A DNA stretch of 64,000 bases from positions 60,173 through 124,172 of the forward strand of contig JAHDVH010000006.1 in the NCBI GenBank assembly GCA_023382385.1, read 5' to 3'. A model generated the notes under the pieces. The model did no database searches, was not told the origin of the DNA, and worked only from the letters and a program-made list of their open reading frames with translations. Positions within the stretch are counted from its first letter, which is position 1, and the number at the start of each line of letters is the position of its first letter. The DNA comes from a bacterium. Lineage in GTDB: Bacteria > Electryoneota > RPQS01. The translations under genes were made by a program, and so were the position numbers. Positions 1-64,000 of this stretch are shown one piece after another.

Positions 1-1
1 C

Positions 2-634
2 ACCGCGACAGGATACACCGACTCAGCTGGCTTTGCGCGTGTGACTTTATACAGCGGAAACCCGTTGCCGACCGTGAGTCGCTGGCTCAACTCACTAACA
101 GATCCGAATCTCGGGACGGCAATTCTATGTTCAGACGTGCCGGACCGTGATGGTGTTGCGAAGATCCTTGTTAAGACAGCCGGCGTTGACGCCACAGGAG
201 ACAGCGTCTGGGTGTGGTCGACTACGAACGTGACTTTTGACTACAGCCAGCCGATTCTGAACCTTCGCGAAGTCACCGTAAACGGTAATCCGAACGAACG
301 TACCCTCTTCATTGGGGAGAACGCCTTGATTCGATTTGCTCTGCACGATTTCAACTTCTGGCCGATGGTGTCAGGAACAGTTGTTACATTCAGCGCAAGT
401 TCTGGCAATGTCTATCCGTCCCAGATCGTGCTTGGTTGTCCGGGCGACACATCGTATACCGTGAGCTTCTTCAACAACCTGACAATCACTGATGACGACG
501 TCGCGACACCGGTGCTTATCAATGTCGACGCAGCCTATGGAGCAGCCTACGCTTTCACGCAAACATTCACGCTGAGAGCAGCATTCAATTCGCTTGCAAT
601 GCCTGAAGAGCGCGGCGAAGAAATCATTCAATAA
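2..634 (+). CDS. Ig-like domain surface protein, C-terminal fragment
   Basis: The frame is open to the first base, so the start lies upstream and about 210 C-terminal residues are visible. A GTG at 41 could be read as a start, but the codons before it (TDSAGFARV) continue the same beta-rich style, so I treat the gene as 5'-truncated by the window. The protein is rich in Thr, Val and Asn and has Ig-like phrases such as DRDGVAKILV and GTVVTFSASSGNV, which resemble invasin/Big_1-type domains used as cargo or stalk modules on cell surfaces. The stop is 11 bases before the next gene, so both are probably co-transcribed with the pilus genes downstream. A role as a pilus-associated adhesin is inference from position only; no catalytic motif is visible. 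Confidence 0.6.
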   Translation, partial: TATGYTDSAGFARVTLYSGNPLPTVSRWLNSLTDPNLGTAILCSDVPDRDGVAKILVKTAGVDATGDSVWVWSTTNVTFDYSQPILNLREVTVNGNPNERTLFIGENALIRFALHDFNFWPMVSGTVVTFSASSGNVYPSQIVLGCPGDTSYTVSFFNNLTITDDDVATPVLINVDAAYGAAYAFTQTFTLRAAFNSLAMPEERGEEIIQ

Positions 635-645
635 ACGAGGCAACA

Positions 646-1395
646 ATGCGAATAAAAAACTTAGCAGTAGTTATGGTCGCACTACTTGTTGCGGCCGAAG
701 CACCTGCCATGGTAGGCGGTCCGCTGTTCTGCGTTGGCAATCGTGTAACAAGTATGACTGTAGAGGCAGAGCAGGCGAAGCTGCGCGTTCCCATGGGTGA
801 GCAGCTGGATGTTCGGGGCGGTACGAGTAGCAAGCGGCTATTTCTCACGGGTCGCTATGGGTTGCAGGACTTCATGGATGGGTTCGTCAGGATTGGAGCC
901 GCGAACTTGAAGTTCGACGATTTCGGAAATGGATATAGCGCGTTTTCGAGCAATCCCACACTCGCCTGGGGCGCAGGCTTGAGAATAGGATTCGCATTCA
1001 CTGAGCAACTCGAGCTCAATGCAAACCTTGCGTATACGGGATTCAATGCCGAAGGTGATGTCACGCGAAATGGTCGAACTATTTCTAATAAGTATCTTTG
1101 GCAGGAGATTAGCCCTGCGCTGACCTTAGGGTATAGAGTATCGGAGATTACACCCTATGTCGGCGTTGGACAGACTTTTCTTATGGGTCGTCGTGAGTAC
1201 AATGTGTCATACAACGGGACGGCCCTTGCCTTGGCATCTGGCTCCGAAAAGATCTCTGACAGCGATCAGCCAATCAGCCCAATTGTTGGGCTGGAGTGGC
1301 ACCTTCCCGACGGCTACTCTTTAACTGGGGAAGCGGCAAGCGGAAGCGACGGGGATTGGAGCCTGTCGATTGGACTCTCACAAGCGTTGAGGTAG
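646..1395 (+). CDS. Outer-membrane beta-barrel protein, uncharacterised
   Basis: A 249-residue protein with a signal peptide (MRIKNLAVVMVALLVAAEAPA). The mature part alternates hydrophobic and polar residues with many aromatic and Gly positions (for example FVRIGAANLKF, ELNANLAYTGF, ITPYVGVGQTF), the pattern of a small 8- to 10-strand barrel such as the OmpA/OmpW-like barrels. It does not end in the classical C-terminal aromatic residue. An AACGAGGCAACA leader gives a good ribosome binding site before the ATG. It lies between a surface Ig-like protein and minor pilin genes, so it may take part in pilus passage or anchoring; that is inference. I do not recognise a specific family. Confidence 0.6.
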   Translation: MRIKNLAVVMVALLVAAEAPAMVGGPLFCVGNRVTSMTVEAEQAKLRVPMGEQLDVRGGTSSKRLFLTGRYGLQDFMDGFVRIGAANLKFDDFGNGYSAFSSNPTLAWGAGLRIGFAFTEQLELNANLAYTGFNAEGDVTRNGRTISNKYLWQEISPALTLGYRVSEITPYVGVGQTFLMGRREYNVSYNGTALALASGSEKISDSDQPISPIVGLEWHLPDGYSLTGEAASGSDGDWSLSIGLSQALR

Positions 1396-1417
1396 AACTC
1401 GACTGGAAGGAGTCAGG

Positions 1418-1798
1418 ATGAATAAGCACAGACGAATACGAAAGTTAGAGCGCGGGGTATCATTGCTCGAAGTGATGGTGACGGTTCTGATCGTTACCGG
1501 TGGACTAGTTGTCGTGATGTCCTCCTTTGTTGGCATGCAGAAGTCAAGTCGTTATGTCGAGAAGATGGAGACCGCAAACAGCCTCTTGCGCCTCGAAATG
1601 GAGATGCTCAGAAACATCCCTTATTCGAGTATTCGATCAAGCGAGGCGAACTACGGTACTGCCTGGAGCGACCAGCAAGACTTTCGACGACAGCTGATTG
1701 TCACGGATCTTGGAAATCTGAAGCGCGTTCGAGTGTTAGTTTATTTTGACGGTGACAAGCACGTTGCTGAAGCGACTACAATCATTGCAAGGCTATAA
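1418..1798 (+). CDS. pilV: Minor pilin-like protein, PilV type
   Basis: A 126-residue prepilin-like protein. Residues 10-30 contain a type III signal: basic leader, Gly, then the hydrophobic stretch VSLLEVMVTVLIVTGGLVVV with Glu at +5 of the mature form. This matches the PilD prepilin peptidase site and the PilV/PulJ minor pilin pattern. The remaining ~95 residues form a small globular domain. A GGAAGGAG ribosome binding site precedes the ATG. It is the first of three consecutive pilin-like genes (PilV, PilW and PilX types), as in the fimU-pilVWXY1 arrangement of Pseudomonas. Minor pilins are thought to prime pilus assembly in the inner membrane. The family call is firm, the exact orthology less so. 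Confidence 0.75.
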   Translation: MNKHRRIRKLERGVSLLEVMVTVLIVTGGLVVVMSSFVGMQKSSRYVEKMETANSLLRLEMEMLRNIPYSSIRSSEANYGTAWSDQQDFRRQLIVTDLGNLKRVRVLVYFDGDKHVAEATTIIARL

Positions 1799-1811
1799 AG
1801 GACAGAACTAC

Positions 1812-2579
1812 ATGGAACCGCATACAACAAAAAGCGGCATGTGGGCAATCTTGAGGGCTCGGGGCGGATCTCTCCTAGAACTGACAATTGCGATGACCCT
1901 AGGAGCAGTCATTCTTGTTTCGCTTTTCTCTCTTTACTATGTCGCCGCAGCTTCTGCCTCAAAGGAAGAGAGCAGACAGGCATCTGTTAAAGAGGGACGA
2001 CTGATCGCAATGCGCATGGTTCGCGACTTGCGAATGATCGGATTGTTTGCCACCCAGGATATCGACGGAGACAGCAACGACATCAATCGCGACATTCCTC
2101 TATTGTCGTGGAGCAACAATCTGCATGAGGCAATTGAGTTCGCTTCAACTTACTCAATAGCATTTACCTGTGATATTGACAACGACTCTCTGACGGAAAC
2201 AATCGAGCTCTATCGTAACGCAGGCGGCATACAGCAGAATGTATGGGAGTGGTCGCGGGATTCCGTAGCTTGGGGACAGCGATCAGCGCGGATAATCGGG
2301 TCGAACGTTGACGGTTTGCTCTTTCGCTATTTCGACAGAGAAGGGAACGAAATACCGAGTTCCGGGCCAATTCCAGTCGGTGGATACACATTGACGACCG
2401 GACAACGAATGCGGATTGCGGCAGTCGAGATGTCACTTGTAGTGCGTTCAAACGAAGAGGCGCAGCAACACAACCAGGAGTACCTCTCGCTTCCCGATGG
2501 AACATACTGGCGCGATAACTTTCACCGAGAAAAGTATCGATTTCTCGTGTGCGGCAGAAATCTTGGCTTAGGTGCATAG
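1812..2579 (+). CDS. pilW: Minor pilin-like protein, PilW type
   Basis: A 255-residue prepilin. I chose the ATG at 1812 (MEPHTTKS) because AAAGGA ends nine bases upstream and the resulting leader is short. The frame is open to 1746 inside pilV, but that extension overlaps the upstream gene. The signal is GGSLLELTIAMTLGAVILVS, with cleavage expected after Gly and Glu at +5 of the mature chain. After the helix come segments such as RQASVKEGRLIAMRMVRDLRM, typical of PilW/GspJ-like minor pilins, which help form the initiation complex at the pilus tip. It follows pilV by 13 bases and precedes the PilX-like gene by 16 bases. Confidence 0.75.
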   Translation: MEPHTTKSGMWAILRARGGSLLELTIAMTLGAVILVSLFSLYYVAAASASKEESRQASVKEGRLIAMRMVRDLRMIGLFATQDIDGDSNDINRDIPLLSWSNNLHEAIEFASTYSIAFTCDIDNDSLTETIELYRNAGGIQQNVWEWSRDSVAWGQRSARIIGSNVDGLLFRYFDREGNEIPSSGPIPVGGYTLTTGQRMRIAAVEMSLVVRSNEEAQQHNQEYLSLPDGTYWRDNFHREKYRFLVCGRNLGLGA

Positions 2580-2595
2580 CTCTTTAAGGATGACC

Positions 2596-4251
2596 ATGAA
2601 AACGTGTAATGGACAACCAGATAAGGGCAAGATCAAGGGCGTTGGTCGGCAGAGGGGCATGATCATGATCGCGGCGGTTGTGATGCTCGCCGGCCTGATG
2701 TTCGTGGCAACAACTGCGTCAATCAATTCAATTGGTACGGCCAAAGTGGAGACCACGGCATTAGATGAGACTCGTACTTTCTACGCTGCGGAGGCGGGAA
2801 TTGAGTGGGGTACTGATCAGGTTCGGGACTTGCTCATGGTTAACCTTGATCCTACTGATGCTCAACTGGACTCCCTGCCGAGTCCAAATATGGACGGATA
2901 CTCGTACGATCTCTATCAGATTGGCCGAGTAGGCACAACGACTCAGGAGGTACTTACCGCCGGCGACTACCGAGGGTTAATCGGCTTTGTCACAAGATAT
3001 CAGGTTGATGCGCGGGCCACATCTAATCGAACGTCAACTCAGATTAGCCGTGAGTTGCAACATCAATTCATTCCGCTCTTTCAGTTTGGTGTGTTCTACG
3101 ATGAAGATCTTGAGATCTTTCCCGGCCCTGCAATGACCTTCGAGGGTCGCGTCCACACTAACGCTGACCTGTATATTGGTGCTGAAACCGGCATTACGTG
3201 TAATTCGTATGTCACGGCGGGCGGTCGCATATGGCATCATCGTAAAGACGGTGCTCACATCGATCCTCCCGGGCCTGTGAATATTCGTGACCTGATTGGT
3301 GCATATCAAAACATGTGGCGGGGAGCATACTGGTTAGACAATCGACGAGTAGATTGGGCCGCGGCGGCTCTAACGCTGTGGCAGGGTCAAGTGCGTGACC
3401 AATCTCACGGAATGTCAACACTTCGTCTGCCGTTACCACCTGCCGCAGACCAGCACGAAATTGTCGAGCGGGCCGACACGTTGAACGATGGGCCGCAGCA
3501 AATCGAGACCAAGTATTGGTATAAGGCCGGAATGCGCTACGTCGACGGTGTTTTACGAGACAGCGCAGGTACTGTGCTGGTAAACAATAGCTACTTTGTG
3601 TACACTGTCAACAAATTCTATGACGATCGCGAGAATCGCTACATGGACGTTATTGACGTGAATATTGGCGCAATGCTAGCCGACAGCGCGTTGCCGGCCA
3701 ACGGAATCATCTACATCAGTGATTACCGAGGCGCCGATCCTGCTGTTCGAATTCGTAACGCCTCACGGCTGCCGTCAGTTGGGCTTTCAATCGCTACAGA
3801 TTTGCCGCTGTACGTATGGGGCAACTACAATACAGTGAACAAGCGAGGCTCTGCCTTGCTGTGCGACGCAATCACTTTCCTGTCACCAGCGTGGAGTGAC
3901 GCGAACTCGAGCGGTCCGCTCACTGGCCGGAATGCTACCTCCATGACAGTTAACGCGTGCATAATGACAGGGCATGTTCCCAGCACAAATGGCGGACAAT
4001 ACAGCGGGGGTTTGGAGAACTTAATGCGTTTTCTGGAGAGGTGGGGTGGACAGACTGTGACCTATCGCGGCAGTATCATAGACTTGTGGTTTAGCCGATA
4101 CAACATTGGCGCGTGGAGCTATGGAGACTTCTATACTGCTCCAAACAGAAACTGGGGATTTGACACTGACCTGCTTTCACCAAGCAATTGGCCTCCGGGC
4201 ACGCCCCGAGTCCACACAGTGCAGCGCGGTGCGTGGCGTCAGATTAGCTAA
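2596..4251 (+). CDS. PilX-like minor pilin with large C-terminal domain
   Basis: About 551 residues. The N-terminus has a basic leader (GKIKGVGRQRG) followed by the hydrophobic segment MIMIAAVVMLAGLMFVATTA and then ETRTFYAAEAGIEWG. That combination is the PilX/GspK-like signature, in which FYAAEAGIE follows the transmembrane helix. The C-terminal ~480 residues are much longer than PilX of Pseudomonas (about 200 residues) and carry beta-rich, Asp/Asn/Tyr-rich sequence, suggesting an exposed tip or adhesive domain. I take the ATG at 2596, five bases after AAGGA; ATG 2590 and GTG 2572 are alternatives. No PilY1 gene is seen nearby, so this protein might carry the tip function (inference). Confidence 0.65.
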   Translation: MKTCNGQPDKGKIKGVGRQRGMIMIAAVVMLAGLMFVATTASINSIGTAKVETTALDETRTFYAAEAGIEWGTDQVRDLLMVNLDPTDAQLDSLPSPNMDGYSYDLYQIGRVGTTTQEVLTAGDYRGLIGFVTRYQVDARATSNRTSTQISRELQHQFIPLFQFGVFYDEDLEIFPGPAMTFEGRVHTNADLYIGAETGITCNSYVTAGGRIWHHRKDGAHIDPPGPVNIRDLIGAYQNMWRGAYWLDNRRVDWAAAALTLWQGQVRDQSHGMSTLRLPLPPAADQHEIVERADTLNDGPQQIETKYWYKAGMRYVDGVLRDSAGTVLVNNSYFVYTVNKFYDDRENRYMDVIDVNIGAMLADSALPANGIIYISDYRGADPAVRIRNASRLPSVGLSIATDLPLYVWGNYNTVNKRGSALLCDAITFLSPAWSDANSSGPLTGRNATSMTVNACIMTGHVPSTNGGQYSGGLENLMRFLERWGGQTVTYRGSIIDLWFSRYNIGAWSYGDFYTAPNRNWGFDTDLLSPSNWPPGTPRVHTVQRGAWRQIS

Positions 4252-4263
4252 AGGAAAATCAGC

Positions 4264-5424
4264 ATGAAACTTGAGAAGAACACCCTAAAGAACCCTGAAG
4301 CAAAAGCGCGGCGTGCATTCCGAAGCGGGCGTTGGAAACTAGGGGCGCAGATTCTCGAAGAGCAGCTTCGCTCTAACGGCGAGGATTTCGCGAAATGGAA
4401 TCTTATAGGTGATCTAAAGTTCCGAGCAGGCGAGCGAGAAGCAGCGCTCACGCTATGGCGTCGCGCGCTCGACGGATACATGCAAGAGGCACTTCACGAG
4501 AATGCTTTGGGCGTTGCGCGAAAAGTTGTGCGCATGATCCCAGAGGAGGTCGACGTATATCTGTCGATCTCCGAAGCTTACCTCGGCCTAGAGTATTATG
4601 CCGACGCAATTTCTGCATTCCGGACGTTCATAAAGCTAAACAAGTCGAGCTCTCTGAGTGAGCGAAAGAACTGGTTTCGCAAGCTCTTGTCCTGCGACGT
4701 CAAGCATCTTCACCTGATAGAAGAAATTCAGCACATTCTCGCTGAGTCACACCTCGAGGACATCGAGCTTGAGCGCGATGTAAAGAGGTGGGCCGAGCAA
4801 ATGAGCATCGTACATGAAGCCGTAGCGATTGCGCCTGAAAGTGAATCGTTTGAACCTATCTCGATTAGTGCACAGGAAGCAATTAGTGACGAGGAGATGG
4901 GTCTTGCCACGTTAGGCGAGTCCGACTCTGAGTTTCATATGCCATACCCAATCTCTAATGTCGAAACGCGTGACGAGGGGGCGGAGGTCAAATACAGCTA
5001 CAACGTGGATCATGACTTCGAAGTGCCAAGTGAGAAATCGGAAGAACCTCTACCTGAGGGCCAAGGGAAGGATCACTATGATCTGGGTGTTGTCTATGCT
5101 GAAATGAAGCTCTGGGATGCAGCGATGACGGAGTTTCAAACTGCAAGGCGAGATCGTAGTATGCGTGGCAGGGCAACGATAGAATTAGCACAATGTTTCA
5201 AGAATGCGAACGATCCCCACAGAGCGCTCCGACTTCTCGAAGAGGAGTCGGCGTTAGGGCAATATGAATCCAGTATTCAGGATGACATCGCCTATGAATT
5301 AGGCGTGTTGCATCAGTTGGTGGGGAACACGTCCGACGCAATTGAGTACTTAGCGCAAATTGGGCATCAATCGGCGCACCATGCAGACGCGGCGCACAGG
5401 CTAGCGGAACTGAAAGCACAATAG
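4264..5424 (+). CDS. TPR-repeat protein in pilus operon
   Basis: 386 residues without a signal peptide. The first ~150 residues have helical repeats (AKARRAFRSGRWKLGAQIL, REAALTLWRRALDGY, YLSISEAYLGLEYYADAIS). An acidic, low-complexity linker follows at about 190-265, and the C-terminal ~120 residues again have TPR-like units (HYDLGVVYAEMKLWDAAM, GRATIELAQCFKNANDPHR, ELGVLHQLVGNTSDAIEYL). The protein is probably cytoplasmic and a scaffold. It starts 12 bases after the PilX-like gene and ends 20 bases before pilT. TPR proteins such as PilF (outer membrane) occur in pilus systems, but this one lacks a lipobox, so a cytoplasmic partner of the ATPase is more likely (inference). Confidence 0.65.
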   Translation: MKLEKNTLKNPEAKARRAFRSGRWKLGAQILEEQLRSNGEDFAKWNLIGDLKFRAGEREAALTLWRRALDGYMQEALHENALGVARKVVRMIPEEVDVYLSISEAYLGLEYYADAISAFRTFIKLNKSSSLSERKNWFRKLLSCDVKHLHLIEEIQHILAESHLEDIELERDVKRWAEQMSIVHEAVAIAPESESFEPISISAQEAISDEEMGLATLGESDSEFHMPYPISNVETRDEGAEVKYSYNVDHDFEVPSEKSEEPLPEGQGKDHYDLGVVYAEMKLWDAAMTEFQTARRDRSMRGRATIELAQCFKNANDPHRALRLLEEESALGQYESSIQDDIAYELGVLHQLVGNTSDAIEYLAQIGHQSAHHADAAHRLAELKAQ

Positions 5425-5444
5425 GCAAGGCTGAGGGCAAAGAC

Positions 5445-6542
5445 ATGGACTTGAAAGGCCTCTTGGAGCTTCTCTTTACGAGGAAAGCTTCCGATCTGCA
5501 TCTAAGAGTAGGAAGTGTTCCGGTTCTGCGAATTGACGGAAACTTGTTCGGCACCAGGCCGGAACCTGTCAGCGAGCGTGAGATGAATGCCCTACTAAGC
5601 GAGACGGTTACTACGCAACAGCTTGAGAAGTTTCTAAAGGAAAAGGAACTTGATCTTGCCCTTACTGTTCCCGGTCATGGACGTGTCAGAGTGAATGCCT
5701 ATTTCCAGAAAGGCACAGCGGCACTTGCATTTAGAGCAATTAAGACGCTAATCCCGGGCTTCAGCGAACTGAATTTGCCGTCCGTAGTTGAAAAGCTTTG
5801 CAATAGTAGGCGTGGCATAATTCTGCTGACAGGGGCAACTGGGTCAGGCAAGTCAACAACGATGGCTTCGATGATCGAGCACATCAATCAGACGCGTAGT
5901 GTCAATATACTCACAATCGAGGATCCAATTGAGTATGTCTTCAGTAACAAGAAGTCGCTGATCGCTCAGCGTGAAGTGCTGATCGACACAGAGTCATTCC
6001 TGGCGGCACTCACCCACGCGCTTCGTGAAGACCCTGATATCATTATGGTCGGCGAGATCCGCGACCAGAACACGATGAAGATTGCTCTGCAGGCGGCTGA
6101 GACCGGGCATCTGGTTCTTACCTCTTTGCATACCTTGAATGCAGTCGAGGCTGTGAATCGCATCATCTCGTTCTTCCCGCTTAACGAGCAAGCACAAATA
6201 CGAAGCATGCTCGCAGGTTCATTGCAATCCGTAATTTCGCAGCGGCTTGTCTCAAGAAGTGACGTACGCGGTCGAGTTCCCTTAGTTGAGGTCATGATAA
6301 ATACAACTGCAATTCGTGAATGCCTGGTGCAGCCGGACAAGATGAACTTGATCCATGGACTGATCGAGGATGATCAAGGAACACATGGAATGCAGACATT
6401 CGACCAGTCAATTTATGCACTTTACAAGAAGGGGATCATATCGCTCGAGACCGCTTTGGAGAATGCCAATAATCCGAACGATGTCGAAATGGCGGTACGT
6501 GGCATAAAGGCCTCAGGATCCAGGCTCGTGGAGGTGTCATAA
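5445..6542 (+). CDS. pilT: Type IV pilus retraction ATPase PilT
   Basis: 365 residues, the usual length for PilT. The N-terminal PAS-like domain begins MDLKGLLELLFTRKASDLHL, typical of the family. The ATPase domain has Walker A GATGSGKSTT at about 130-139, the Asp box TIEDPIEYVF, Walker B DPDIIMVGEIRD and the His box TGHLVLTSLHT. The retraction motif AIRNLI appears here as AIRECL, a variation of the expected motif. PilT hexamers at the inner membrane power pilus disassembly and twitching. A GAGGGC ribosome binding site precedes the ATG. No PilB extension ATPase is encoded in this window, so the counter-motor must lie elsewhere. Identification is secure. Confidence 0.95.
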   Translation: MDLKGLLELLFTRKASDLHLRVGSVPVLRIDGNLFGTRPEPVSEREMNALLSETVTTQQLEKFLKEKELDLALTVPGHGRVRVNAYFQKGTAALAFRAIKTLIPGFSELNLPSVVEKLCNSRRGIILLTGATGSGKSTTMASMIEHINQTRSVNILTIEDPIEYVFSNKKSLIAQREVLIDTESFLAALTHALREDPDIIMVGEIRDQNTMKIALQAAETGHLVLTSLHTLNAVEAVNRIISFFPLNEQAQIRSMLAGSLQSVISQRLVSRSDVRGRVPLVEVMINTTAIRECLVQPDKMNLIHGLIEDDQGTHGMQTFDQSIYALYKKGIISLETALENANNPNDVEMAVRGIKASGSRLVEVS

Positions 6543-6543
6543 A

Positions 6544-7191
6544 GTGCTGAATCACACGAATAGAAGCCTCCTGGATCTGCTAAAGGCCTATGGAGGGAGC
6601 AACTACAGCGGCCAAACAACCTGCGAAAGCAAGCGAGGTCAACTTATACTCTGGTTCGTGCGCGGCCATCTCGTGCACGCACAATCTCAGAGTGCAGGAG
6701 ACGGTTGGGACGCTCTGAAAACGGCCGCTACAGAAGCAATCGAAGTGACTGCCGAGAGTCCCGAGAGTCTTCCACCAGAGCGCTCGATTCGAGTAAGTCT
6801 CAGTAGGCTCATCAAGAGTCTGGAGGAGGAACATCGTAGTGTGAATCATGATCGCATGTATATCCCGATTCCGCTGCATGCGCAACTCCTGTTAAAGTTT
6901 AAGGAATTACAGAAGAGAGTACGAGGTCTCTCGGATATCCAGGCATATAGCATAGCAGGCAGTGATGATGGCTTGGAATGCCGGTCAAATGCTGACAAAT
7001 CGGGTAGCGAATCAAGCGAACGTATCCTAATTGAACTTGGGCCACGGGGCGCGACCTGGACGCACTACGCGAATGGGGAGGAAGTGTCGCTGAAAGGCGA
7101 CTCGACATTAACTACGTCAGAGCTTATGCGCGCGGGTGAGGAACTCATATCCGAGCTAAGAGTCATGAGGCAAAGAGGTGCTGACAAATGA
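6544..7191 (+). CDS. DUF4388/PATAN-like protein
   Basis: 215 residues, starting with GTG one base after the pilT stop; the GGAGG ribosome binding site lies inside the end of pilT, so translation is probably coupled. The first ~90 residues resemble the DUF4388 (PATAN) fold: LLDLLKAYGGSNYSGQTTCES, then KRGQLILWFVRGHLVHAQSQ and GDGWDALKTAATEA, the usual order of SG, strand, F.G..HA and G..A. The C-terminal half (about 95-215) has no family I recognise. DUF4388 domains are often seen with response regulators and surface-motility genes in myxobacteria and cyanobacteria. A regulatory adaptor role for PilT or its neighbours is inference. Confidence 0.55.
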   Translation: MLNHTNRSLLDLLKAYGGSNYSGQTTCESKRGQLILWFVRGHLVHAQSQSAGDGWDALKTAATEAIEVTAESPESLPPERSIRVSLSRLIKSLEEEHRSVNHDRMYIPIPLHAQLLLKFKELQKRVRGLSDIQAYSIAGSDDGLECRSNADKSGSESSERILIELGPRGATWTHYANGEEVSLKGDSTLTTSELMRAGEELISELRVMRQRGADK

Positions 7192-8345
7192 GCAGGCACC
7201 CGCTACAAGATTCCTTGCTCGAGGAACGCCTGAGGCGCAGCAGACTGCTGAGCAACGAGCAGATTGAGTTAGTTCAGGAACTGCAGAAAGAGTCATCCAT
7301 CGGCCTCGCGCAAGCTATCGTTGAGTTAGATTTGCTTACGCAAAATGAAGTTGACCGAATCGTGTCTTCAGATGCAGATATTCGGTCAATTAGGTTAGAG
7401 GAAGTGACAATCGAACCTGAAGCAATACGTCATGTCCCCGCAAGAGTTGCAAGGGAGTTCAGATGTATTCCAATAAAGAGAAGCGGGAACACTCTTGTTG
7501 TCGCTGCTGCTGACCCGAGCGGGTGCCCAGTTCGTGATGCTCTCCGCTCTGTCACCGATGCTGAGATCGTTCTGTTTTCTGCAGATCCTGAAGCTGTCGA
7601 ACATGCAGTATTTATATACTACGGCGATCGCAACGGAGGCTCAAGAGGAACAACACAAACGCCTCAAGGGAGAAAAAGCGCAGACCACTATGCGCATTGG
7701 AGAGTTCCGCAGGCCACACCGCAGACTTTTGATACGTTCTACGATCACGATGGCGTTCGCAGTGCGCGTGAAATCGGCAAGCAGATCGCAGCAGGTGCAG
7801 CAGAGCCCATTGACATGCCACTACTCTTCGTAGGTGAGAGTGGTAGTGGGAAGACGCACTTGGTAAAAGCGATTCAGCACTACATGTCTCGGAGCAATCC
7901 ACTTGCTCGCGGCCTGCTCTGCTCTGGAAGCGAGTTTGTGGATAGCACACTTGAGTTCCTTGCAGTTAGAGAAGTGGCCTATTTCAGGTATGAGCTGCGT
8001 GACCGCGAGATAGTAATAGTGGATGACGCGGGTAAGTGCTTTGGTATGCCTGTGGTTGAACAGGAATTGAGTAGCCTTTGTGAGCACTACAGGAGCAGTG
8101 GGGGAGTTGTTGTACTAACCTTAGCGCCGGAAGACATATGCGCCGGTCCATCCACACAAGAGCTGCGCGAAACTCTGTCACGTGGTACTGAGATCGAACT
8201 TAGCATGCCGTCACCTTCTGCATTGCGCGACATCGCCACCAAGCGCGGTGTTAAGGCAGAGATTCTTGATGATGATGTGATGGAGGCTTCAGTACAGAAT
8301 GGTGGAGGTTGGCCGGCTCTGCGCAACTGCCTTTGCACAAAGTAG
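7188..8345 (+). CDS. MshEN domain fused to DnaA/Hda-like AAA+ ATPase
   Basis: 385 residues overlapping the previous gene by four bases (ATGA). Residues ~5-145 read as the MshEN/T2SSE N-terminal domain found at the front of PilB and GspE (GLAQAIVELDLLTQNEVDRIV, then HVPARVAREFRCIPIKR, GNTLVVAAADPS). The secretion ATPase that normally follows is absent. Instead residues ~180-385 look like the AAA+ core of DnaA/Hda: a TFDTFYDHDG entry, Walker A GESGSGKTH at about 215, Walker B REIVIVDDAG near 275, sensor I VVVLTLAPED, then LSRGTEIELSMPSPSALRDI and GWPALRNCL, matching the DnaA box VII to sensor II region. There is no DnaA DNA-binding domain IV. The c-di-GMP-binding motif of MshEN is only partly kept. 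Function unknown; a regulator of pilus motors is inference. Confidence 0.7.
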   Translation: MSRHPLQDSLLEERLRRSRLLSNEQIELVQELQKESSIGLAQAIVELDLLTQNEVDRIVSSDADIRSIRLEEVTIEPEAIRHVPARVAREFRCIPIKRSGNTLVVAAADPSGCPVRDALRSVTDAEIVLFSADPEAVEHAVFIYYGDRNGGSRGTTQTPQGRKSADHYAHWRVPQATPQTFDTFYDHDGVRSAREIGKQIAAGAAEPIDMPLLFVGESGSGKTHLVKAIQHYMSRSNPLARGLLCSGSEFVDSTLEFLAVREVAYFRYELRDREIVIVDDAGKCFGMPVVEQELSSLCEHYRSSGGVVVLTLAPEDICAGPSTQELRETLSRGTEIELSMPSPSALRDIATKRGVKAEILDDDVMEASVQNGGGWPALRNCLCTK

Positions 8346-8491
8346 ATTCCAGTGCAAGCATGTTCGCATCAGAGTAAGTGATGACTCATCAGCGAAGGTG
8401 CATGCGCGAATAGACGGCTGAGGTAAGCAAGAAGGCGTGGCACCCGCAAGTAGAGGTGTCACATGATCGCAACGTGGAGATGTAGAATAGA

Positions 8492-9622
8492 ATGACGAAC
8501 GTCAATCTGAATAGTGTGTCAGAGCCGATTGATATCGCAGCAGCCGTCCGCACTGCAATAGAGGACGTGTTATATGTCATTGATCCGAATGGCAGGTTTA
8601 TAGACGCCAATGACAAGTGCTGTCGCATACTTGGTGTCGAGTACTCTGCGATAAGCTCGCTTGTGCTTGATGACTTCATTGATAACCAAGATCGACAAAT
8701 GGTCGACAGGGCACGCGAGCAGATTGTCAATGCAAGGAAGAGTGCACGTATGATTCTGCCATTGCGCTCTGCCGGTGGTGGAAGACAAGTGCTTGAAGTG
8801 ATTGAGTCTCCACTCCAACAGAATGGTCAGGTGATTGGAATTGTTGGGGTTGGACGCGATGTTACGGAAGAGGACGCCATCGAGGCAAAGCTATGGGAGA
8901 GCCAGGAGGACCGGGAATCTGCCTTAGCGTATGCTGTCGAAGCGTCGCTCGGAATGATTAGAGGCTACGTTTACTCGCTCCAGAACTTGGATAGCCTTCC
9001 GGTGAGCCTGCATGACAGATACAGAAGCGTCTTGATCGAGGAGATTGAGACACTTGGGCGGAGCGTAGAGAACCTGTTACAAGGCAGATCTCCCTCTGAC
9101 TACAATACGGCGGCCGAGTTGTGTAACGTTCAAGACATCGTGAACGAAGTGCAGCAAGCAATGCAAGGGGAGGCGCGTCGACGGGATATTGACCTGACAG
9201 TCACACCAAGCGAAAGCGAAGTGCTGTTGTATACGAAACCTGATGCCGTATGGAGAATGCTTGCCAACTTGGTTGACTACTGCATGCTGCGGATCATTCA
9301 TGCCGGTGACATTCGCATGATGTGCGTCGACTGCGAAGAGTATGTGGAGATCCGATTAAACAGCTCGGGTCCGATGCCAACTCAGGCAGAAATTAATGGA
9401 ATCATGACTGACACGTGCGCAGTGCCGAGCGATGGTCACGGTAGTCCAAACGGTAGCAAAGTAGACTTGTTTATTGCGCGAGTTCTGTGCAACGCGCTCG
9501 GTGGCGGTATCATGGTCAACGCAGCAGATGGCGGTCGTCTGGAGCTAATTGCGATGCTTCCACGTCATGTTCAACAACTCGGTGTAAACTATCCGGAGCT
9601 ATTCGAAAGCAACGGACGATAA
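8492..9622 (+). CDS. PAS-domain histidine kinase-like protein lacking the phosphoacceptor His
   Basis: 376 residues, no membrane segments. A PAS domain covers about 15-125 (DVLYVIDPNGRFIDANDKCCRILG, then VIGIVGVGRDVTEEDAIEAK). Residues ~140-195 correspond to a HisKA dimerisation helix, but the segment expected to read SHELRTPL reads VEASLGMIRGY, so the phosphorylated His is missing. The ATPase-like part keeps the overall shape (VWRMLANLVDYCMLRI for the N box, VLCNALGGGIMVNA near the end, then RLELIAMLP), but the N-box Asn residues are not conserved. I therefore read it as a degenerate kinase or sensor adaptor. It sits between the AAA+ fusion and pilM-pilN. A catalytic role cannot be excluded from sequence alone. 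Confidence 0.65.
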   Translation: MTNVNLNSVSEPIDIAAAVRTAIEDVLYVIDPNGRFIDANDKCCRILGVEYSAISSLVLDDFIDNQDRQMVDRAREQIVNARKSARMILPLRSAGGGRQVLEVIESPLQQNGQVIGIVGVGRDVTEEDAIEAKLWESQEDRESALAYAVEASLGMIRGYVYSLQNLDSLPVSLHDRYRSVLIEEIETLGRSVENLLQGRSPSDYNTAAELCNVQDIVNEVQQAMQGEARRRDIDLTVTPSESEVLLYTKPDAVWRMLANLVDYCMLRIIHAGDIRMMCVDCEEYVEIRLNSSGPMPTQAEINGIMTDTCAVPSDGHGSPNGSKVDLFIARVLCNALGGGIMVNAADGGRLELIAMLPRHVQQLGVNYPELFESNGR

Positions 9623-9645
9623 TAAAAGAAAGACAGGGCAAGGTC

Positions 9646-11367
9646 ATGGCAAAACGCAACAAGTATGGGATCGGCATCGATGTTGGCAGTAAGCGAATAC
9701 ACATCGCAACCGTGAAAGCGAGTGGCGATACGGTTGCCGTTGATCAATTAGGTTGTGTTGATCTGCCTCAGGACTCAATCGTTGATGGTTCCTGGATGGA
9801 CGGCATTGCCTTGGGTGACGTCCTTGCGAAAGTTGCGAAGGACTACAACCTTAAGGGAAAAGAGATCGCAGTAGCTGTGGGAGGGCGTCAGTTGATGATA
9901 AAGAAGATAACCACTGACGACATGTCCGACCATGAACTTCGCGGCGCAATTGAGTACGAAGCGGATGCGAATCTGCCGTTCAACATTAGTCAAGTGTCTT
10001 TAGATTATGCACGGCAGAACCAGGACGTTGACAGCGGTCGCATGGAAGTTCTGCTCGTCGCCGCAAAGAATGAAGTAGTGTTTGACTCTACGGAACCTCT
10101 TTATTGGGCAGGCATGAAGCCCAAAATACTTGAAGCCGCGCCTTTTGCCGTGCAGGCGGCTTTGACCGAGGCTGGCTATCTTGACGAAGAGGGCATTGTC
10201 GGCGTACTGCACATCGGGTTTCAGAGCACAGAAGTCATGCTCTACGAGATGTCTCAGTTTGAGACAAGTAGGAGTATTCCGATTGGAGGGAAGGTATATG
10301 TTGAAGGCCTAATCCGACGCTGTGGTTATAGTTTTGAGAAAGCACTTGACACTCTTGCGCGTCAAAGTCGCACGGAGGAAGAACAGGATGCTCTGGATGC
10401 TGTTGCACGCTCCGTGAGCGAGAGGCTTGCTGAGCAAATTGAGCGTTCGCTTCCTGAATACCTCGGCGTGCTCGCGGAAAAGCCTATGGTGAAGCTATTG
10501 CTGTGTGGCGGCGGAGCGGAATTGCCTTGTTTACAATCAGCAATGAGGCAGCGCTTCGGGCTTGAAGTAGAGGTCGTAAACCCCTTCCGGAGGATGAACA
10601 GTCCGTCGAGGAATGTCACCCTCCCAGAAGGAGGGAATGCTTCCGGTTACTCGTGTGCAATTGGACTTGCGCTACGATCAATGGGCGGAGATCACCCTGG
10701 ATTCAACTTAATTTTCTCTGAAGATAGGCCAGAAGCGAAACGGTCGACATACCTTGGTGCGGGGGCGGTGGTTCCAATTCTTGGCTTCTCGGCGGTCATG
10801 TTAGGAATGATTATCGTCCATCTTAACCAAGTTAGTCATCTCAGCAGTCTGGAGTCACGTTTGCAGTCCATACGCGATGAAACAGCCCTTTATCGAGATA
10901 AGATCGCGGTAGTCGAAGATCTGTCAGTAAAGCGTGCAGATGTCTCCGCACGGATTGACGTGATACGGGAGCTGGACCGCAACAGGTTCGCTCGACTTGA
11001 AGTGCTTGAGATGTTGGCGCGGCGCCTGCCTGCGCTTACCTGGCTCACGAGCACCAAGGAGGCAGCAACTCCAAACGGTGCGGGAATTCATGTCTCGGGA
11101 ATCACAAGCTCAAACACGAAAGTCGCGGAATTCATGACGGAATTGCTTCAGGAACCGAGTGTCAAGGGAGTTGACTTGCTTGTCACACAACAGGGTGAAA
11201 TTGCGGGTACCGAAGTCACTGAGTTCACACTGCAGTTGACAATTCCGACAATCGAAATTCAGGTCGCAAAGCCGAAGAAAGACAACCTGCTCAGGAAAGG
11301 CGCCGAAGCGATCAAAGAGACAAATGCCGCGCTCGAGGATGCAAAGCGAAAGTCGGCTCGAAAGTAA
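9646..11367 (+). CDS. pilM: PilM-PilN fusion, type IV pilus alignment subcomplex
   Basis: About 573 residues from the ATG at 9646, preceded by AAGG; the frame is open further upstream inside the previous gene but that part is not PilM-like. Residues 1-345 are PilM: an actin-fold protein beginning YGIGIDVGSKRIHIATVK, with VAVGGRQLMIKKI and a C-terminal LLCGGGAELPCLQSAM. A transmembrane helix (VVPILGFSAVMLGMIIVHL) lies near 372-392 and is followed by a coiled region and a PilN ferredoxin-like domain (LARRLPALTWLTS, GIHVSGITSSNTKVAEFM). In Pseudomonas and Thermus these are separate proteins, PilM binding the cytoplasmic N-terminus of PilN. Here the two are one chain. A basic tail ends the protein. 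Confidence 0.85.
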   Translation: MAKRNKYGIGIDVGSKRIHIATVKASGDTVAVDQLGCVDLPQDSIVDGSWMDGIALGDVLAKVAKDYNLKGKEIAVAVGGRQLMIKKITTDDMSDHELRGAIEYEADANLPFNISQVSLDYARQNQDVDSGRMEVLLVAAKNEVVFDSTEPLYWAGMKPKILEAAPFAVQAALTEAGYLDEEGIVGVLHIGFQSTEVMLYEMSQFETSRSIPIGGKVYVEGLIRRCGYSFEKALDTLARQSRTEEEQDALDAVARSVSERLAEQIERSLPEYLGVLAEKPMVKLLLCGGGAELPCLQSAMRQRFGLEVEVVNPFRRMNSPSRNVTLPEGGNASGYSCAIGLALRSMGGDHPGFNLIFSEDRPEAKRSTYLGAGAVVPILGFSAVMLGMIIVHLNQVSHLSSLESRLQSIRDETALYRDKIAVVEDLSVKRADVSARIDVIRELDRNRFARLEVLEMLARRLPALTWLTSTKEAATPNGAGIHVSGITSSNTKVAEFMTELLQEPSVKGVDLLVTQQGEIAGTEVTEFTLQLTIPTIEIQVAKPKKDNLLRKGAEAIKETNAALEDAKRKSARK

Positions 11368-11397
11368 TTGTATTAAAATAAAGAAGCAGGAGGTACC

Positions 11398-11805
11398 ATG
11401 CGTAAGCTTGTGTGGCTAAGTCTTCTCGTCACAGTAGCGGGTCTAACCGTATCATGCGATGAAGACATCAACAGCAGCAACAGCTCCGCGAAGGTGGTTG
11501 GTTACGTCTATCGGTCCCACGCTGATCAAACAGGCGTCAGCGGTGTGAAGGTGATCATCGAAAGTGACATCGAGTCAGACAATCCGTACACTGGTCCGGA
11601 CAGATGGTTTGAAACAGACGATCGGGGATACTTTGAGGGTTTTGTCTTTTTGGGAACGGATGAGGAAACCGGGACCTATGACTACGTTGCCGACTGCCTG
11701 ATACAGTACTTCTACCAAGATCAGGCGGTTGGAATTCCCACAGGGGGCATAACACTGTCGCCGGGATCAGTGTTTACAATGCCGCCGCGGTACGTAAACC
11801 CTTAA
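11398..11805 (+). CDS. Small lipoprotein with carboxypeptidase-regulatory-like fold
   Basis: 135 residues with a lipoprotein signal: MRKLVWLSLLVTVAGLTVSC, cleavage expected before Cys20. The mature part begins DEDINSSNSS and then reads KVVGYVYRSHADQTGVSGVKV, ESD.., WFETDDRGYFEGFVF, the pattern of a transthyretin or carboxypeptidase-regulatory-like beta sandwich. An AGGAGGTACC ribosome binding site precedes the ATG. It is inserted between the pilM-pilN fusion and pilO, a position not occupied in the standard pilMNOPQ order, and could help anchor the periplasmic alignment complex. That role is inference from position; there is no recognised pilus-specific signature. Confidence 0.6.
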   Translation: MRKLVWLSLLVTVAGLTVSCDEDINSSNSSAKVVGYVYRSHADQTGVSGVKVIIESDIESDNPYTGPDRWFETDDRGYFEGFVFLGTDEETGTYDYVADCLIQYFYQDQAVGIPTGGITLSPGSVFTMPPRYVNP

Positions 11806-11817
11806 GGTAAGCAGAGC

Positions 11818-12462
11818 ATGTCAATAAACCTAAGAAGTCCCACCACCCAGAAGTGGCTGATAGCGGTTTTTCTGCTCTTCGGTGCAGTATACGCGTACGC
11901 GAACTTCGTTTACATGCCGCGACAAGACCAGGCAGTTCGCTTGGAGAAAAGTATCGCAGAAGAGCAGGCGTTACTTATAAAAGGAAAGCGGATTGCAGCA
12001 AATTTCCAGACCGTGCAGGACGATTATGCGCGGCTAATGGCGAGCTGGGAAGTTGCAATCGAGTTGCTGCCAACGGAGCAGGAGATGGACGCGCTGCTTA
12101 AGAACGTCTCTGAAGAAGGAAGCAAGCGCGATGTAAACTTCCTGTTGTTCAGACCTCTTGACGCCGTTGAACAACCGTACTACTGGGAGTATCCGATTCA
12201 GATCAGGACTCTATCGTCATACCACAATCTTGGGCGTTTCATTTCAAGCGTTGCAGGACTCAAGAGAATTGTGAATGTGCGGAATATTCGTCTGAGCGCG
12301 TACAAGCCAACCAAAGGCAGAAGTCCTTATAGTGTAGAGGCTGAGTTTCTGGCAACGATATATGTCTTCAAAGAACTCGGTGCCCCGGTCGAAGTTGCTC
12401 CGACTGAAGAGGAGCTGAAGGCGAGTGGTCGTAAACCCGCGAAGAAGACTGGAGGCCACTAA
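11818..12462 (+). CDS. pilO: Type IV pilus inner-membrane protein PilO
   Basis: 214 residues, the usual length of PilO. One N-terminal transmembrane helix (WLIAVFLLFGAVYAYANFVY) is followed by a coiled coil (QAVRLEKSIAEEQALLIKGKR), then a ferredoxin-like periplasmic domain with LLPTEQEMDALLKNVSEEG and YHNLGRFISSVAGLKRIVNV, the phrases diagnostic of PilO. It pairs with PilN in the periplasm and links the inner-membrane platform to PilP and PilQ. A basic Lys-rich tail ends the protein. It starts 12 bases after the lipoprotein gene and its stop overlaps the pilP start by one base (TAATG). The call rests on order and motifs. Confidence 0.9.
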   Translation: MSINLRSPTTQKWLIAVFLLFGAVYAYANFVYMPRQDQAVRLEKSIAEEQALLIKGKRIAANFQTVQDDYARLMASWEVAIELLPTEQEMDALLKNVSEEGSKRDVNFLLFRPLDAVEQPYYWEYPIQIRTLSSYHNLGRFISSVAGLKRIVNVRNIRLSAYKPTKGRSPYSVEAEFLATIYVFKELGAPVEVAPTEEELKASGRKPAKKTGGH

Positions 12463-13031
12463 TGAGAGTTCTCAGTCTAATATTCGCAATAGTGCTTCTC
12501 GTATCGGGAGTACTCGCTCAAGATGAAAACCCTGCGAAGCGGAAGAAACTTGCACCACGCGAGCCGGTTGCACAGGAATCTGACAATGCGGAGCGGGATG
12601 GGGAGGTTTTGTCCACTGAGGCTTCCGGACTCGATTCACTGGGAGTTCTCCCGCACGAGATGACAACAGAAGCACAAGGCGGAACGCGGCGAGTGAAACT
12701 TGAAACGACTGTTTTCAAGCGCCACGAACCAGTGCAGTATCTGGCGGCCGGTCTGCGCGATCCGTTTCGCGCTCTGGTTTCAGATGAGAAGAAGGAAGGT
12801 GAGGTCAAGACCGATCTGCTACGCATTGAGGAAGCTGTATTAACAGGGGTTGTCTGGTCAGATGGAAAGTATCTCGCCATGGTGAAAGACAAGGACGGGA
12901 AGAGTTTCTTCCTACGTGAGGGTGATCAGATTTACAAGGGTCGAGTTCTCTATGTCGGACAGGCCGAGGCGGTATTTGAGGTGTCAGAGTTTGGGGACTA
13001 CAACCGTATTACGTTGAAAGTGCAAGGATAA
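12462..13031 (+). CDS. pilP: Type IV pilus assembly protein PilP
   Basis: 189 residues with a signal peptide (MRVLSLIFAIVLLVSGVLAQ) but no lipobox Cys, unlike Pseudomonas PilP. A disordered charged linker runs to about residue 85, then GLRDPFRALVSDEK and LTGVVWSDGKYLAMVKDKDGKSFFLREGDQIYKGRVLYVG form the beta-sandwich domain typical of PilP. PilP joins the PilN-PilO platform to the secretin PilQ. Its ATG overlaps the pilO stop by one base and pilQ follows after 40 bases. The absence of a lipid anchor may be compensated by the nearby lipoprotein (inference). Confidence 0.85.
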   Translation: MRVLSLIFAIVLLVSGVLAQDENPAKRKKLAPREPVAQESDNAERDGEVLSTEASGLDSLGVLPHEMTTEAQGGTRRVKLETTVFKRHEPVQYLAAGLRDPFRALVSDEKKEGEVKTDLLRIEEAVLTGVVWSDGKYLAMVKDKDGKSFFLREGDQIYKGRVLYVGQAEAVFEVSEFGDYNRITLKVQG

Positions 13032-13071
13032 CAAACGGAGCCGCTCCGATAACAAGCGGAAGGGTGCAATC

Positions 13072-14301
13072 ATGCAGCGAATTTTGATAGGAATCACGCT
13101 ACTGCTCGGGCTGATGAGCTCAATGGTCTGGGCACAGCGAACAACGGAGCCGGGCTACGAGCGACGCATTTCCATGAATGTGGAGCAGGCCGACATTCGA
13201 ACAGTTCTTCGCAGTATTGCGGAGTTTTCGGGGACAAACATCGTCGCGGGTTCGGAAGTTACCGGCCCAGTCACGGTGCTTCTAAACAACGTGCCGTGGC
13301 GGGAAGCTCTTGACAATGTCCTCCGCATCAACGACTTCGTGGCCGTGGAGGAAAAGGGCGTCATTCGTGTGACGACGCACAAAGATATTGCGAACGCGGA
13401 AAAGCTTGAGGCCTTAACGACGAATATCTACAAGGTCAAGTATGCGCGCGCCGAGACTCTCAAGAAGAATCTTACCCGACTCTTAACAGAACGTGGAAAG
13501 ATGGAGTCGGACACACGTGCAAACACGTTGATCGTCACGGACATTCCCACGGTCATTGAGTCGATGAACAGGATCGTCGCCGAGCTTGACAAACCGACGG
13601 CACAAGTCTTGGTCGAGGCAAAGATTGTCCAGGTAGACGCGGCTCGCAGCAAAGAGTTAGGCGTATCCTGGTCAGTTGGGAACCTGGGCAACCCGATCGC
13701 GAATACGAAAGCTGGAGCAAATGTTGATCTCGGAGTGAATAATCCGACGGGATCGTTCACATTTGGGCGGCTGGAAAACGGCGTTGAGATAGGAGCGAAG
13801 CTTAGCGCGCTTGAGGAGCAAAACGCCGCAGAGGTGCTGTCTCAGCCTTCGGTACTGATTAACGACAACGAATCGGCGCAGATTACTTCAGGGAAACGCA
13901 TTCCGATCAACAGGCTTGATGAATCAGGAAACATCATTACGGAGTTCTACGATGTCGCGGTGAAGCTAAGTGTGACACCGCATATCAACCCGAACAATGA
14001 AGTGTTGATGACGCTGAATCCCGAGGTCGCAGATTTGGCAGGCGAAGCAACTGTAACGGGTGGCATCATCATCTTGACTTCGGAAGTAAAAACGACGCTT
14101 TTAGTAAAGGACGGAGAGACGGTTGTCATCGGTGGGGTGATTCGTTCTAAGGAAGGCACGCTGAATCGTCGCGTTCCGTTGTTGCACGCAATTCCGCTGT
14201 TCGGGCGACTGTTTGACTATCAAGTGCAAACAACGGACAAATCTGAGATCTTGGTCTTTGTGACGCCACGAGTCATCCCAGCAGACATGGCCAAGAACTA
14301 A
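13072..14301 (+). CDS. pilQ: Type IV pilus secretin PilQ, short form
   Basis: 409 residues with a signal peptide (LLLGLMSSMVWAQ). The N0/STN-like domain (ISMNVEQADIRTVLRSIAEFS) and one N1/KH-like domain (TTNIYKVKYARAETLKKNL, RANTLIVTDIPTVIESMNRI) precede the secretin core (KPTAQVLVEAKIVQVDAARSKELG, VLSQPSVLINDNESAQITSG, ETVVIGGVIRSKE, PLFGRLFD, EILVFVTPRVI). PilQ forms the outer-membrane gate for the pilus. The usual proteobacterial PilQ is above 700 residues because of AMIN domains, none of which is seen here. It is the last gene of the pilus operon and is followed 80 bases later by a strong terminator. Confidence 0.93.
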   Translation: MQRILIGITLLLGLMSSMVWAQRTTEPGYERRISMNVEQADIRTVLRSIAEFSGTNIVAGSEVTGPVTVLLNNVPWREALDNVLRINDFVAVEEKGVIRVTTHKDIANAEKLEALTTNIYKVKYARAETLKKNLTRLLTERGKMESDTRANTLIVTDIPTVIESMNRIVAELDKPTAQVLVEAKIVQVDAARSKELGVSWSVGNLGNPIANTKAGANVDLGVNNPTGSFTFGRLENGVEIGAKLSALEEQNAAEVLSQPSVLINDNESAQITSGKRIPINRLDESGNIITEFYDVAVKLSVTPHINPNNEVLMTLNPEVADLAGEATVTGGIIILTSEVKTTLLVKDGETVVIGGVIRSKEGTLNRRVPLLHAIPLFGRLFDYQVQTTDKSEILVFVTPRVIPADMAKN

Positions 14302-14383
14302 GGATACGAATCGATTAGGAAGGCCTCTCAATCAACAGCTTGAGAAGCTCTTTTGCACAGAGATACGCAGAGATTGCACACTG

Positions 14384-14408
14384 AAAAGCCCTCGAAAGAG
14401 GGCTTTTT
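14384..14408 (+). terminator. Rho-independent terminator after pilQ
   Basis: A stem AAAAGCCCTC with a GAAA tetraloop and the complementary GAGGGCTTTTT, followed by TAT. It closes the pilus operon 80 bases after the pilQ stop and separates it from the subtilase pair. Confidence 0.9.
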
Positions 14409-14477
14409 ATATGTTTTACTTATACTTACTTGTTCACAATCACATGGCGCGATATGTGCGGAAAGCTATAGAAAACA

Positions 14478-14506
14478 TTGACTTTCTTGCACAGTATCCG
14501 TAGTTT
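14478..14506 (+). promoter_or_regulatory. Possible promoter for the subtilase pair
   Basis: TTGACT at 14478-14483, a 17-base spacer and a weak TAGTTT at 14501-14506. A 7-bp stem (CCTCGTG/CACGAGG, 14538-14563) follows in the presumed leader. The -35 box is good and the -10 box poor, so this is a moderate call. Confidence 0.35.
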
Positions 14507-14599
14507 TACAAGATATTTCGCGAGAGCAATTCTCCCTCCTCGTGGTTGTGGGTCCTCACGAGGTTCTATTCCGGCGGCCCGTAAAATGGAGTTCGGTGA

Positions 14600-17317
14600 A
14601 TGAAGTTTGGACATGTTACTGCGTTCGTGATTTCTATGACTCTCTGCGGTTTGGCTTTCGCTGGCCCGGGCGACCGTTGGGCGGGCGTTGACTATTTGAA
14701 CGGTCGACTGCTACTTGTCATGTCAGAGGAATTTGATGGCCAAGGTCTGGGACTTGACGAATTCGGATTCGTGCAGTCGGGAATACCTGAATTGGACGCG
14801 CGGTTCATTGAGTTCAAGTGCCAGGGCTTCAAGAGGCTCGTACCAGACGCAATTCTGGACAGGATTCCGACGGCCCTGCCGGAAGCATATCGCACCTACT
14901 TGCTGGAATTCGACTCAGAAGTACCCGTTATGACCGTGCTGGAGTCGTTTGCCGCTTCAGAGTTCGTAAGCAATGCCGAACCCGACCTCCTGTATCGGTT
15001 GTTTCGAACACCTAACGATCCGCAGTTCTCCAGTCAGTGGGACAAACAAATTATGGGTGCCGAGGCAGTCTGGGACCTCACAACAGGTAGTCCAGCCATT
15101 ATCTGCGCTGGTCTTGATACAGGGGTGGACTGGCGTCATCCGGACTTGGCTCCAATTCTTTGGGTGAATCCTGGTGAGGACGTCGACGGTGATCAAGAGG
15201 TGTGGTCGTTTAATGACTACCCTGGGGACTTGGATGACCTGAATGGCGTGGACGACGACGGGAACGGCTTTCCGGATGACTTTCTTGGTTGGGATTTCAT
15301 TGCGGGAATTGGCGGCTGTGCCGGAAACGAAGATTGTGATAACATTCAGGACAACGACATGTTTGGCCGTGAACCTCACGGAACCCACGTAGGTGGTATT
15401 ATGGTGGCGGCTGGCAATAACGGCATCGGAGTCGCCGGCTTCTCGTGGGTCGGAAAGCTAATGGCTTTGCGCTGCGGATATCTCGCCTCTGACGGACAAG
15501 GTTACATGCCTCAATCTGCCACGGTTCCGGGAACCTACTACGCTGTTGCCAATGGCGCAGATATCATCAATATGTCCTATGGAGGACCAGGCTTCTCGTC
15601 AGTAGCGAACAGTGCAGTTGTGGCTGCGTGGAATGCAGGGCTTTTGCTGTTTGGGGCAAGCGGAAACGATAACCAGAGCAGCATTCAGTACCCTGCAGGC
15701 TACGAGAACGTAATCGCCGTGAATGCCACGAACTCGAGTGACCGCAAAGCTAACTTTTCCAATTATGGCGCGTGGACAGACATCTCAGCACCAGGAGTTG
15801 GCATTCCGAGTACGGTGAACAATGGTGGATATCAGTCGTGGGATGGGACCTCGATGGCCTCGCCCAACGCTGCAGGTGCAGCTGCCTTGCTTTGGGCACT
15901 TTTCCCCGATCTGAACAATGCATCACTCCGCGAGCTGATGTATATCTCGGCCTTTAATTTAGATGCGTTGAATCCTAACTTCGTCGGGATGCTTGGCGCT
16001 GGCAGAGTGGATGTTCGGACAGCCGCTGCCATGCTTCTGCCGAATCTGAATGTAATTTCGAGCAGTTTAACCGACAACGTTGGAGACGGAGACGGTAGGC
16101 TTGAGACTGGAGAGTCTGCCCAACTTGAGCTGGTGATTCAGTCATCGCCCGATTGGGCTCCCGCAACGAACGTGGTTGTGAACGTAACCTCGAACAATCC
16201 AATCGTTTCAATCTCGAATGGCACACAGTCCATAGGTGCACTTGCGCCCGGCGCTGCGGCGACGGCTACTGTAACGCTTACTGCCGGAACGATTGAGGAT
16301 GGAACTTGGCTCGACCTCTTGGTGAATATCACAAGTGACGAGGGATTCAACCGCACATTAACGTATACAATTCGAGTTGGGCGGGGCAGATTGCTCGTAG
16401 TTGATGACGATGGTTCAGGCAACTTTCAGTCATACTACTATAGTTCTCTCATCGACCTCGGCGCGAATCCTGATCTCTGGAGTAGTTCGCTTGACGGGCA
16501 GCCAACCTCGTTTCATCTCAGCCACTATCCTGCCATCATGTGGGTCTGCGGCAATGAAACATCGAATACTCTGACGGCAAGTGAGCAAGAAGCACTGACT
16601 TCCTATCTGAATGCCGGCGGTAATTTGCTGATCAGCGCACATGGCTTGCGCAACGACATAGGCGGCTCAAGCTTCTTCTCAGATTACTTGCGCTCCGCGA
16701 GTGACAATAATCTTGCAGGAGACAGAGTAGTCAATGCCGTTGAAGGCGTGCCGGTTTTTGATGGCACACGCCTTCTGTTACAAGGCGGAGCCTGTGCTAA
16801 CAATGGATTGACAGGTCCTGACCGCATTCTGCCAGTTAACGGAGGTGTCGCGGCATTTGAATACACAACCGCTGGCGGGGTGGGTGCGGTAATGTATGAC
16901 GGCGCCTACAAGTCAATTTATTTTGCGTTCTCGCTTGAAGCAGGCTGCGGTCTTGCCGGAACCGACCATTACTCTGTGGTGCTTTCCAGAACTCTCGAAT
17001 GGTTTGGTATTGAAAGGGTGGACGCTCACGAGCGTCCTACGTCCCCCATCCCACACTCAGCCCGGCTGGTAGGCAACTACCCGAATCCATTTAACCCGAC
17101 GACTGAAGTGAAGTTTGAGGTAAGCACCGCATCCAACGTGGAGTTGCGAGTCTACGATATTCAAGGGCGGCTAGTTTCCGAACTGGTACGTGGCTTAGTC
17201 CAGCCCGGCACGCATCAGGTGCAATTCGATGGTTCTGGCTTCGCCAGCGGAGTCTACTTTGTGCGGCTCGTAGCTCCTGGTGTTGTCCAAAGCGCAAAGA
17301 TGGTCCTTCTGAAGTAG
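14600..17317 (+). CDS. Secreted S8 subtilisin-family protease with C-terminal sorting domain (copy 1)
   Basis: 905 residues with a signal peptide (VTAFVISMTLCGLAFAG). A propeptide-like region precedes the S8 catalytic domain: Asp ~173 in AGLDTGVDWRHPDL, His ~260 in PHGTHVGG, Ser ~418 in GTSMASP. An acidic insert after the Asp motif (NGVDDDGNGFPDDFLGWDF) looks like a calcium site. Beta-rich modules follow, including a ThuA/amidotransferase-like segment (LLVVDDDGSGNFQSYYYSSL), and the protein ends with NYPNPFNPTTEVKFEVS...GRLVSELV...GVYFVRLV, a FlgD-like/type A C-terminal domain used for sorting in type IX-secreting bacteria. No type IX components are visible here. It is adjacent to a close paralogue, probably a tandem duplication. 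Confidence 0.88.
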   Translation: MKFGHVTAFVISMTLCGLAFAGPGDRWAGVDYLNGRLLLVMSEEFDGQGLGLDEFGFVQSGIPELDARFIEFKCQGFKRLVPDAILDRIPTALPEAYRTYLLEFDSEVPVMTVLESFAASEFVSNAEPDLLYRLFRTPNDPQFSSQWDKQIMGAEAVWDLTTGSPAIICAGLDTGVDWRHPDLAPILWVNPGEDVDGDQEVWSFNDYPGDLDDLNGVDDDGNGFPDDFLGWDFIAGIGGCAGNEDCDNIQDNDMFGREPHGTHVGGIMVAAGNNGIGVAGFSWVGKLMALRCGYLASDGQGYMPQSATVPGTYYAVANGADIINMSYGGPGFSSVANSAVVAAWNAGLLLFGASGNDNQSSIQYPAGYENVIAVNATNSSDRKANFSNYGAWTDISAPGVGIPSTVNNGGYQSWDGTSMASPNAAGAAALLWALFPDLNNASLRELMYISAFNLDALNPNFVGMLGAGRVDVRTAAAMLLPNLNVISSSLTDNVGDGDGRLETGESAQLELVIQSSPDWAPATNVVVNVTSNNPIVSISNGTQSIGALAPGAAATATVTLTAGTIEDGTWLDLLVNITSDEGFNRTLTYTIRVGRGRLLVVDDDGSGNFQSYYYSSLIDLGANPDLWSSSLDGQPTSFHLSHYPAIMWVCGNETSNTLTASEQEALTSYLNAGGNLLISAHGLRNDIGGSSFFSDYLRSASDNNLAGDRVVNAVEGVPVFDGTRLLLQGGACANNGLTGPDRILPVNGGVAAFEYTTAGGVGAVMYDGAYKSIYFAFSLEAGCGLAGTDHYSVVLSRTLEWFGIERVDAHERPTSPIPHSARLVGNYPNPFNPTTEVKFEVSTASNVELRVYDIQGRLVSELVRGLVQPGTHQVQFDGSGFASGVYFVRLVAPGVVQSAKMVLLK

Positions 17318-17361
17318 ATTGTTTCCCGGGGCTTGACTTAGACACACAACGAGGTGTTTCT

Positions 17362-20082
17362 GTGAGTGCTATGAAATTCAGGTTACTTTGGATTGTATTG
17401 CTGCCACTTGCTGCCTATTCAGCTCTGTCATATCCTGATGGTACGCAGTGGATGCCTGGGCGCGTAATGGTAAATTTCGCGCCGTCGGTCGGCGAACTAA
17501 AAACAGAAGTCTCGTTAACGAATCGGGTTACCATTGGGGTTCCTGCTGTCGACGCCGTGTTGGAAAGCTATCAGGTTCAGGCTATGTATCGAGTTGTGCC
17601 GGACCAGATTCTTGCCAAACTGAATCCTGCGCCTGACGCCTATCGCTTAGTGGTATTTACATTCCCAACTCACTTCAGCGTGCTCGAAGTCTGCGAAGCC
17701 TTCTTATCCTTGCCTGAAGTGGAAAACGCAGAACCCGACATCACCTGGCCCGTGACTGAAACAATTCCTAATGATCCTTTCTGGGGACAGCAATGGGATA
17801 AGCGGTTGATGCGCTGCCATCTTGCTTGGGACTTCGGACAGGGTGGTGAAGATATCATTGCCGTTGCGGTGGACAACGGATTCTGGTGGCCGCACACGGA
17901 CGCTCGAGATAATCTGTGGGTGAATCCGGGCGAGGACCTCGATGGCGATCGCGACGCCTATTGGGACACGGATTATCCGGGCGACATTGATGACTTGAAC
18001 GGCGTTGATGACGACGGCAATGGGTACGTCGATGATTTCATTGGATGGGACTTTATAGACAATATTGGTGGATGTGCGCCAGGCGAGGACTGCGATGACC
18101 CTGACAATGACACGCGCAGTGTCGGAAATCATGGGACTCATGTGCTTGGTGCCATCGGAGCCGTAGGTAACAATGGAGTAGGCGTGGCTGGATGCAACTG
18201 GCGCATGAAAATCATGTCCAGCAGAGCAGGTTACGAGCCAATAAACGGCGAGGGCCTAATTGTCACTTCTGCCGCTATTGCGACCATAAGCTGGGCCGTC
18301 GCGCACGGTGCAGATGTCATAAACATGTCATACGGCGGCCCTGGATTCAGCAACAATGTGAACAACGTGATTCAGGCCGCATGGCAGAATGGCGCTCTGC
18401 TTTGCGCCGCGTCTGGCAATGATGGCCAGAATTCGATTCAATATCCGTGCGGATATAACAATGTTGTTTGCGTTGGGTCTGTGAATCAAAACGATAATGT
18501 TTCGACTTTCTCGAACTATGGAACGTGGGTTGACTGTTACGCACCTGGCGACGGCACCCAGTCGCTGAGCACCAATAATAGCTATGCGAACTTGCAGGGA
18601 ACGTCCATGGCAAGTCCTAATGCAGCAGGCGTGTTCGCTTTGATTTGGTCCATTGTCCCCGGGCTTAACAACTCGCAAGTGCGGGATTTGGTGCTTCCCA
18701 ATTGTGTCAACATTTCCGCGCTGAATCCTTCCTACAATCCGGCTGATCTCGGATTCGGCAGAATTGATGCGGCAAAGGCACTCGCGGCAATCTACCCCTA
18801 TTTGCAGGTCGAATCCGCTGCAATCGTCAATGACAACGATGATGACAATCGGCTCGAAGCCGGAGAGACTGGTGAGTTGCGATTGACGATCAGCAACAGT
18901 CCTGAGTGGTTCCACGCGTTAAATGTCGACGTTTCGGTAACGACTGAAGATCCCAATTTGACGCTGACGAATACCAACTACTTCATAGGAAGTCTCGCTC
19001 CCGGGAGTTCGACCACGCTGGTCGATGCTGGCGCACAGATAACTTGCAACGCAAATGTGACGTTTGCATACACAACAAGTTTACGGGTGCAATTTGAGTT
19101 CGAGGATGGGGCGGTTTTCGAGCGAACTGCTGCTTTGCGAATCGGTCGCGCCCCAATACTGGTTGTGGATGATGACAATGGTGCCAACCATGCAAGCTTC
19201 TACTCGGCAGCGCTCGCCGCGACAGGCTATAACTATGATGATTACTCTACGAATCTTGACGGGGCAGTTTCATATAGCACGATTCAAGAGTACGATTACA
19301 TAGTGTGGTCATGCGGGAATGAGAGCAGCAACACGTTGACCGCAACCGACCGTGAGGCCTTGCAATCATTCTTGGACGCAGGCAATGATCTGATGTTTTG
19401 TTCACAAGGGGCAGACGAGGATCTCGAATTGCGGAACAGTTCGTTCTACTCTGACTACCTACATGCTTCCAGCGGCGGAGTCAGCGGCGGTACGCAAGTC
19501 AATTCAGTCGCAGGTGATCCCATCTCTGATGGAGCAAACCTGATTCTTATTGGCGGTGGCTGTGCAGGGAATGGAAGTTTGAGTCCTTCTGTGATAAGCG
19601 GAGTCAATGACGGAGTTGTCTTCTATACCTACCAGAACAATGGATTAGGCGCCGCAGTGCGATTCCAGAATTCTACTTATCGGACCGCCTATTTCGGTTT
19701 TGCACTCGAGGCGGCATGTGGTGCGGTTGGTTCTACTCATCATCGCGAGGTTGTGCGTCGAGTCATGGATTGGTTTGGAGCTACCTCAGGTAGTGATGAA
19801 GCTCCACATCCGATGCCGGCCGATTTTCGAGTGTCCTCGGCATATCCGAATCCCTTTAATCCAGAGACGTCTGTGGATCTCGAATTAGTCCGCTCATCTC
19901 ATGTGCGGGTCACGCTGCACGACGTGTTGGGCAGGCAAGTGGAGCTGATTACTGACAGACAGGTTGGTGCGGGCCTTCATCAAATAAGGATAGACGGAGC
20001 GGATTTGCCGAGCGGTTCCTACTGGCTGAGCGTGACCGTAAATCACCACCCGAATGTGCAGCGAATCGTGCTCTTAAAGTAG
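17362..20082 (+). CDS. Secreted S8 subtilisin-family protease with C-terminal sorting domain (copy 2)
   Basis: 906 residues, the same architecture as the preceding gene. The GTG at 17362 has GAGGTG five bases upstream; ATG 17371 is an alternative. Signal peptide LLWIVLLPLAAYSALS. Catalytic Asp ~171 sits in VAVDNGFWWPHTD, where the usual Asp-Thr/Ser-Gly has become Asp-Asn-Gly; His ~257 in NHGTHVLG and Ser ~415 in GTSMASPNAAG are intact. The same acidic NGVDDDGNGYVDDFIGWDF insert is present. The C-terminus (AYPNPFNPETSVDLELV ... GSYWLSVTV) is again the sorting-type domain. It starts 44 bases after copy 1, so the two are probably co-transcribed. The change next to the catalytic Asp may alter substrate use (inference). 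Confidence 0.87.
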   Translation: MSAMKFRLLWIVLLPLAAYSALSYPDGTQWMPGRVMVNFAPSVGELKTEVSLTNRVTIGVPAVDAVLESYQVQAMYRVVPDQILAKLNPAPDAYRLVVFTFPTHFSVLEVCEAFLSLPEVENAEPDITWPVTETIPNDPFWGQQWDKRLMRCHLAWDFGQGGEDIIAVAVDNGFWWPHTDARDNLWVNPGEDLDGDRDAYWDTDYPGDIDDLNGVDDDGNGYVDDFIGWDFIDNIGGCAPGEDCDDPDNDTRSVGNHGTHVLGAIGAVGNNGVGVAGCNWRMKIMSSRAGYEPINGEGLIVTSAAIATISWAVAHGADVINMSYGGPGFSNNVNNVIQAAWQNGALLCAASGNDGQNSIQYPCGYNNVVCVGSVNQNDNVSTFSNYGTWVDCYAPGDGTQSLSTNNSYANLQGTSMASPNAAGVFALIWSIVPGLNNSQVRDLVLPNCVNISALNPSYNPADLGFGRIDAAKALAAIYPYLQVESAAIVNDNDDDNRLEAGETGELRLTISNSPEWFHALNVDVSVTTEDPNLTLTNTNYFIGSLAPGSSTTLVDAGAQITCNANVTFAYTTSLRVQFEFEDGAVFERTAALRIGRAPILVVDDDNGANHASFYSAALAATGYNYDDYSTNLDGAVSYSTIQEYDYIVWSCGNESSNTLTATDREALQSFLDAGNDLMFCSQGADEDLELRNSSFYSDYLHASSGGVSGGTQVNSVAGDPISDGANLILIGGGCAGNGSLSPSVISGVNDGVVFYTYQNNGLGAAVRFQNSTYRTAYFGFALEAACGAVGSTHHREVVRRVMDWFGATSGSDEAPHPMPADFRVSSAYPNPFNPETSVDLELVRSSHVRVTLHDVLGRQVELITDRQVGAGLHQIRIDGADLPSGSYWLSVTVNHHPNVQRIVLLK

Positions 20083-20105
20083 ATCTATCCAGAATAGCAC
20101 AAGCA

Positions 20106-20132
20106 AAAGGGCCCGCTAATGCGGGCCCTTTC
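20106..20132. terminator. Bidirectional terminator between subtilase 2 and the M42 peptidase
   Basis: Stem AAAGGGCCCGC, loop TAAT, then GCGGGCCCTTTC. It lies between convergent genes and can act on both strands. Confidence 0.85.
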
Positions 20133-20152
20133 TTCAAGACCTTGCTATCTCA

Positions 20153-21202
20153 TTATAGCCGATCGTCCAGCTCGTATCCGCTTCCGGTTGTTGACTCAAG
20201 ATAAGCCGCCAAGAGCTTGACACAGGACTCGAGATCGCGCTTATGAACCATCTCGACCGTCGAGTGCACATAGCGCAAAGGAACTGAGAGTGCACCAACC
20301 GCGCAGCCACCGGAGACCATGCGCATCGCTCCACCATCGGTGCCCCCACGAGGCATGATCTCATACTGCCAAGGTATCTTCTTCTTAGTCGCCAAGTCTT
20401 TCAGTTCACGGACAATTTTCGGATTTGCGATCATTGAACCGTCAAGTATCTTTATGCAGGCACCCTCGCCGATCTTTGTAACATGATCTTGGGCAGGCGT
20501 TCCCGGAATGTCTGCCGCGATCGTCACGTCAAGGGCTATGCCAACATCAGGGTTGATATCTCTCGAGACTGCTATGGCGCCCCTAATGCCTACTTCTTCC
20601 TGTGTTGTTGCCACAGCATAAATGTTAACCGAATGTTTCTTGAGTAGTTTAATGGCCTCGATCATCACCCAGAGTCCAAATCGGTTATCGATGGACTTGC
20701 CAGTCAAGCAATCGCCGATTTCGTCCAAGTCGCGGGCCATGGTAATCGGATCACCAACTTCAACCAGCTTCATGACTTGCTCAACAGGAAGTCCAAGATC
20801 AACGAAGTAGTCAGTCACTTCAAGCGACTTCTTCTTCTCTTCTTCCTTTAAAACGTGCACGGGTTTGGCCCCCATGACGCCAAGGAGTCGCTTCTTTGAC
20901 GTGTGTACGTAGACCCTCTGGCTCATCAGTGTTCTTGGATCGAAGCCGCCACACGGATGAAAACGCAGGAAACCCTCTTTGTCAATGTGCGTAACAATGA
21001 AGCCAATCTCATCCATGTGACCTGCGAGCATCAGCTTCTTCTTGCCCGTTCCTTTCTTATAGCCGATCATGTTCCCGATTGAATCGACCGTCACGGAAAG
21101 ACCGAGCTTCTCGAATTCCTCTCGAATGAGTTTTCGAATCCCTTCTTCACGTCCCGAAACCGCGTGACTTTCACACAGCCGCTTTAGTAGTTTGAAATCC
21201 AT
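20153..21202 (-). CDS. M42-family metallo-aminopeptidase
   Basis: 349 residues, the usual size of FrvX/TET-type M42 peptidases. The expected metal and catalytic positions are visible: AGHMDEIGFIV (His and Asp), DNRFGLWVMIEA (bridging Asp), TTQEEVGIRGA (catalytic and ligand Glu), GIALDVTIA (Asp) and RYVHSTVEMVH (His). PRGGTDGGAMRM is also typical. The enzymes are cytosolic dodecameric aminopeptidases that trim peptides. It lies downstream of ftsZ in the same direction with a 110-base gap, so it may be read through from the division cluster or have its own promoter. Assignment to the family is firm; substrate preference is not known. Confidence 0.9.
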   Translation of the reverse strand: MDFKLLKRLCESHAVSGREEGIRKLIREEFEKLGLSVTVDSIGNMIGYKKGTGKKKLMLAGHMDEIGFIVTHIDKEGFLRFHPCGGFDPRTLMSQRVYVHTSKKRLLGVMGAKPVHVLKEEEKKKSLEVTDYFVDLGLPVEQVMKLVEVGDPITMARDLDEIGDCLTGKSIDNRFGLWVMIEAIKLLKKHSVNIYAVATTQEEVGIRGAIAVSRDINPDVGIALDVTIAADIPGTPAQDHVTKIGEGACIKILDGSMIANPKIVRELKDLATKKKIPWQYEIMPRGGTDGGAMRMVSGGCAVGALSVPLRYVHSTVEMVHKRDLESCVKLLAAYLESTTGSGYELDDRL

Positions 21203-21312
21203 TGATTAATCACCATTGTTAACTAACTTGTCCGGCCACTTACCGAATCACCTATAATACTGCAAGCATAGCCACATCGTCTTTCGTGTTCACATTTCGT
21301 CAACAGCAATCT

Positions 21313-22527
21313 TTAATCCATCTGTTTCCTCAGGAACGTCGGTACCTCAAAGTCGTCGAGCGAACTTTCGCCTTCGTCACCAACAACTATAGGTTCGATC
21401 CGGCCGTTCACCTCACGAGTAAGAGGCTGAACATTCAACGGAAAGGAATCCGAAAAACTGTCAATTTTTGCCGGCTCACGGCGAGGCGTGACGGGCATTT
21501 CGATAACAGAAGTCCGGACTGCAGGAGCGGTTCGTATCACATGCGGACGTGCGTTGGCAGAAACGCGCTTGAAACCCGTCGCGATCACAGTTACGCGTAT
21601 CTCGTCATCAATTTTGTTGTCTATTACGGCACCGAAGATCACTTCCGCCTCTTCCCCTGCCGCTTCGGTAATCACCGTTGTTGCATCTGCAACGTCATGC
21701 AATGAAAGGTTCGTTCCGCCAGTGATGTTGACCAACACTGACCGAGCACCGTCAATCGAGACTTCTTCGAGCAGGGGGGAGGAGATAGCTTGCTGAGCCG
21801 CCTCGACTGCCCGATGTTCACCCCGGCCTGTCCCGACGCCCATCAATGCATCTCCTTTCGCCGACATAACCGTCCGAACATCCGCGAAATCGAGATTCAC
21901 CATGCCCGGCTCAGTTATCAGGTCAGAGATACCCCGTGTTGCATGCAGCAGTACGTTATCTGCAAGCTTGAAGGCATCTACCAATGAAGTAGTGCGATCA
22001 ACGAGCGAAATAAGGCGTTGATTTGGTATGACGATAAGCGTGTCAACTTGCTCGCGCAGAGCTTCGATACCCTCCTGCGCCTGCGACATCCGCTTCTTGC
22101 CTTCGAACAGGAATGGTTTAGTGACAATCCCGACAGTTAAAGCTCCTTGCTCGCGAGCCACTTGAGCAACAATCGGAGCTGCACCTGTGCCGGTTCCACC
22201 CCCCATTCCGGCGGTGACAAATACCATGTCCGCACCAGCAAGTATCTGGTACAACTCCTCGCGATCTTCTTCGATGGCTTCCCGACCGACATTAGGATTG
22301 GCCCCTGCACCCAGACCACGTGTCGAATGCTTGCCAATCTGAACCTTTCGCTGCGCAGCGTTAGACTCCAAGGCCTGTGCGTCCGTATTCACGGCGATGA
22401 AATCAACACTTTTGAGACCTGCCTCAATCATCCAATTGAGTGCGTTGCCACCAGCTCCACCAACGCCGACCACTTTCATCTTGGCGCCAAGTGAATTGTC
22501 AGCAAACATAAATTGCATTGCTGCCAT
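21313..22527 (-). CDS. ftsZ: Cell division GTPase FtsZ
   Basis: 404 residues. The tubulin signature [16 protein letters not shown] and the N-terminal [17 protein letters not shown] are present, with the T7 loop region [11 protein letters not shown]. After a variable linker the protein ends in the conserved C-terminal peptide [14 protein letters not shown] that binds FtsA and other partners. FtsZ forms the cytoplasmic Z ring. It is the last gene of the dcw cluster and starts 20 bases after ftsA. A GGAG motif precedes the ATG. The call is secure. Confidence 0.98.
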
Positions 22528-22547
22528 GGAAATGACTCCTTCTCCGA

Positions 22548-23807
22548 TTAGAATATTTCAGATAACCATTTGCGAACTTTTTGTGACGTACGAGCGGTCC
22601 ATGACTCGGCGTTTCGACCAGTTGTGACCATTTCAATGTACTGCTGATTTGCCAAGCGGACTAATCCTACGGCTGTTGCGAACTTTGGTCCGAGCCCCAA
22701 ATCTCGACCGTCAACCAGCTCTTGCGGAGCGCCGATACGGACTGGGAGCGCAAATATCTCCTCGGCAATCTCTGCCATTCCTGACATGGATGCGCCTCCG
22801 CCAGTAAGTACTACTCCCGCCCCAATTCGCTCGAGCACTCGCGTTTTCTTCAGCTCCTCACGCGCGAGCGTCAGAATCTCTTCAACTCGCGGTCCAATGA
22901 TTGAAACAAGCATCGACCTGCTGAGCTCTCGAGGTTCTCGCCCGCCAATGCCGGGTATCTCCAAGAACTCATTTTGGCTTATTGCGCGATGATGTGCCGC
23001 ACCATGCTCGATCTTGATTTGCTCTGCCGAGTCCATTGGCGTTCGAAGTCCCATGGCAATATCCCGGGTGATGTAGTTTCCCCCGCACCCGATCACGGCT
23101 GTGTGCCTAATTGCACCATCTTGAAATGCGGCAAGGTCAGTAGTTCCTCCGCCAAAGTCCAGAATAACGACGCCGAGTTCGCGTTCGTCGCTAGTCAACA
23201 CGCTGTCCGCGGACGCGAGCGGCTCAAGAATCAGATCCTGAACAACCACACCTGCCCGTTTGCAGCAGGCAATGATGTTCTGCGCGGATGAGACTGCGCA
23301 GTGAACAATGTGGACATCGGCCTCAAGTCGTACGCCAGCCATACCGACGGGCATGCGAATACCGCCCTCTGCGTCGACCATGAATTCTTGCGGAAGTACA
23401 TGCAGTACTCTGCGGTCCGGCGGAAGGAGAATTGTCCGGGCGGCTTCTACAACTTTGTCAACATCACCGGGTGTGACTTCGCCCGTCTGATCGCCCCTCC
23501 ATCGCGTGACCGGGATCACGCCGCGAGAGTTTAAACTTTTTACGTGCTCACCTGCAATTCCGGCCCAAACGGTTTCAACCTCAACTCCCGCCTCACGCTG
23601 CGCAATTGAGATGGCATCCGCGATATCGCTTGCCGTTTGCTCAAGGTTAACTACGACACCCCTGCGCAGTCCACGCGACGGGACGATTCCCATTCCCAAG
23701 AGCCGTGGTTCACCGCTGATGCTTGCCGAAGCGATGAGTGCTGCAATCTTGGTTGTGCCTATGTCCAAACCGCACAAGATGTCCTGCTGGTATAAGGAAT
23801 TCTTCAT
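22548..23807 (-). CDS. ftsA: Cell division protein FtsA
   Basis: 419 residues from the ATG at 23807, which overlaps the ftsQ stop as ATGA. The frame is open further upstream, but only inside ftsQ. The actin-fold signatures are [31 protein letters not shown] and [13 protein letters not shown], and the SHS2/1C region has [15 protein letters not shown]. The C-terminus ([11 protein letters not shown]) is the amphipathic membrane-targeting helix. FtsA tethers FtsZ to the inner membrane. Position between ftsQ and ftsZ matches the classical cluster. Confidence 0.97.
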
Positions 23808-24619
23808 GATCGCGTCGTTTCCTCTGCCCGAAGACGGGGCACTTGAAGTGTTACAAAACCGGGAATGGTCAAATCTACAATGGAACTCGAATCCAATCGA
23901 CTCTGAAACTGTGAGTCTCTTAGCAGAGCATCTAACGCGTACCAATCGACATCACCGGTCTCTGATGAAAAAGAAATAGAGAGAAGTGGATTCAACATCA
24001 CTGCCCCATAATCTTCATTTACGCGGTATATTTCCGCAATATTAGCGGCAAGATTCGGTACAACTGTTCTTAACCGTGCCAGCTTTGACGCGATGGGGTA
24101 GAGGGGGTTGTCAACCGACAACGGTCCGAAGGAGTAACCGGGGTTCGCGGCTACCGATATCCACGGTAAGTCGTTTACCCATGCCTTTCCTCCACAAGGA
24201 ACGATATGCAAATCATCGGTAACGCCAATCTCTGAGTGGTCACGGATTATTCCGATGCACTTTCGCTCAGTGACAACAATTTTCAATACGTGTGGCGGAA
24301 TTCTATTGACGTCTACCTGCATTATCCATGGATGGCAAAGAAGTCGTTGTCTTATGAGATCAGTTGAGTATTCTGATAGATCATGGCCAGGCTGACAACC
24401 GGAAAGTGCCAGAATGGAGTCCGCGCACAATTCAACGCCGGGCACGACGTCTATACTGCTGCAATGCCAATTTGTCATTCGCCCGACCGCAAACTCAACG
24501 CCCCTTCTTAGCACTCTCCCGCCAAACAGAATCACGATCAAGAGACCTATGGCTACTCCGAAGATGAGAAGTAGTTGACTTAGATGACGAGGTGTTTTCC
24601 TTCGTGATCTAGATTTCAA
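23804..24619 (-). CDS. ftsQ: Cell division protein FtsQ
   Basis: About 271 residues if translation starts at the TTG at 24619, which overlaps the end of murB and gives a short basic cytoplasmic tail (KSRSRRKTPRH) before the transmembrane helix LLLIFGVAIGLLIVILFGG. The frame stays open to 24820, but the extra sequence lies in murB and is not FtsQ-like, so the start is uncertain. A POTRA domain follows (SSIDVVPGVELCADSILALS, then QRLLCHPWIMQVDVNRIPP, LKIVVTERKCIGII) and the FtsQ/DivIB beta domain. FtsQ is a bitopic divisome protein linking FtsA/FtsZ to FtsB-FtsL. The stop overlaps ftsA. Confidence 0.85.
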   Translation of the reverse strand: MKSRSRRKTPRHLSQLLLIFGVAIGLLIVILFGGRVLRRGVEFAVGRMTNWHCSSIDVVPGVELCADSILALSGCQPGHDLSEYSTDLIRQRLLCHPWIMQVDVNRIPPHVLKIVVTERKCIGIIRDHSEIGVTDDLHIVPCGGKAWVNDLPWISVAANPGYSFGPLSVDNPLYPIASKLARLRTVVPNLAANIAEIYRVNEDYGAVMLNPLLSISFSSETGDVDWYALDALLRDSQFQSRLDSSSIVDLTIPGFVTLQVPRLRAEETTRS

Positions 24620-25529
24620 ATGGGTCGGATTCGAAGCCAACTGGAAGTATCTCTGTTTCGAGGAGGATGTTAAACATTTCGTAGACACGCCTGCGAACTG
24701 TCCGAACAAGGCTTGCAATTTCCTTGGCAGTTGCGCCGCGATCGTTGATAAATATCCCTGCATGCTTGCTGGGCACGACGGCACCGCCTTCGCGCAGTTC
24801 TTTGCAACCGGCCTCCTCAATTAAGCGTCCCGCAAAACCACCCGGAGGGCGTTTGAATATTGACCCGGCGCTGGGATACTCGATCGGTTGCTTCGCACGT
24901 CTTAGCATCCAGGCTCGCTTCATTTCGGCAGTGATGCTCGACTGGTCCCCTTTGGTAAGCTTGTACCGGCTGTTGAGCACGATTACCGGCTCGAGTTCTG
25001 GCGCTTTGCGATAAGAAAACGAAATCTCTGTTCTCGAAATACGTTCCAAGGACAAGTCTTGAGTAAGCACAGTTGCGTCTTCAAAAACATCTGAGATTTC
25101 ACGTCCGTATGCACCCGCATTCATCCACAGTCCTCCCCCTACGGAACCGGGTATTCCGGACAGTTGCTCCAGTCCGGAGAGTTCATTCTGTGCAGCGAAC
25201 GAAGCAAGCAGTTGGAGGCGCGTCGCCGGCCCTGAAACCAGATACTCGCCGTCTCGACATACTTTGGAAAGCACGCCACTCGAACGAATGACAACGCCGC
25301 TGAAACCATCATCCGATACCAATAGATTAGAGCCAAGTCCAAGATAGAAATACTGTAGGCCTGTCTTGGATATGATACGCATCAATTCAACTAACTCAGC
25401 CTCGTTGCGTGGTTCAGCAAGTAATCTCGCCGGACCCCCTACTCGAAATGTCGTGAGTGGCGCAAGCGGCACATTCTCGCGAATCAAACATGGTGCATGA
25501 CGGAACAGCTCTAACGTGGCATCACTCAC
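24609..25529 (-). CDS. murB: UDP-N-acetylenolpyruvoylglucosamine reductase MurB
   Basis: 306 residues. The FAD-binding region shows NVPLAPLTTFRVGGPARLLAEP, YLGLGSNLLVSDDGF and GIPGSVGGGLWMNAGAYG. The catalytic Ser is in YPSAGSIFKRPPGG and the C-terminal catalytic Glu region is EILPVGFES. MurB reduces the enolpyruvyl group to give UDP-MurNAc in the cytoplasm. The ATG overlaps the murC stop by four bases, a translationally coupled arrangement. Identity is secure. Confidence 0.96.
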   Translation of the reverse strand: MSDATLELFRHAPCLIRENVPLAPLTTFRVGGPARLLAEPRNEAELVELMRIISKTGLQYFYLGLGSNLLVSDDGFSGVVIRSSGVLSKVCRDGEYLVSGPATRLQLLASFAAQNELSGLEQLSGIPGSVGGGLWMNAGAYGREISDVFEDATVLTQDLSLERISRTEISFSYRKAPELEPVIVLNSRYKLTKGDQSSITAEMKRAWMLRRAKQPIEYPSAGSIFKRPPGGFAGRLIEEAGCKELREGGAVVPSKHAGIFINDRGATAKEIASLVRTVRRRVYEMFNILLETEILPVGFESDPFEI

Positions 25530-26911
25530 GATCGAAGTCCAAGCACGATTTGATCTGCGATATGCGTAACCGACCCCGCTCCCATAATGACGACGATATC
25601 CTTCGGTTTGAGAGCAGCACGGATTTGAGCAACGATATCAATGTGACCTTCGATCTCTAAGATGCGAGTACCCTTGGATCTCAATGGTGCGATCACCAGT
25701 TCGGTTGACACATTCGGCAAGGGAAGCTCTCGCGCAGGATAAATTTCTAACACTGCCACGACATCCGCGAGGGAGAGCGACTCGGCAAACTCGTTGGCAA
25801 AGTCACGAGTTCTGGAAAAGAGATGTGGTTGAAACACGGCTACGATGCGCCTTTCAGGCCAACATTGCCGAGCAGCCTCCAAGGTGACGCGAACTTCAGT
25901 GGGATGATGGGCATAGTCATCAAACACAAGTGCTCCCTCGAATTCCCCTTTATATTCAAAGCGTCTATGCACGCCCTCGAATTGCAGCAGCCCCTCTTGT
26001 ATCTTCTCAAACGGAACCCCGGACTCAAGCGAAGTGACCGCTGCTGCTGTGGCATTCAATACGTTATGCCGACCGGGCAACCTAATGCCGAAGGGAAGGA
26101 AATCCGACTCGGGAGTTACCAGCTGAAACTCCGCGGACATACCAAGGTAACTCTCCTTGCAAATTCTATAGTTCGCATCTTCCGAGCGGCCAAATGTGAT
26201 TAACGGTCGCTTTATTCGGGGGAGCACTTCACGAGTATGCGTATCGTCTATACAAGCGATCACCACTCCATAGAACGGAACTTTATTCGCAAACTCAACA
26301 AAGGCGTCTTTTATACTTTCAATATCAAGGTAAGTATCGAGATGCTCAGCCTCGATGGTAGTAATGACAGCAAGGTTTGGGGATAGTTTTAAGAATGACC
26401 GATCGAACTCGTCCGCCTCTGCAACAAGTAAACCGCCTTTGCCCAGTGCAGCACCGGTGCCAAGGGCGCGAACCTTGCCTCCTACGATCACAGTGGGCTC
26501 CATCCCCGCGTGCGTAAGAATTGTTCCAATCATGGAAGTTGTGGTAGTTTTTCCATGTGTGCCGGACACGGCAATGCCACTCTTGAGCCTCATGAGCTCT
26601 GCGAGCATCTCGCTTCGTGGTATGGTCGGAATTCGATTCTCCCGTGCAAACCGAACTTCGGCATTCTCAGGACGCACAGCAGTGGAGAAGACCACAACGT
26701 CTGTGCCTGCGGCATTTTCGGCATTGTGCTCAAATGATATTCGAATGCCCAAGCTTTCAAGTCGATTTGTTGCCTCGGATCGCACAAGATCTGAACCGCT
26801 GACGATGAAACCCATCGAATTTAGTACTTCTGCGATGCCGCACATGCCCGCACCACCTATGCCAACCATGTGAATTCGACGAACGTGTCTGAATACTGCG
26901 GGAGTCGTCAT
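25526..26911 (-). CDS. murC: UDP-N-acetylmuramate--L-alanine ligase MurC
   Basis: About 461 residues from the ATG at 26911, which overlaps the murG stop as ATGA; an in-frame ATG at 26950 lies inside murG and is less likely. Motifs: MVGIGGAGMCGIAEVL (Rossmann-like UDP-binding domain), ATP loop SGTHGKTTTTSM, then AEADEFDRSFL, HHPTEVRVTLEAAR and QPHLFSRTRDF, all typical of MurC. The enzyme adds L-Ala to UDP-MurNAc in the cytoplasm. Placed between murG and murB as in the classical cluster. Confidence 0.97.
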   Translation of the reverse strand: MTTPAVFRHVRRIHMVGIGGAGMCGIAEVLNSMGFIVSGSDLVRSEATNRLESLGIRISFEHNAENAAGTDVVVFSTAVRPENAEVRFARENRIPTIPRSEMLAELMRLKSGIAVSGTHGKTTTTSMIGTILTHAGMEPTVIVGGKVRALGTGAALGKGGLLVAEADEFDRSFLKLSPNLAVITTIEAEHLDTYLDIESIKDAFVEFANKVPFYGVVIACIDDTHTREVLPRIKRPLITFGRSEDANYRICKESYLGMSAEFQLVTPESDFLPFGIRLPGRHNVLNATAAAVTSLESGVPFEKIQEGLLQFEGVHRRFEYKGEFEGALVFDDYAHHPTEVRVTLEAARQCWPERRIVAVFQPHLFSRTRDFANEFAESLSLADVVAVLEIYPARELPLPNVSTELVIAPLRSKGTRILEIEGHIDIVAQIRAALKPKDIVVIMGAGSVTHIADQIVLGLRS

Positions 26912-28026
26912 CTTGCTGCCACTTTCAAGGCGATTTTGGCAATGTCCCATGATGCGGATGGCTTCGCTAGCCGCTTCATCGCGGAAGACATCGAAGAAAG
27001 TCGCTTTGAGTCGGATAACAGCGACTGGACGACGTCGAATAGTTTCTCGCCCGTTAGTTCCGAGTCAGGAATCACGACCGCCCCACCTTCGTTTTCAACT
27101 GAGCGAGCATTTGCCAATTGGTGTTGGTGCGCTGCATAAGGGAAAGGGACTAATACTGCAGGGAGACCGAAAAGTGCGAGTTCGGCTAAAGTAATGGCGC
27201 CTGCTCTGCAGACAACAAGTTTCGCTCGCGCATACTGAGAATCCATGTCATCAAAGAAGTCTCTTCGTACTACAAACTTGTGCTGTATCAATCGCTCGAG
27301 CACTTGACTGTCGAAGAGGGAGTGCGACGCGTTGCGGCCCGTTTGCCAATAGACAGGCAATACTCCAGCAAGTTCGTCAATACAATTCGCCACGGCTGTG
27401 TTAATTGACCTTGCACCAAGGGAACCTCCAAGAACAAGTAGGGCAGACGAATGATCGGAACCGCGGCTCTGCTCTAAAGTGTTTGCGCTTTTCAATATTG
27501 CGCGGCGCACTGGATTGCCAGTGACTACAACTCTTGAACCTTGCAAGTGACGTTCTGCTTCCTGGTTTCCGAGGCAAACAAAACATGCAAATCGCGCAAA
27601 TTTCCGCGTGGCATATCCAGGAAAAGAATTTTGTTCCTGCAATATGAAAGGTATACTCATGAGCTTTGCCGCAGCGATCACTGGGGCCATAACGTATCCG
27701 CCGGTCCCGATTACAACTCCCGGTTTGAGTTTACGAAGCAAGAGCATCGCTTGCAGAGTACCGGATACGGCCCTCCAAAGTCCAACAAGCTTCTCGAAGA
27801 AGCTTTTTCCTATGAGTGCTCCAGCATTTATTTCATGGAACAATCGGCCCGCTGAAGCGACAGCTCTCGATTCAAAGCTGTTTCCCATGCCAATAAAGTG
27901 AATTTCGGCACCTGGCGAGATTTCATCAATTGCTTCGGCGATTGACAGAGCAGGGTAGACGTGGCCACCAGTGCCTCCGCCACACATGACGATTCGCAAT
28001 TTACACACGGAGCATTGGTGGAGCAC
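26908..28026 (-). CDS. murG: UDP-GlcNAc transferase MurG
   Basis: 372 residues with the GTG at 28026; a second GTG at 28008 would give a more typical short N-terminus (CKLRIVMCGGG), so the start is uncertain by six codons. Motifs: GGGTGGHVYPALSIAEAI (lipid I loop), GTGGYVMAPVIAAA, LVLGGSLGARSINTAV and the acceptor/donor site CRAGAITLAELALFGLPAVLVP. MurG is a GT-B enzyme at the inner face of the membrane that makes lipid II. It overlaps the end of ftsW and the start of murC. Secure call. Confidence 0.96.
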   Translation of the reverse strand: MLHQCSVCKLRIVMCGGGTGGHVYPALSIAEAIDEISPGAEIHFIGMGNSFESRAVASAGRLFHEINAGALIGKSFFEKLVGLWRAVSGTLQAMLLLRKLKPGVVIGTGGYVMAPVIAAAKLMSIPFILQEQNSFPGYATRKFARFACFVCLGNQEAERHLQGSRVVVTGNPVRRAILKSANTLEQSRGSDHSSALLVLGGSLGARSINTAVANCIDELAGVLPVYWQTGRNASHSLFDSQVLERLIQHKFVVRRDFFDDMDSQYARAKLVVCRAGAITLAELALFGLPAVLVPFPYAAHQHQLANARSVENEGGAVVIPDSELTGEKLFDVVQSLLSDSKRLSSMSSAMKRLAKPSASWDIAKIALKVAAR

Positions 28027-29182
28027 CTGAGGGCCACTCCACCGACTTATTTTGCTGTTTCGCTATATTAAGCAGCGTCCCTACTGCTGCCATGGACATC
28101 ACGAGCGACGAACCACCGTAACTGACGAATGGTAATGGTTGTCCGGTGGCGGGCAATAACGCAAGGTTAACACCGACATTGACAATAAATGAACACGCCA
28201 GAGACGCAGTTATTCCCGCCGCAAGGTAATAGGAAAATCTATCCTGTGAATTCATTGAAACACGCCAACCTCTTACAGCGAGAACTACGAAGGCAATAAT
28301 TATGAAAAGAGATCCTATAAGACCGGCTTCCTCTCCGATAATGCTAAAGATCGAGTCATTGTAAGGCTCCGGCAGATAGAAGTGCTTCTGAGTGGATTGC
28401 CCCAACCCCAGCCCAAAGATTCCACCTTGCCCAACGGCGATCAAAGACTGTCTCACGTGATAACTCGTGGCGAGTGGATCTGAAATCCCCGCGATATAGG
28501 AGTTGATCCTGTCTAACATGTACGGCTTTAGCAATATTATCCCGCAAACGCCAGCGAATCCAACGGCAACGGTAATAGCGACTTTCCTCCATTCGAGGCC
28601 GAATAAGAAAAACATCGTGAACAGCGACGCTGAAGTAAGGATTACCATTGACAAGTTGGGTTCTGCGGCGACCAGTAACAAAGTCGAAAGAATGACAATC
28701 ACAAGCGCGTTAAACTTGCGGGAACGATCTCGCGGAAATGAAGAGTTCTCAATTTCAGTGAGCCTGTGTGCCACATAGCATAACAGTGCGTACTTCGCAA
28801 TCTCCGCGGGTTGAACACTTACACCAAACAAGATAATCCATCGCTTGGCCGAAGTGCCGGGGAGCATCGGCATAAGCAACACAACAACTAACCCGATGAG
28901 GCTAACGACTAAGGCGACCCTTGCTACCTTGTCGAGAAACTGATATCTAATGTGATAGAATAGAACTAGCGCGACAATGCCAAGCATTAAGCGCACCAGA
29001 TGGTTAAACAGGAATGTTAGTGACTGCCCATTTGCCATCTGCCACGCATGCGCAGCAGATGAAGTGAATACAAATATCACACCGGCGATACATAGAACCG
29101 TAACAGCGGCGATCATTTGAAAGTCCAGGTTCTGCCGACGCTTATTCAGCGGGGAGAGAATTGAAGACGTCATGTGTTCCAT
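28001..29182 (-). CDS. ftsW: Lipid II polymerase FtsW (SEDS family)
   Basis: 393 residues with about ten transmembrane helices. SEDS signatures are visible: GTSAKRWIILFGVSVQPAEIAK, ALLCYVAHRL, FGLGLGQSTQKHFYLPEPYNDSIFSIIGEE and GQPLPFVSYGGSSLVMSM. The Glu/Gln-rich periplasmic loop with EPYNDSIF is typical of FtsW/RodA. FtsW polymerises septal glycan with its partner FtsI, encoded a few genes upstream. The ATG at 29173 is an alternative start. It follows murD by three bases and overlaps murG. Confidence 0.95.
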   Translation of the reverse strand: MEHMTSSILSPLNKRRQNLDFQMIAAVTVLCIAGVIFVFTSSAAHAWQMANGQSLTFLFNHLVRLMLGIVALVLFYHIRYQFLDKVARVALVVSLIGLVVVLLMPMLPGTSAKRWIILFGVSVQPAEIAKYALLCYVAHRLTEIENSSFPRDRSRKFNALVIVILSTLLLVAAEPNLSMVILTSASLFTMFFLFGLEWRKVAITVAVGFAGVCGIILLKPYMLDRINSYIAGISDPLATSYHVRQSLIAVGQGGIFGLGLGQSTQKHFYLPEPYNDSIFSIIGEEAGLIGSLFIIIAFVVLAVRGWRVSMNSQDRFSYYLAAGITASLACSFIVNVGVNLALLPATGQPLPFVSYGGSSLVMSMAAVGTLLNIAKQQNKSVEWPSGAPPMLRV

Positions 29183-29185
29183 AGC

Positions 29186-30532
29186 CTACAGAGCTTGGAC
29201 AAGCTCCTTAAAGTATTTGCCACGTTCTTCAAAATTCAGAAATTGATCATAAGATGCGCATCCGGGCGACAGGAGAACTGTCTGGCCCGCTCTGACAACT
29301 GAAAGCGCCCTCTCCGTCGCTTGATTTAGCGTGTCTGCAAACATTACCGGCAAGTTGTCGCCGACCTCCATCCGAACTTTTTGTTGAGCTTCACCAAACG
29401 CGACCAGATAGCTGATCTTAGTTCCAAGCAGATGACGCAACTGCGTGAAAGATTCTTTCTTCGGCCGACCGCCAAACAATAGGATTACTTCACCGTGAAC
29501 CGCCTCGAGAGCGGTCAAAGTTGCGGAGAGGTTTGTGCTTTTTGAGTCATTAATAAAGTGAACACCGTTATACTCTCGAACGTACTCAATTCTGTGTTCA
29601 ACAGGAACTGACTGTATCAGAGAATCGCGAATCACTGTAGGATTAACTCCTAAACAAGTCGCCGCGGTTGCGGCAGCCGCGGCATTCAAGAGGTTATGGT
29701 TTCCGATCAGAGACCACTCTCTTGAGTGCAAAACTAGTTTGGGTGATGCTCCTGCATGGGTATACAATCCGTCTTGCAAAACAAACCAGTCAAAGGAGCT
29801 GTCGTATCCAAAGCGTAGGGTCGTCGCCCGCATGTTCGCTTCATGCGCCTTGAGAAAGCTATCGTTTCCGTTGATTATTGCAAAATCATTCGCATGCTGA
29901 TTTGCGACTAACTTCAGCTTTAAAGATCCGTATGTCTCAATGTCACCATGCCTGTCCAAATGGTTTTCCAGCACGTTCAGGAGTACGGCGATATGAGGCC
30001 TTGCCGTTTGAGTTTGCTCCATCTGAAAACTTGAAACTTCCACAACGAATAGATCTAATTCACTTGAGGGCAAAGAGTCACTCCAAGCATCGCCGATATT
30101 GCCGACTGCCTTAGGGCGAAAGCCGCCAAGTTGCAGCATTTGCGTGATCAATTTCACAGTAGTGGTTTTGCCATTGCTGCCAGTGACAGCTATCCAAGGT
30201 ACGCTGCATTGGCGGCTTGCCAGTTCCAGCTCTGACCACACCTGCGTTCCGAAACGGTCCCATGTTTCGATCCAGATCGGCTTCAAGGTTACGCCAGGGG
30301 AAACCACAACGACATCAAATTGCTCAGCAAGTAACGTCTTGTGTGACCCGCATTCTATTCGGACACCGGCCTCTTCAAGCATCTCTGCTTCAACTGTGAG
30401 TTCTGATCTTGATCTGATATCAGAGACAAGTGCAGTCCCGCCGAGCCGTGTAATTAGTCTCGCTGCACCGATCCCGCTCCGTCCCATTCCCAGAACCCCG
30501 AACTTGAGTCCATGCCAACTCTCCTGCATCAC
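29186..30532 (-). CDS. murD: UDP-MurNAc-L-alanine--D-glutamate ligase MurD
   Basis: 448 residues. Domain 1 has FGVLGMGRSGIGAARL, the ATP loop is VTGSNGKTTTVKLI, followed by VVEVSSFQMEQT, LNVLENHLDRHG and, in domain 3, FINDSKSTNLSATLTAL and LLFGGRPKKESF. The enzyme adds D-Glu to UDP-MurNAc-L-Ala in the cytoplasm. The start overlaps the mraY stop by four bases and the stop is three bases before ftsW. Secure. Confidence 0.97.
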   Translation of the reverse strand: MMQESWHGLKFGVLGMGRSGIGAARLITRLGGTALVSDIRSRSELTVEAEMLEEAGVRIECGSHKTLLAEQFDVVVVSPGVTLKPIWIETWDRFGTQVWSELELASRQCSVPWIAVTGSNGKTTTVKLITQMLQLGGFRPKAVGNIGDAWSDSLPSSELDLFVVEVSSFQMEQTQTARPHIAVLLNVLENHLDRHGDIETYGSLKLKLVANQHANDFAIINGNDSFLKAHEANMRATTLRFGYDSSFDWFVLQDGLYTHAGASPKLVLHSREWSLIGNHNLLNAAAAATAATCLGVNPTVIRDSLIQSVPVEHRIEYVREYNGVHFINDSKSTNLSATLTALEAVHGEVILLFGGRPKKESFTQLRHLLGTKISYLVAFGEAQQKVRMEVGDNLPVMFADTLNQATERALSVVRAGQTVLLSPGCASYDQFLNFEERGKYFKELVQAL

Positions 30533-31647
30533 CGCACCTTGAACATCGTCAGACTAATGAGAACAAGAAGAACCTGAACGATCCAGAATCGCACTACGAC
30601 TTTGGATTCGTGCCATCCGAGTTGTTCAAAATGATGGTGAAGTGGAGCCATACGAAAGATGCGTCGTCCCTCGCCATACTTTCGTTTTGTGTATTTGAAG
30701 TATCCACGTTGAAGGATTACACTAATAGCTTCAGCGACAAAAATTCCGCCGATCACGAGAAGGAAGAACTCCTTCTTGATTAAAACTGCAAGTGTTCCGA
30801 GCGCCGCTCCAAGCGCTAAAGCACCGGTGTCGCCCATAAACACTGCAGCGGGAAAACCGTTGTACCAGAGAAATCCGAGTCCGGCGCCAAGCAGTGCTGA
30901 ACAGAAAATTGTTAATTCGCCCGCACCATCGAGATAGATTATATTAAGGTAATCTGAAAATCTTGCGTTGCCAGTCACATAACTCATAACGGCAAAGGCA
31001 GCGGCACCGATGGAGGTAACTCCAATTGCAAGTCCGTCCAATCCATCTGTGAGGTTTACTCCGTTGGATGTGCCTGTGATTACGATGACGACCATTATCG
31101 GATAGAACCAGCCGAAGTCGAGCATAGCTTGCTTTACAAAAGGCAGAGTTGTCTCGGTGACGTGATGGTGGAAGTTCTGTCCGAACAAGTGTGAGTAGTT
31201 CATCAAGAATAGACCGATAACAAGACTCAGGCCAATCTGACCAACCAGTTTCTGTTTGGCTACAAGTCCTGCCTTCTTCTTCTTTATCGTCTTCAGATAG
31301 TCGTCGTAGAAACCAATTGCACCCATCCAGAGAAAGGCGAGCAAAGTTAGTAAGACATAGAAGTTCTTTAAATTTGCGAGCAGCAAAGTCGGTATCGCCA
31401 CGGCGACTAAAATCATCAGTCCGCCCATGGTAGGAGTTCCTTGTTTGCTCATATGACTTGTCGGTCCGTCAGTGCGAATAACCTCGCCGATTTGATTTTC
31501 CCTGAGTTTTCGAATGAGCCACGGACCGATTGCGAACGAAATAAGGAGTCCCAGAACGGCGGCCATAGCGGACCGAAAAGTCAAGTAGCGAAAGAGATTC
31601 GCACCAATCAATTCATCACGTAGAGGTACCAGAAGATGATATAGCAT
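30529..31647 (-). CDS. mraY: Phospho-MurNAc-pentapeptide transferase MraY
   Basis: 372 residues with about ten transmembrane helices. Motifs typical of MraY: GTPTMGGLMILVAV, the acidic pair in GFYDDYLKTIKKKKAGL, NLTDGLDGLAIG, FMGDTGALALGAALG and the histidine motif APLHHHFEQLGW. MraY transfers phospho-MurNAc-pentapeptide to undecaprenyl phosphate to make lipid I. The ATG overlaps the murF stop by one base (TAATG), and murD overlaps the end. Secure. Confidence 0.97.
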   Translation of the reverse strand: MLYHLLVPLRDELIGANLFRYLTFRSAMAAVLGLLISFAIGPWLIRKLRENQIGEVIRTDGPTSHMSKQGTPTMGGLMILVAVAIPTLLLANLKNFYVLLTLLAFLWMGAIGFYDDYLKTIKKKKAGLVAKQKLVGQIGLSLVIGLFLMNYSHLFGQNFHHHVTETTLPFVKQAMLDFGWFYPIMVVIVITGTSNGVNLTDGLDGLAIGVTSIGAAAFAVMSYVTGNARFSDYLNIIYLDGAGELTIFCSALLGAGLGFLWYNGFPAAVFMGDTGALALGAALGTLAVLIKKEFFLLVIGGIFVAEAISVILQRGYFKYTKRKYGEGRRIFRMAPLHHHFEQLGWHESKVVVRFWIVQVLLVLISLTMFKVR

Positions 31648-33020
31648 TAACCGTAATACTCTTCAAGTTTCTGGACAACTCTATCCAAAGCCATCCCTCG
31701 CGAAGCCTTTACAAGCACAAGATCATCGGGACGAATGTATTCGGCAAGAGGATGAATCACGTCATCTACTGATGGATAGATCAACAGGCTTGCCCGCACA
31801 TGGCTGGAAGCCGCAACCTCCGTGAATCGGGACCCAATCAAGAAAGCAAGTGAAACTCCAGCGTGATCAAGCTCTGAAACAATTTCACGGTGTGCTTCAT
31901 CTGATACCTCTCCGAGTTCGAGCATGTCTCCCAGGATTGCCACCTTCCGGGGGCCATGACATAATGAGAGCGTCTCAAGTGCTGCGCGCATGCTTGACGG
32001 ATTAGCATTATAGGAGTCGTCAATAACCGTCAGCTTGCCAAACTTTCGAACAGTGACTCTCCCACTGCTTGGCAAAGATCTCGAAATTCCGCGCGACGCG
32101 ATCGAAGGTGGAATCCCTCGCTGGATGGCGATTGTCATGGCAGCGAGCGCGGCTTGAGCGGCGGGTCGTCCTGGGACGCCAAGTTCGACGGCTTGTCCTT
32201 CCACTTCAAATCTTGCGAACCCAAAGTCATCGAACAACAAGTGTTTTCCGTGCACATACGCTTCCTCCCACGAATTTTCCGGTAGGCTAAATCCATATCC
32301 GATTCGGGTACTGCAATTTTCGCTTGCATCGACGCATCTCTCGTCCTCTACTGGAACAAAGGCAATTCCACTTTGCTCCACGTAGTTATAGATTTCAGCT
32401 TTCGCTTGCACGATGTTCTCAATTGTTCCAAAAGACTCGAGATGGGAATAAGCTATCGCTGTGACAAGGGACCATTGAGGTTCCGCAATCCGACAGAGAT
32501 GAGCAATATCTCCTATCTTTGAGGCACCCATTTCGCAAACAAGTGTTTCCGTCGTAGTGGGCGTTTGCAGGATAGTAAGGGGCACTCCAATTTCGTTATT
32601 ATAGTTTCCTGCAGTGGCATCAACGACCTGCGCTTCGGCCAATGCGGCCCTTACGAAGTCTTTGGTAGTGGTCTTGCCGACCGATCCAGTAATACCGATG
32701 ACAAGGCACTTCAACAATTTTCGCCACGCTGAAGCAGCCTCCGTAAGGGCTTGCAGCGTATCTTCGACACGAACTATTCTGCCTGTAGAAACGAACTCCG
32801 AAACTGAGTAGGTCTTATCGGCCACGACTGCCGCAGCGCCTCGGGAGATTGCGTCGCCGATAAAGTCGTGCCCATCTCGAACGCCTCTAAGTGCCCAAAA
32901 TGTATCCCCAGGCTCAATCTTTCTGCTGTCAATCGAGATTCGCAGGGGCGCTGCCTTTTGAAACGTCGTTTCCTCTGCTGTGAAGAGTGTCGAGAGCCAG
33001 CCTAAAGTAGGGAGGTTCAT
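31647..33020 (-). CDS. murF: UDP-MurNAc-tripeptide--D-alanyl-D-alanine ligase MurF
   Basis: About 457 residues from the ATG at 33020, two bases after the murE stop; the open frame from 33047 would overlap murE. Motifs: PGDTFWALRGVRDGHDFI, ATP loop GITGSVGKTTTKDFV, TAGNYNNEIGVPLTIL, EMGASKIGDIAHL, and VIDDSYNANPSSMRAAL with LGDMLELGE. MurF adds D-Ala-D-Ala to the UDP-tripeptide in the cytoplasm. It abuts mraY. Secure. Confidence 0.96.
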   Translation of the reverse strand: MNLPTLGWLSTLFTAEETTFQKAAPLRISIDSRKIEPGDTFWALRGVRDGHDFIGDAISRGAAAVVADKTYSVSEFVSTGRIVRVEDTLQALTEAASAWRKLLKCLVIGITGSVGKTTTKDFVRAALAEAQVVDATAGNYNNEIGVPLTILQTPTTTETLVCEMGASKIGDIAHLCRIAEPQWSLVTAIAYSHLESFGTIENIVQAKAEIYNYVEQSGIAFVPVEDERCVDASENCSTRIGYGFSLPENSWEEAYVHGKHLLFDDFGFARFEVEGQAVELGVPGRPAAQAALAAMTIAIQRGIPPSIASRGISRSLPSSGRVTVRKFGKLTVIDDSYNANPSSMRAALETLSLCHGPRKVAILGDMLELGEVSDEAHREIVSELDHAGVSLAFLIGSRFTEVAASSHVRASLLIYPSVDDVIHPLAEYIRPDDLVLVKASRGMALDRVVQKLEEYYG

Positions 33021-33022
33021 AT

Positions 33023-34483
33023 TCAGTATCCATTTGCGCGCAGCCACTGCTCCGCGACTGCTCTGTCGTCAAATGGAAGCTTCTCGCCCATAATCTCCTG
33101 ATATGCCTCATGGCCTTTGCCTGCGATCACAATAACGTCACTTTGCTTGGCAGCGGAGAGTGCCTCAAGAATTGCTGCTTTGCGATCAATGACGACACGC
33201 ATTTTGCCTGGATCCTGGATTCCCATCAGTAAATCATCGATGATTGCGTTTGGACTTTCTGTGCGTGGATTGTCTGAAGTAAGGTACAAGACATCGCACC
33301 ATCTTTCTGCAGCCTGCGCCATCAAAGGTCGCTTTCCCTTGTCACGATTTCCTCCGGCACCAACCAACGCGCACAACCTGCCTTTGGTTAGAGCTTTCAT
33401 GGTTGACAGGATATTGTTTAAGGCATCCGGCGTATGTGCATAGTCAACGACCACAGTGAACGGGGCGGAGGAGCGAACGACTTCAGCGCGTCCGCGAACA
33501 GGGGAAATTTCTTGAACTGCGCTCAGAATGTCGTCAATCTCAAGGCCGAGTGCCTGTGCTGCCGAAATCACAGCCAGCATATTCATAACATTGAATTGAC
33601 CAACGAGGCGGGATCGTACTTGAGAACGCCCGTTCGGATGCAGTAATGTGAATTGCGAACCATTGGCGGACAGAGAAATGTCAATGGCGCGGTAGTCTGC
33701 CGATTTTTCGACTCCGTATGTCAATATCTTCCCGCGCACAACGCGCTGAAAGTGTTCGTGGGCGGGATCATCGATGTTTATGACCGCGGTGCCATTTAGC
33801 ATTTCAGGCGCAAAAAGCTTGGCCTTTGCGTCACGGTATGCCTCCCAGCTTCCGTGAAAGTCAAGATGATCACGCGAGAGATTTGTAAACACAGAGACGT
33901 CAAATCTCAGCGAGCCAATACGCTGAAGTTCGATGCCTATGGATGTTGCTTCCATCGCGATGTGCGTACATCCTTGATCCCGCATCCGGCGAAACGCTGC
34001 AGCAAGTTCAGGAGCCTCAGCGGTCGTCCGTTCCGACTCAATTTGAATGTCACCGAAAAACATCCCTAACGTACCACTGTAGCCCGCTCTTATTCCACAC
34101 AAGTTCAGGAGTTGAGCAAGAGCAACGGAAACAGTCGTTTTCCCGTTCGTACCCGTGACTCCGATCAAGGTCAGTTCTCTTTCTGGCGATCCCTGTAGAG
34201 TCCACGCTGCCTTGGCTAAGGCCGCGCGAGAGGATGGCACTACGATGCACGCGGCGCTGATTCCCGAAAGTGCGGCACTCTCTCCAATAATCCCGACGGC
34301 TCCATTGGCGAGTGCCTGCTTGATGTACTTCGAGCCGTCTTCTTTGAAGCCGGCAATCGCCACGAACACGTCGCCTTGCTGAACACATCTGGAATCATAG
34401 GATACTCGCGCGACCTGTGTAGACCCGTTTGAATTCCGGAGTTCGCCGCCAACAGTTTCCGCAAGTTCAGCGAGAGACAGCAT
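33023..34483 (-). CDS. murE: UDP-MurNAc-L-Ala-D-Glu--meso-DAP ligase MurE
   Basis: About 486 residues from the ATG at 34483, which overlaps the end of ftsI by 17 bases; a TTG at 34510 is an alternative. Motifs: YDSRCVQQGDVFVAIAGFKEDG, ATP loop GVTGTNGKTTVSVALAQ, TNLSRDHLDFHGSWEAYRDA, VVDYAHTPDALNNIL and the specificity motif SDNPRTESP. DNPR is the signature of enzymes adding meso-diaminopimelate, so the peptidoglycan is predicted to be of the meso-DAP type. Placed between ftsI and murF as expected. Confidence 0.96.
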   Translation of the reverse strand: MLSLAELAETVGGELRNSNGSTQVARVSYDSRCVQQGDVFVAIAGFKEDGSKYIKQALANGAVGIIGESAALSGISAACIVVPSSRAALAKAAWTLQGSPERELTLIGVTGTNGKTTVSVALAQLLNLCGIRAGYSGTLGMFFGDIQIESERTTAEAPELAAAFRRMRDQGCTHIAMEATSIGIELQRIGSLRFDVSVFTNLSRDHLDFHGSWEAYRDAKAKLFAPEMLNGTAVINIDDPAHEHFQRVVRGKILTYGVEKSADYRAIDISLSANGSQFTLLHPNGRSQVRSRLVGQFNVMNMLAVISAAQALGLEIDDILSAVQEISPVRGRAEVVRSSAPFTVVVDYAHTPDALNNILSTMKALTKGRLCALVGAGGNRDKGKRPLMAQAAERWCDVLYLTSDNPRTESPNAIIDDLLMGIQDPGKMRVVIDRKAAILEALSAAKQSDVIVIAGKGHEAYQEIMGEKLPFDDRAVAEQWLRANGY

Positions 34484-36488
34484 AGTGTGCTGCTGAAATA
34501 GGCTCCGCAATCACTTTGCAGACAAAGCTCGCGGGGACTTTCTCGCCTGCAGGTGGCGATTGTGAAGCTACAATCCCGAAACCGACAAGCTCAGTCTCAA
34601 AACCGGCATTCTGCATGCGGACTGCGGCAACTCGCAATGGCAGGCCAATTACGTCCGGCACCGTGACTAAGGGAACATCCAGATATCGAAGTGTATCGTA
34701 AACGAACTTTTCATGCTGAGTGCTATCAGCTTTTGGCTCTGAGTCAGAACTGTCCGTATCTGCTTTTCCGACAGCGGAGACTTTGGGAGGGCGATAAGAG
34801 TGCCGTTCCTCGAGGATCTCTTGCGCTATCGCGCCGAAAACCGGCGCCGCAATCTGACCGCCATAGTAGCCTTGACCACGCGGATCATCCACCATCACTA
34901 GCAAAGTGTACATTGGTCTGTCCGCTGGAAAAAAGCCAGCGAAGGAAGAAACATACCGATTGGTGTAGTACGACTTAGCTTCCAAATCGACTTTCTGTGC
35001 CGTGCCGGTCTTGCCGGCGATTGCAACCCCTTTGACCGCCGCCTGCTTTCCGGTGCCTGACTCCACAACACTTCGCATCATTTGCGTCAACTCGTCGACA
35101 CATCGCTCAGACAGTACTTGCCGCAACGCAACAGGGTCAAACTCGACTTTCTCGCCGGACGGGAATTCCAAAGCCTTAATCAATTTCGGTTGCAAGAGCA
35201 GTCCGCCATTAGCGATTGCCGAATAGGCGGCCGTTATCTGCAGTGCAGTAACAGAAAGTCCCTGCCCAATGGCAAGGTTTGAGCGCGTAGGTCCGCTCCA
35301 GTTCGCAGGCTTGGGCACAACACCTGCCGGTTCGGCAAGCAACCCAATATCAGTTTTCGACCCGAATCCAAATCGGAGAATCCATGAGTAGAAAGTCTCC
35401 GCTCGAAGCCGTTCTGCGACTTTTGCACTTCCGATGTTTGAGGACTTCGCAATGACCTCGGACAGAGTAAGCACGCTATATGCATGAGCATCGCGGAGGA
35501 CTTTGCCCGGAACCTTATATGCCCCGGATTCACAGTCGATCAGTGTCGAAGGCGTAACCACGCCCTCCTCTAACCCGGCACCCACGGTGAAAACCTTGAA
35601 GATTGATCCGGGTTCGAATAAGTCAGTAATTGGCCAACATCGGCGCACATCGTTGGTATAGTTTGCAGGGACATTCGGGTCGAACGCTGGCAGTGTTGAG
35701 AGTCCGAGCACTTCGCCGGTGTTCGGATCCATGAGAAGGGCACACGCTTTCTCGAACGTCTTGCCTTCCAGTCCCTTTACAAGGCATCGATCAAGAATAG
35801 TCTGCAGTTGGAGATCAATCGTGAGATAAACATTGGCACCGGAGTGTCCAAGTTCGTCATTCAGTGGGCTGATCATCGCGGGAACTGTTCTCAGGGCATC
35901 GTTCCACACCAGCATTTCACGACGGTCGCCGCGAAGCAGGGAGTCAAGAGATTGCTCGATCCCGGACAGTCCGATTCCGTCAACATTGACAAAACCTAAG
36001 ACACTTCCCGCCGCAGTGGTGGCGGGGTAGCTTCGTCGGGCCTCCTTGGTGAATTCAACCCCTGGAAGTCCAAGTTCCTCAAGTTCCCGCTGAACCTGCA
36101 AGTCGACTCGACGCGCTATGTATGTATAGTTTTTGCTGCCGAGTTTGGTTCGAATCGTAGACTCTGCAAGCGGTAAGTAGTTTCGCAGAACAGCAGTCAG
36201 ACTGTCTCGATTGATTTCCTCTCTTGGCCGAAAACCCACAGCATATGAGAGTGGCAGTGTGACGGCCAACGGCAGGCCGCTGCGGTCCCGAATTTCTCCG
36301 CGCGGCATAGCCTCGCTTGCTCGATCGTAGATTTGCCTGAGTGCGAGGTTTTTCCACATGCCGTGCTGAATGACCTGTAATTGTACCAGTCGGACAATGA
36401 ACACAAGAGCGACGCATATGAATAGCACAGCAACCACGCGCTCGCGTCCCAACCGGCGTTCGGGTTTATCGGAATGTTGGAGCTGCAT
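34467..36488 (-). CDS. ftsI: Septal transpeptidase FtsI/PBP with C-terminal PASTA domain
   Basis: 673 residues. One transmembrane helix near 20-40 (VVAVLFICVALVFIVRLV), a dimerisation domain, and a transpeptidase domain with SxxK at about 295 (EPGSIFKVF), SxN (AKSSNIGSA) and KTGT (AGKTGTAQKVD). The last ~70 residues form a PASTA-like domain (VTVPDVIGLPLRVAAVRMQ, VASQSPPAGEKVP), more usual in Gram-positive PBPs and some FCB bacteria than in E. coli PBP3. FtsI cross-links septal peptidoglycan with FtsW. It follows ftsL by 16 bases. Secure as a class B PBP. Confidence 0.95.
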   Translation of the reverse strand: MQLQHSDKPERRLGRERVVAVLFICVALVFIVRLVQLQVIQHGMWKNLALRQIYDRASEAMPRGEIRDRSGLPLAVTLPLSYAVGFRPREEINRDSLTAVLRNYLPLAESTIRTKLGSKNYTYIARRVDLQVQRELEELGLPGVEFTKEARRSYPATTAAGSVLGFVNVDGIGLSGIEQSLDSLLRGDRREMLVWNDALRTVPAMISPLNDELGHSGANVYLTIDLQLQTILDRCLVKGLEGKTFEKACALLMDPNTGEVLGLSTLPAFDPNVPANYTNDVRRCWPITDLFEPGSIFKVFTVGAGLEEGVVTPSTLIDCESGAYKVPGKVLRDAHAYSVLTLSEVIAKSSNIGSAKVAERLRAETFYSWILRFGFGSKTDIGLLAEPAGVVPKPANWSGPTRSNLAIGQGLSVTALQITAAYSAIANGGLLLQPKLIKALEFPSGEKVEFDPVALRQVLSERCVDELTQMMRSVVESGTGKQAAVKGVAIAGKTGTAQKVDLEAKSYYTNRYVSSFAGFFPADRPMYTLLVMVDDPRGQGYYGGQIAAPVFGAIAQEILEERHSYRPPKVSAVGKADTDSSDSEPKADSTQHEKFVYDTLRYLDVPLVTVPDVIGLPLRVAAVRMQNAGFETELVGFGIVASQSPPAGEKVPASFVCKVIAEPISAAHYAVSR

Positions 36489-36504
36489 TTGAACTTAATC
36501 TCGT

Positions 36505-36852
36505 CTAATTACGAGGAGTCATCGTGACAAACACCGTGTCAACTTGGTCTTGACGTGATTTCCACCCGTTTGTACGGAATGCCCAATCAGCGACTTCGTT
36601 GTATGGGGCAGCGGTTTCAATCAAGCCATTGAAGTGACGGATCTCCTCACTCAGGAGCATGAGCTTGGTGCGTTGGCGTGCGATATCGATGATGAGCTGT
36701 TGATTCGTGAAATTTCGCCATGCCGCCAGTAACCCAAGCAGGGCAAGTATACCCGCGAAACTCATCAGGCGGATGAATCGCGCTTGCCGACGCAACACGC
36801 GCGGCAGTCGTTTGGGTCGATAAAGGGATGATGGAATGGTAAGCGTGGACAA
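36505..36852 (-). CDS. ftsL: FtsL-like divisome protein
   Basis: 115 residues: a basic cytoplasmic tail (RPKRLPRVLRRQARF), one transmembrane helix (LMSFAGILALLGLLAAW) and a short periplasmic coiled coil (NQQLIIDIARQRTKLMLLSEE). Size, topology and position between rsmH and ftsI match FtsL, although sequence identity in this family is always low. FtsL forms a complex with FtsQ and FtsB and activates FtsWI. The start codon follows the rsmH stop without a gap. Confidence 0.8.
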   Translation of the reverse strand: MSTLTIPSSLYRPKRLPRVLRRQARFIRLMSFAGILALLGLLAAWRNFTNQQLIIDIARQRTKLMLLSEEIRHFNGLIETAAPYNEVADWAFRTNGWKSRQDQVDTVFVTMTPRN

Positions 36853-37794
36853 TTAAGTCGCGACCTTTTCGATGACCCGCATTTTTGCGCTGCGGGCACG
36901 CGGGTTCCGCGCGATTTCTTCCGGTGATGGGAGGATGGGCCCGCGAATCGGCAAGCGGCCTTCAGGGCGGGGAAGTGGTGCGAGGGGCAAAGCAGCGGGA
37001 TCTGACGGCGGTCGCACCTTTTGCTGCATAAAGCGCTTGACGGGACGGTCTTCAAGCGAGTGATACGAAATAACACAGAGGCGGCCTGAAGGCCTCAAGA
37101 GTTTCCATGCGATACTTAGACCGGCATCGAGTTCCTCTAACTCTTGATTCACTGCGATCCGCAAAGCTTGAAAGACACGTGGAAGAGATTTGTGGGCTGT
37201 TGCAGCTACTGCCCCGCGAAGAATTGTTGCCAAGTGCTGCGTGGTTTGAATCGCTTCGCGGTCACGTGCTTGGCAAATCGCTCTGGCTATTCGTGCCGAC
37301 TGTGGCTCTTCTCCCAGTTCTTTGAGCATCCGCCTTAGCTCTGCTTCAGTCAGGGCGGAAAGCAGTTCGGCGGCAGTAACCCCATCCTTGCCCGACATCC
37401 GGAGATCAAGCGGACCGTCAAACCGGTAGCTGAATCCCCGTCTTGCCTCATCGAGCTGGTGCGACGAGACCCCCAAGTCCAAAAGAATCCCTGAAAAACC
37501 AGAGGGAGACCACTCAGATAACTTGCTCAAAGCGTCTGAGAATCGTATATTCCAAAGTTCAACGTCAGGCGTCAGATTTCTTCGCGCTTCCGTAATCGCC
37601 TCTGGATCGCGATCGATGCCGCAGAATCGCCCGGCTCCGCTAAGCGCGTCGAGAATTCTCTTGGCGTGTCCACCCCCGCCAACCGTGAAATCTGCATAGG
37701 TTCCGTCGGTCTCAGTGACCAACCATCGAACGACTTCTTCGGCCATCACTGGGGTGTGATATGGCGGCGAAGGTGATGTTTGCAGGGAGTTCAA
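36853..37794 (-). CDS. rsmH: 16S rRNA m4C1402 methyltransferase RsmH
   Basis: 313 residues. The family signatures are YHTPVMAEEVVRWL, the SAM-binding loop DFTVGGGGHAKRILDAL, GILLDLGVSSHQLDEARRGFSYR and the C-terminal LCVISYHSLEDRPVKRFM with RNPRARSAKMRVIEK. RsmH (formerly MraW) methylates N4 of C1402 in 16S rRNA. It follows the STAS-like gene by 65 bases, and that gap contains a terminator-like hairpin. Confidence 0.97.
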   Translation of the reverse strand: MNSLQTSPSPPYHTPVMAEEVVRWLVTETDGTYADFTVGGGGHAKRILDALSGAGRFCGIDRDPEAITEARRNLTPDVELWNIRFSDALSKLSEWSPSGFSGILLDLGVSSHQLDEARRGFSYRFDGPLDLRMSGKDGVTAAELLSALTEAELRRMLKELGEEPQSARIARAICQARDREAIQTTQHLATILRGAVAATAHKSLPRVFQALRIAVNQELEELDAGLSIAWKLLRPSGRLCVISYHSLEDRPVKRFMQQKVRPPSDPAALPLAPLPRPEGRLPIRGPILPSPEEIARNPRARSAKMRVIEKVAT

Positions 37795-37807
37795 GGAACG
37801 ATCAGCT

Positions 37808-37845
37808 AAAAAAGTCCCCAGCGACCGCTGCGGACGGCCGCTGGG
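37808..37845 (-). terminator. Terminator-like hairpin between the STAS-like gene and rsmH
   Basis: Read on the minus strand: CCCAGCG, a 15-base partly paired loop, CGCTGGG, then GACTTTTTT. It ends 13 bases before the rsmH start and could terminate or attenuate transcription of the mraZ-STAS pair ahead of the main cluster. Confidence 0.55.
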
Positions 37846-37859
37846 AATCCGTCATGGAG

Positions 37860-38087
37860 TCAATCCTGACGGATGGCGAAAAGCTCATAGGCATCTTCAA
37901 TCTCAAAGGTCCATGTCGTCTCAGGGATGCTTCTGTAGTCATGCTCTATGCGTATGATTTTGCAGCCTCGAGACTGAAAGTGCTTCACCGCAGCTTGAAG
38001 TTGCCGAATGGAAGTGCTGCTTAGCTCTCCTGCGACTTTAAGCAGGGCTTCGTCATGATTCTGGCTTGTGTGGATATGCAGTCCCAT
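37860..38087 (-). CDS. Small STAS-like protein between mraZ and rsmH
   Basis: 75 residues. The start is three bases after the mraZ stop, with AAGGG seven bases before the ATG inside the mraZ end, so it is very likely translated. The sequence (ALLKVAGELSSTSIRQLQAA, then HFQSRGCKIIRIEHDY and an acidic C-terminal half) resembles the beta-alpha core of STAS/anti-anti-sigma-factor domains, but it is shorter than the usual ~100 residues and the Ser/Thr phosphorylation position is not obvious. No gene is normally found between mraZ and rsmH. Its role is unknown. Confidence 0.6.
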   Translation of the reverse strand: MGLHIHTSQNHDEALLKVAGELSSTSIRQLQAAVKHFQSRGCKIIRIEHDYRSIPETTWTFEIEDAYELFAIRQD

Positions 38088-38090
38088 CAG

Positions 38091-38558
38091 TTAGCCCTTC
38101 TTATTCTTGTTGGTAAGCATTTGCCAAGCTTCGGACTTGCTTAGCGTTACTTGCTCGGCACGTGCCTTGAATGCCTCGGCGTTCCATATTGTGAAGAACT
38201 TCTGCCGACCAAGAAACACGACCTCGCGGCCCATATTTGCCTGAGTCAAAAGCGTTTGGGGAATCGTGATTCTACCCTGACCATCGATTGGCCTGACCGC
38301 GGCTTCAGAAAGCAACACCATATCGCGATCGATCGAGTCCTCCAAGGCAAAGTCGGCGGTTTCATTTTCGCTTGGGGCGTAAATCGCGTTAAAATAATCA
38401 ACTGGAAATGCATTTATGAAGTCTGAACTGCCGATGGTCAGCACGACATGCTGCTTTTCCTCTTGTGGAAGAGCATTTCTGAATTCCGCCGGGATAGATA
38501 GACGGCCTTTATCATCCACGGCTGCGGAATGAGTGCCAACAAACGGTAGTCGATTCAT
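38091..38558 (-). CDS. mraZ: Transcriptional regulator MraZ
   Basis: 155 residues with two SpoVT/AbrB-like repeats: FVGTHSAAVDDKGRLSIPAE with FRNALP, and SEAAVRPIDGQGRITIPQ with LLTQANMGREVVFLGRQKFFTIWN. These are the DxKGRxxxP and DGQGRI motifs of MraZ. In E. coli MraZ represses its own promoter through TGGGN-type direct repeats; four such boxes in 10-base phase occur upstream here. It heads the division and cell-wall cluster. Secure. Confidence 0.96.
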   Translation of the reverse strand: MNRLPFVGTHSAAVDDKGRLSIPAEFRNALPQEEKQHVVLTIGSSDFINAFPVDYFNAIYAPSENETADFALEDSIDRDMVLLSEAAVRPIDGQGRITIPQTLLTQANMGREVVFLGRQKFFTIWNAEAFKARAEQVTLSKSEAWQMLTNKNKKG

Positions 38559-38569
38559 TTGGGATGTAT

Positions 38570-38604
38570 TACCAATTCTTCCCTATCTTCACCACTCTGT
38601 CCCA
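38570..38604 (-). promoter_or_regulatory. MraZ operator: four direct repeats with 10-bp period
   Basis: On the minus strand, pentamers TGGGA, TGGTG, AGGGA and TGGTA begin at 38604, 38594, 38584 and 38574, each separated by five bases. This spacing matches the known MraZ binding arrangement. The boxes lie between the -10 box and the mraZ start, so binding would block transcription. Confidence 0.8.
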
Positions 38605-38633
38605 AAGATACTGCCTCATGCATGGAAAGTCAA
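38605..38633 (-). promoter_or_regulatory. mraZ promoter
   Basis: Minus-strand TTGACT (38628-38633), a 17-base spacer and TATCTT (38605-38610), directly followed by the first MraZ box. It is the likely main promoter of the division cluster. Confidence 0.75.
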
Positions 38634-38735
38634 GAGCAATCAGCCATATTTACTCATCAAACCTCAACATTTAAGATATTGTTTTAAAAATATATAGACA
38701 GAGAAAATCCGAATCGTCACCGACAAATTGTCATA

Positions 38736-38787
38736 AGAGAGGGAAATCGGCCTCTCGTCCTCGCCAGCATCCTTGCTGGCATTTTTG
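38736..38787 (+). terminator. Tandem hairpins ending in a T-run, upstream of the MacA-like gene
   Basis: A GAGAGG/CCTCTC stem at 38737-38756 is followed by GCCAGCA, loop TCCT, TGCTGGC and ATTTTTGTTT (38763-38790). The second is a good terminator on the + strand, yet no + strand gene lies just upstream in this 270-base divergent gap. It could end a short RNA or act as a leader attenuator of the efflux genes. Confidence 0.55.
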
Positions 38788-38828
38788 TTTAGTGGCAACA
38801 AATCGTCAAATCTCGAGCTCTAATCCCC

Positions 38829-39965
38829 ATGAATACCCCTGATAAGAAACGTCCGGACATGAACACAGCGATACTACACTTTTGCAGCCTGATTCTGGTC
38901 ATCTGCCTTTCGACATCCTGTAAACAAGATGCTCAGTCCAAACCCAGACTGAAACTGAGTTACGTCGAACGTGGCGACATGACCCAAACTGTGGTGGCCA
39001 CAGGAAGTATTAGGCCTCTCCATCAGATTGAGATCCGCTCAAAGACCGGCGGTACGGTCAGGAAGTTTTTTGTTGAGGAGGGTGACTGGGTGAAGGCCGG
39101 ACAGCGTCTATTTGAAATAGCGCCCGAAGCCTCACCGACCGAGCAAGTTCGGACCAGGGAAGAGTTGCGCATGGCCGAGCTTGAAGTTCGGCAGGCCGAG
39201 GACGATCTTCTGATCGCTGCGGAGCTTACCAAAAAGCAACTTGCACCAGAGCAGAATTTGCGTGACGCGGAGCGGACGCTCGAACGCGCAAAAGCCCGTC
39301 TTTCGGCAGCTGAGGCCGAATGGGCTCTCATTCAACGTGAAAGACTTGGGGAGCAGAAAGGTGACCTTGAGATCGTCCAAACTTCAACGACCGTCGTAGC
39401 TCCGATAACTGGTTTAGTGTTTACGAGGGAGTTGGACGCTGGTGCATCTGTGACTCCTACTACGTCGGCGTCCGGAGGGACTGTCGTGCTGACCATGGGC
39501 GATCACACCGAGGTGGAGTTCAGAGGAGACGTTGATGAGGCGGACGTCGGTAAGCTAAAAGCTGGTCTCAAGGCAAACATCACTGTGCAGGCATTCCAGG
39601 GTCGCATCTTCGAGGGGGAGATCTATCACATTTCTCCTGTCGGTAGGTATAGCGAGAAGGAACAGCAGATCGTTTTTAATGTAAAGGCCAGGGTACGCAA
39701 CGAGGACGAGTCTCTAAGGGTCGGGATGAGTGCTACGGCCAAGATTGTGGTGGATGAGCGCAAGGATGTGCCAATTCTGGACGAAATGGCGCTCTTCTTC
39801 AAGGGAGACTCGTCCTTCGTTAAAGTCGTCACAGACTCTATCCTCGGCGTAACAACTGACCGTATGGTGACACTGGGTATTTCGGACGGCATTCGAACGG
39901 AAGTTACCAGCGGCCTGGAGGGTGGCGAAATCGTAAGCGCAGGAACGGTATCCGCAGAGAAGTGA
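38829..39965 (+). CDS. MacA-like periplasmic adaptor lipoprotein (HlyD/RND family)
   Basis: 378 residues. The leader has basic residues, then a hydrophobic stretch ending in the lipobox CLSTSC, so the protein is probably lipidated. The family core follows: YVERGDMTQTVVATGSIRPLH, biotinyl-lipoyl half FVEEGDWVKAGQRLFEIAPE, a long alpha-helical hairpin (about 100-175), second half VVAPITGLVFTRELDAGASV, then a beta-barrel and membrane-proximal domain. Such adaptors link an inner-membrane ABC or RND pump to an outer-membrane channel. A MacB-like permease gene follows after one base. ATG 38859 is an alternative start. The substrate is unknown. Confidence 0.85.
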   Translation: MNTPDKKRPDMNTAILHFCSLILVICLSTSCKQDAQSKPRLKLSYVERGDMTQTVVATGSIRPLHQIEIRSKTGGTVRKFFVEEGDWVKAGQRLFEIAPEASPTEQVRTREELRMAELEVRQAEDDLLIAAELTKKQLAPEQNLRDAERTLERAKARLSAAEAEWALIQRERLGEQKGDLEIVQTSTTVVAPITGLVFTRELDAGASVTPTTSASGGTVVLTMGDHTEVEFRGDVDEADVGKLKAGLKANITVQAFQGRIFEGEIYHISPVGRYSEKEQQIVFNVKARVRNEDESLRVGMSATAKIVVDERKDVPILDEMALFFKGDSSFVKVVTDSILGVTTDRMVTLGISDGIRTEVTSGLEGGEIVSAGTVSAEK

Positions 39966-39966
39966 C

Positions 39967-41199
39967 ATGGGCATCCTCGAGTTAGTCAGACAGGTATTCT
40001 CAACACTCAAGACAAACAAGCTGCGGAGTTCGCTGACTATGTTTGGGATCACTTGGGGCATTGCCTCAGTGATGCTGCTTTCCGGCTTAGCGACTGGATT
40101 TTCAGAAGACTCGCTAAGTGGCATACGGTCCCTTGGCAAGGATGTCGTAATCGTATGGGGAGGACGCAAGAGCATTGCTGCTGGCTCCGCCCGCAAAGGG
40201 GAAGTCGTTCGCTTCGACGAAAAGACCAATAGTGCGCTTGCAGCAAAAGCCCAGCACTTCGAATTCTCGCCGGAGGTTTCGGCTTGGAGTACCGAGATGC
40301 GTGCCGGACCTCGGATCTTCAATACGAGACTGGCAGGCGTAGGTGAGAAGTACGGGGAGCTTCGCAATGTGATACCGGATGAAGGACGCTGGCTATCTCG
40401 TCGCGATGTTCTGGAAGCGCGCCGAGTCTGCGTAATCGGCAACGAAGTGCGTAAGAAGCTCTTTGGAGAGGACTCCAATCCACTCCATGAGCGAGTGCTA
40501 ATCGGCGGACGAGAGTTCCTCATTGTTGGCTGGAAATCAGACAAAAAGCAAAACTCTACCTACTACGGACCTGACAATGATGTCGTCTGGATTCCTTATA
40601 CTACTCAGCTTACCTTATACGACCGATATTGGTTCGGGAACTTCATCTTCGCCCCCAAGAATGTTGAAGACCATGAACTTGCGGTGGCCGAGTTTAAAAA
40701 CATCGTCGCGAAAGTTCACAAGTTTGAACCAGACGACCCTGAGGCATTGAACCTCTGGGATACACACAAGAATGCCCTCGAAACGGCCAAGGTTTTTGCA
40801 GCAATAAACGCACTGATGGTTGCCATTGGTGCCATCACTTTGATGATTGGAGGCCTAGGCGTGATGAACATCATGTTGGTATCAGTCGTCGAGCGAACCC
40901 GCGAGATCGGAATTCGGCGCGCAATCGGAGCGAATGCCATCGACATTGTCAAGCAGTTCTTCCTTGAGTGCTTAGTGATTACAGTCGTGGCTGGCGTCGG
41001 TGGGATGTTTGTAGGCTGGGGTCTCATCGAACTGCTGAACAATGTCACACTTCCCGAAGGACTGCCCCGCCCGATACTGTCAGAATCCACTATGCTTATC
41101 TCGGCCGGGATGATTGGTTTGGTAACGGTCCTTTCCGGATTATACCCTGCGATACGCGCAGCCAGAGTTGACCCTATCAAAGCTTTGCACCATGAATAA
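39967..41199 (+). CDS. MacB/FtsX-type ABC transporter permease
   Basis: 410 residues. An N-terminal transmembrane helix (LRSSLTMFGITWGIASVML), a large periplasmic domain of about 230 residues, and three C-terminal helices with the family phrases IGGLGVMNIMLVSVVERTREIGIRRAIGA and GLYPAIRAARVDPIKALHHE. Unlike E. coli MacB it has no fused ATPase domain, and no ATPase of the LolD/MacB type is encoded next to it, so the energiser must be elsewhere. It starts one base after the MacA-like gene and is followed by a terminator. Confidence 0.88.
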   Translation: MGILELVRQVFSTLKTNKLRSSLTMFGITWGIASVMLLSGLATGFSEDSLSGIRSLGKDVVIVWGGRKSIAAGSARKGEVVRFDEKTNSALAAKAQHFEFSPEVSAWSTEMRAGPRIFNTRLAGVGEKYGELRNVIPDEGRWLSRRDVLEARRVCVIGNEVRKKLFGEDSNPLHERVLIGGREFLIVGWKSDKKQNSTYYGPDNDVVWIPYTTQLTLYDRYWFGNFIFAPKNVEDHELAVAEFKNIVAKVHKFEPDDPEALNLWDTHKNALETAKVFAAINALMVAIGAITLMIGGLGVMNIMLVSVVERTREIGIRRAIGANAIDIVKQFFLECLVITVVAGVGGMFVGWGLIELLNNVTLPEGLPRPILSESTMLISAGMIGLVTVLSGLYPAIRAARVDPIKALHHE

Positions 41200-41254
41200 T
41201 GAGTGAGAAGTCAGTCCCATGCGCACAAGATTTTGTCGGAGCAAGTGAAACAAA

Positions 41255-41279
41255 AAATCCCCGCCATTAGCGGGGATTT
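41255..41279. terminator. Bidirectional terminator between the permease gene and mlaF
   Basis: AAATCCCCGC, loop CATTA, GCGGGGATTT, with A-rich flanks on the left. It lies between convergent genes. Confidence 0.8.
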
Positions 41280-41299
41280 CTAATTCAGTTAACGATACA

Positions 41300-42052
41300 T
41301 TAATAGTGTGTAATGACGGCCTTGTCCTCGGATTCTCCTTCGATAAACCGTCTCACAATTCCGACCTTCGTTGTTTTGGTTTCTTGCGGCGTGCCTGAGA
41401 AGACGACCTGTCCATCATGCAGCATGACGATGCGATCTGCAATTTTAAATGCGGAGACCATGTCATGTGTCACCGCAATTGTTGTGACGTTCAACTCTTC
41501 GTTCAAGCTGATGATCAGATCATTTATTGAGTCCGCGGTGATCGGATCGAGTCCGGTCGTGGGTTCATCGTAGAGGATGTACTGTGGCTCCATTGCGATG
41601 GCGCGCGCGAGTCCGACTCGCTTGCGCATTCCACCGGAAAGCTCCGAGGGCTTCAATTTCTCAATACCAGACAGACTGACCAGTTCAAGGCACTTGGCAA
41701 CTCGCTTCGTAACTTCCTTGATTGGCATCTTCGTGTGCTCAATCAGCCCGAGGGAGATATTCTCGCCGACCGTCATCGAATCAAACAGCGCTGCGCTTTG
41801 AAACAGGACACCGAACTTCTTGCGAATACGATAAACATCAGCGCGCGGTGCATTCGAAATCCGTTCGCCATCGACCAAAATCTCCCCCGCATCAGGATCC
41901 AGCAGAGCGATGAGGTGCTTTAGAAAGACGGATTTCCCGCAGCCGGATTGCCCGATAATGATAAGCGATTCGCCTGTCGGGATTGTCAGGTCCACGCCGT
42001 TCAGGACGCGCTTGGCGCCGAAACTCTTAGTAATGCCTTTCGATTCAATCAT
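41300..42052 (-). CDS. mlaF: MlaF-like ABC ATPase
   Basis: 250 residues. Walker A GQSGCGKSVFLKHLIALL, Q-loop FGVLFQSAALFDSMTVGENI, signature LSGGMRKRVGLARAIAM, Walker B YILYDEPTTGLDPITAD and the H-loop AVTHDM. The phrase SAALFDSMTVGENI is typical of the MlaF/Ttg2A group that drives phospholipid transport between the membranes. It overlaps the permease gene by one base. No MlaD (MCE) gene is seen in the window. Confidence 0.85.
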   Translation of the reverse strand: MIESKGITKSFGAKRVLNGVDLTIPTGESLIIIGQSGCGKSVFLKHLIALLDPDAGEILVDGERISNAPRADVYRIRKKFGVLFQSAALFDSMTVGENISLGLIEHTKMPIKEVTKRVAKCLELVSLSGIEKLKPSELSGGMRKRVGLARAIAMEPQYILYDEPTTGLDPITADSINDLIISLNEELNVTTIAVTHDMVSAFKIADRIVMLHDGQVVFSGTPQETKTTKVGIVRRFIEGESEDKAVITHY

Positions 42053-42843
42053 TAAAAGAGAATCATTGCGAGAAGATAGTCCAGCACCAAAACAGTAAGC
42101 GAACTCCAGACAAATGCTTTAATCGTCGCAGTGCCTACTCCTTCCGCTCCTCCCGAGGCGTCGAAGCCGATGTAACAACCTATCATGGCAGAACTCATTC
42201 CGAAGAAGGTCGACTTTAGCAGTCCGGACATAACGTCGTAAACATGAAAAAAGTTGGGGACAAGTCCCCAGAACTGGGCGGTAGTCATGTTCAGGAAGAC
42301 CGTAGTCACAAACCACGCACCCATCAAGGCTATGAAGTTCGCTTGTGCAACCAAAACCGGCATCATCATTGTCATAGCCGCAATGCGAGGTACCGCGAGA
42401 TAACGTGTACTCGAAATCGCCATTGACTCCAACGCATCAATCTGTTCGGTAACTCTCATGGTCCCAATCTCGGCCGCGATGGATGCGGCAACTCGTCCGG
42501 CGATGACAAGTCCTGTTAAGACTGGTCCCATTTCGAGCACGATACTCTTAAACACTCCCGGCCCCAGCATGTCCTTGGGAATGTATCCTTCCAGCTGGTA
42601 GTTAAGTTGCCAGCCGGACACTGCACCCGCAAAGACTCCGACGATGAGCACGAGCGGAAGGCTCTCTACGCCAAGCCGGACGCACTCCTTCATGAACAAA
42701 TCCCACCGCTTGAACACGGCGCCAAGCTCGGAGAAGACTCTGCCCATCATCAGGCTGAAGCGACCGAACTCGGCGGCGAATTCGAGCGCTGTCTTTCCGA
42801 TCGCGGCAAGTGGCGCTAGTACCACTGTCTCAATAGATCTCAT
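42052..42843 (-). CDS. mlaE: MlaE-like ABC permease
   Basis: 263 residues with about six membrane segments. Family phrases: SLPLVLIVGVFAGAVSGWQ, MGPVLTGLVIAGRVAASIAAEIGTM, RVTEQIDALESMAISSTRYL and GCYIGFDASGGAEGVG. This is the MlaE/YrbE family, which together with MlaF and an MCE protein moves phospholipids between inner and outer membrane. Encoded 9 bases downstream of a large barrel protein gene and one-base overlapped with mlaF. Family assignment is firm; direction of transport is not known. Confidence 0.85.
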   Translation of the reverse strand: MRSIETVVLAPLAAIGKTALEFAAEFGRFSLMMGRVFSELGAVFKRWDLFMKECVRLGVESLPLVLIVGVFAGAVSGWQLNYQLEGYIPKDMLGPGVFKSIVLEMGPVLTGLVIAGRVAASIAAEIGTMRVTEQIDALESMAISSTRYLAVPRIAAMTMMMPVLVAQANFIALMGAWFVTTVFLNMTTAQFWGLVPNFFHVYDVMSGLLKSTFFGMSSAMIGCYIGFDASGGAEGVGTATIKAFVWSSLTVLVLDYLLAMILF

Positions 42844-42852
42844 AGCAGTGAT

Positions 42853-45800
42853 TTAGTACTCGGCACCCAGTGAGAAATAGTAGCGGGGCTTGGAAGTGTC
42901 TACTCCATCCGTCGACCACGCAACGTCCCAGCGAAGCAACAGAAAGCCTAAGTTAGAACGCCACCCAAAGCCGTAGGCTGACTGCAGATCGTGGAGTCGT
43001 CTTCTTCCCTCGTCATCAACTTGCGTAATGCGAAATGAATCGTCGAACCAAGCGGCACCAACGTCCATGAATAACGCTCCACGTACATCAACTAATGCAA
43101 TCGGAAGCGGCCAACCCATTTGAAGATAGCGAATCACCGGGAAACGAAACTCCTGATTGGTTAGAAAGAAGCGATTCCCAGTGCCGCGCTTTTCAAAGTA
43201 GTCGCCTCCCCGAAACGGGGTGATGAACGAAGAAAAGTAGAAGTCGTTGATCTCATCGGTCGGAATCTCGTCATTCTCAAATCTTCGATTGATCCAATTG
43301 GAAACACCGCCCATGAAGAAACGCTGCGTGTCCGGACCTCCGGAATAACCGGCAGTAAACCGCGACGCCCATGAGTAGTCGCGTCCCATACGAAAATACT
43401 GACGCAAGTCCCCCTTTATTGTGTAGAATTCCGAACTCCAGACTTCCTGATGCTCTTTGTCACTCTGTAGATTCGGGCTGTACGATCCGGATAAGCGATA
43501 GCGAGTTCCATTGACCGGCCCCGTACTTCCCCAGACAACAGTGTCGTGAACATACCCAAGTTCAGGCATGAGAATTCTTCGCCGTGCGGTCTTGCGGTAA
43601 TTATAGTAGCCGTATTGGTCGGGTAGCCACTCGGCCCGATCGATTCCGTAGCCGCCCACTATCAGCTCGGTGCGGGTGTACTTCGAAAACGGATAGCTTA
43701 AATCAAGCTGCATTTGCAGCGTCTGATCGCGAACATTTCCCGCATCCAGATAGTAAACGTATCTAAACAGCCCGGCACCATAATTGATACGATTGGGCAA
43801 ATAGAAATATTGTGCCGAGAAGTTTGAATTGTCTAAATTGTTAAAGTCATAATAAAGGTCGGTATTCAGCAGTATAAGCTGGTTACCTAACACATCGCTG
43901 AAAAGGATTTGCCCTGTTCCCTGAGCTCCGAAGAACGAACTGTAAGCCGCCGTGGCGTATACGTAATCAGGTGTGAACTTTGTCCGGTATTTCTTGCTGA
44001 AGAATCCTCCACCCGGATTGCGGGTATTGACCGAGTCTTCGCGAATCCTTTCTTCCAGAGCCGTCACTTGTCCAATGCCGTCAGCAAACACGTAACGGGA
44101 AAACTCGCGGCTGTTATCCCTAAGTTCCATCGATTCAGTGAAGCTTTCAGCCGATTCTCCTGCGATCGGTTCAATGGCTTCGGGCGAACCATGCTTTCGG
44201 AAAGCGGTCAACGGGGGCTGCTTCGGAGGCAGTGCATCGGGGCTTTTCAAGAGATATACGTCGTAGCCACCTTCATAGAAAGACGAAAACACAAGTCGGT
44301 TGGACTTAGGCGAGTAGCTCGGTTGAAAGCAGCCGGTCAGCGCGTTGGTGATTGCGACCGTCTCGCCAGTTTCGAGGTTCTTCCTATATAAATTGGAAAT
44401 TCCGGTTGAGTCGGAAACATACACCAGAAACTTGCCGTCAGGCGAGATTGTCGGATTCTTCTCGTGGAACTCGCTGTGAGTCAGCCGCTCGCAACTTGCC
44501 GCCATTGGGGAGATCCGATAAATGTCCATTGTGCGATAATCAAACTCCCACATCCGAAAAGCGGCATCGTAGCCGGAAGTTCGCAGAGAGTCTTTGCGAT
44601 CTGAAGCAAAGTAGAGAGTTTCTGAGTCCGCACCCCAGGCTGGGTCGTCGTCGCTGAAGATGTCGTCTGTGACTTGAACAAGCCGCTCTCCACTAAGCTC
44701 ATAATAGTAGAGATCAGATTGGCCGGACTTCATCCCGATGAATGCGATTCGCTTGCCATCAGGGGACCAAGTAGGGTTAAAGATGCCGTCGAGCTTGGGA
44801 CGAAACCGTCGAACGATTTCGCGCTTTGATACATCAAGAATGTTAATGGCGTCGTATGCTCCCGCCTTAGAAGCAAAGACTATAGACTCTCCGTCCGGCG
44901 ACCAGGACATACGTGCATCGAGCCACTTAAGTTGCTCGAAATCTCCGCTCCGCTCGCCGCGCAACAGCCTGTGAGATTTGCCCGTTTCAAGGTCGTTAAG
45001 CCAGACGTCGAAATAATCGGAGCGATCAGAGAGATAGGCGACCTTTTGGCCGTCGGGTGAAAGTGCCGCGCCATTATTGACGTAATTCTTGATCTTTCGG
45101 TGATTCGTGACCCTTTCCGCAAAATCTTCCGGAGTTTCGTAGTCTACTACGCCCGGCCAATATATCTTGCGCAGCCATTGCTGCCAGGCACGATTGAAAT
45201 CTTCCATATCCGTGCCGACCGCACTTTTGAGTGATCGCGGCAATTCACGAGAAGTTCTCACCTTATTGACGAGTTCTCCAACCTTTTCTTTGCCGTATCG
45301 CCGATCCAAGTAGTAGAAGACTGCTTGACCACCTTTGTAGGCAAAGTAGCCGCCGAGATAGTCGATGGGCGGGAGATAACCCGTGATAGTAGCGTCGCGC
45401 ATGAACATGTCGGCTTCAACGTCCCAGCCGCCGCGCGACTCATACTCGGCGATACCTTCCGTGAACCACAACGGAATGTCTGAAGTGGCAACACCAATTA
45501 AGATGGATTGAAACCCCGTCCCATAGAACATTCGCAAGTTGACGGCATGTGTCAGCTCATGATGAATGACGTGCCGAAACGCTTCATAATTGCCTGTGTA
45601 CGGCAAAACGACGCGATTCTTCAGGAACTCTGTAAAGCCGCCCAGGGATTCTTCTTGAATGGAAAGGGAGACGTTGGTCTGCTGGAAGCGATTGTGTGAA
45701 GAGTAAATAATGAACTTGACACGACCTTCGAGAGTATAACTCCAACTTGACTCGATGAGTTTAAGGGCTCGTTCGGCGGTTTCGGCTGTAAACTCTGCAA

Positions 45801-45960
45801 TTCGCTCCTGACCCTTCGAATAGTAAACGTCAAAGTGTTCAGACTGAATGTACCGCCAGTCGAAATCCACGTACTGCACCTTGTTCTTGCCGAATCCCTG
45901 CGCCATGGCACTGGATACTGCAAGAAGAAGCACGCCAATCAGACTAAGTGTGCGGTGCAT
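42853..45960 (-). CDS. Peptidase MA-type metallopeptidase / TolB-like propeller / Omp85-like barrel protein
   Basis: About 1035 residues from the ATG at 45960 (AAGGA nine bases upstream); the frame is open to 46038 but without a signal. Signal peptide LSLIGVLLLAVSSAMAQ. Residues ~30-290 form a gluzincin-like domain with HHELTHAVN (His134-Glu135, His138) and FTEGIAEYESRGGW supplying a third ligand, as in peptidase MA families. Residues ~310-620 hold PD40/TolB propeller repeats (LSPDGQKVAYLSDRSDYFD, WSPDGKRIAFIGMKSGQSDLY, ISPDGKFLVYVSD). The last ~330 residues are beta-barrel-like with FMGGVSNWINRRF, DVRGALFMDVGAAW and a terminal YYFSLGAEY, resembling Omp85-type surface antigens. The combination in one chain is distinctive. 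Function unknown. Confidence 0.75.
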   Translation of the reverse strand: MHRTLSLIGVLLLAVSSAMAQGFGKNKVQYVDFDWRYIQSEHFDVYYSKGQERIAEFTAETAERALKLIESSWSYTLEGRVKFIIYSSHNRFQQTNVSLSIQEESLGGFTEFLKNRVVLPYTGNYEAFRHVIHHELTHAVNLRMFYGTGFQSILIGVATSDIPLWFTEGIAEYESRGGWDVEADMFMRDATITGYLPPIDYLGGYFAYKGGQAVFYYLDRRYGKEKVGELVNKVRTSRELPRSLKSAVGTDMEDFNRAWQQWLRKIYWPGVVDYETPEDFAERVTNHRKIKNYVNNGAALSPDGQKVAYLSDRSDYFDVWLNDLETGKSHRLLRGERSGDFEQLKWLDARMSWSPDGESIVFASKAGAYDAINILDVSKREIVRRFRPKLDGIFNPTWSPDGKRIAFIGMKSGQSDLYYYELSGERLVQVTDDIFSDDDPAWGADSETLYFASDRKDSLRTSGYDAAFRMWEFDYRTMDIYRISPMAASCERLTHSEFHEKNPTISPDGKFLVYVSDSTGISNLYRKNLETGETVAITNALTGCFQPSYSPKSNRLVFSSFYEGGYDVYLLKSPDALPPKQPPLTAFRKHGSPEAIEPIAGESAESFTESMELRDNSREFSRYVFADGIGQVTALEERIREDSVNTRNPGGGFFSKKYRTKFTPDYVYATAAYSSFFGAQGTGQILFSDVLGNQLILLNTDLYYDFNNLDNSNFSAQYFYLPNRINYGAGLFRYVYYLDAGNVRDQTLQMQLDLSYPFSKYTRTELIVGGYGIDRAEWLPDQYGYYNYRKTARRRILMPELGYVHDTVVWGSTGPVNGTRYRLSGSYSPNLQSDKEHQEVWSSEFYTIKGDLRQYFRMGRDYSWASRFTAGYSGGPDTQRFFMGGVSNWINRRFENDEIPTDEINDFYFSSFITPFRGGDYFEKRGTGNRFFLTNQEFRFPVIRYLQMGWPLPIALVDVRGALFMDVGAAWFDDSFRITQVDDEGRRRLHDLQSAYGFGWRSNLGFLLLRWDVAWSTDGVDTSKPRYYFSLGAEY

Positions 45961-46039
45961 ACGTTGTGGTCCTTGAATAACATTGATTGTCCACTCTGGA
46001 AACTCTGAAGACATCACAGAAGTTTCCCTGTCATGCATG

Positions 46040-46071
46040 AAAACGACCCCGGAGCCTGCGCTGCGGGGCCG
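46040..46071 (-). terminator. Weak terminator after the HTH-receiver gene
   Basis: Minus strand: CGGCCCCG, 12-base loop, CGGGGTCG, then TTTTC. It lies 37 bases past the stop of the regulator gene. Confidence 0.5.
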
Positions 46072-46107
46072 AGCTGTGCAAGTTCACTGATCCAACCCTG
46101 GTCCCTA

Positions 46108-46677
46108 CTATGGCCCAAGCACTTGTGCCACCATTTCGAGCAACTCCTCGCTCTTTATTGGCTTGGTCAAGTAGTTGTAGGCCCCTTCTTTAATAACTTG
46201 GACAGTGTCCTCAATCTTGGGATAACCAGTCAGGATAACGATCATCGCCTGCGGGTCGACTGCCCGAATCTCGCGAAATACATCAATCCCGCTTCTGCCA
46301 CGTAATTTTACATCAAGAAATGTCAGGGCAGGTTGCTTTTCCTGATGCAAGGCGACGGCATCTTCACCGGTGGAAGCGGTCAGGACGTCATAACCCGCAG
46401 CTTGAAGCAGGTCTGACATGACCTGAAGAATCATGGCATCGTCGTCGACCACAAGCACATATGATGATCGAGGTTTCGACTCGGAAGCTTTCTGTTTCTC
46501 AATATTCTGGCGAATCTCCTCGAGATTTCGCTCGTCGTAGAGACGCCAACCACGCCAATCCCGCCTAACCTTGGTTATCAGGCCCTCGCGTTCCCACTTG
46601 AATAAAGTGGACTTAGAGATCTGCAAAGTTTCACAGACATCTTTGGAGGAGTAGAACTTGCCATCCTTGCCGCTCAT
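46108..46677 (-). CDS. MerR-like HTH and receiver-domain regulator
   Basis: 189 residues. Residues ~6-58 are a MerR/excisionase-type winged helix (YSSKDVCETLQISKSTLFKWE, then WRLYDERNLEEI). Residues 72-189 are a receiver: acidic pocket DDD at 78-80, phospho-acceptor Asp122 in FLDVKLRG, Thr150 and Lys172 (TKPI). The order is unusual, since most response regulators have the receiver first. No kinase gene is adjacent. The promoter carries a 25-base palindrome, suggesting autoregulation. Target genes are unknown; tatA lies just upstream on the same strand. Confidence 0.8.
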   Translation of the reverse strand: MSGKDGKFYSSKDVCETLQISKSTLFKWEREGLITKVRRDWRGWRLYDERNLEEIRQNIEKQKASESKPRSSYVLVVDDDAMILQVMSDLLQAAGYDVLTASTGEDAVALHQEKQPALTFLDVKLRGRSGIDVFREIRAVDPQAMIVILTGYPKIEDTVQVIKEGAYNYLTKPIKSEELLEMVAQVLGP

Positions 46678-46687
46678 AATACCTCAC

Positions 46688-46712
46688 TATATTAGTTATA
46701 GTAACTAATATA
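46688..46712 (-). promoter_or_regulatory. 25-base perfect palindrome overlapping the -10 box (candidate operator)
   Basis: Arms TATATTAGTTA and TAACTAATATA with a central TAG. It begins in the -10 box of the regulator promoter and ends 11 bases before the start codon. It is positioned to bind a dimeric regulator, most simply the HTH-receiver protein itself. Confidence 0.7.
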
Positions 46713-46735
46713 ACAATGGACGACGGAGATGTCAA
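46707..46735 (-). promoter_or_regulatory. Promoter of the HTH-receiver gene
   Basis: Minus-strand TTGACA (46730-46735), a 17-base spacer and TATATT (46707-46712): a near-consensus sigma-70 promoter located between tatA and the regulator gene. Confidence 0.8.
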
Positions 46736-46763
46736 GCTCAAATGACCCGAATCGGTGACCAAA

Positions 46764-46922
46764 TCACTCTTTCTTGCCAGTCGAATCGTCTCCACGCATA
46801 CCTTCTTTGAATTCCCGTGCTCCCTGGCCAATGCCGCGCATTAATTCGGGGATGCGTTTTGCCCCAAAAAGCAACAAAACGATCGCCATGATAAGCAGAA
46901 TTTCTGTCCAACCGAACCGCAT
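46764..46922 (-). CDS. tatA: Twin-arginine translocase subunit TatA
   Basis: A 52-residue protein. It begins [20 protein letters not shown], then [21 protein letters not shown] and a short charged tail. The membrane helix, the FG hinge and the amphipathic helix are the complete TatA plan, and GAGGAAA lies six bases upstream of the ATG. TatA multimers form the pore of the twin-arginine pathway, which exports folded proteins. No tatB or tatC is present in the window. Although very short, it is a confident gene. Confidence 0.88.
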
Positions 46923-46999
46923 GGGCGTTTCCTCGTTAGATCCTCAACCTCTGTATGACCAAGAAATTAACGAATTATAATCGGGATTTACAAGTCTAC

Positions 47000-49867
47000 C
47001 TAGTTGCTGGACCGCACAAGATAGAAGGCGGAGCCGAGCGATTGTATGACGTTGCTGTCAACAAAAGTCGTGTCGGCCGTCTGGGCAATGGGGGTGTCAA
47101 AGGGTCCAGTAGGGCTAGTGGAGCGATATACCAGATAGTTCGGGGCACCTGTCGGCTGCCAATTCAGGATAATGTCATTGCCCGAGGCAGTAATGACCAC
47201 GGTGGGTGGAAAGAGCGGCCAGCCGCTGACACGAATCATACGGAGACCCGACCTTGTAGAAGGATGGAGGCCATCTTCGGGTAACCAAGCCTCTTCGCAC
47301 GGGTCCCAGACCAAAGAGCGCGCCAACCCTGCACCAGAGCTATCCAACCCAAAAGCCGTCGAGCAAGCCGAAACTCCCACGAAAAAGTCTCCAGTGACTG
47401 TGATCGCGCTCAAACCAGGGTCTATTAACACTACGTGGCCCCAGCCTGGACTTTGACCGTAAACTCCCGTAATTGGGTTAGGTAGAACTCCTGCGGTGAA
47501 CTGCCCCAAGGTGTCGCCCGGAAAACCGCCAATCCCATTTGCGTCCAGTACTAAGACTCTTGCTTGCGAGTGCAAGGTGTCCGGCTTGCGGACCGATGCC
47601 GCGAAGTCTGCCGCGCATAAAACGAACGGCGTAGCAGGAGGAGTGAAACGAGTTGCCCACAGAAACCCGGCATCGGGACTCCACTGGTAGGACTCCGCAG
47701 AACCGTCGTCATAATCAGTCACTACCCCGCATTCAGGGAACACTCGAAAACTGTGCGTGTCCGTCCGCGAAACCAAGTCTTCTGCATCTGTGACTTCCAA
47801 ATAGTATCGGTAGAAACCCTCAACAAACTCTGCTTCAACGCTGTGCTTGCCGCCGCCAATTGGAGAAAGTTCGAGCATGTCAGACGACACGAAATTGTCA
47901 GAAGACCAAATCATGCGAGGCACGCCGAAGGCGCCGTCATCTGTGACAAAGCAGAAAAGGCTTATGACACCCGGGACGTAGTCGCAGACCGGATTGTGCC
48001 CGATAACGGGAGGCTGGTTGAAAACTGTGATAGAGAAATCGCCGCCGGATGTATCGCCAACCTGCGGCAAACTTAGTGACCGAATCCGCAAACGAGCGTT
48101 TTCTGTCGCCGGACCGGTAACGAGCCAATTGTAAGGTGCGCTTCCTGCCGGAACACTTCCAATGATCTGTTCCCAACTTCCAGAGGGGTAATCCCGATTG
48201 ATCTCAATCGCGATCTGCCCCGTCAAGTTGGTCTGGGACCATAGCACGGTTTCATTTACTCCAGACGTGAAAGACTCCCCACCGTTTGGCCGAGTAAGTG
48301 TCAGTGTCGGGAGCAGTATTCGGAACATTCCAGAGCTATCGGCTAATGCCGGAGCTTCAACGCTGGACACCCGAATCAGGGCTGAATCTGTTGCTGTCCC
48401 CGTGGCAGTCCATATGTAAGAGCCGGAGTTCGGCACAGAGGCAGCAAGTAATTCCCAAGTGCCCATTGACGGAACACGTTGCAACTCGAGGCGAACGTTG
48501 CCAGGCAAACCCGATGCTAACCAATTCACTTCGACCAGTGAACCAATCGCGTAGGAGCTGCCGTCAATCGGTGTCAGGACCGCAAGCTCGCGCTGAGTTA
48601 TTGAGAAGTTCGCATCAGACAGGTCGGAATAGGCAGGAGTACTGTCCATCTCAACTTTGACACGTGCAGACGAAGTAGCGGAACCGAAGGCAATCCACTT
48701 GAATGCGCCATCGTTTTCAGTCCCGGATACGAGGTTCACGAACTGACCCGCAGGACCCGTTCTGCTCAAAGAGATAGAGACGGTTCCCGTGTAACTTGTC
48801 GTGTTCCATGAAATCAAGACGGTATCCCCCGTGCCAAAACTCTCCCCACCGTTGGGCGACTCGACGGTTATGGAGGGTGGAGGTGTGACCTGCCTCACAA
48901 TGCTCAGCATAACCGGAAGGTGATCGGACGCAGCGTGCAACGCGTCTGCAATGCTGTCGGGTACGGCGAAATTTGTTCCATTATTCACTGCTTGTCCGAA
49001 GTGCGCGCCGTCATTGCCGAAAGTTACATAGCTACCGGGAACAAGCTGCCAACCTGGCAGAGTTTGAAATGGGGTGGTGGGAAGTAGGAAGTCAAATCGG
49101 TCGTCCAATCCACCTGTCGCTCCGCCATCGCCAAGATTTGCCACTCGAGGGGACTGCGTGTGGATTGCGGCAAACGTTGCATTGTCGTGCCAGCTTCCGG
49201 GCATGCCCAGCGGGTCGTATACCCTTCCGTCATTGTCGGACTGGCTGCCAATCAATTCTTGATACGCGGCCTCAGTACTCGTGTACAAGTTGAAGTCGCC
49301 ACCAACTATGTAGTATCCCGGCCCCAGAGAGTTCAGGTGGTTTCTTAGTGTGTCAGCTTCTGCGAAGCGTGCGGACTCTTCGCCCATTGAAGACCGAAAG
49401 TGTGCAGAGTAGATTCGAATATCGAGTGAGTCGGAGAATACACCGGCAGGTCTGAGAACGTAACCGTTGATGTCCCGCAGCATCGTAGCAAGGACAATCT
49501 GTGATAGGAAAGAAACCCGCGCGGGTTTGTAGAAGAGAGCATTATCGGAGTCCGGCCCATTGGAAAATGGAGCGCTCGCATAAGTTCCCGGTTGACCGCT
49601 GTTCAGCACCTGACTTAGGAACTCAGAGACACCTGCGCTGGAAGTCATTTCCTGCACGATGAGCACGTCGGGGTTCATTGCACGCAAAACCTTACGGAAT
49701 TCTGGATTCCGAGTCGCGGAACTATTGCCGGGGTAATTCAGCACATTGTAAGTGGCCACTTTGAGGGTGTCGTAGGTTTGGGCCTGCGCAGACAAAGTCC
49801 CCAGCATGAGCAGGGTCAGGAGTATCAAGTAAAGTCTTGGCGTGTTCATCTTCTTACGTTGGTTCAT
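47000..49867 (-). CDS. Secreted endonuclease/exonuclease/phosphatase-like protein with Ig-like repeats
   Basis: About 955 residues from the ATG at 49867; ATG 49849 is also possible and gives a signal peptide (LYLILLTLLMLGTLSAQAQ). Residues ~25-310 form an EEP-fold domain: KVATYNVLNYPG, NPDVLIVQEM, IYSAHFRSS, YIVGGDFNLYTS and the catalytic ASDHLPVMLSI. Three repeats of about 95 residues follow, each starting with a TxxxPNGGESF-like phrase and VLISWNTT-type strand, then two beta-rich modules and an FN3-like end (VYRSTSPTGPFDTP). No YPNPFNP sorting tail is present, unlike the subtilases. A secreted DNase or phosphodiesterase is likely; the substrate is unknown. Confidence 0.8.
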   Translation of the reverse strand: MNQRKKMNTPRLYLILLTLLMLGTLSAQAQTYDTLKVATYNVLNYPGNSSATRNPEFRKVLRAMNPDVLIVQEMTSSAGVSEFLSQVLNSGQPGTYASAPFSNGPDSDNALFYKPARVSFLSQIVLATMLRDINGYVLRPAGVFSDSLDIRIYSAHFRSSMGEESARFAEADTLRNHLNSLGPGYYIVGGDFNLYTSTEAAYQELIGSQSDNDGRVYDPLGMPGSWHDNATFAAIHTQSPRVANLGDGGATGGLDDRFDFLLPTTPFQTLPGWQLVPGSYVTFGNDGAHFGQAVNNGTNFAVPDSIADALHAASDHLPVMLSIVRQVTPPPSITVESPNGGESFGTGDTVLISWNTTSYTGTVSISLSRTGPAGQFVNLVSGTENDGAFKWIAFGSATSSARVKVEMDSTPAYSDLSDANFSITQRELAVLTPIDGSSYAIGSLVEVNWLASGLPGNVRLELQRVPSMGTWELLAASVPNSGSYIWTATGTATDSALIRVSSVEAPALADSSGMFRILLPTLTLTRPNGGESFTSGVNETVLWSQTNLTGQIAIEINRDYPSGSWEQIIGSVPAGSAPYNWLVTGPATENARLRIRSLSLPQVGDTSGGDFSITVFNQPPVIGHNPVCDYVPGVISLFCFVTDDGAFGVPRMIWSSDNFVSSDMLELSPIGGGKHSVEAEFVEGFYRYYLEVTDAEDLVSRTDTHSFRVFPECGVVTDYDDGSAESYQWSPDAGFLWATRFTPPATPFVLCAADFAASVRKPDTLHSQARVLVLDANGIGGFPGDTLGQFTAGVLPNPITGVYGQSPGWGHVVLIDPGLSAITVTGDFFVGVSACSTAFGLDSSGAGLARSLVWDPCEEAWLPEDGLHPSTRSGLRMIRVSGWPLFPPTVVITASGNDIILNWQPTGAPNYLVYRSTSPTGPFDTPIAQTADTTFVDSNVIQSLGSAFYLVRSSN

Positions 49868-49945
49868 CCGGTCAAGGAACATCCAATAATTTACTACCAA
49901 ACCAGCGCGTTTGCAAGCGACGGGTGCTGTAAGCTGATAAAATAC

Positions 49946-49974
49946 TTGACCTTTAGATTGCAGTTCGGTATATT
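49946..49974 (+). promoter_or_regulatory. Promoter for the hsp20-lon operon
   Basis: TTGACC (49946-49951), 17-base spacer, TATATT (49969-49974), about 88 bases before the hsp20 start. No CIRCE or other heat-shock operator is recognised. Confidence 0.65.
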
Positions 49975-50061
49975 CTTGGATAAGGACGAAAACTCTAAGT
50001 TCAAAACAATCAAACAGGCTCTGCTCGGCTCAACCGCAGGCTGGGTCTTGGGAGAGAGGCG

Positions 50062-50538
50062 ATGAGAGACAAGATTCCTCTATTGGCTCGGATAGCACGC
50101 CCCAAGAGGCGTCGTGAAGACATCAGGGAGTTTCGCTTCGAGTACATTCGCATAGAGCAAGGCACTAGGCCATTACCCTGGGGTGAGCAATCCCAATGGG
50201 TTCCGCCGGTGGACGTTTATGGAAATGAGCAGTCGCTGGTTGTCGAAGTGCACTTGCCAGGTGTCAGGCCAGAAGACACCCGGATTGAATTTGGCCAAAA
50301 CTTCGTTCGGGTCTCCGGGAGCCGGCATGACGTTGAGGTAGCTGGCCGGCGCGATTACTTCCACATGGAGATTGAGCGCGGACAATTCCAAAGAGTGATT
50401 CAATTGCCGGAAGGTGTTACAACAACTGATTATGATGCGAGATTCGAGCAGGGAGTACTCCGAATGACTTTCCCCTATCAAGGCAAGTCTTGGGGGACTG
50501 CCCGTAGTGCGGATCGCTTCCCCGAGGAGTGGTCATGA
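50062..50538 (+). CDS. Hsp20/alpha-crystallin family small heat-shock protein
   Basis: 158 residues. The alpha-crystallin domain spans about 48-142: WVPPVDVYGNEQSLVVEVHLPGV, EFGQNFVRVSGSRHDV, YFHMEIERGQFQRVIQLPEGV and the closing ARFEQGVLRMTFP, which carries the G.L.. pattern. The protein holds unfolding proteins in a refoldable state in the cytoplasm. A basic N-terminal arm precedes the domain. Its stop overlaps the lon start (ATGA), so chaperone and protease are translationally coupled. Secure family call. Confidence 0.92.
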   Translation: MRDKIPLLARIARPKRRREDIREFRFEYIRIEQGTRPLPWGEQSQWVPPVDVYGNEQSLVVEVHLPGVRPEDTRIEFGQNFVRVSGSRHDVEVAGRRDYFHMEIERGQFQRVIQLPEGVTTTDYDARFEQGVLRMTFPYQGKSWGTARSADRFPEEWS

Positions 50539-52937
50539 GTGATGGCCAAGACACCAGTAAGACATCTGGAAATGGGGGGGAAGCAGAAGGACGTGACGGC
50601 CTGATTCGCATTCCTGAAGTCTGTCCCGCGCTGCTGCTCAACGACGTCCTGATCTTCCCTAACACCATAGTGCCATTGGCCATCTCATCTCCGGCCATGA
50701 TTGCGATGGTGAATGATGTGCTGTCCGGTCACCGCGTCGTGGCGGCATTCTCCCGCGCGCAGTCGCCTGCTACCGACAAGCCAGAAGATCAGTTCTACGA
50801 ATACGGGACAGCGGCACACATCATGAAGATGTTCCGCATGCCGGACGAATCGATCCGCGTCCTGATCCAGGGGATGGTGCGCGTCAAGAGACTGGAGATA
50901 GTCTCGACCGAGCCGTATCTTCAAGTGAAGATACTGCCGCAGCCGATTTCGCGATCGACAAACATAAAGATCGAAGGTTTGACGCGAAAGGTAGTCAGCG
51001 ATTTCTCCAAGTATTCCGAAGAGCACGCGTTGCCTGACGAAGTTCGTATTGCAATTCATAACATTTCGGATCCGGGTGCTCTCGCTGATATTGTCGCTTC
51101 AAATCTTAACTTGCCGATTGCCGAAAAGCAGGCGATTCTCGAGCAAAACGATCTCGAGGGACGCTTGACGCTAGTCGCGACTCACTTGGCCCGCGAGCTG
51201 GAGCTGCTGCGCATCGGCAGCGAGATTCGCGGAAAAGTAGAGCGGGAACTTGAGAGCAATCAGAAGGAATATTTTCTGCGTGAGCAGATGAAGGCGATCA
51301 AGCGCGAGTTAGGCGAAGAAAGCGAGTCGAGCGCAGAGGTTTCCGAATTCGAAAGAAGGATCAAAGAGGCAGGATTGCCGGAGCATGCTGCTGCCGCGGC
51401 GATGAAGGAACTCGAGCGGATGCGCATGATGTCGATCTCTTCCGCCGAGTATTCGGTTTCTCGTACTTATGTTGACTGGCTGGTGAGCATGCCGTGGAAA
51501 AAGTCAACTGTTGATGAGCTTGATCTGAAGCAAGCACAAAGCGAGCTTGACGAAGATCATTACGGATTGAACGAAGTTAAGACTCGCATTCTCGAGTTCC
51601 TTGCCGTTCGGAAATTAAAGAAGGATAATCGCGGGCCCATTCTCTGCTTCGCGGGCCCGCCTGGAGTGGGCAAGACTTCGCTGGGCCGTTCCATTGCTCG
51701 CTCGATGAATAGGGAATTTGTGCGCATGAGTCTGGGTGGAGTGCGAGACGAGGCCGAGATACGAGGACACCGTCGCACGTACGTCGGTGCCATGCCGGGA
51801 CGGATAGTGCAATCCATTCGCAAGGTGGGTGTCAATAATCCCGTGATCATGCTGGATGAGATCGACAAGCTTGGAATGGATTTTCGCGGTGATCCTGCCT
51901 CTGCGCTGCTCGAAGTTCTCGACCCGGCGCAGAACAATACTTTCAGCGATCACTACCTTGACGTGGAGTTCGACTTATCTTCCGTGTTTTTCATCACGAC
52001 GGCGAATGACATGGGCCAGATTCCCGGACCCTTGCGCGATCGAATGGAGATTATTGAGATTCCGAGCTATATTACCGATGAAAAAGTGCAAATCGGTATG
52101 CGGTATCTCATGGCTCGGCAGATTGAGGAAGCCGGACTGAAAAAATCGCACTTGACGATCACGGAAGACGGAATGCGTGCCATTATTCGGGGATACACTC
52201 GTGAGGCCGGCGTTCGCAAGCTGGAGCAGAAGATAGGAGCCATTTCACGGAAGATTGCACGCTCAGTTGCCGAAGGCAAAAGGATGCGTGTCAGTATCAC
52301 AGCTAAGAACGTCGCAACATACTTAGGTCCTGCCCCGTATGGAGAAGATACGCTGCCGGATCATCCGCAAGTTGGAATTGCACTGGGTCTTGCCTGGACG
52401 CCAGTCGGCGGTGAGATTCTCGTGATTGAGTCAACTGCAATGCCGGGAAGCGGCAAGCTGAGTGTCACTGGACGTTTGGGCGAAGTAATGAAAGAGTCTG
52501 CGCAAATTGCACTTTCTTACCTGCGAGCGCATTCAGTGAAATGGGACATCGAAGAAGAGAAGTTCTCAAAACAGGACATTCACCTTCACGTCCCTGAAGG
52601 TGCGCAGCCAAAGGAAGGTCCGAGTGCCGGAATCGCGTTGACAACTTCATTGGCATCAGTGTTGTCGGGAAAGCCTGCACGAAGTGACCTGTGCATGACG
52701 GGAGAAATAACATTGACGGGGCAGGTGCTCCCTGTGGGAGGAATTCGCGAGAAGATTGTCGCAGCCGCTCGTAGAGGAATCACCACGATCATTATGCCAA
52801 AGTCCAACGAGAAGGATCTCTTTTACGTTCCGGATAACATCAAATCGGCGCTGCGCTTCCACTTTGTTGATGATCTTGAGCAAGCCTTAAGTATCACTCT
52901 CAAAACTCGTGCAGGGAAGCGCGAGAGGAAAAAATAA
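50535..52937 (+). CDS. lon: ATP-dependent protease Lon
   Basis: 800 residues from the ATG at 50535, with AGGAG six bases upstream and the ATG overlapping the hsp20 stop; a GTG at 50529 is possible. LON N-terminal domain: PALLLNDVLIFPNTIVPLAI. AAA+ domain: Walker A GPPGVGKTSLGRSIA near 373 and Walker B VIMLDEIDKLG. Protease domain: catalytic Ser ~697 in PKEGPSAGIAL and Lys ~740 in GGIREKIVAAARR, 43 residues apart as in E. coli Lon. Lon degrades misfolded and short-lived regulatory proteins. Secure. Confidence 0.97.
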   Translation: MSDGQDTSKTSGNGGEAEGRDGLIRIPEVCPALLLNDVLIFPNTIVPLAISSPAMIAMVNDVLSGHRVVAAFSRAQSPATDKPEDQFYEYGTAAHIMKMFRMPDESIRVLIQGMVRVKRLEIVSTEPYLQVKILPQPISRSTNIKIEGLTRKVVSDFSKYSEEHALPDEVRIAIHNISDPGALADIVASNLNLPIAEKQAILEQNDLEGRLTLVATHLARELELLRIGSEIRGKVERELESNQKEYFLREQMKAIKRELGEESESSAEVSEFERRIKEAGLPEHAAAAAMKELERMRMMSISSAEYSVSRTYVDWLVSMPWKKSTVDELDLKQAQSELDEDHYGLNEVKTRILEFLAVRKLKKDNRGPILCFAGPPGVGKTSLGRSIARSMNREFVRMSLGGVRDEAEIRGHRRTYVGAMPGRIVQSIRKVGVNNPVIMLDEIDKLGMDFRGDPASALLEVLDPAQNNTFSDHYLDVEFDLSSVFFITTANDMGQIPGPLRDRMEIIEIPSYITDEKVQIGMRYLMARQIEEAGLKKSHLTITEDGMRAIIRGYTREAGVRKLEQKIGAISRKIARSVAEGKRMRVSITAKNVATYLGPAPYGEDTLPDHPQVGIALGLAWTPVGGEILVIESTAMPGSGKLSVTGRLGEVMKESAQIALSYLRAHSVKWDIEEEKFSKQDIHLHVPEGAQPKEGPSAGIALTTSLASVLSGKPARSDLCMTGEITLTGQVLPVGGIREKIVAAARRGITTIIMPKSNEKDLFYVPDNIKSALRFHFVDDLEQALSITLKTRAGKRERKK

Positions 52938-53622
52938 GAGTGTCGACCACTTGAACTTGCAGAGGTCACGAGTTCGAGAGTGGCCAATCTGGTCGCTAAT
53001 CTACGCACCACTGTGCGCTCATTGTCGCAGGACTATTCCGGCCTCTGTCGTACTGTTTTGTGATGCCTGCTGGGCCGAACTGCCGCGAGCAGAAAAGACG
53101 CCTTCCGACAGACTGCCGAAGCACATTGACGGACTACATGCAGCTTTCGCTTATCGCGAAGGCTCGGTGACGCGTGAGATAGTCCACTCCCTCAAGTTTG
53201 AAGGTGCGATTGAGTTGGCGCCTCGCATGGTGGAAATGATGCTGCGCACCATTCCAATCGGTTTCCTGAACAGTGATGATGTCTGGGTGCCGGTACCGCT
53301 GCATTGGATACGAAAAGGTGATCGTTCGTTTAATCAAAGCCAACTACTGACACGCGAACTGTGCAAACGCATTGGAGGGACGATTTCGGAAGTCCTCCGG
53401 CGTGTTCGGAATACGCCCGCGCAGTCAGGTCAGGGTATTCGGAAGCGCACCAAGAACGTGCGCGGTGCATTTCGATATGTTAGAAGCAAGGCAATTCCCG
53501 AATCTGTCATGTTGGTGGATGATGTCGTGACCACCGGTGCGACCGTATCGGAATGTGCAAGAGTGCTGAAGCAATCGGGCGTAAAGCAGGTACGCGTCTT
53601 AACATTCGCTCGCGCTGAATAG
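52909..53622 (+). CDS. comF: ComF-family amidophosphoribosyltransferase-like protein
   Basis: 237 residues if read from GTG 52909, which overlaps the end of lon; no good ribosome binding site is visible and an internal TTG could also serve, so the start is uncertain. A zinc-ribbon (PLCAHCRRTIP, FCDACWAEL) precedes the type I phosphoribosyltransferase domain with VPVPLHWIRKGDRSFNQSQLL, RVRNTPAQSGQGIRKR and the PRPP loop VMLVDDVVTTGATV. ComF proteins are linked to DNA uptake during natural competence, which fits a genome with type IV pili; the biochemical role is still unclear in general. Confidence 0.85.
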   Translation: MQGSARGKNKSVDHLNLQRSRVREWPIWSLIYAPLCAHCRRTIPASVVLFCDACWAELPRAEKTPSDRLPKHIDGLHAAFAYREGSVTREIVHSLKFEGAIELAPRMVEMMLRTIPIGFLNSDDVWVPVPLHWIRKGDRSFNQSQLLTRELCKRIGGTISEVLRRVRNTPAQSGQGIRKRTKNVRGAFRYVRSKAIPESVMLVDDVVTTGATVSECARVLKQSGVKQVRVLTFARAE

Positions 53623-53635
53623 CAAAAAGGAACAA

Positions 53636-56600
53636 ATGCATAGAGTCGCAAAGCCCAAGAGCAATTCAGCATCACTGCTGATTCTGGTGCTCTTTCTCTC
53701 GATATCTTCTTCAGTGTGCCGTGCGGGACACTCCCCGAATGAGCTTTTTGTAAAAGTTCGAGGACCCGTGTATCGGTCATCCCTTGACGGTGCGCTTAGT
53801 TCAGGTTCTGTTCTGATCAACGAGCTATCAACTACTCAGGCTGACGCATCGCAACCATACGGGACATTCGCCCGTTTGAGCGCTGACCTGGAACAAGTGA
53901 TAAGACTTTCCTTTAGACACGAGGTGGACCTCCAGTCTCTCTTCACGCAGCTTGGCAATGACCCTGATGTTGAGTGGGTTGCTTATAATAATCAGTATCG
54001 AACAGTACAGGCATTGGACGAAGGATACACTCCAAGTGATGAATACTTCAATCAGCAGCCTTGGCTTCGCCGAATCTCGGCACCACTCGCATGGGAAATA
54101 ACACGAGGAAGTCCGTCAATCATTATTGGCATAATTGATACAGGCATAGACCACACACATCGAGATTTGCGCGATAACATTTGGCGAAACCCTGGTGAGA
54201 TACCCGACAACGGACTTGATGATGATAACAACGGATTCATCGACGACGTGATCGGCTGGGATTTTGTCGATGCTCCAAGTTTGCCCGCTGGCGGAGACTA
54301 CTTGGATCGCGACAACGACCCGATGGACGATTTCGGTCACGGTACCTACGTTGCAGGCTGCGCCGCGGCGTCTACGGATAACGGAGTATGCTATGCATCC
54401 GTGGGATTCGGATGTCGTCTGATGCCGCTTCGCGCTGGCAATGCCAATGGCACGCTTGAAGAAGACGACATCGCAGCAGCAGTGCTGTATGGAACCGCCA
54501 ATGGCGCGCGCATTATCAATATGAGTTTCGGCGATGTCGTGGCTTCGCCTTTCCTGCGCGAAGTAGTGCAAATCGCACACAGTCACGGCGTGGTCTTGAC
54601 GGCATCTGCTGGAAATGCGAACAACGATGGAATTCACTATCCCTCAGGCTTTCCTGAAGTCATTTCGGTTGGAGCTACTGACACCCTTGACCGCAGAGCA
54701 AGTTTTTCGAATTACGGGCCAAGCGTTGATATCATGGCTCCTGGAGATTACATTTCCTCTACAATTCTCGGTGGTGAGTGCGGGCAGTGGGTCTTCCCGT
54801 CCGGAACAAGCTATGCTGCCCCAATCGTAGCAGGAGTTGCTGGACTGGTGCTCTCCGTGGATTCGACCCTGCAACCTGATGATGTATTGGACATTCTGCG
54901 CTCGACAGCCGATGACTTAGGGCCAGCAGGATGGGATCCGATTTTTACGAGTGGGCGGGTCAATGCAAGGCGTGCTGTGGAAGTTGCGTCTTTTGGCGCT
55001 GATGCGATTGCGCGCATTCACTCCCCGCGGAATGACTCTGGCGTGCGCGACGCATTCGTGATTTCGGGAACTGCTTCCGGCGCGGCGTTCAACAGCTATT
55101 CGCTGGAGTTTGGTGTAGGAGAGAATCCAACGAGTTGGCAGCCGGCGGCGAGCGGCAACCAGCGCGTCTTTAATAACATGCTTGGAACGATAACTGCGCC
55201 CCAGCGCGACACGGTATTGGTAGTCAGGTTGAAAGTCCGTGCCTCGAACGGCAACGAATCTGTGGACTTCGTGCATCTGTATGTGCAAAATGACGAACCA
55301 ACCATTGACAGCCTTCGATCACGGCTTGTTCTGGATGCCGACGGGTATGCACAACAGATACTTGCTTGGACCAATCAATTCACGAGCGCAACATTGCTCA
55401 TGACGAACGCGAGCGGTGATTCAATACGGGAAGACTTCGGCTATGTCAGCGACGCACACGTGGCAGTAATTTCCCAAGAGCGTTACAGAGGAGACTGGAC
55501 TGCTACACTGCGTGTGACTAATCTCTTAGGTGAGTCGGCACTGTCAGCAGCTTTCCCGTATAGTTCTGTTCAAACCGGCATATTGCCGTTCCTGTATTCG
55601 CAAAGCCATACAACCGTGCCGCATGGGATTCTTGGACCCTTTACCAGTGACTACGATTGTGACACAAGACCAGAGCTCTGGGTATTGCCAGTAAATGAGA
55701 ATTTGATAGTCGACACGCTTGAACCATACGAGTGGGGTGGCTCAACGTTCATTGAGACTGAAGATACCTATGGACCGCATATCCCGCAGGCTTGGGGCGA
55801 CGCTGATGGCGACGGACTCTTCGAGATGGCCGCCCGCAGATTTGTCGAAACGCGCATATGGGAGCAAAGTGCACCGTGCGGAGCGCCGAGTAATATCGTA
55901 CTTGAAACGTTTTCTGCTGACTCAGAGTTTGTCATAAGCAGATTTGTCAGAGTAGACTCAGCATCTGGGCGGGACGACATTCTTGCGCGCATTCGGACGA
56001 GTAGCGGTTCACGTATGGCACTATTCTCCGTTTCTCCAAACTACGCCGTAACACGCCGTGTCGTTCTTCCCAATACAACGACGGGTCAAAACAACATGGG
56101 TCCGCCCGGCTCAGCAGTCGGCGATTTGGATAGAGATGGGCTGCTTGACGTGATATATGGCGACTACGACGGTGACATCATATGGTGCGAATGGAATGGC
56201 TCGGAAGCTGTGCAAGTTTATTCGCTTCGACTGCGCCAAAATGATGCGACAAACTGGATGGCAATCGGGGACTTCGACGGAGACGGAGAACAAGAGCTAA
56301 TCGCCGGATGCCGCTCCAACGCAGGTTATTCTTCAGAAAGTCAAAGACTGCTGCAGGGCTGGGACTATTACATCTTTGAGTCATTCCTTGACAATGAGTT
56401 AGCCGCCGTTGACAGCATTGCAATTCTCGGCAACGAAAATGTCTCTGTGAATCCCGCCTCGGTTCTGGCTTCTGATTTGAATAACGACGGTCGCGATGAA
56501 ATCATTATCTCCTCTTATCCGGACCTGTATATCATTTCCTACAATGATCTGTCGGGGCGGTATGAGCCAGTCTGGCACGATCTGCCGTCAAAGTCCGGCG

Positions 56601-57868
56601 CAATGACGACAGTCGATCTGAACGGCAATGGCGTGAAGGAGCTAATAGCTTCAAACGGCACTGTTCAACTGCGAATAGAGAGCACGACAGCTGAAAGTGA
56701 AGCGCCTTTTCCTCCACGACTCTTCGCCGAACCCTTAAATGAATCCGAGATCCGCTTGTTCTGGACGCCTGTTCCGGGTGCGGTTCATTACGAAGTGTAC
56801 CGCGCGTTGTCAGGCGAACAACTGCAATTCGCCCTTTCGACACAAACGTACGACGTTGTACTCCAGTCACAAATGGACGTTCTGAACGACTTCGCGGTCT
56901 TGACTTATGACACAGCTTTTCCCGTACCAACGAGTGCGTTTTCAAACCTGATCACGATTGCAAGCAACGCTCCGCCTCAGGTGGATGATGTGGTCGATTG
57001 GCCGACACCTACGACGATTGCGATTTCGTTCTCGGAGTCTATGGGACCGTCGATCTCTGTGCAAGGTAATTGGCGGCTGGAGGACGGAAGCATGCCTGCT
57101 GTAATCCTGGAAAGTGAGGCAGCGCGTAAAGTATACCTCTCTTTCGACACGCCATTGACACCCGGTGAACACGAGTTGACGATGCGGAACCTGCGGGACG
57201 CACAGGGAACCGCGCTACCGGAGAGTCAGCAGATTCTACGATTCGCTTTGACTGCCGATTCGACGGAGTTCTGTTATGTGCTAAGACACAGTCTCTCAGA
57301 TGGCCCCGTTGGCAATCATGTTGAAATCGTGTTCTCAGAGGCAATGTCGTTGAGTGTGGAGGAGGTGCAGAACTACACGGTAATCGACGCACGGAGGCAA
57401 GGTCAGCCGTTTACTGCGCGAAGCGTCCGTTCGCTATCTGAGGATCGCTCACGAGTGGAAGTTGAGCTTGATCCACGTTATCCGGCAGGCTCTGTCGGAG
57501 TTCCTGTCCGCATTGAGCTGAGAAACATGGAAAGCACGAGAGGCAAGGAGTTGGCTCAAACCACATTGCTGATTGAAAGCGCGGCTGAGAATCTGGATGC
57601 CGCATATGTCTATCCCAATCCGTTTCGTCGCGTAGGCGCCGCAGGTTCAGACGGTGTTTATTTTGCGGGACTACCCATGGAAGCGACGATTCGCATTTTC
57701 ACCTTAAGCGGCGTCCTCATCAAAACAATCGAGCATAAAGGGACGTCCGGTCATGCGTCATGGGATCTGCATACACAGGATGGCGACATGATTGCATCAG
57801 GTGTGTACCTGTACAAGATTGAAGCAAACGGATCCGAGAAGCTGGGTAAGCTTGCGGTGGCGAAGTGA
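53636..57868 (+). CDS. Large secreted S8 subtilase with FG-GAP/VCBS-like repeats and C-terminal sorting domain
   Basis: 1410 residues. Signal peptide LLILVLFLSISSSVCRAG. The catalytic domain has Asp ~168 in GIIDTGIDHTHRD, His ~235 in FGHGTYVAG and Ser ~392 in SGTSYAAPIV; an acidic insert (NGLDDDNNGFIDDVIGWDF) follows the Asp motif. Residues ~660-1020 hold repeated calcium-type loops (GDADGDGLFEMAA, GDLDRDGLLDVIYGDYDGD, GDFDGDGEQELIAG, SDLNNDGRDEIII, VDLNGNGVKELIAS), an FG-GAP-like propeller. FN3/Ig-like modules follow. The tail (YPNPFRR ... ATIRIFTLSGVLIKTI ... ASGVYLYKI) is a FlgD-like sorting domain. Its stop overlaps the coaE start. Confidence 0.87.
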   Translation: MHRVAKPKSNSASLLILVLFLSISSSVCRAGHSPNELFVKVRGPVYRSSLDGALSSGSVLINELSTTQADASQPYGTFARLSADLEQVIRLSFRHEVDLQSLFTQLGNDPDVEWVAYNNQYRTVQALDEGYTPSDEYFNQQPWLRRISAPLAWEITRGSPSIIIGIIDTGIDHTHRDLRDNIWRNPGEIPDNGLDDDNNGFIDDVIGWDFVDAPSLPAGGDYLDRDNDPMDDFGHGTYVAGCAAASTDNGVCYASVGFGCRLMPLRAGNANGTLEEDDIAAAVLYGTANGARIINMSFGDVVASPFLREVVQIAHSHGVVLTASAGNANNDGIHYPSGFPEVISVGATDTLDRRASFSNYGPSVDIMAPGDYISSTILGGECGQWVFPSGTSYAAPIVAGVAGLVLSVDSTLQPDDVLDILRSTADDLGPAGWDPIFTSGRVNARRAVEVASFGADAIARIHSPRNDSGVRDAFVISGTASGAAFNSYSLEFGVGENPTSWQPAASGNQRVFNNMLGTITAPQRDTVLVVRLKVRASNGNESVDFVHLYVQNDEPTIDSLRSRLVLDADGYAQQILAWTNQFTSATLLMTNASGDSIREDFGYVSDAHVAVISQERYRGDWTATLRVTNLLGESALSAAFPYSSVQTGILPFLYSQSHTTVPHGILGPFTSDYDCDTRPELWVLPVNENLIVDTLEPYEWGGSTFIETEDTYGPHIPQAWGDADGDGLFEMAARRFVETRIWEQSAPCGAPSNIVLETFSADSEFVISRFVRVDSASGRDDILARIRTSSGSRMALFSVSPNYAVTRRVVLPNTTTGQNNMGPPGSAVGDLDRDGLLDVIYGDYDGDIIWCEWNGSEAVQVYSLRLRQNDATNWMAIGDFDGDGEQELIAGCRSNAGYSSESQRLLQGWDYYIFESFLDNELAAVDSIAILGNENVSVNPASVLASDLNNDGRDEIIISSYPDLYIISYNDLSGRYEPVWHDLPSKSGAMTTVDLNGNGVKELIASNGTVQLRIESTTAESEAPFPPRLFAEPLNESEIRLFWTPVPGAVHYEVYRALSGEQLQFALSTQTYDVVLQSQMDVLNDFAVLTYDTAFPVPTSAFSNLITIASNAPPQVDDVVDWPTPTTIAISFSESMGPSISVQGNWRLEDGSMPAVILESEAARKVYLSFDTPLTPGEHELTMRNLRDAQGTALPESQQILRFALTADSTEFCYVLRHSLSDGPVGNHVEIVFSEAMSLSVEEVQNYTVIDARRQGQPFTARSVRSLSEDRSRVEVELDPRYPAGSVGVPVRIELRNMESTRGKELAQTTLLIESAAENLDAAYVYPNPFRRVGAAGSDGVYFAGLPMEATIRIFTLSGVLIKTIEHKGTSGHASWDLHTQDGDMIASGVYLYKIEANGSEKLGKLAVAK

Positions 57869-58461
57869 GCAGGATATCCGTTGCATTAACTGGAGGCATT
57901 GGCTCCGGTAAGTCAACGGTCGGAACGATGCTGCGAAATCTCGGAGCGGAGGTCATCTCTGGAGATGAGCTTGGGCGAATTGTTCTTGAAAGTGAGCAAG
58001 ACATTCAAGACGAGATTGTCAGAAGACTTGGTGCGGATGTACGCGACATTGACGGAACTTTCAATCGGCGGTTGATTGCCGCGCGCGTGTTCGCAAGTCG
58101 TGATGCGGCTGAGTGGTTGAAACAGATCACCTTCCCGGGAATCTATTCGAGGTGGCAGGCGGCGCGGTTCGCATCTCAAAGTCCAGTGATCGTATTCGAT
58201 GCCGCACTAATCTTCGAGTGGGGGATAGAGGCGGAGTTCGATGAAGTGCTGGTCGTGCGTGCTCCGTTCGAGGAGATTATTGCATGGTCGCGCGGGCGAT
58301 TCACTGAAGAAGATCTAATGCAGCGTTCCGCTTCACAAGTTGATACGGCTGACAAGGCTGCGCGTGCGACCTGCGTCATCGACAACGACGGATCGATCAA
58401 GGATCTTGAACTCAAGGTTATTGAATTCTGGAACACACATATACAACCACGGATCGCATGA
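57865..58461 (+). CDS. coaE: Dephospho-CoA kinase CoaE
   Basis: 198 residues starting with a GTG that overlaps the subtilase stop (GTGA). P-loop: SVALTGGIGSGKSTVGTML. Other family segments: GAEVISGDELGRIVLE, FNRRLIAARVFAS, VIVFDAALIFEWGIEAEFDEVLVV and a C-terminal ATCVIDNDGSIKDLELKV. CoaE phosphorylates the 3'-hydroxyl of dephospho-CoA, the last step of coenzyme A synthesis. The position between two secreted or exported peptidases is unusual but the identity is secure. The stop overlaps the next start. Confidence 0.95.
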   Translation: MSRISVALTGGIGSGKSTVGTMLRNLGAEVISGDELGRIVLESEQDIQDEIVRRLGADVRDIDGTFNRRLIAARVFASRDAAEWLKQITFPGIYSRWQAARFASQSPVIVFDAALIFEWGIEAEFDEVLVVRAPFEEIIAWSRGRFTEEDLMQRSASQVDTADKAARATCVIDNDGSIKDLELKVIEFWNTHIQPRIA

Positions 58462-60311
58462 AACGAAACCTGCTTTCACTCTTACTGGTCATTCTAACGT
58501 CTGGAATTGCCGGTGCTGCGGACTTCACGCTCGCTCAATTCCTGAACGTTCAGACGTCTCACCGTCCCAGTTTTCACCCGAACGGAACGGAAGTCAGCTT
58601 CATCTCTAACGTAAGCGGCGAACCGCAGGTATGGCGCGTCGTTGGCAGGCAGGGGACGCTTGTCCAAACAACCTTTGAGCCGGACGGGGTGGACGGAGCC
58701 TGGTGGTCCCCCGCGTCGCCCCAACACATGATCGTGTCTGCTTCGCGCGGAGGCAGCGAGCGCAGCAAGCTCTACATGATCAACCCCAACATGTCGCCCT
58801 TGATCCCGCTGACTCCCGTCGACGACAACGCCATCTACCGCTTCGGCTGCTGGTCGCCTGACGGATCCGCGTTCAGCTACTCTTCCAATGCTCGAAATGG
58901 CGTGGACTTCGATGTATTCGAGCATTTGATCACCGACTCCGCTCCCCGCTTGGTGTATGACGGCGGAGGTCACTTATCTTCCGCCTGCTACTCGCGCGAC
59001 AACCGTTATCTGGTGATGGTCCGTGACCACTCGAATGTCAATTCGGATATTCTGCTCTACGACCGTGAATCCGGTACGACCAGACTCTTGACCGAGCATC
59101 AAGGCGTTGAGCATTTCCAGCTACCTCATTTCGACGATACGGGAACGAAGTTGATTGCGCTGAGCAATCGCGGCCGCGAATACGTCGGTGTCTGCACGAT
59201 TGACATACACTCGTCTGAGATCACTTGGCTGGAGACGCCTGATGCCGACATCGACGTTCTTTCAGTGGCGCCGGACGGATTGAGCTACGCGTTCGCGCAG
59301 AATGATCGCGGATACTCCCGCTTCACGTTTGTGGATCTGCGGCGTGAAACTCGCGTCGGCGGCTATCGCTTCCCCGATGGCATCATTCGCGGATTGACGT
59401 ATGCTCCCGACAGCAAGAAGATCGCGATTACCTTCGGGACGGCCGATCGGCCTTTTGATGTGTGGCTGTATGACGTTCGCGTGGATGTGCTCGCTCAGTT
59501 GACACACTCTGCGACGGGCGGCATTCCGCTCGATATGTTTGTCAAACCTGAACTGATTGAATACGAGACCTTCGACAAACGTAAGATTCCGGCGTTCTGG
59601 TATAAGCCTCGCAACGCAACCGGCAAACTTCCCGTCGTCATCGCTATTCACGGCGGCCCCGAGTCACAGGCGCGCCCCGACCTCTCGGGCTGGTTTCAGT
59701 ATCTGCTCTATAACGGCTACGCGGTCCTCGAACCGAACGTGCGCGGATCCGCGGGCTTTGGCCGCACCTATCTGGAGCTTGACAATGTCCGCAAGCGGAT
59801 GGACTCCGTCAAAGACATCGAGTACGCGGCCAAGTGGCTCGCCAAACAGAAGGACGTGGACAAGGACAAGATAGTTTTGTATGGAGGAAGCTACGGCGGC
59901 TTTATGGTGCTTGCCGGACTTACCAACTATCCGGACTTGTTTGCGGCGGGGATCGACGTCGTGGGAATCTCAAATTTCGTAACTTTCCTCGAGAATACCG
60001 GCAAGTATCGCAAAGCGCTGCGCGAAGCGGAATACGGTTCGCTCGAGCATGATCGCGAGTTTCTGGAATCGGTATCACCTCTCAATCATGTGGGCAAAAT
60101 CAAAGCTCCGCTCTTCGTGATTCAGGGTGCCAACGACCCGCGCGTTCCGCAGTCGGAATCAGATCAAATGGTCGAGGCGATACGCGCGCGGGGCGGAATC
60201 GTGGAGTATCTGGTCTATCCCGATGAGGGTCACGGACTGAGCAAGACGGAGAACCGGCTCGACGCCTTTCAGCGAGCGGTCGAGTTCTTAAAGACACACG
60301 TTACCAAATGA
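58458..60311 (+). CDS. S9-family prolyl oligopeptidase-like serine peptidase
   Basis: 617 residues with a signal peptide (LLSLLLVILTSGIAGAADF). Residues ~25-330 form a propeller with PD40-type strands (HRPSFHPNGTEVSFIS, CWSPDGSAFSYSSNARNG, APDSKKIAITFGT). The alpha/beta-hydrolase domain carries VVIAIHGGPESQARPDL, Ser ~478 in YGGSYGGFMVL, Asp ~560 in QGANDPRVPQSES and His ~592 in PDEGHGLSKTENR. This is the acylaminoacyl/dipeptidyl peptidase group; it probably degrades short peptides in the periplasm. The ATG overlaps the coaE stop. Family call is secure; specificity is unknown. Confidence 0.92.
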   Translation: MKRNLLSLLLVILTSGIAGAADFTLAQFLNVQTSHRPSFHPNGTEVSFISNVSGEPQVWRVVGRQGTLVQTTFEPDGVDGAWWSPASPQHMIVSASRGGSERSKLYMINPNMSPLIPLTPVDDNAIYRFGCWSPDGSAFSYSSNARNGVDFDVFEHLITDSAPRLVYDGGGHLSSACYSRDNRYLVMVRDHSNVNSDILLYDRESGTTRLLTEHQGVEHFQLPHFDDTGTKLIALSNRGREYVGVCTIDIHSSEITWLETPDADIDVLSVAPDGLSYAFAQNDRGYSRFTFVDLRRETRVGGYRFPDGIIRGLTYAPDSKKIAITFGTADRPFDVWLYDVRVDVLAQLTHSATGGIPLDMFVKPELIEYETFDKRKIPAFWYKPRNATGKLPVVIAIHGGPESQARPDLSGWFQYLLYNGYAVLEPNVRGSAGFGRTYLELDNVRKRMDSVKDIEYAAKWLAKQKDVDKDKIVLYGGSYGGFMVLAGLTNYPDLFAAGIDVVGISNFVTFLENTGKYRKALREAEYGSLEHDREFLESVSPLNHVGKIKAPLFVIQGANDPRVPQSESDQMVEAIRARGGIVEYLVYPDEGHGLSKTENRLDAFQRAVEFLKTHVTK

Positions 60312-60314
60312 AAA

Positions 60315-60336
60315 TAGGCGGCCGATGGCCGCCTGT
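60315..60336 (+). terminator. Hairpin after the S9 peptidase gene
   Basis: TAGGCGGCC, loop GAT, GGCCGCCTG followed by TTTC. The stem is strong and the T-run short, so termination is probable rather than certain; it may serve both convergent genes. Confidence 0.6.
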
Positions 60337-60354
60337 TTCGTGAGTGAATCTTGC

Positions 60355-60780
60355 CTATTGATCTGCGGTCTGTCTGCAGGGCCGCAGCGGATCGAAGGTC
60401 AGAGTGATAGTCTCGCAGAGCGGCACCAGCGCCAGCTCCTCATAGTGCGCGTGCGAACTCGGGCACCACTGCACGCTCTGTGCTCCCGTCGGAACTTCGA
60501 GCATGGTCTTGGTGCGCGGCAGTAGCTGCACAGAGTTATTGGCTCCCCAGCGGAAAGTCACGGGCGCATTGGCCGGATTTACGAGCGCGAGGAATCCCGT
60601 ATGATTCGTCTCGCACGGCAACTGCGGCGGTTCGATGTCTGTGAGCGGCGAGGTGATGTTGACTTCTTCTAATGTGTACACGGCGGCGGCTTCAGGCGCG
60701 TCGGTGTTCGGACTTGTGCTCCAGTCGGACGAGCAACCCAGCAGCATGAGCAACGGGAGCATGGTCAGCAGCGCTTTCAT
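60355..60780 (-). CDS. Small lipoprotein, uncharacterised
   Basis: 141 residues from the ATG at 60780, with GGAG six bases upstream; the frame stays open to 60894 but has no signal. Leader MKALLTMLPLLMLLGC ends in a lipobox. The mature protein contains a beta-sandwich-like middle (TGFLALVNPANAPVTFRWGA, QLLPRTKTMLEVPTG) and four Cys residues besides the lipidated one, which may pair. I do not recognise a family. It is the last protein gene before the tRNA and the repeat-flanked module. Confidence 0.6.
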   Translation of the reverse strand: MKALLTMLPLLMLLGCSSDWSTSPNTDAPEAAAVYTLEEVNITSPLTDIEPPQLPCETNHTGFLALVNPANAPVTFRWGANNSVQLLPRTKTMLEVPTGAQSVQWCPSSHAHYEELALVPLCETITLTFDPLRPCRQTADQ

Positions 60781-61078
60781 CTCAGTCTCCTTACGTTTCG
60801 CGAGACGCGTTGGAAGGGGATATCGCCGCTTGGACGTTGCGGACGATCGTGAATACTTGCGCGGGACCTGTGCGGGGCGGTGCGACACCACCACCCTTAC
60901 TTACTTAGTCTGCTAATTGCCGCAAAATGTTGCAGCTGTTCTTCTGCATCCTGATGCGTCCCGTTCTGTCACCCTGAGCGCAGCGAAGGATCTCTCTGAC
61001 GATTGCATTCGGTCCGACACTACCTCCCAGCCTCCGGCTGGGGTATCATTCCACCCGATCCTGTAACCTCAATTTGCC
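60781..61078. other. Intergenic stretch with a dispersed REP-like sequence
   Basis: No gene is seen. It contains TGTCACCCTGAGCGCAGCG followed by AAGGATCTCT (60967-60995), a sequence I know as a common dispersed intergenic repeat in many bacterial phyla, and a CCCAGCC/GGCTGGG hairpin at about 61028-61044. Confidence 0.5.
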
Positions 61079-61138
61079 CAAATGTTTACAACATTTGTTC
61101 AAAAACCACTTGACTTTCTATAAATATTGTATTATATT
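61079..61138 (+). promoter_or_regulatory. Promoter with upstream dyad, for tRNA-Gly
   Basis: A perfect inverted repeat CAAATGTT-TAC-AACATTTG (61079-61097) lies 12 bases before TTGACT (61110-61115), 17-base spacer, TATATT (61133-61138). The tRNA begins 85 bases further on, with AT-rich sequence between. The dyad is a possible operator. Confidence 0.65.
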
Positions 61139-61222
61139 AACATCGTTTTTGCGAGCACAGCTAATCCCCAGCCCGGACCCCTGCTTGACATTCTCCCGAA
61201 AACCCTTACCTTCTCAAGTCTT

Positions 61223-61294
61223 GCGGATGTAACTCAACGGTAGAGTGTCAGCTTCCCAAGCTGGAGGTTGCGGGTTCGAGTCCCGTCATCCGCT
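61223..61294 (+). tRNA. tRNA-Gly (anticodon CCC)
   Basis: 72 bases. Acceptor stem GCGGATG pairs with CATCCGC, D-arm ACTC...GAGT, anticodon stem TCAGC/GCTGG with loop TTCCCAA giving CCC, and T-arm GCGGG-TTCGAGT-CCCGT. Discriminator T, as expected for Gly. The 3' CCA is not encoded. It stands immediately next to a recombinase-bearing region, and tRNA genes are common integration targets. Confidence 0.93.
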
Positions 61295-61299
61295 CAAAT

Positions 61300-61327
61300 A
61301 AAAACAAGCTATTAGATGCTTGTTTTT
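61300..61327 (+). terminator. Terminator after tRNA-Gly
   Basis: Stem AAAAACAAGC, loop TATTAGAT, GCTTGTTTTT followed by GTTTTT. It begins six bases after the tRNA. Confidence 0.9.
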
Positions 61328-61389
61328 GTTTTTATGTGCAAATTATATTGGGTTGTAAGTTGTTGTTTTGCGCATAATGTGTCTGACTT

Positions 61390-61406
61390 CATGTTACGGT
61401 AACATG
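61390..61406. repeat. 17-base perfect inverted repeat
   Basis: CATGTTAC-G-GTAACATG. It lies between the tRNA terminator and the repeat array in a gene-free stretch. It could be an operator or recombination core; nothing in the sequence decides which. Confidence 0.6.
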
Positions 61407-61452
61407 GGCTACGGATGAAATTATTGCTCTGGTTGTGGGGATATAGGGTGTT

Positions 61453-61484
61453 TGGGTTGAAAAATCTGGGTCAGATGTAATACT
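61453..61484. repeat. Degenerate copy of the array boundary sequence
   Basis: GGGTTGAAAAATCTGGGTCAG and the following TGTAATACT resemble GGGTTGGAAAAATTGGGTTG at 63591-63610 and the sequence after it. It suggests an older, decayed copy of the array boundary. Confidence 0.45.
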
Positions 61485-61515
61485 TCCGTCTGTGGGCTGG
61501 ATGTTTGGAAAATTC

Positions 61516-61626
61516 GGGTTGATTGCAATACTGACCATGTGCTGATGCTGCACCGCGTCTGGACCGTCACTGTCCACGGGCGCTACACCGCGGCGCCATC
61601 TGACCGCGTCTGGACCGTCACTGTCC
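61516..61626. repeat. Flanking direct repeat, left copy
   Basis: 111 bases that align without gaps to 63601-63711, with three mismatches (61565, 61576, 61577). The two copies are in the same orientation 2085 bases apart and bracket the recombinase and LPD29-like genes. The conserved block starts GGGTTGATTGCAATACTGAC and runs into the GC-rich array. Confidence 0.9.
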
Positions 61627-61943
61627 CCGGGCTGCACCGCGGCGCCGGCTGACCGGCTGGACTGTCACTGTCCACGGCGCCGGATGACCGGCTGACCGTC
61701 ACTGTCCACGGGGCCGGTTGCACGGGCTGACCGTCACTGTCCACGGCACCGGCTGACCGGCTGGACCGTCACTGTCCACGGGCGCTACACCGCGGCGCCG
61801 GCTGACCGCGGCTGGAGCGTCACTGTCCCGGGGCTGCACCGCGGCGCCGGCTGACCGCGGCTGGAGCGTCACTGTCCCGGGGCTGCACCGCGGCGCCGGC
61901 TGACCGGCTGACCGTCACTGTCCACGGCTGCACCACGGCGCAG
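61549..61943. repeat. GC-rich dyad repeat array, left
   Basis: Nine copies of a 15-base core close to GGACCGTCACTGTCC begin at 61561, 61612, 61659, 61693, 61728, 61763, 61814, 61863 and 61909, spaced 34-51 bases. The core is itself an imperfect palindrome. Between copies are CCGCGG- and GGCGCC-rich linkers. A 49-base unit (61801-61849) is repeated exactly at 61850-61898. The array is far more GC-rich than its surroundings. Confidence 0.9.
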
Positions 61944-61948
61944 GGTGT

Positions 61949-61977
61949 AAAAAAACAGACTCTCTCGAGTCTGTTTT
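61949..61977 (-). terminator. Terminator of the recombinase operon
   Basis: Minus strand: AAAACAGACTC, loop GAGA, GAGTCTGTTTT followed by a run of T. It lies 28 bases after the recombinase stop and separates it from the left array. Confidence 0.9.
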
Positions 61978-62004
61978 CTTGTTTCGTGGTGGTGTGCTGT
62001 AATG

Positions 62005-62994
62005 TTATGGTTCTGAATATCCGGCGATCTGGCGGGCCAGTTTACGGCGGGCGGCGGACAAGCGTTCGGTGTTGTGGTTGTTTGTATATATCTCGGTTGT
62101 CTTTGCGGAGGAGTGCCCGAATAGCTGCTGCATGGTCGGGCTGTCTCCGTGAAAAATGTTTCCTCCCTCCTCGCCGGCGGTGTTGCGGAGCCGGTGCGTG
62201 GTAGCCCACTTGGGCAAGTTGGCTCGCCCTGCAAAATACTTGAACTGCCGGCGGGCCGTTGTCTCTGCGAGGCGGCCGGATCCCTCTCCGCGGAGTCGCA
62301 CAAAATAGAGGTCTGTTTCGGTGGACCCTTGCGCAATCCGCCATGTATGATAACGGAGTAAGTGTTCATAAATGGAAACGGACCCGATCCGGCTCTCGTC
62401 GCGAAAAATTTCGACGGTTTGAGGTTGTCCTGTTTTGGTAATTTCCCCGGGGAGATAAAGGGAAAACTGAAACAGTTCAGGATTGTGCAAAACCGAGTTA
62501 GTCGGCAGTTTAAGCAACTCGCCGAGGCGACAGAATCCAAACAATACGGATCCCCACAGTGCAACGTTGCGGGCGGCGCGGATGTCGGATCCGTGGCCGG
62601 CAATTGTCTCGAAGAGTTGGGAGCGTTCCTCTGGCAGAAAAAATCTGCGGGTTGTAAATGGTTTGGGGGTTACAACCAGATCGCGAAGTTGTTCCTTAAG
62701 GAGGTCGCGGTCAGCCGGTGTAAACTGGATACTGGATTCTCCGGCAAGGAACGCCGAGAACTTTGAGACAAATGCTACAGCTTGATTGATTGTGCGCGGT
62801 GCGGCGCCCGCGGCACGCATAGAGAGGAGTCTGTCGATGATCAGATTGACTGAGAGTTGATCTGTGGTTGTGTTTTGGAAAAGCGCGCGCAAGCGCTCCT
62901 CTGTTTTGCGGAGTGTTTCCGCGGCCGGCGGACGTCCCTTGCGGGTCGGCATCAGGCGCCGGCGGTCCATGTAGCGAGTTATGAGAGTTTGCAT
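62005..62994 (-). CDS. Tyrosine recombinase (phage integrase family)
   Basis: 329 residues from the ATG at 62994; the frame is open to 63093 but that part overlaps the next gene. The N-terminal ~110 residues form a SAM-like core-binding domain (LRKTEERLRALFQN, RTINQAVAFVSKFSAFLAG). The catalytic domain has Arg156 (GFCRLGELLKL), Lys187 (EITKTGQP), His267 and Arg270 (THRLRNTAGEEG), His294 (LFGHSSAKTTEIY) and Tyr303, the complete R-K-H-R-H-Y set. It should cleave and rejoin DNA through a 3'-phosphotyrosine. The start overlaps the upstream gene by 16 bases. The flanking direct-repeat arrays are candidate substrates (inference). Confidence 0.9.
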   Translation of the reverse strand: MQTLITRYMDRRRLMPTRKGRPPAAETLRKTEERLRALFQNTTTDQLSVNLIIDRLLSMRAAGAAPRTINQAVAFVSKFSAFLAGESSIQFTPADRDLLKEQLRDLVVTPKPFTTRRFFLPEERSQLFETIAGHGSDIRAARNVALWGSVLFGFCRLGELLKLPTNSVLHNPELFQFSLYLPGEITKTGQPQTVEIFRDESRIGSVSIYEHLLRYHTWRIAQGSTETDLYFVRLRGEGSGRLAETTARRQFKYFAGRANLPKWATTHRLRNTAGEEGGNIFHGDSPTMQQLFGHSSAKTTEIYTNNHNTERLSAARRKLARQIAGYSEP

Positions 62995-63572
62995 GGTTCT
63001 GTCATGAGGTTTAGATTTGAGAGGATGCGGTGCAAAATTTCGTTGCCGCGGGGTGCTCCTTCTATCCACCAATTGGCATAAGCCTCCCGGCAAACTGTGT
63101 ATTTCAGTACGGCCGTTGCGAGATCATTGTACGTAGTTCGCGCATCGTCGAAAATGCGCTGTATCGCGGCGGGAGAAAAATGCCGCGACGTCAGGACATA
63201 ATTGGTGAGCAGGTAACAGGCTTCGCAGTCGGGCGGAATAGTCTGGCGATCGGGGGGGACAACTCCTAAAGAGCCGACTGTTCCGCAGGTTCCGCAGATC
63301 CTGACCTCGCGTGACGGGGTGAGATAGTGGTAGATCGGATAGCTTATATCGATCATCCCGTCGAAGCCCTCGCCAGCGTAATGCTGCGTAATTTCCTCGA
63401 CCTGTTTGATTGTCGGACCGTCGATCCAATCGACGGAGAGTGATAGTGATCGCGTGGACCGAACTCGAAATTTTTGACCGGGGAATTCGCGCGCAAGTTC
63501 CTTGCGTAGGAGTTTCGCTGCGTCCACGGCGAGGATTGTTTCCTCTCTGGCTGTTTTGTGTGTGTACAACAT
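62979..63572 (-). CDS. LPD29-like zinc-ribbon protein
   Basis: 197 residues from the ATG at 63572, with AGAGG six bases upstream; the frame continues into the repeat array to 63713, which I do not count as coding. Residues ~15-80 (AKLLRKELAREFPGQKFRV, then SLSLSVDWIDGPTIKQVEEI and GFDGMIDIS) match LPD29, a domain found in large polyvalent proteins of phages and conjugative elements. Cys93/Cys96 (CGTC) and Cys116/Cys119 (CEAC) form a probable zinc ribbon. It is encoded directly ahead of the recombinase, whose start overlaps its stop. A directionality or DNA-binding accessory role is inference. Confidence 0.75.
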   Translation of the reverse strand: MLYTHKTAREETILAVDAAKLLRKELAREFPGQKFRVRSTRSLSLSVDWIDGPTIKQVEEITQHYAGEGFDGMIDISYPIYHYLTPSREVRICGTCGTVGSLGVVPPDRQTIPPDCEACYLLTNYVLTSRHFSPAAIQRIFDDARTTYNDLATAVLKYTVCREAYANWWIEGAPRGNEILHRILSNLNLMTEPCKLS

Positions 63573-63600
63573 GGCTGCCTCTTTTGGGGTTGGAAAAATT

Positions 63601-63711
63601 GGGTTGATTGCAATACTGACCATGTGCTGATGCTGCACCGCGTCTGGACTGTCACTGTCCCGGGGCGCTACACCGCGGCGCCATCTGACCGCGTCTGGAC
63701 CGTCACTGTCC
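63601..63711. repeat. Flanking direct repeat, right copy
   Basis: Right partner of 61516-61626, 108 of 111 positions identical. It lies 29 bases upstream (minus strand sense) of the LPD29-like start codon, so the conserved boundary also forms the leader of that gene. Confidence 0.9.
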
Positions 63712-64000
63712 ACGGCACCGGCTGACCGGCTGGACCGTCACTGTCCACGGGCGCTACACCGCGGCGCCGGCTGGACCGTCACCGTCACCGGGCTGGACCG
63801 CGGCGCCGGCTGACCGGATCACTGTCCCCGGCAGACCACGGCTGACCACGGCGCCGGCTGGACCGTCACCGTCACCGGGCTGGACCGCGGCGCCGGCTGA
63901 CCGGATCACTGTCCCCGGCAGACCACGGCTGACCACGGCGCCGGCTGGACGGGATCTACCTGCAGCCGGCTGACCGGCGCCGCGGTGGACGGGATCTACC
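63634..64000. repeat. GC-rich dyad repeat array, right (continues beyond window)
   Basis: Core copies at 63646, 63697, 63732, then diverged forms (GGACCGTCACCGTCACC at 63773 and 63860; GGATCACTGTCC at 63815 and 63902). An 87-base unit (63771-63857) is duplicated exactly at 63858-63944. GGACGGGATCTACC occurs at 63947 and 63987. No gene is supported; the 60-codon open frame on the minus strand is a by-product of the 87-base period. Confidence 0.85.

Follow-up and report, generated by a model that had tools for sequence, protein, structure and literature searches.

A recombinase module between GC-rich repeat arrays is probably the left end of a divergent tRNA-integrated prophage

The right-hand end of the window, a 64,000-nucleotide stretch of DNA (positions 60173-124172 of contig C6), is probably the left end of a tailed temperate prophage integrated in tRNA-Gly(CCC), as judged from its sequence. 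Such a prophage is a known kind of mobile element, here with two unexplained ornaments, namely repeat arrays and a second tyrosine recombinase. A first-pass annotation had taken the region for a mobile or cassette-exchange system in which two repeat arrays enclose genes for an LPD29-like protein and a recombinase beside a tRNA gene. The mobile part of that reading survives, in the form of a prophage end with 62-bp attL and attR repeats and an empty site in a relative, but cassette exchange is not supported. The two enclosed genes and the tRNA gene were correctly recognized (Table 1), although the tRNA gene is the phage attachment site and not part of an array system.

The window stops where contig C6 (124,172 bases) stops, inside the second array. 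Two arrays do flank the two-gene unit, as had been described, but C6 breaks off partway through the second, which continues on another contig, C1 (988 kb). The first 35 bases of C1 are an exact match to the last 35 of C6, within the same 40-bp unit, and C1 opens with five further 40-bp units of Array 2. Beyond these places, array sequence occurs in the genome only as a third array on C1, in the opposite orientation. Because only these contig ends and Array 3 carry array sequence, the simplest view is that C6 and C1 adjoin here. The two 62-bp att repeats are exact copies in the same orientation, and take in the 3' portion of the tRNA-Gly gene with the beginning of its terminator. An unoccupied site is found in a congeneric genome (G001), which has one tRNA-Gly(CCC) with both flanks collinear and no insert. 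The prophage is at least about 45.1 kb long, the missing part being the length of Array 2 across the C6/C1 junction. In that gap Array 2 could hold further genes, which counts against the explanation of a prophage with minisatellites that we favour below.

Table 1 Features of the left prophage region. Positions refer to the window unless preceded by C1.
Feature	Position	Strand	Remarks
tRNA-Gly, anticodon CCC	61223..61295	+	Phage integration site, intact at left junction
attL	61246..61307	+	62-bp direct repeat, identical to attR (C1:42348-42409)
Decayed leader copy	61457..61484	+	20/28 identical to leader at 61505; p about 0.0005-0.002 against dinucleotide shuffles
Leader and first array units	61505..61630	+	Repeated at 63590-63715, 6 mismatches in 126
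Array 1	61530..61945	+	Non-coding tandem repeat, 73% GC, 9 near-palindromic cores
Terminator hairpin, rho-independent type	61949..61980	-	3' end of LPD29-INT-A operon; minus-strand T-run seen in sequence
INT-A, Xer-like tyrosine recombinase	62005..62997	-	PF00589, E 4e-7; about 330 aa
LPD29-domain phage protein	62979..63569	-	PF18847, E 2e-16; gene end overlaps INT-A gene start
Leader and left half of Array 2	63590..64000	+	C6 end cuts 40-bp unit; resumes at C1:1-218
Type II hammerhead ribozyme	C1:321-255	-	Rfam RF02276, 42 bits against gathering threshold 37
Beta-clamp (DNA polymerase III)	C1:320-1547	-	Split by a frameshift near an A6 run
Promoter-like TTGACA-17-TATATT	C1:1628-1600		
Array 3	C1:1772-1922		39-bp unit at 98%

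Between the att repeats lie genes for a terminase (phrog_2, 7e-15), a tape measure protein (6e-45), a tail-fibre-like protein, a DNA primase/helicase, a DNA methyltransferase and a beta-clamp, together with two lysogeny genes, a Cro/CI-type HTH repressor and an ImmA-like peptidase. With att repeats in a tRNA gene, an empty site in G001, and terminase, tail and lysogeny genes between the repeats, the element is, as known here from sequence, a tailed prophage integrated in a tRNA gene. Temperate tailed phages with P22/HP1-type integrases share with it an att repeat at the 3' end of a tRNA gene, an integrase adjoining attR, and genes for a repressor, an ImmA-type peptidase, a terminase, a tape measure and a primase, but the proteins of the present prophage are very distant, and at its other end it has a second, Xer-like recombinase and GC-rich arrays. 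Neither the terminase nor the window recombinase (INT-A) has close relatives among 39 genomes of the phylum, and none were found in viral contigs for these two or for the attR-side recombinase (INT-B). Genome contigs and plasmids likewise yielded no close relative of INT-A, and hence no conserved context to compare. Two further observations concern the phage genes on C1: a zinc carboxypeptidase (M14) with a LamG-type lectin domain is encoded at C1:7660-10110, among the late genes after the terminase, and a ribosome-binding site and a start codon fall within a perfect 120-bp tandem duplication at C1:11354-11596, immediately ahead of a 419-aa phage gene.

Read across the junction, the left end of the prophage would form a leftward operon that starts at the promoter, continues with the beta-clamp gene, the type II hammerhead ribozyme, Array 2, LPD29 and INT-A, and ends at the terminator; the gene order itself is read from the sequence, and the run is presumably co-transcribed. 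The frameshift in the beta-clamp gene is possibly a sequencing error, or real. The terminator hairpin is symmetrical and could serve both strands. The hammerhead lies directly downstream of the beta-clamp gene and adjoins Array 2, and its core is intact, with CUGACGA, GAAA and the UC cleavage site all present. Prophage hammerhead ribozymes near integrases are already known (PMC3088659). The present one resembles them in being of type II, with a consensus core, in a prophage cluster with an integrase-family gene, but its neighbours differ, being a beta-clamp gene on one side and a GC-rich array on the other. Genome G022 of the phylum has another hammerhead, on a 4.9-kb contig that carries no arrays; the neighbouring gene there is AAA-type ATPase-like. 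The LPD29 domain is known from proteins of phages and conjugative elements (PMC5512222), and relatives of the present protein occur in two viral contigs, neither of which has arrays. As separate observations, an inverted repeat GTGTTGGTAAT-TATAT-ATTACCGACAC at C1:1997-2023 is dif- or operator-like and could be an operator; terminator hairpins aside, it is the best recombinase-core-like palindrome of the left region. Repeated operator-like half-sites, GTTGGTGTTCC and GGAACGCCAAC, both direct and inverted, lie at C1:2187-2221 and 2526-2617 in intergenic DNA before the late genes.

The arrays are mosaics of a few words, with a GC content of 72-75% compared with 34-55% in the adjoining phage DNA. 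The 111-base block reported for the two window arrays is indeed present in the same orientation at 61516-61626 and 63601-63711, with 3 mismatches. The units of Array 1 measure 34-35 or 46-51 bp, the difference being the presence of a 14-16 bp module. In its left half Array 2 has a unit of 87 bp, duplicated at 99%; its 40-bp unit is repeated at 97%, and its right half has a different unit. A core described as palindromic, GGACNGTNACNGTCC, does recur at spacings of 34-51 bases, near-palindromic rather than perfect; counted on both strands, GACNGTNACNGTCC with at most one mismatch occurs 28 times in the window, never outside the two arrays, where dinucleotide shuffles would lead one to expect 0.9 occurrences in the window. 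The term dyad-rich is apt for the core but not for whole arrays, which fold no better than dinucleotide shuffles (z -0.95, -0.93, -1.05 and +1.04). The usual core site of a tyrosine recombinase has arms of 9 or more bases around a spacer of 5-9 bases. No inverted repeat with arms of at least 9 bases and a 5-9 base spacer was found in any array (at most one mismatch; arms of 9-13 tested), and the arrays have no GTTRRRY or RYYYAAC cores, in agreement with the earlier remark that the repeats are not attC-like. Protein-coding function was rejected given stops in nearly all frames and unit lengths that are mostly not multiples of three, and no Rfam family matches inside the arrays.

Searching the genome and its relatives for the core and the block, as had been proposed for a cassette system, went against one: three arrays were found, all in this one prophage, while 38 other genomes of the phylum lacked the core and viral contigs lacked the motif. 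Array 1 had no blastn match in phages. Pairs of cores were searched in 84,980 genomes, which gave 14 stretches: high-GC repeat DNA of Streptomyces and others, dispersed palindromes in Magnetococcales, and single chance matches. Alignment over the unit was seen only for low-complexity Streptomyces DNA, and the stretches are repeats unrelated to the arrays or chance matches. In the 8-kb Magnetococcales palindrome loci that were fetched, tblastn found no INT-A-like gene. As an observation in its own right, intergenic palindromes of one family, GGGGACCGTGACGGTCCCC, are dispersed over at least nine scaffolds of Magnetococcales bacterium HCHbin5, often in tandem.

The best-supported reading of the arrays, we infer, is that they are intergenic minisatellites punctuating the leftward phage operon, possibly bound by protein. 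On this reading the GC-rich arrays would change size by slippage or unequal recombination and would not be substrates of INT-A. Recent tandem duplication in Arrays 2 and 3 is indicated by the 97-99% identity of their unit copies. The 126-base direct repeat around LPD29 and INT-A would be a segmental duplication of array plus leader; together with the leader copy, it suggests a past event of that kind. The decayed boundary copy noted earlier is plausible but weak (Table 1). Homologous recombination across the 126-base repeat could delete the LPD29/INT-A module, which is the sole sense in which the module could be called a cassette. Pure slippage does not require the near-palindromic core, and its retention in arrays of both orientations counts against slippage as the whole explanation.

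The main rival to minisatellites, somewhat unlikely in our judgement, is that a phage protein binds the arrays as clusters of sites, for example a repressor, a replication-origin or partition protein, or possibly INT-A. Copies of the 15-base core number 12-14 in the window, with more in Array 3, and the arrays always lie in intergenic gaps of one gene cluster. A precedent exists in Bacillus phage SPbeta, in which MrpR, a repressor with a tyrosine-recombinase fold, binds SPBRE, a 15-bp repeat dispersed in the phage (PMC10516654); the likeness is that a prophage combines a recombinase-fold protein with a 15-bp element repeated in intergenic DNA. However, MrpR has lost its catalytic residues and its sites are dispersed (PMC10516654), whereas here all catalytic residues are kept and the sites stand in tandem arrays; INT-A is therefore not classed as MrpR-type. 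Binding sites are also opposed by the lack of isolated copies scattered over other promoters of the phage (its other 40 kb gave one match, with 2 mismatches), by a spacing that is irregular and without helical phasing, by the different unit in the right half of Array 2 and by the Cro/CI-type repressor that the phage already has. By analogy, the prophage may work partly like SPbeta. A more elaborate version, in which INT-A would bind expandable palindromic arrays placed between the modules of one early operon, and the arrays would both regulate that operon and act as hot spots of module gain and loss, with the hammerhead separating module transcripts, is very improbable.

The prophage encodes two tyrosine recombinases, and integration is likely the work of INT-B (phrog_1, 1e-31), because it has an N-terminal extension and P22/HP1-like similarity and its gene adjoins attR, ending 18 bp away, and the lysogeny genes. 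INT-A is shorter, without an N-terminal extension of this kind, and its residues 32-310 show a likeness to XerC (TIGR02224, 41 bits, below cut-off). Its active site is complete (R160, K191, H271/R274 in HxxR, H298 and Y307 in the 333-aa translation), and it is predicted to be catalytically competent. We infer that INT-A is accessory to INT-B and may, for example, resolve phage multimers. This role is drawn from family resemblance only, which counts against the overall explanation, and an AlphaFold model of INT-A made without an alignment was unusable (pLDDT 35). That INT-A is instead the main integrase, with its arm-type sites in Array 1 as part of attP, is improbable: integrase genes usually adjoin attP and Array 1 does lie between attL and INT-A, but INT-A is Xer-like and lacks an N-terminal extension for binding arm sites, INT-B has the expected features beside attR and the repressor, and the similar Array 3 lies far from attP.

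An integron-like exchange, in which INT-A would recombine the arrays and move genes between them, is extremely improbable. In its favour are the direct 126-base repeats around a two-gene unit whose recombinase has an intact active site, and the decayed leader outside them. An integron with attC cassettes shares with the module a recombinase gene beside direct repeats, but here the recombinase is of the wrong family (26.3 bits against a cut-off of 265 for the integron integrase model TIGR02249), the arrays have neither recombinase-core-like inverted repeats nor attC features nor excess folding, there is no cassette array, nothing searched held further array copies, and a conventional prophage encloses the whole module.

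An assembly break within a repeat marks the end of the window, and the neighbouring contig shows an ordinary integration layout, which corrects the tempting reading of a new cassette system. Three intergenic gaps of a single gene cluster hold GC-rich arrays, one of which broke the assembly, and these pose a small question about phage non-coding DNA. The analysis has further brought to light a very divergent prophage in which two tyrosine recombinases occur together with a hammerhead ribozyme.
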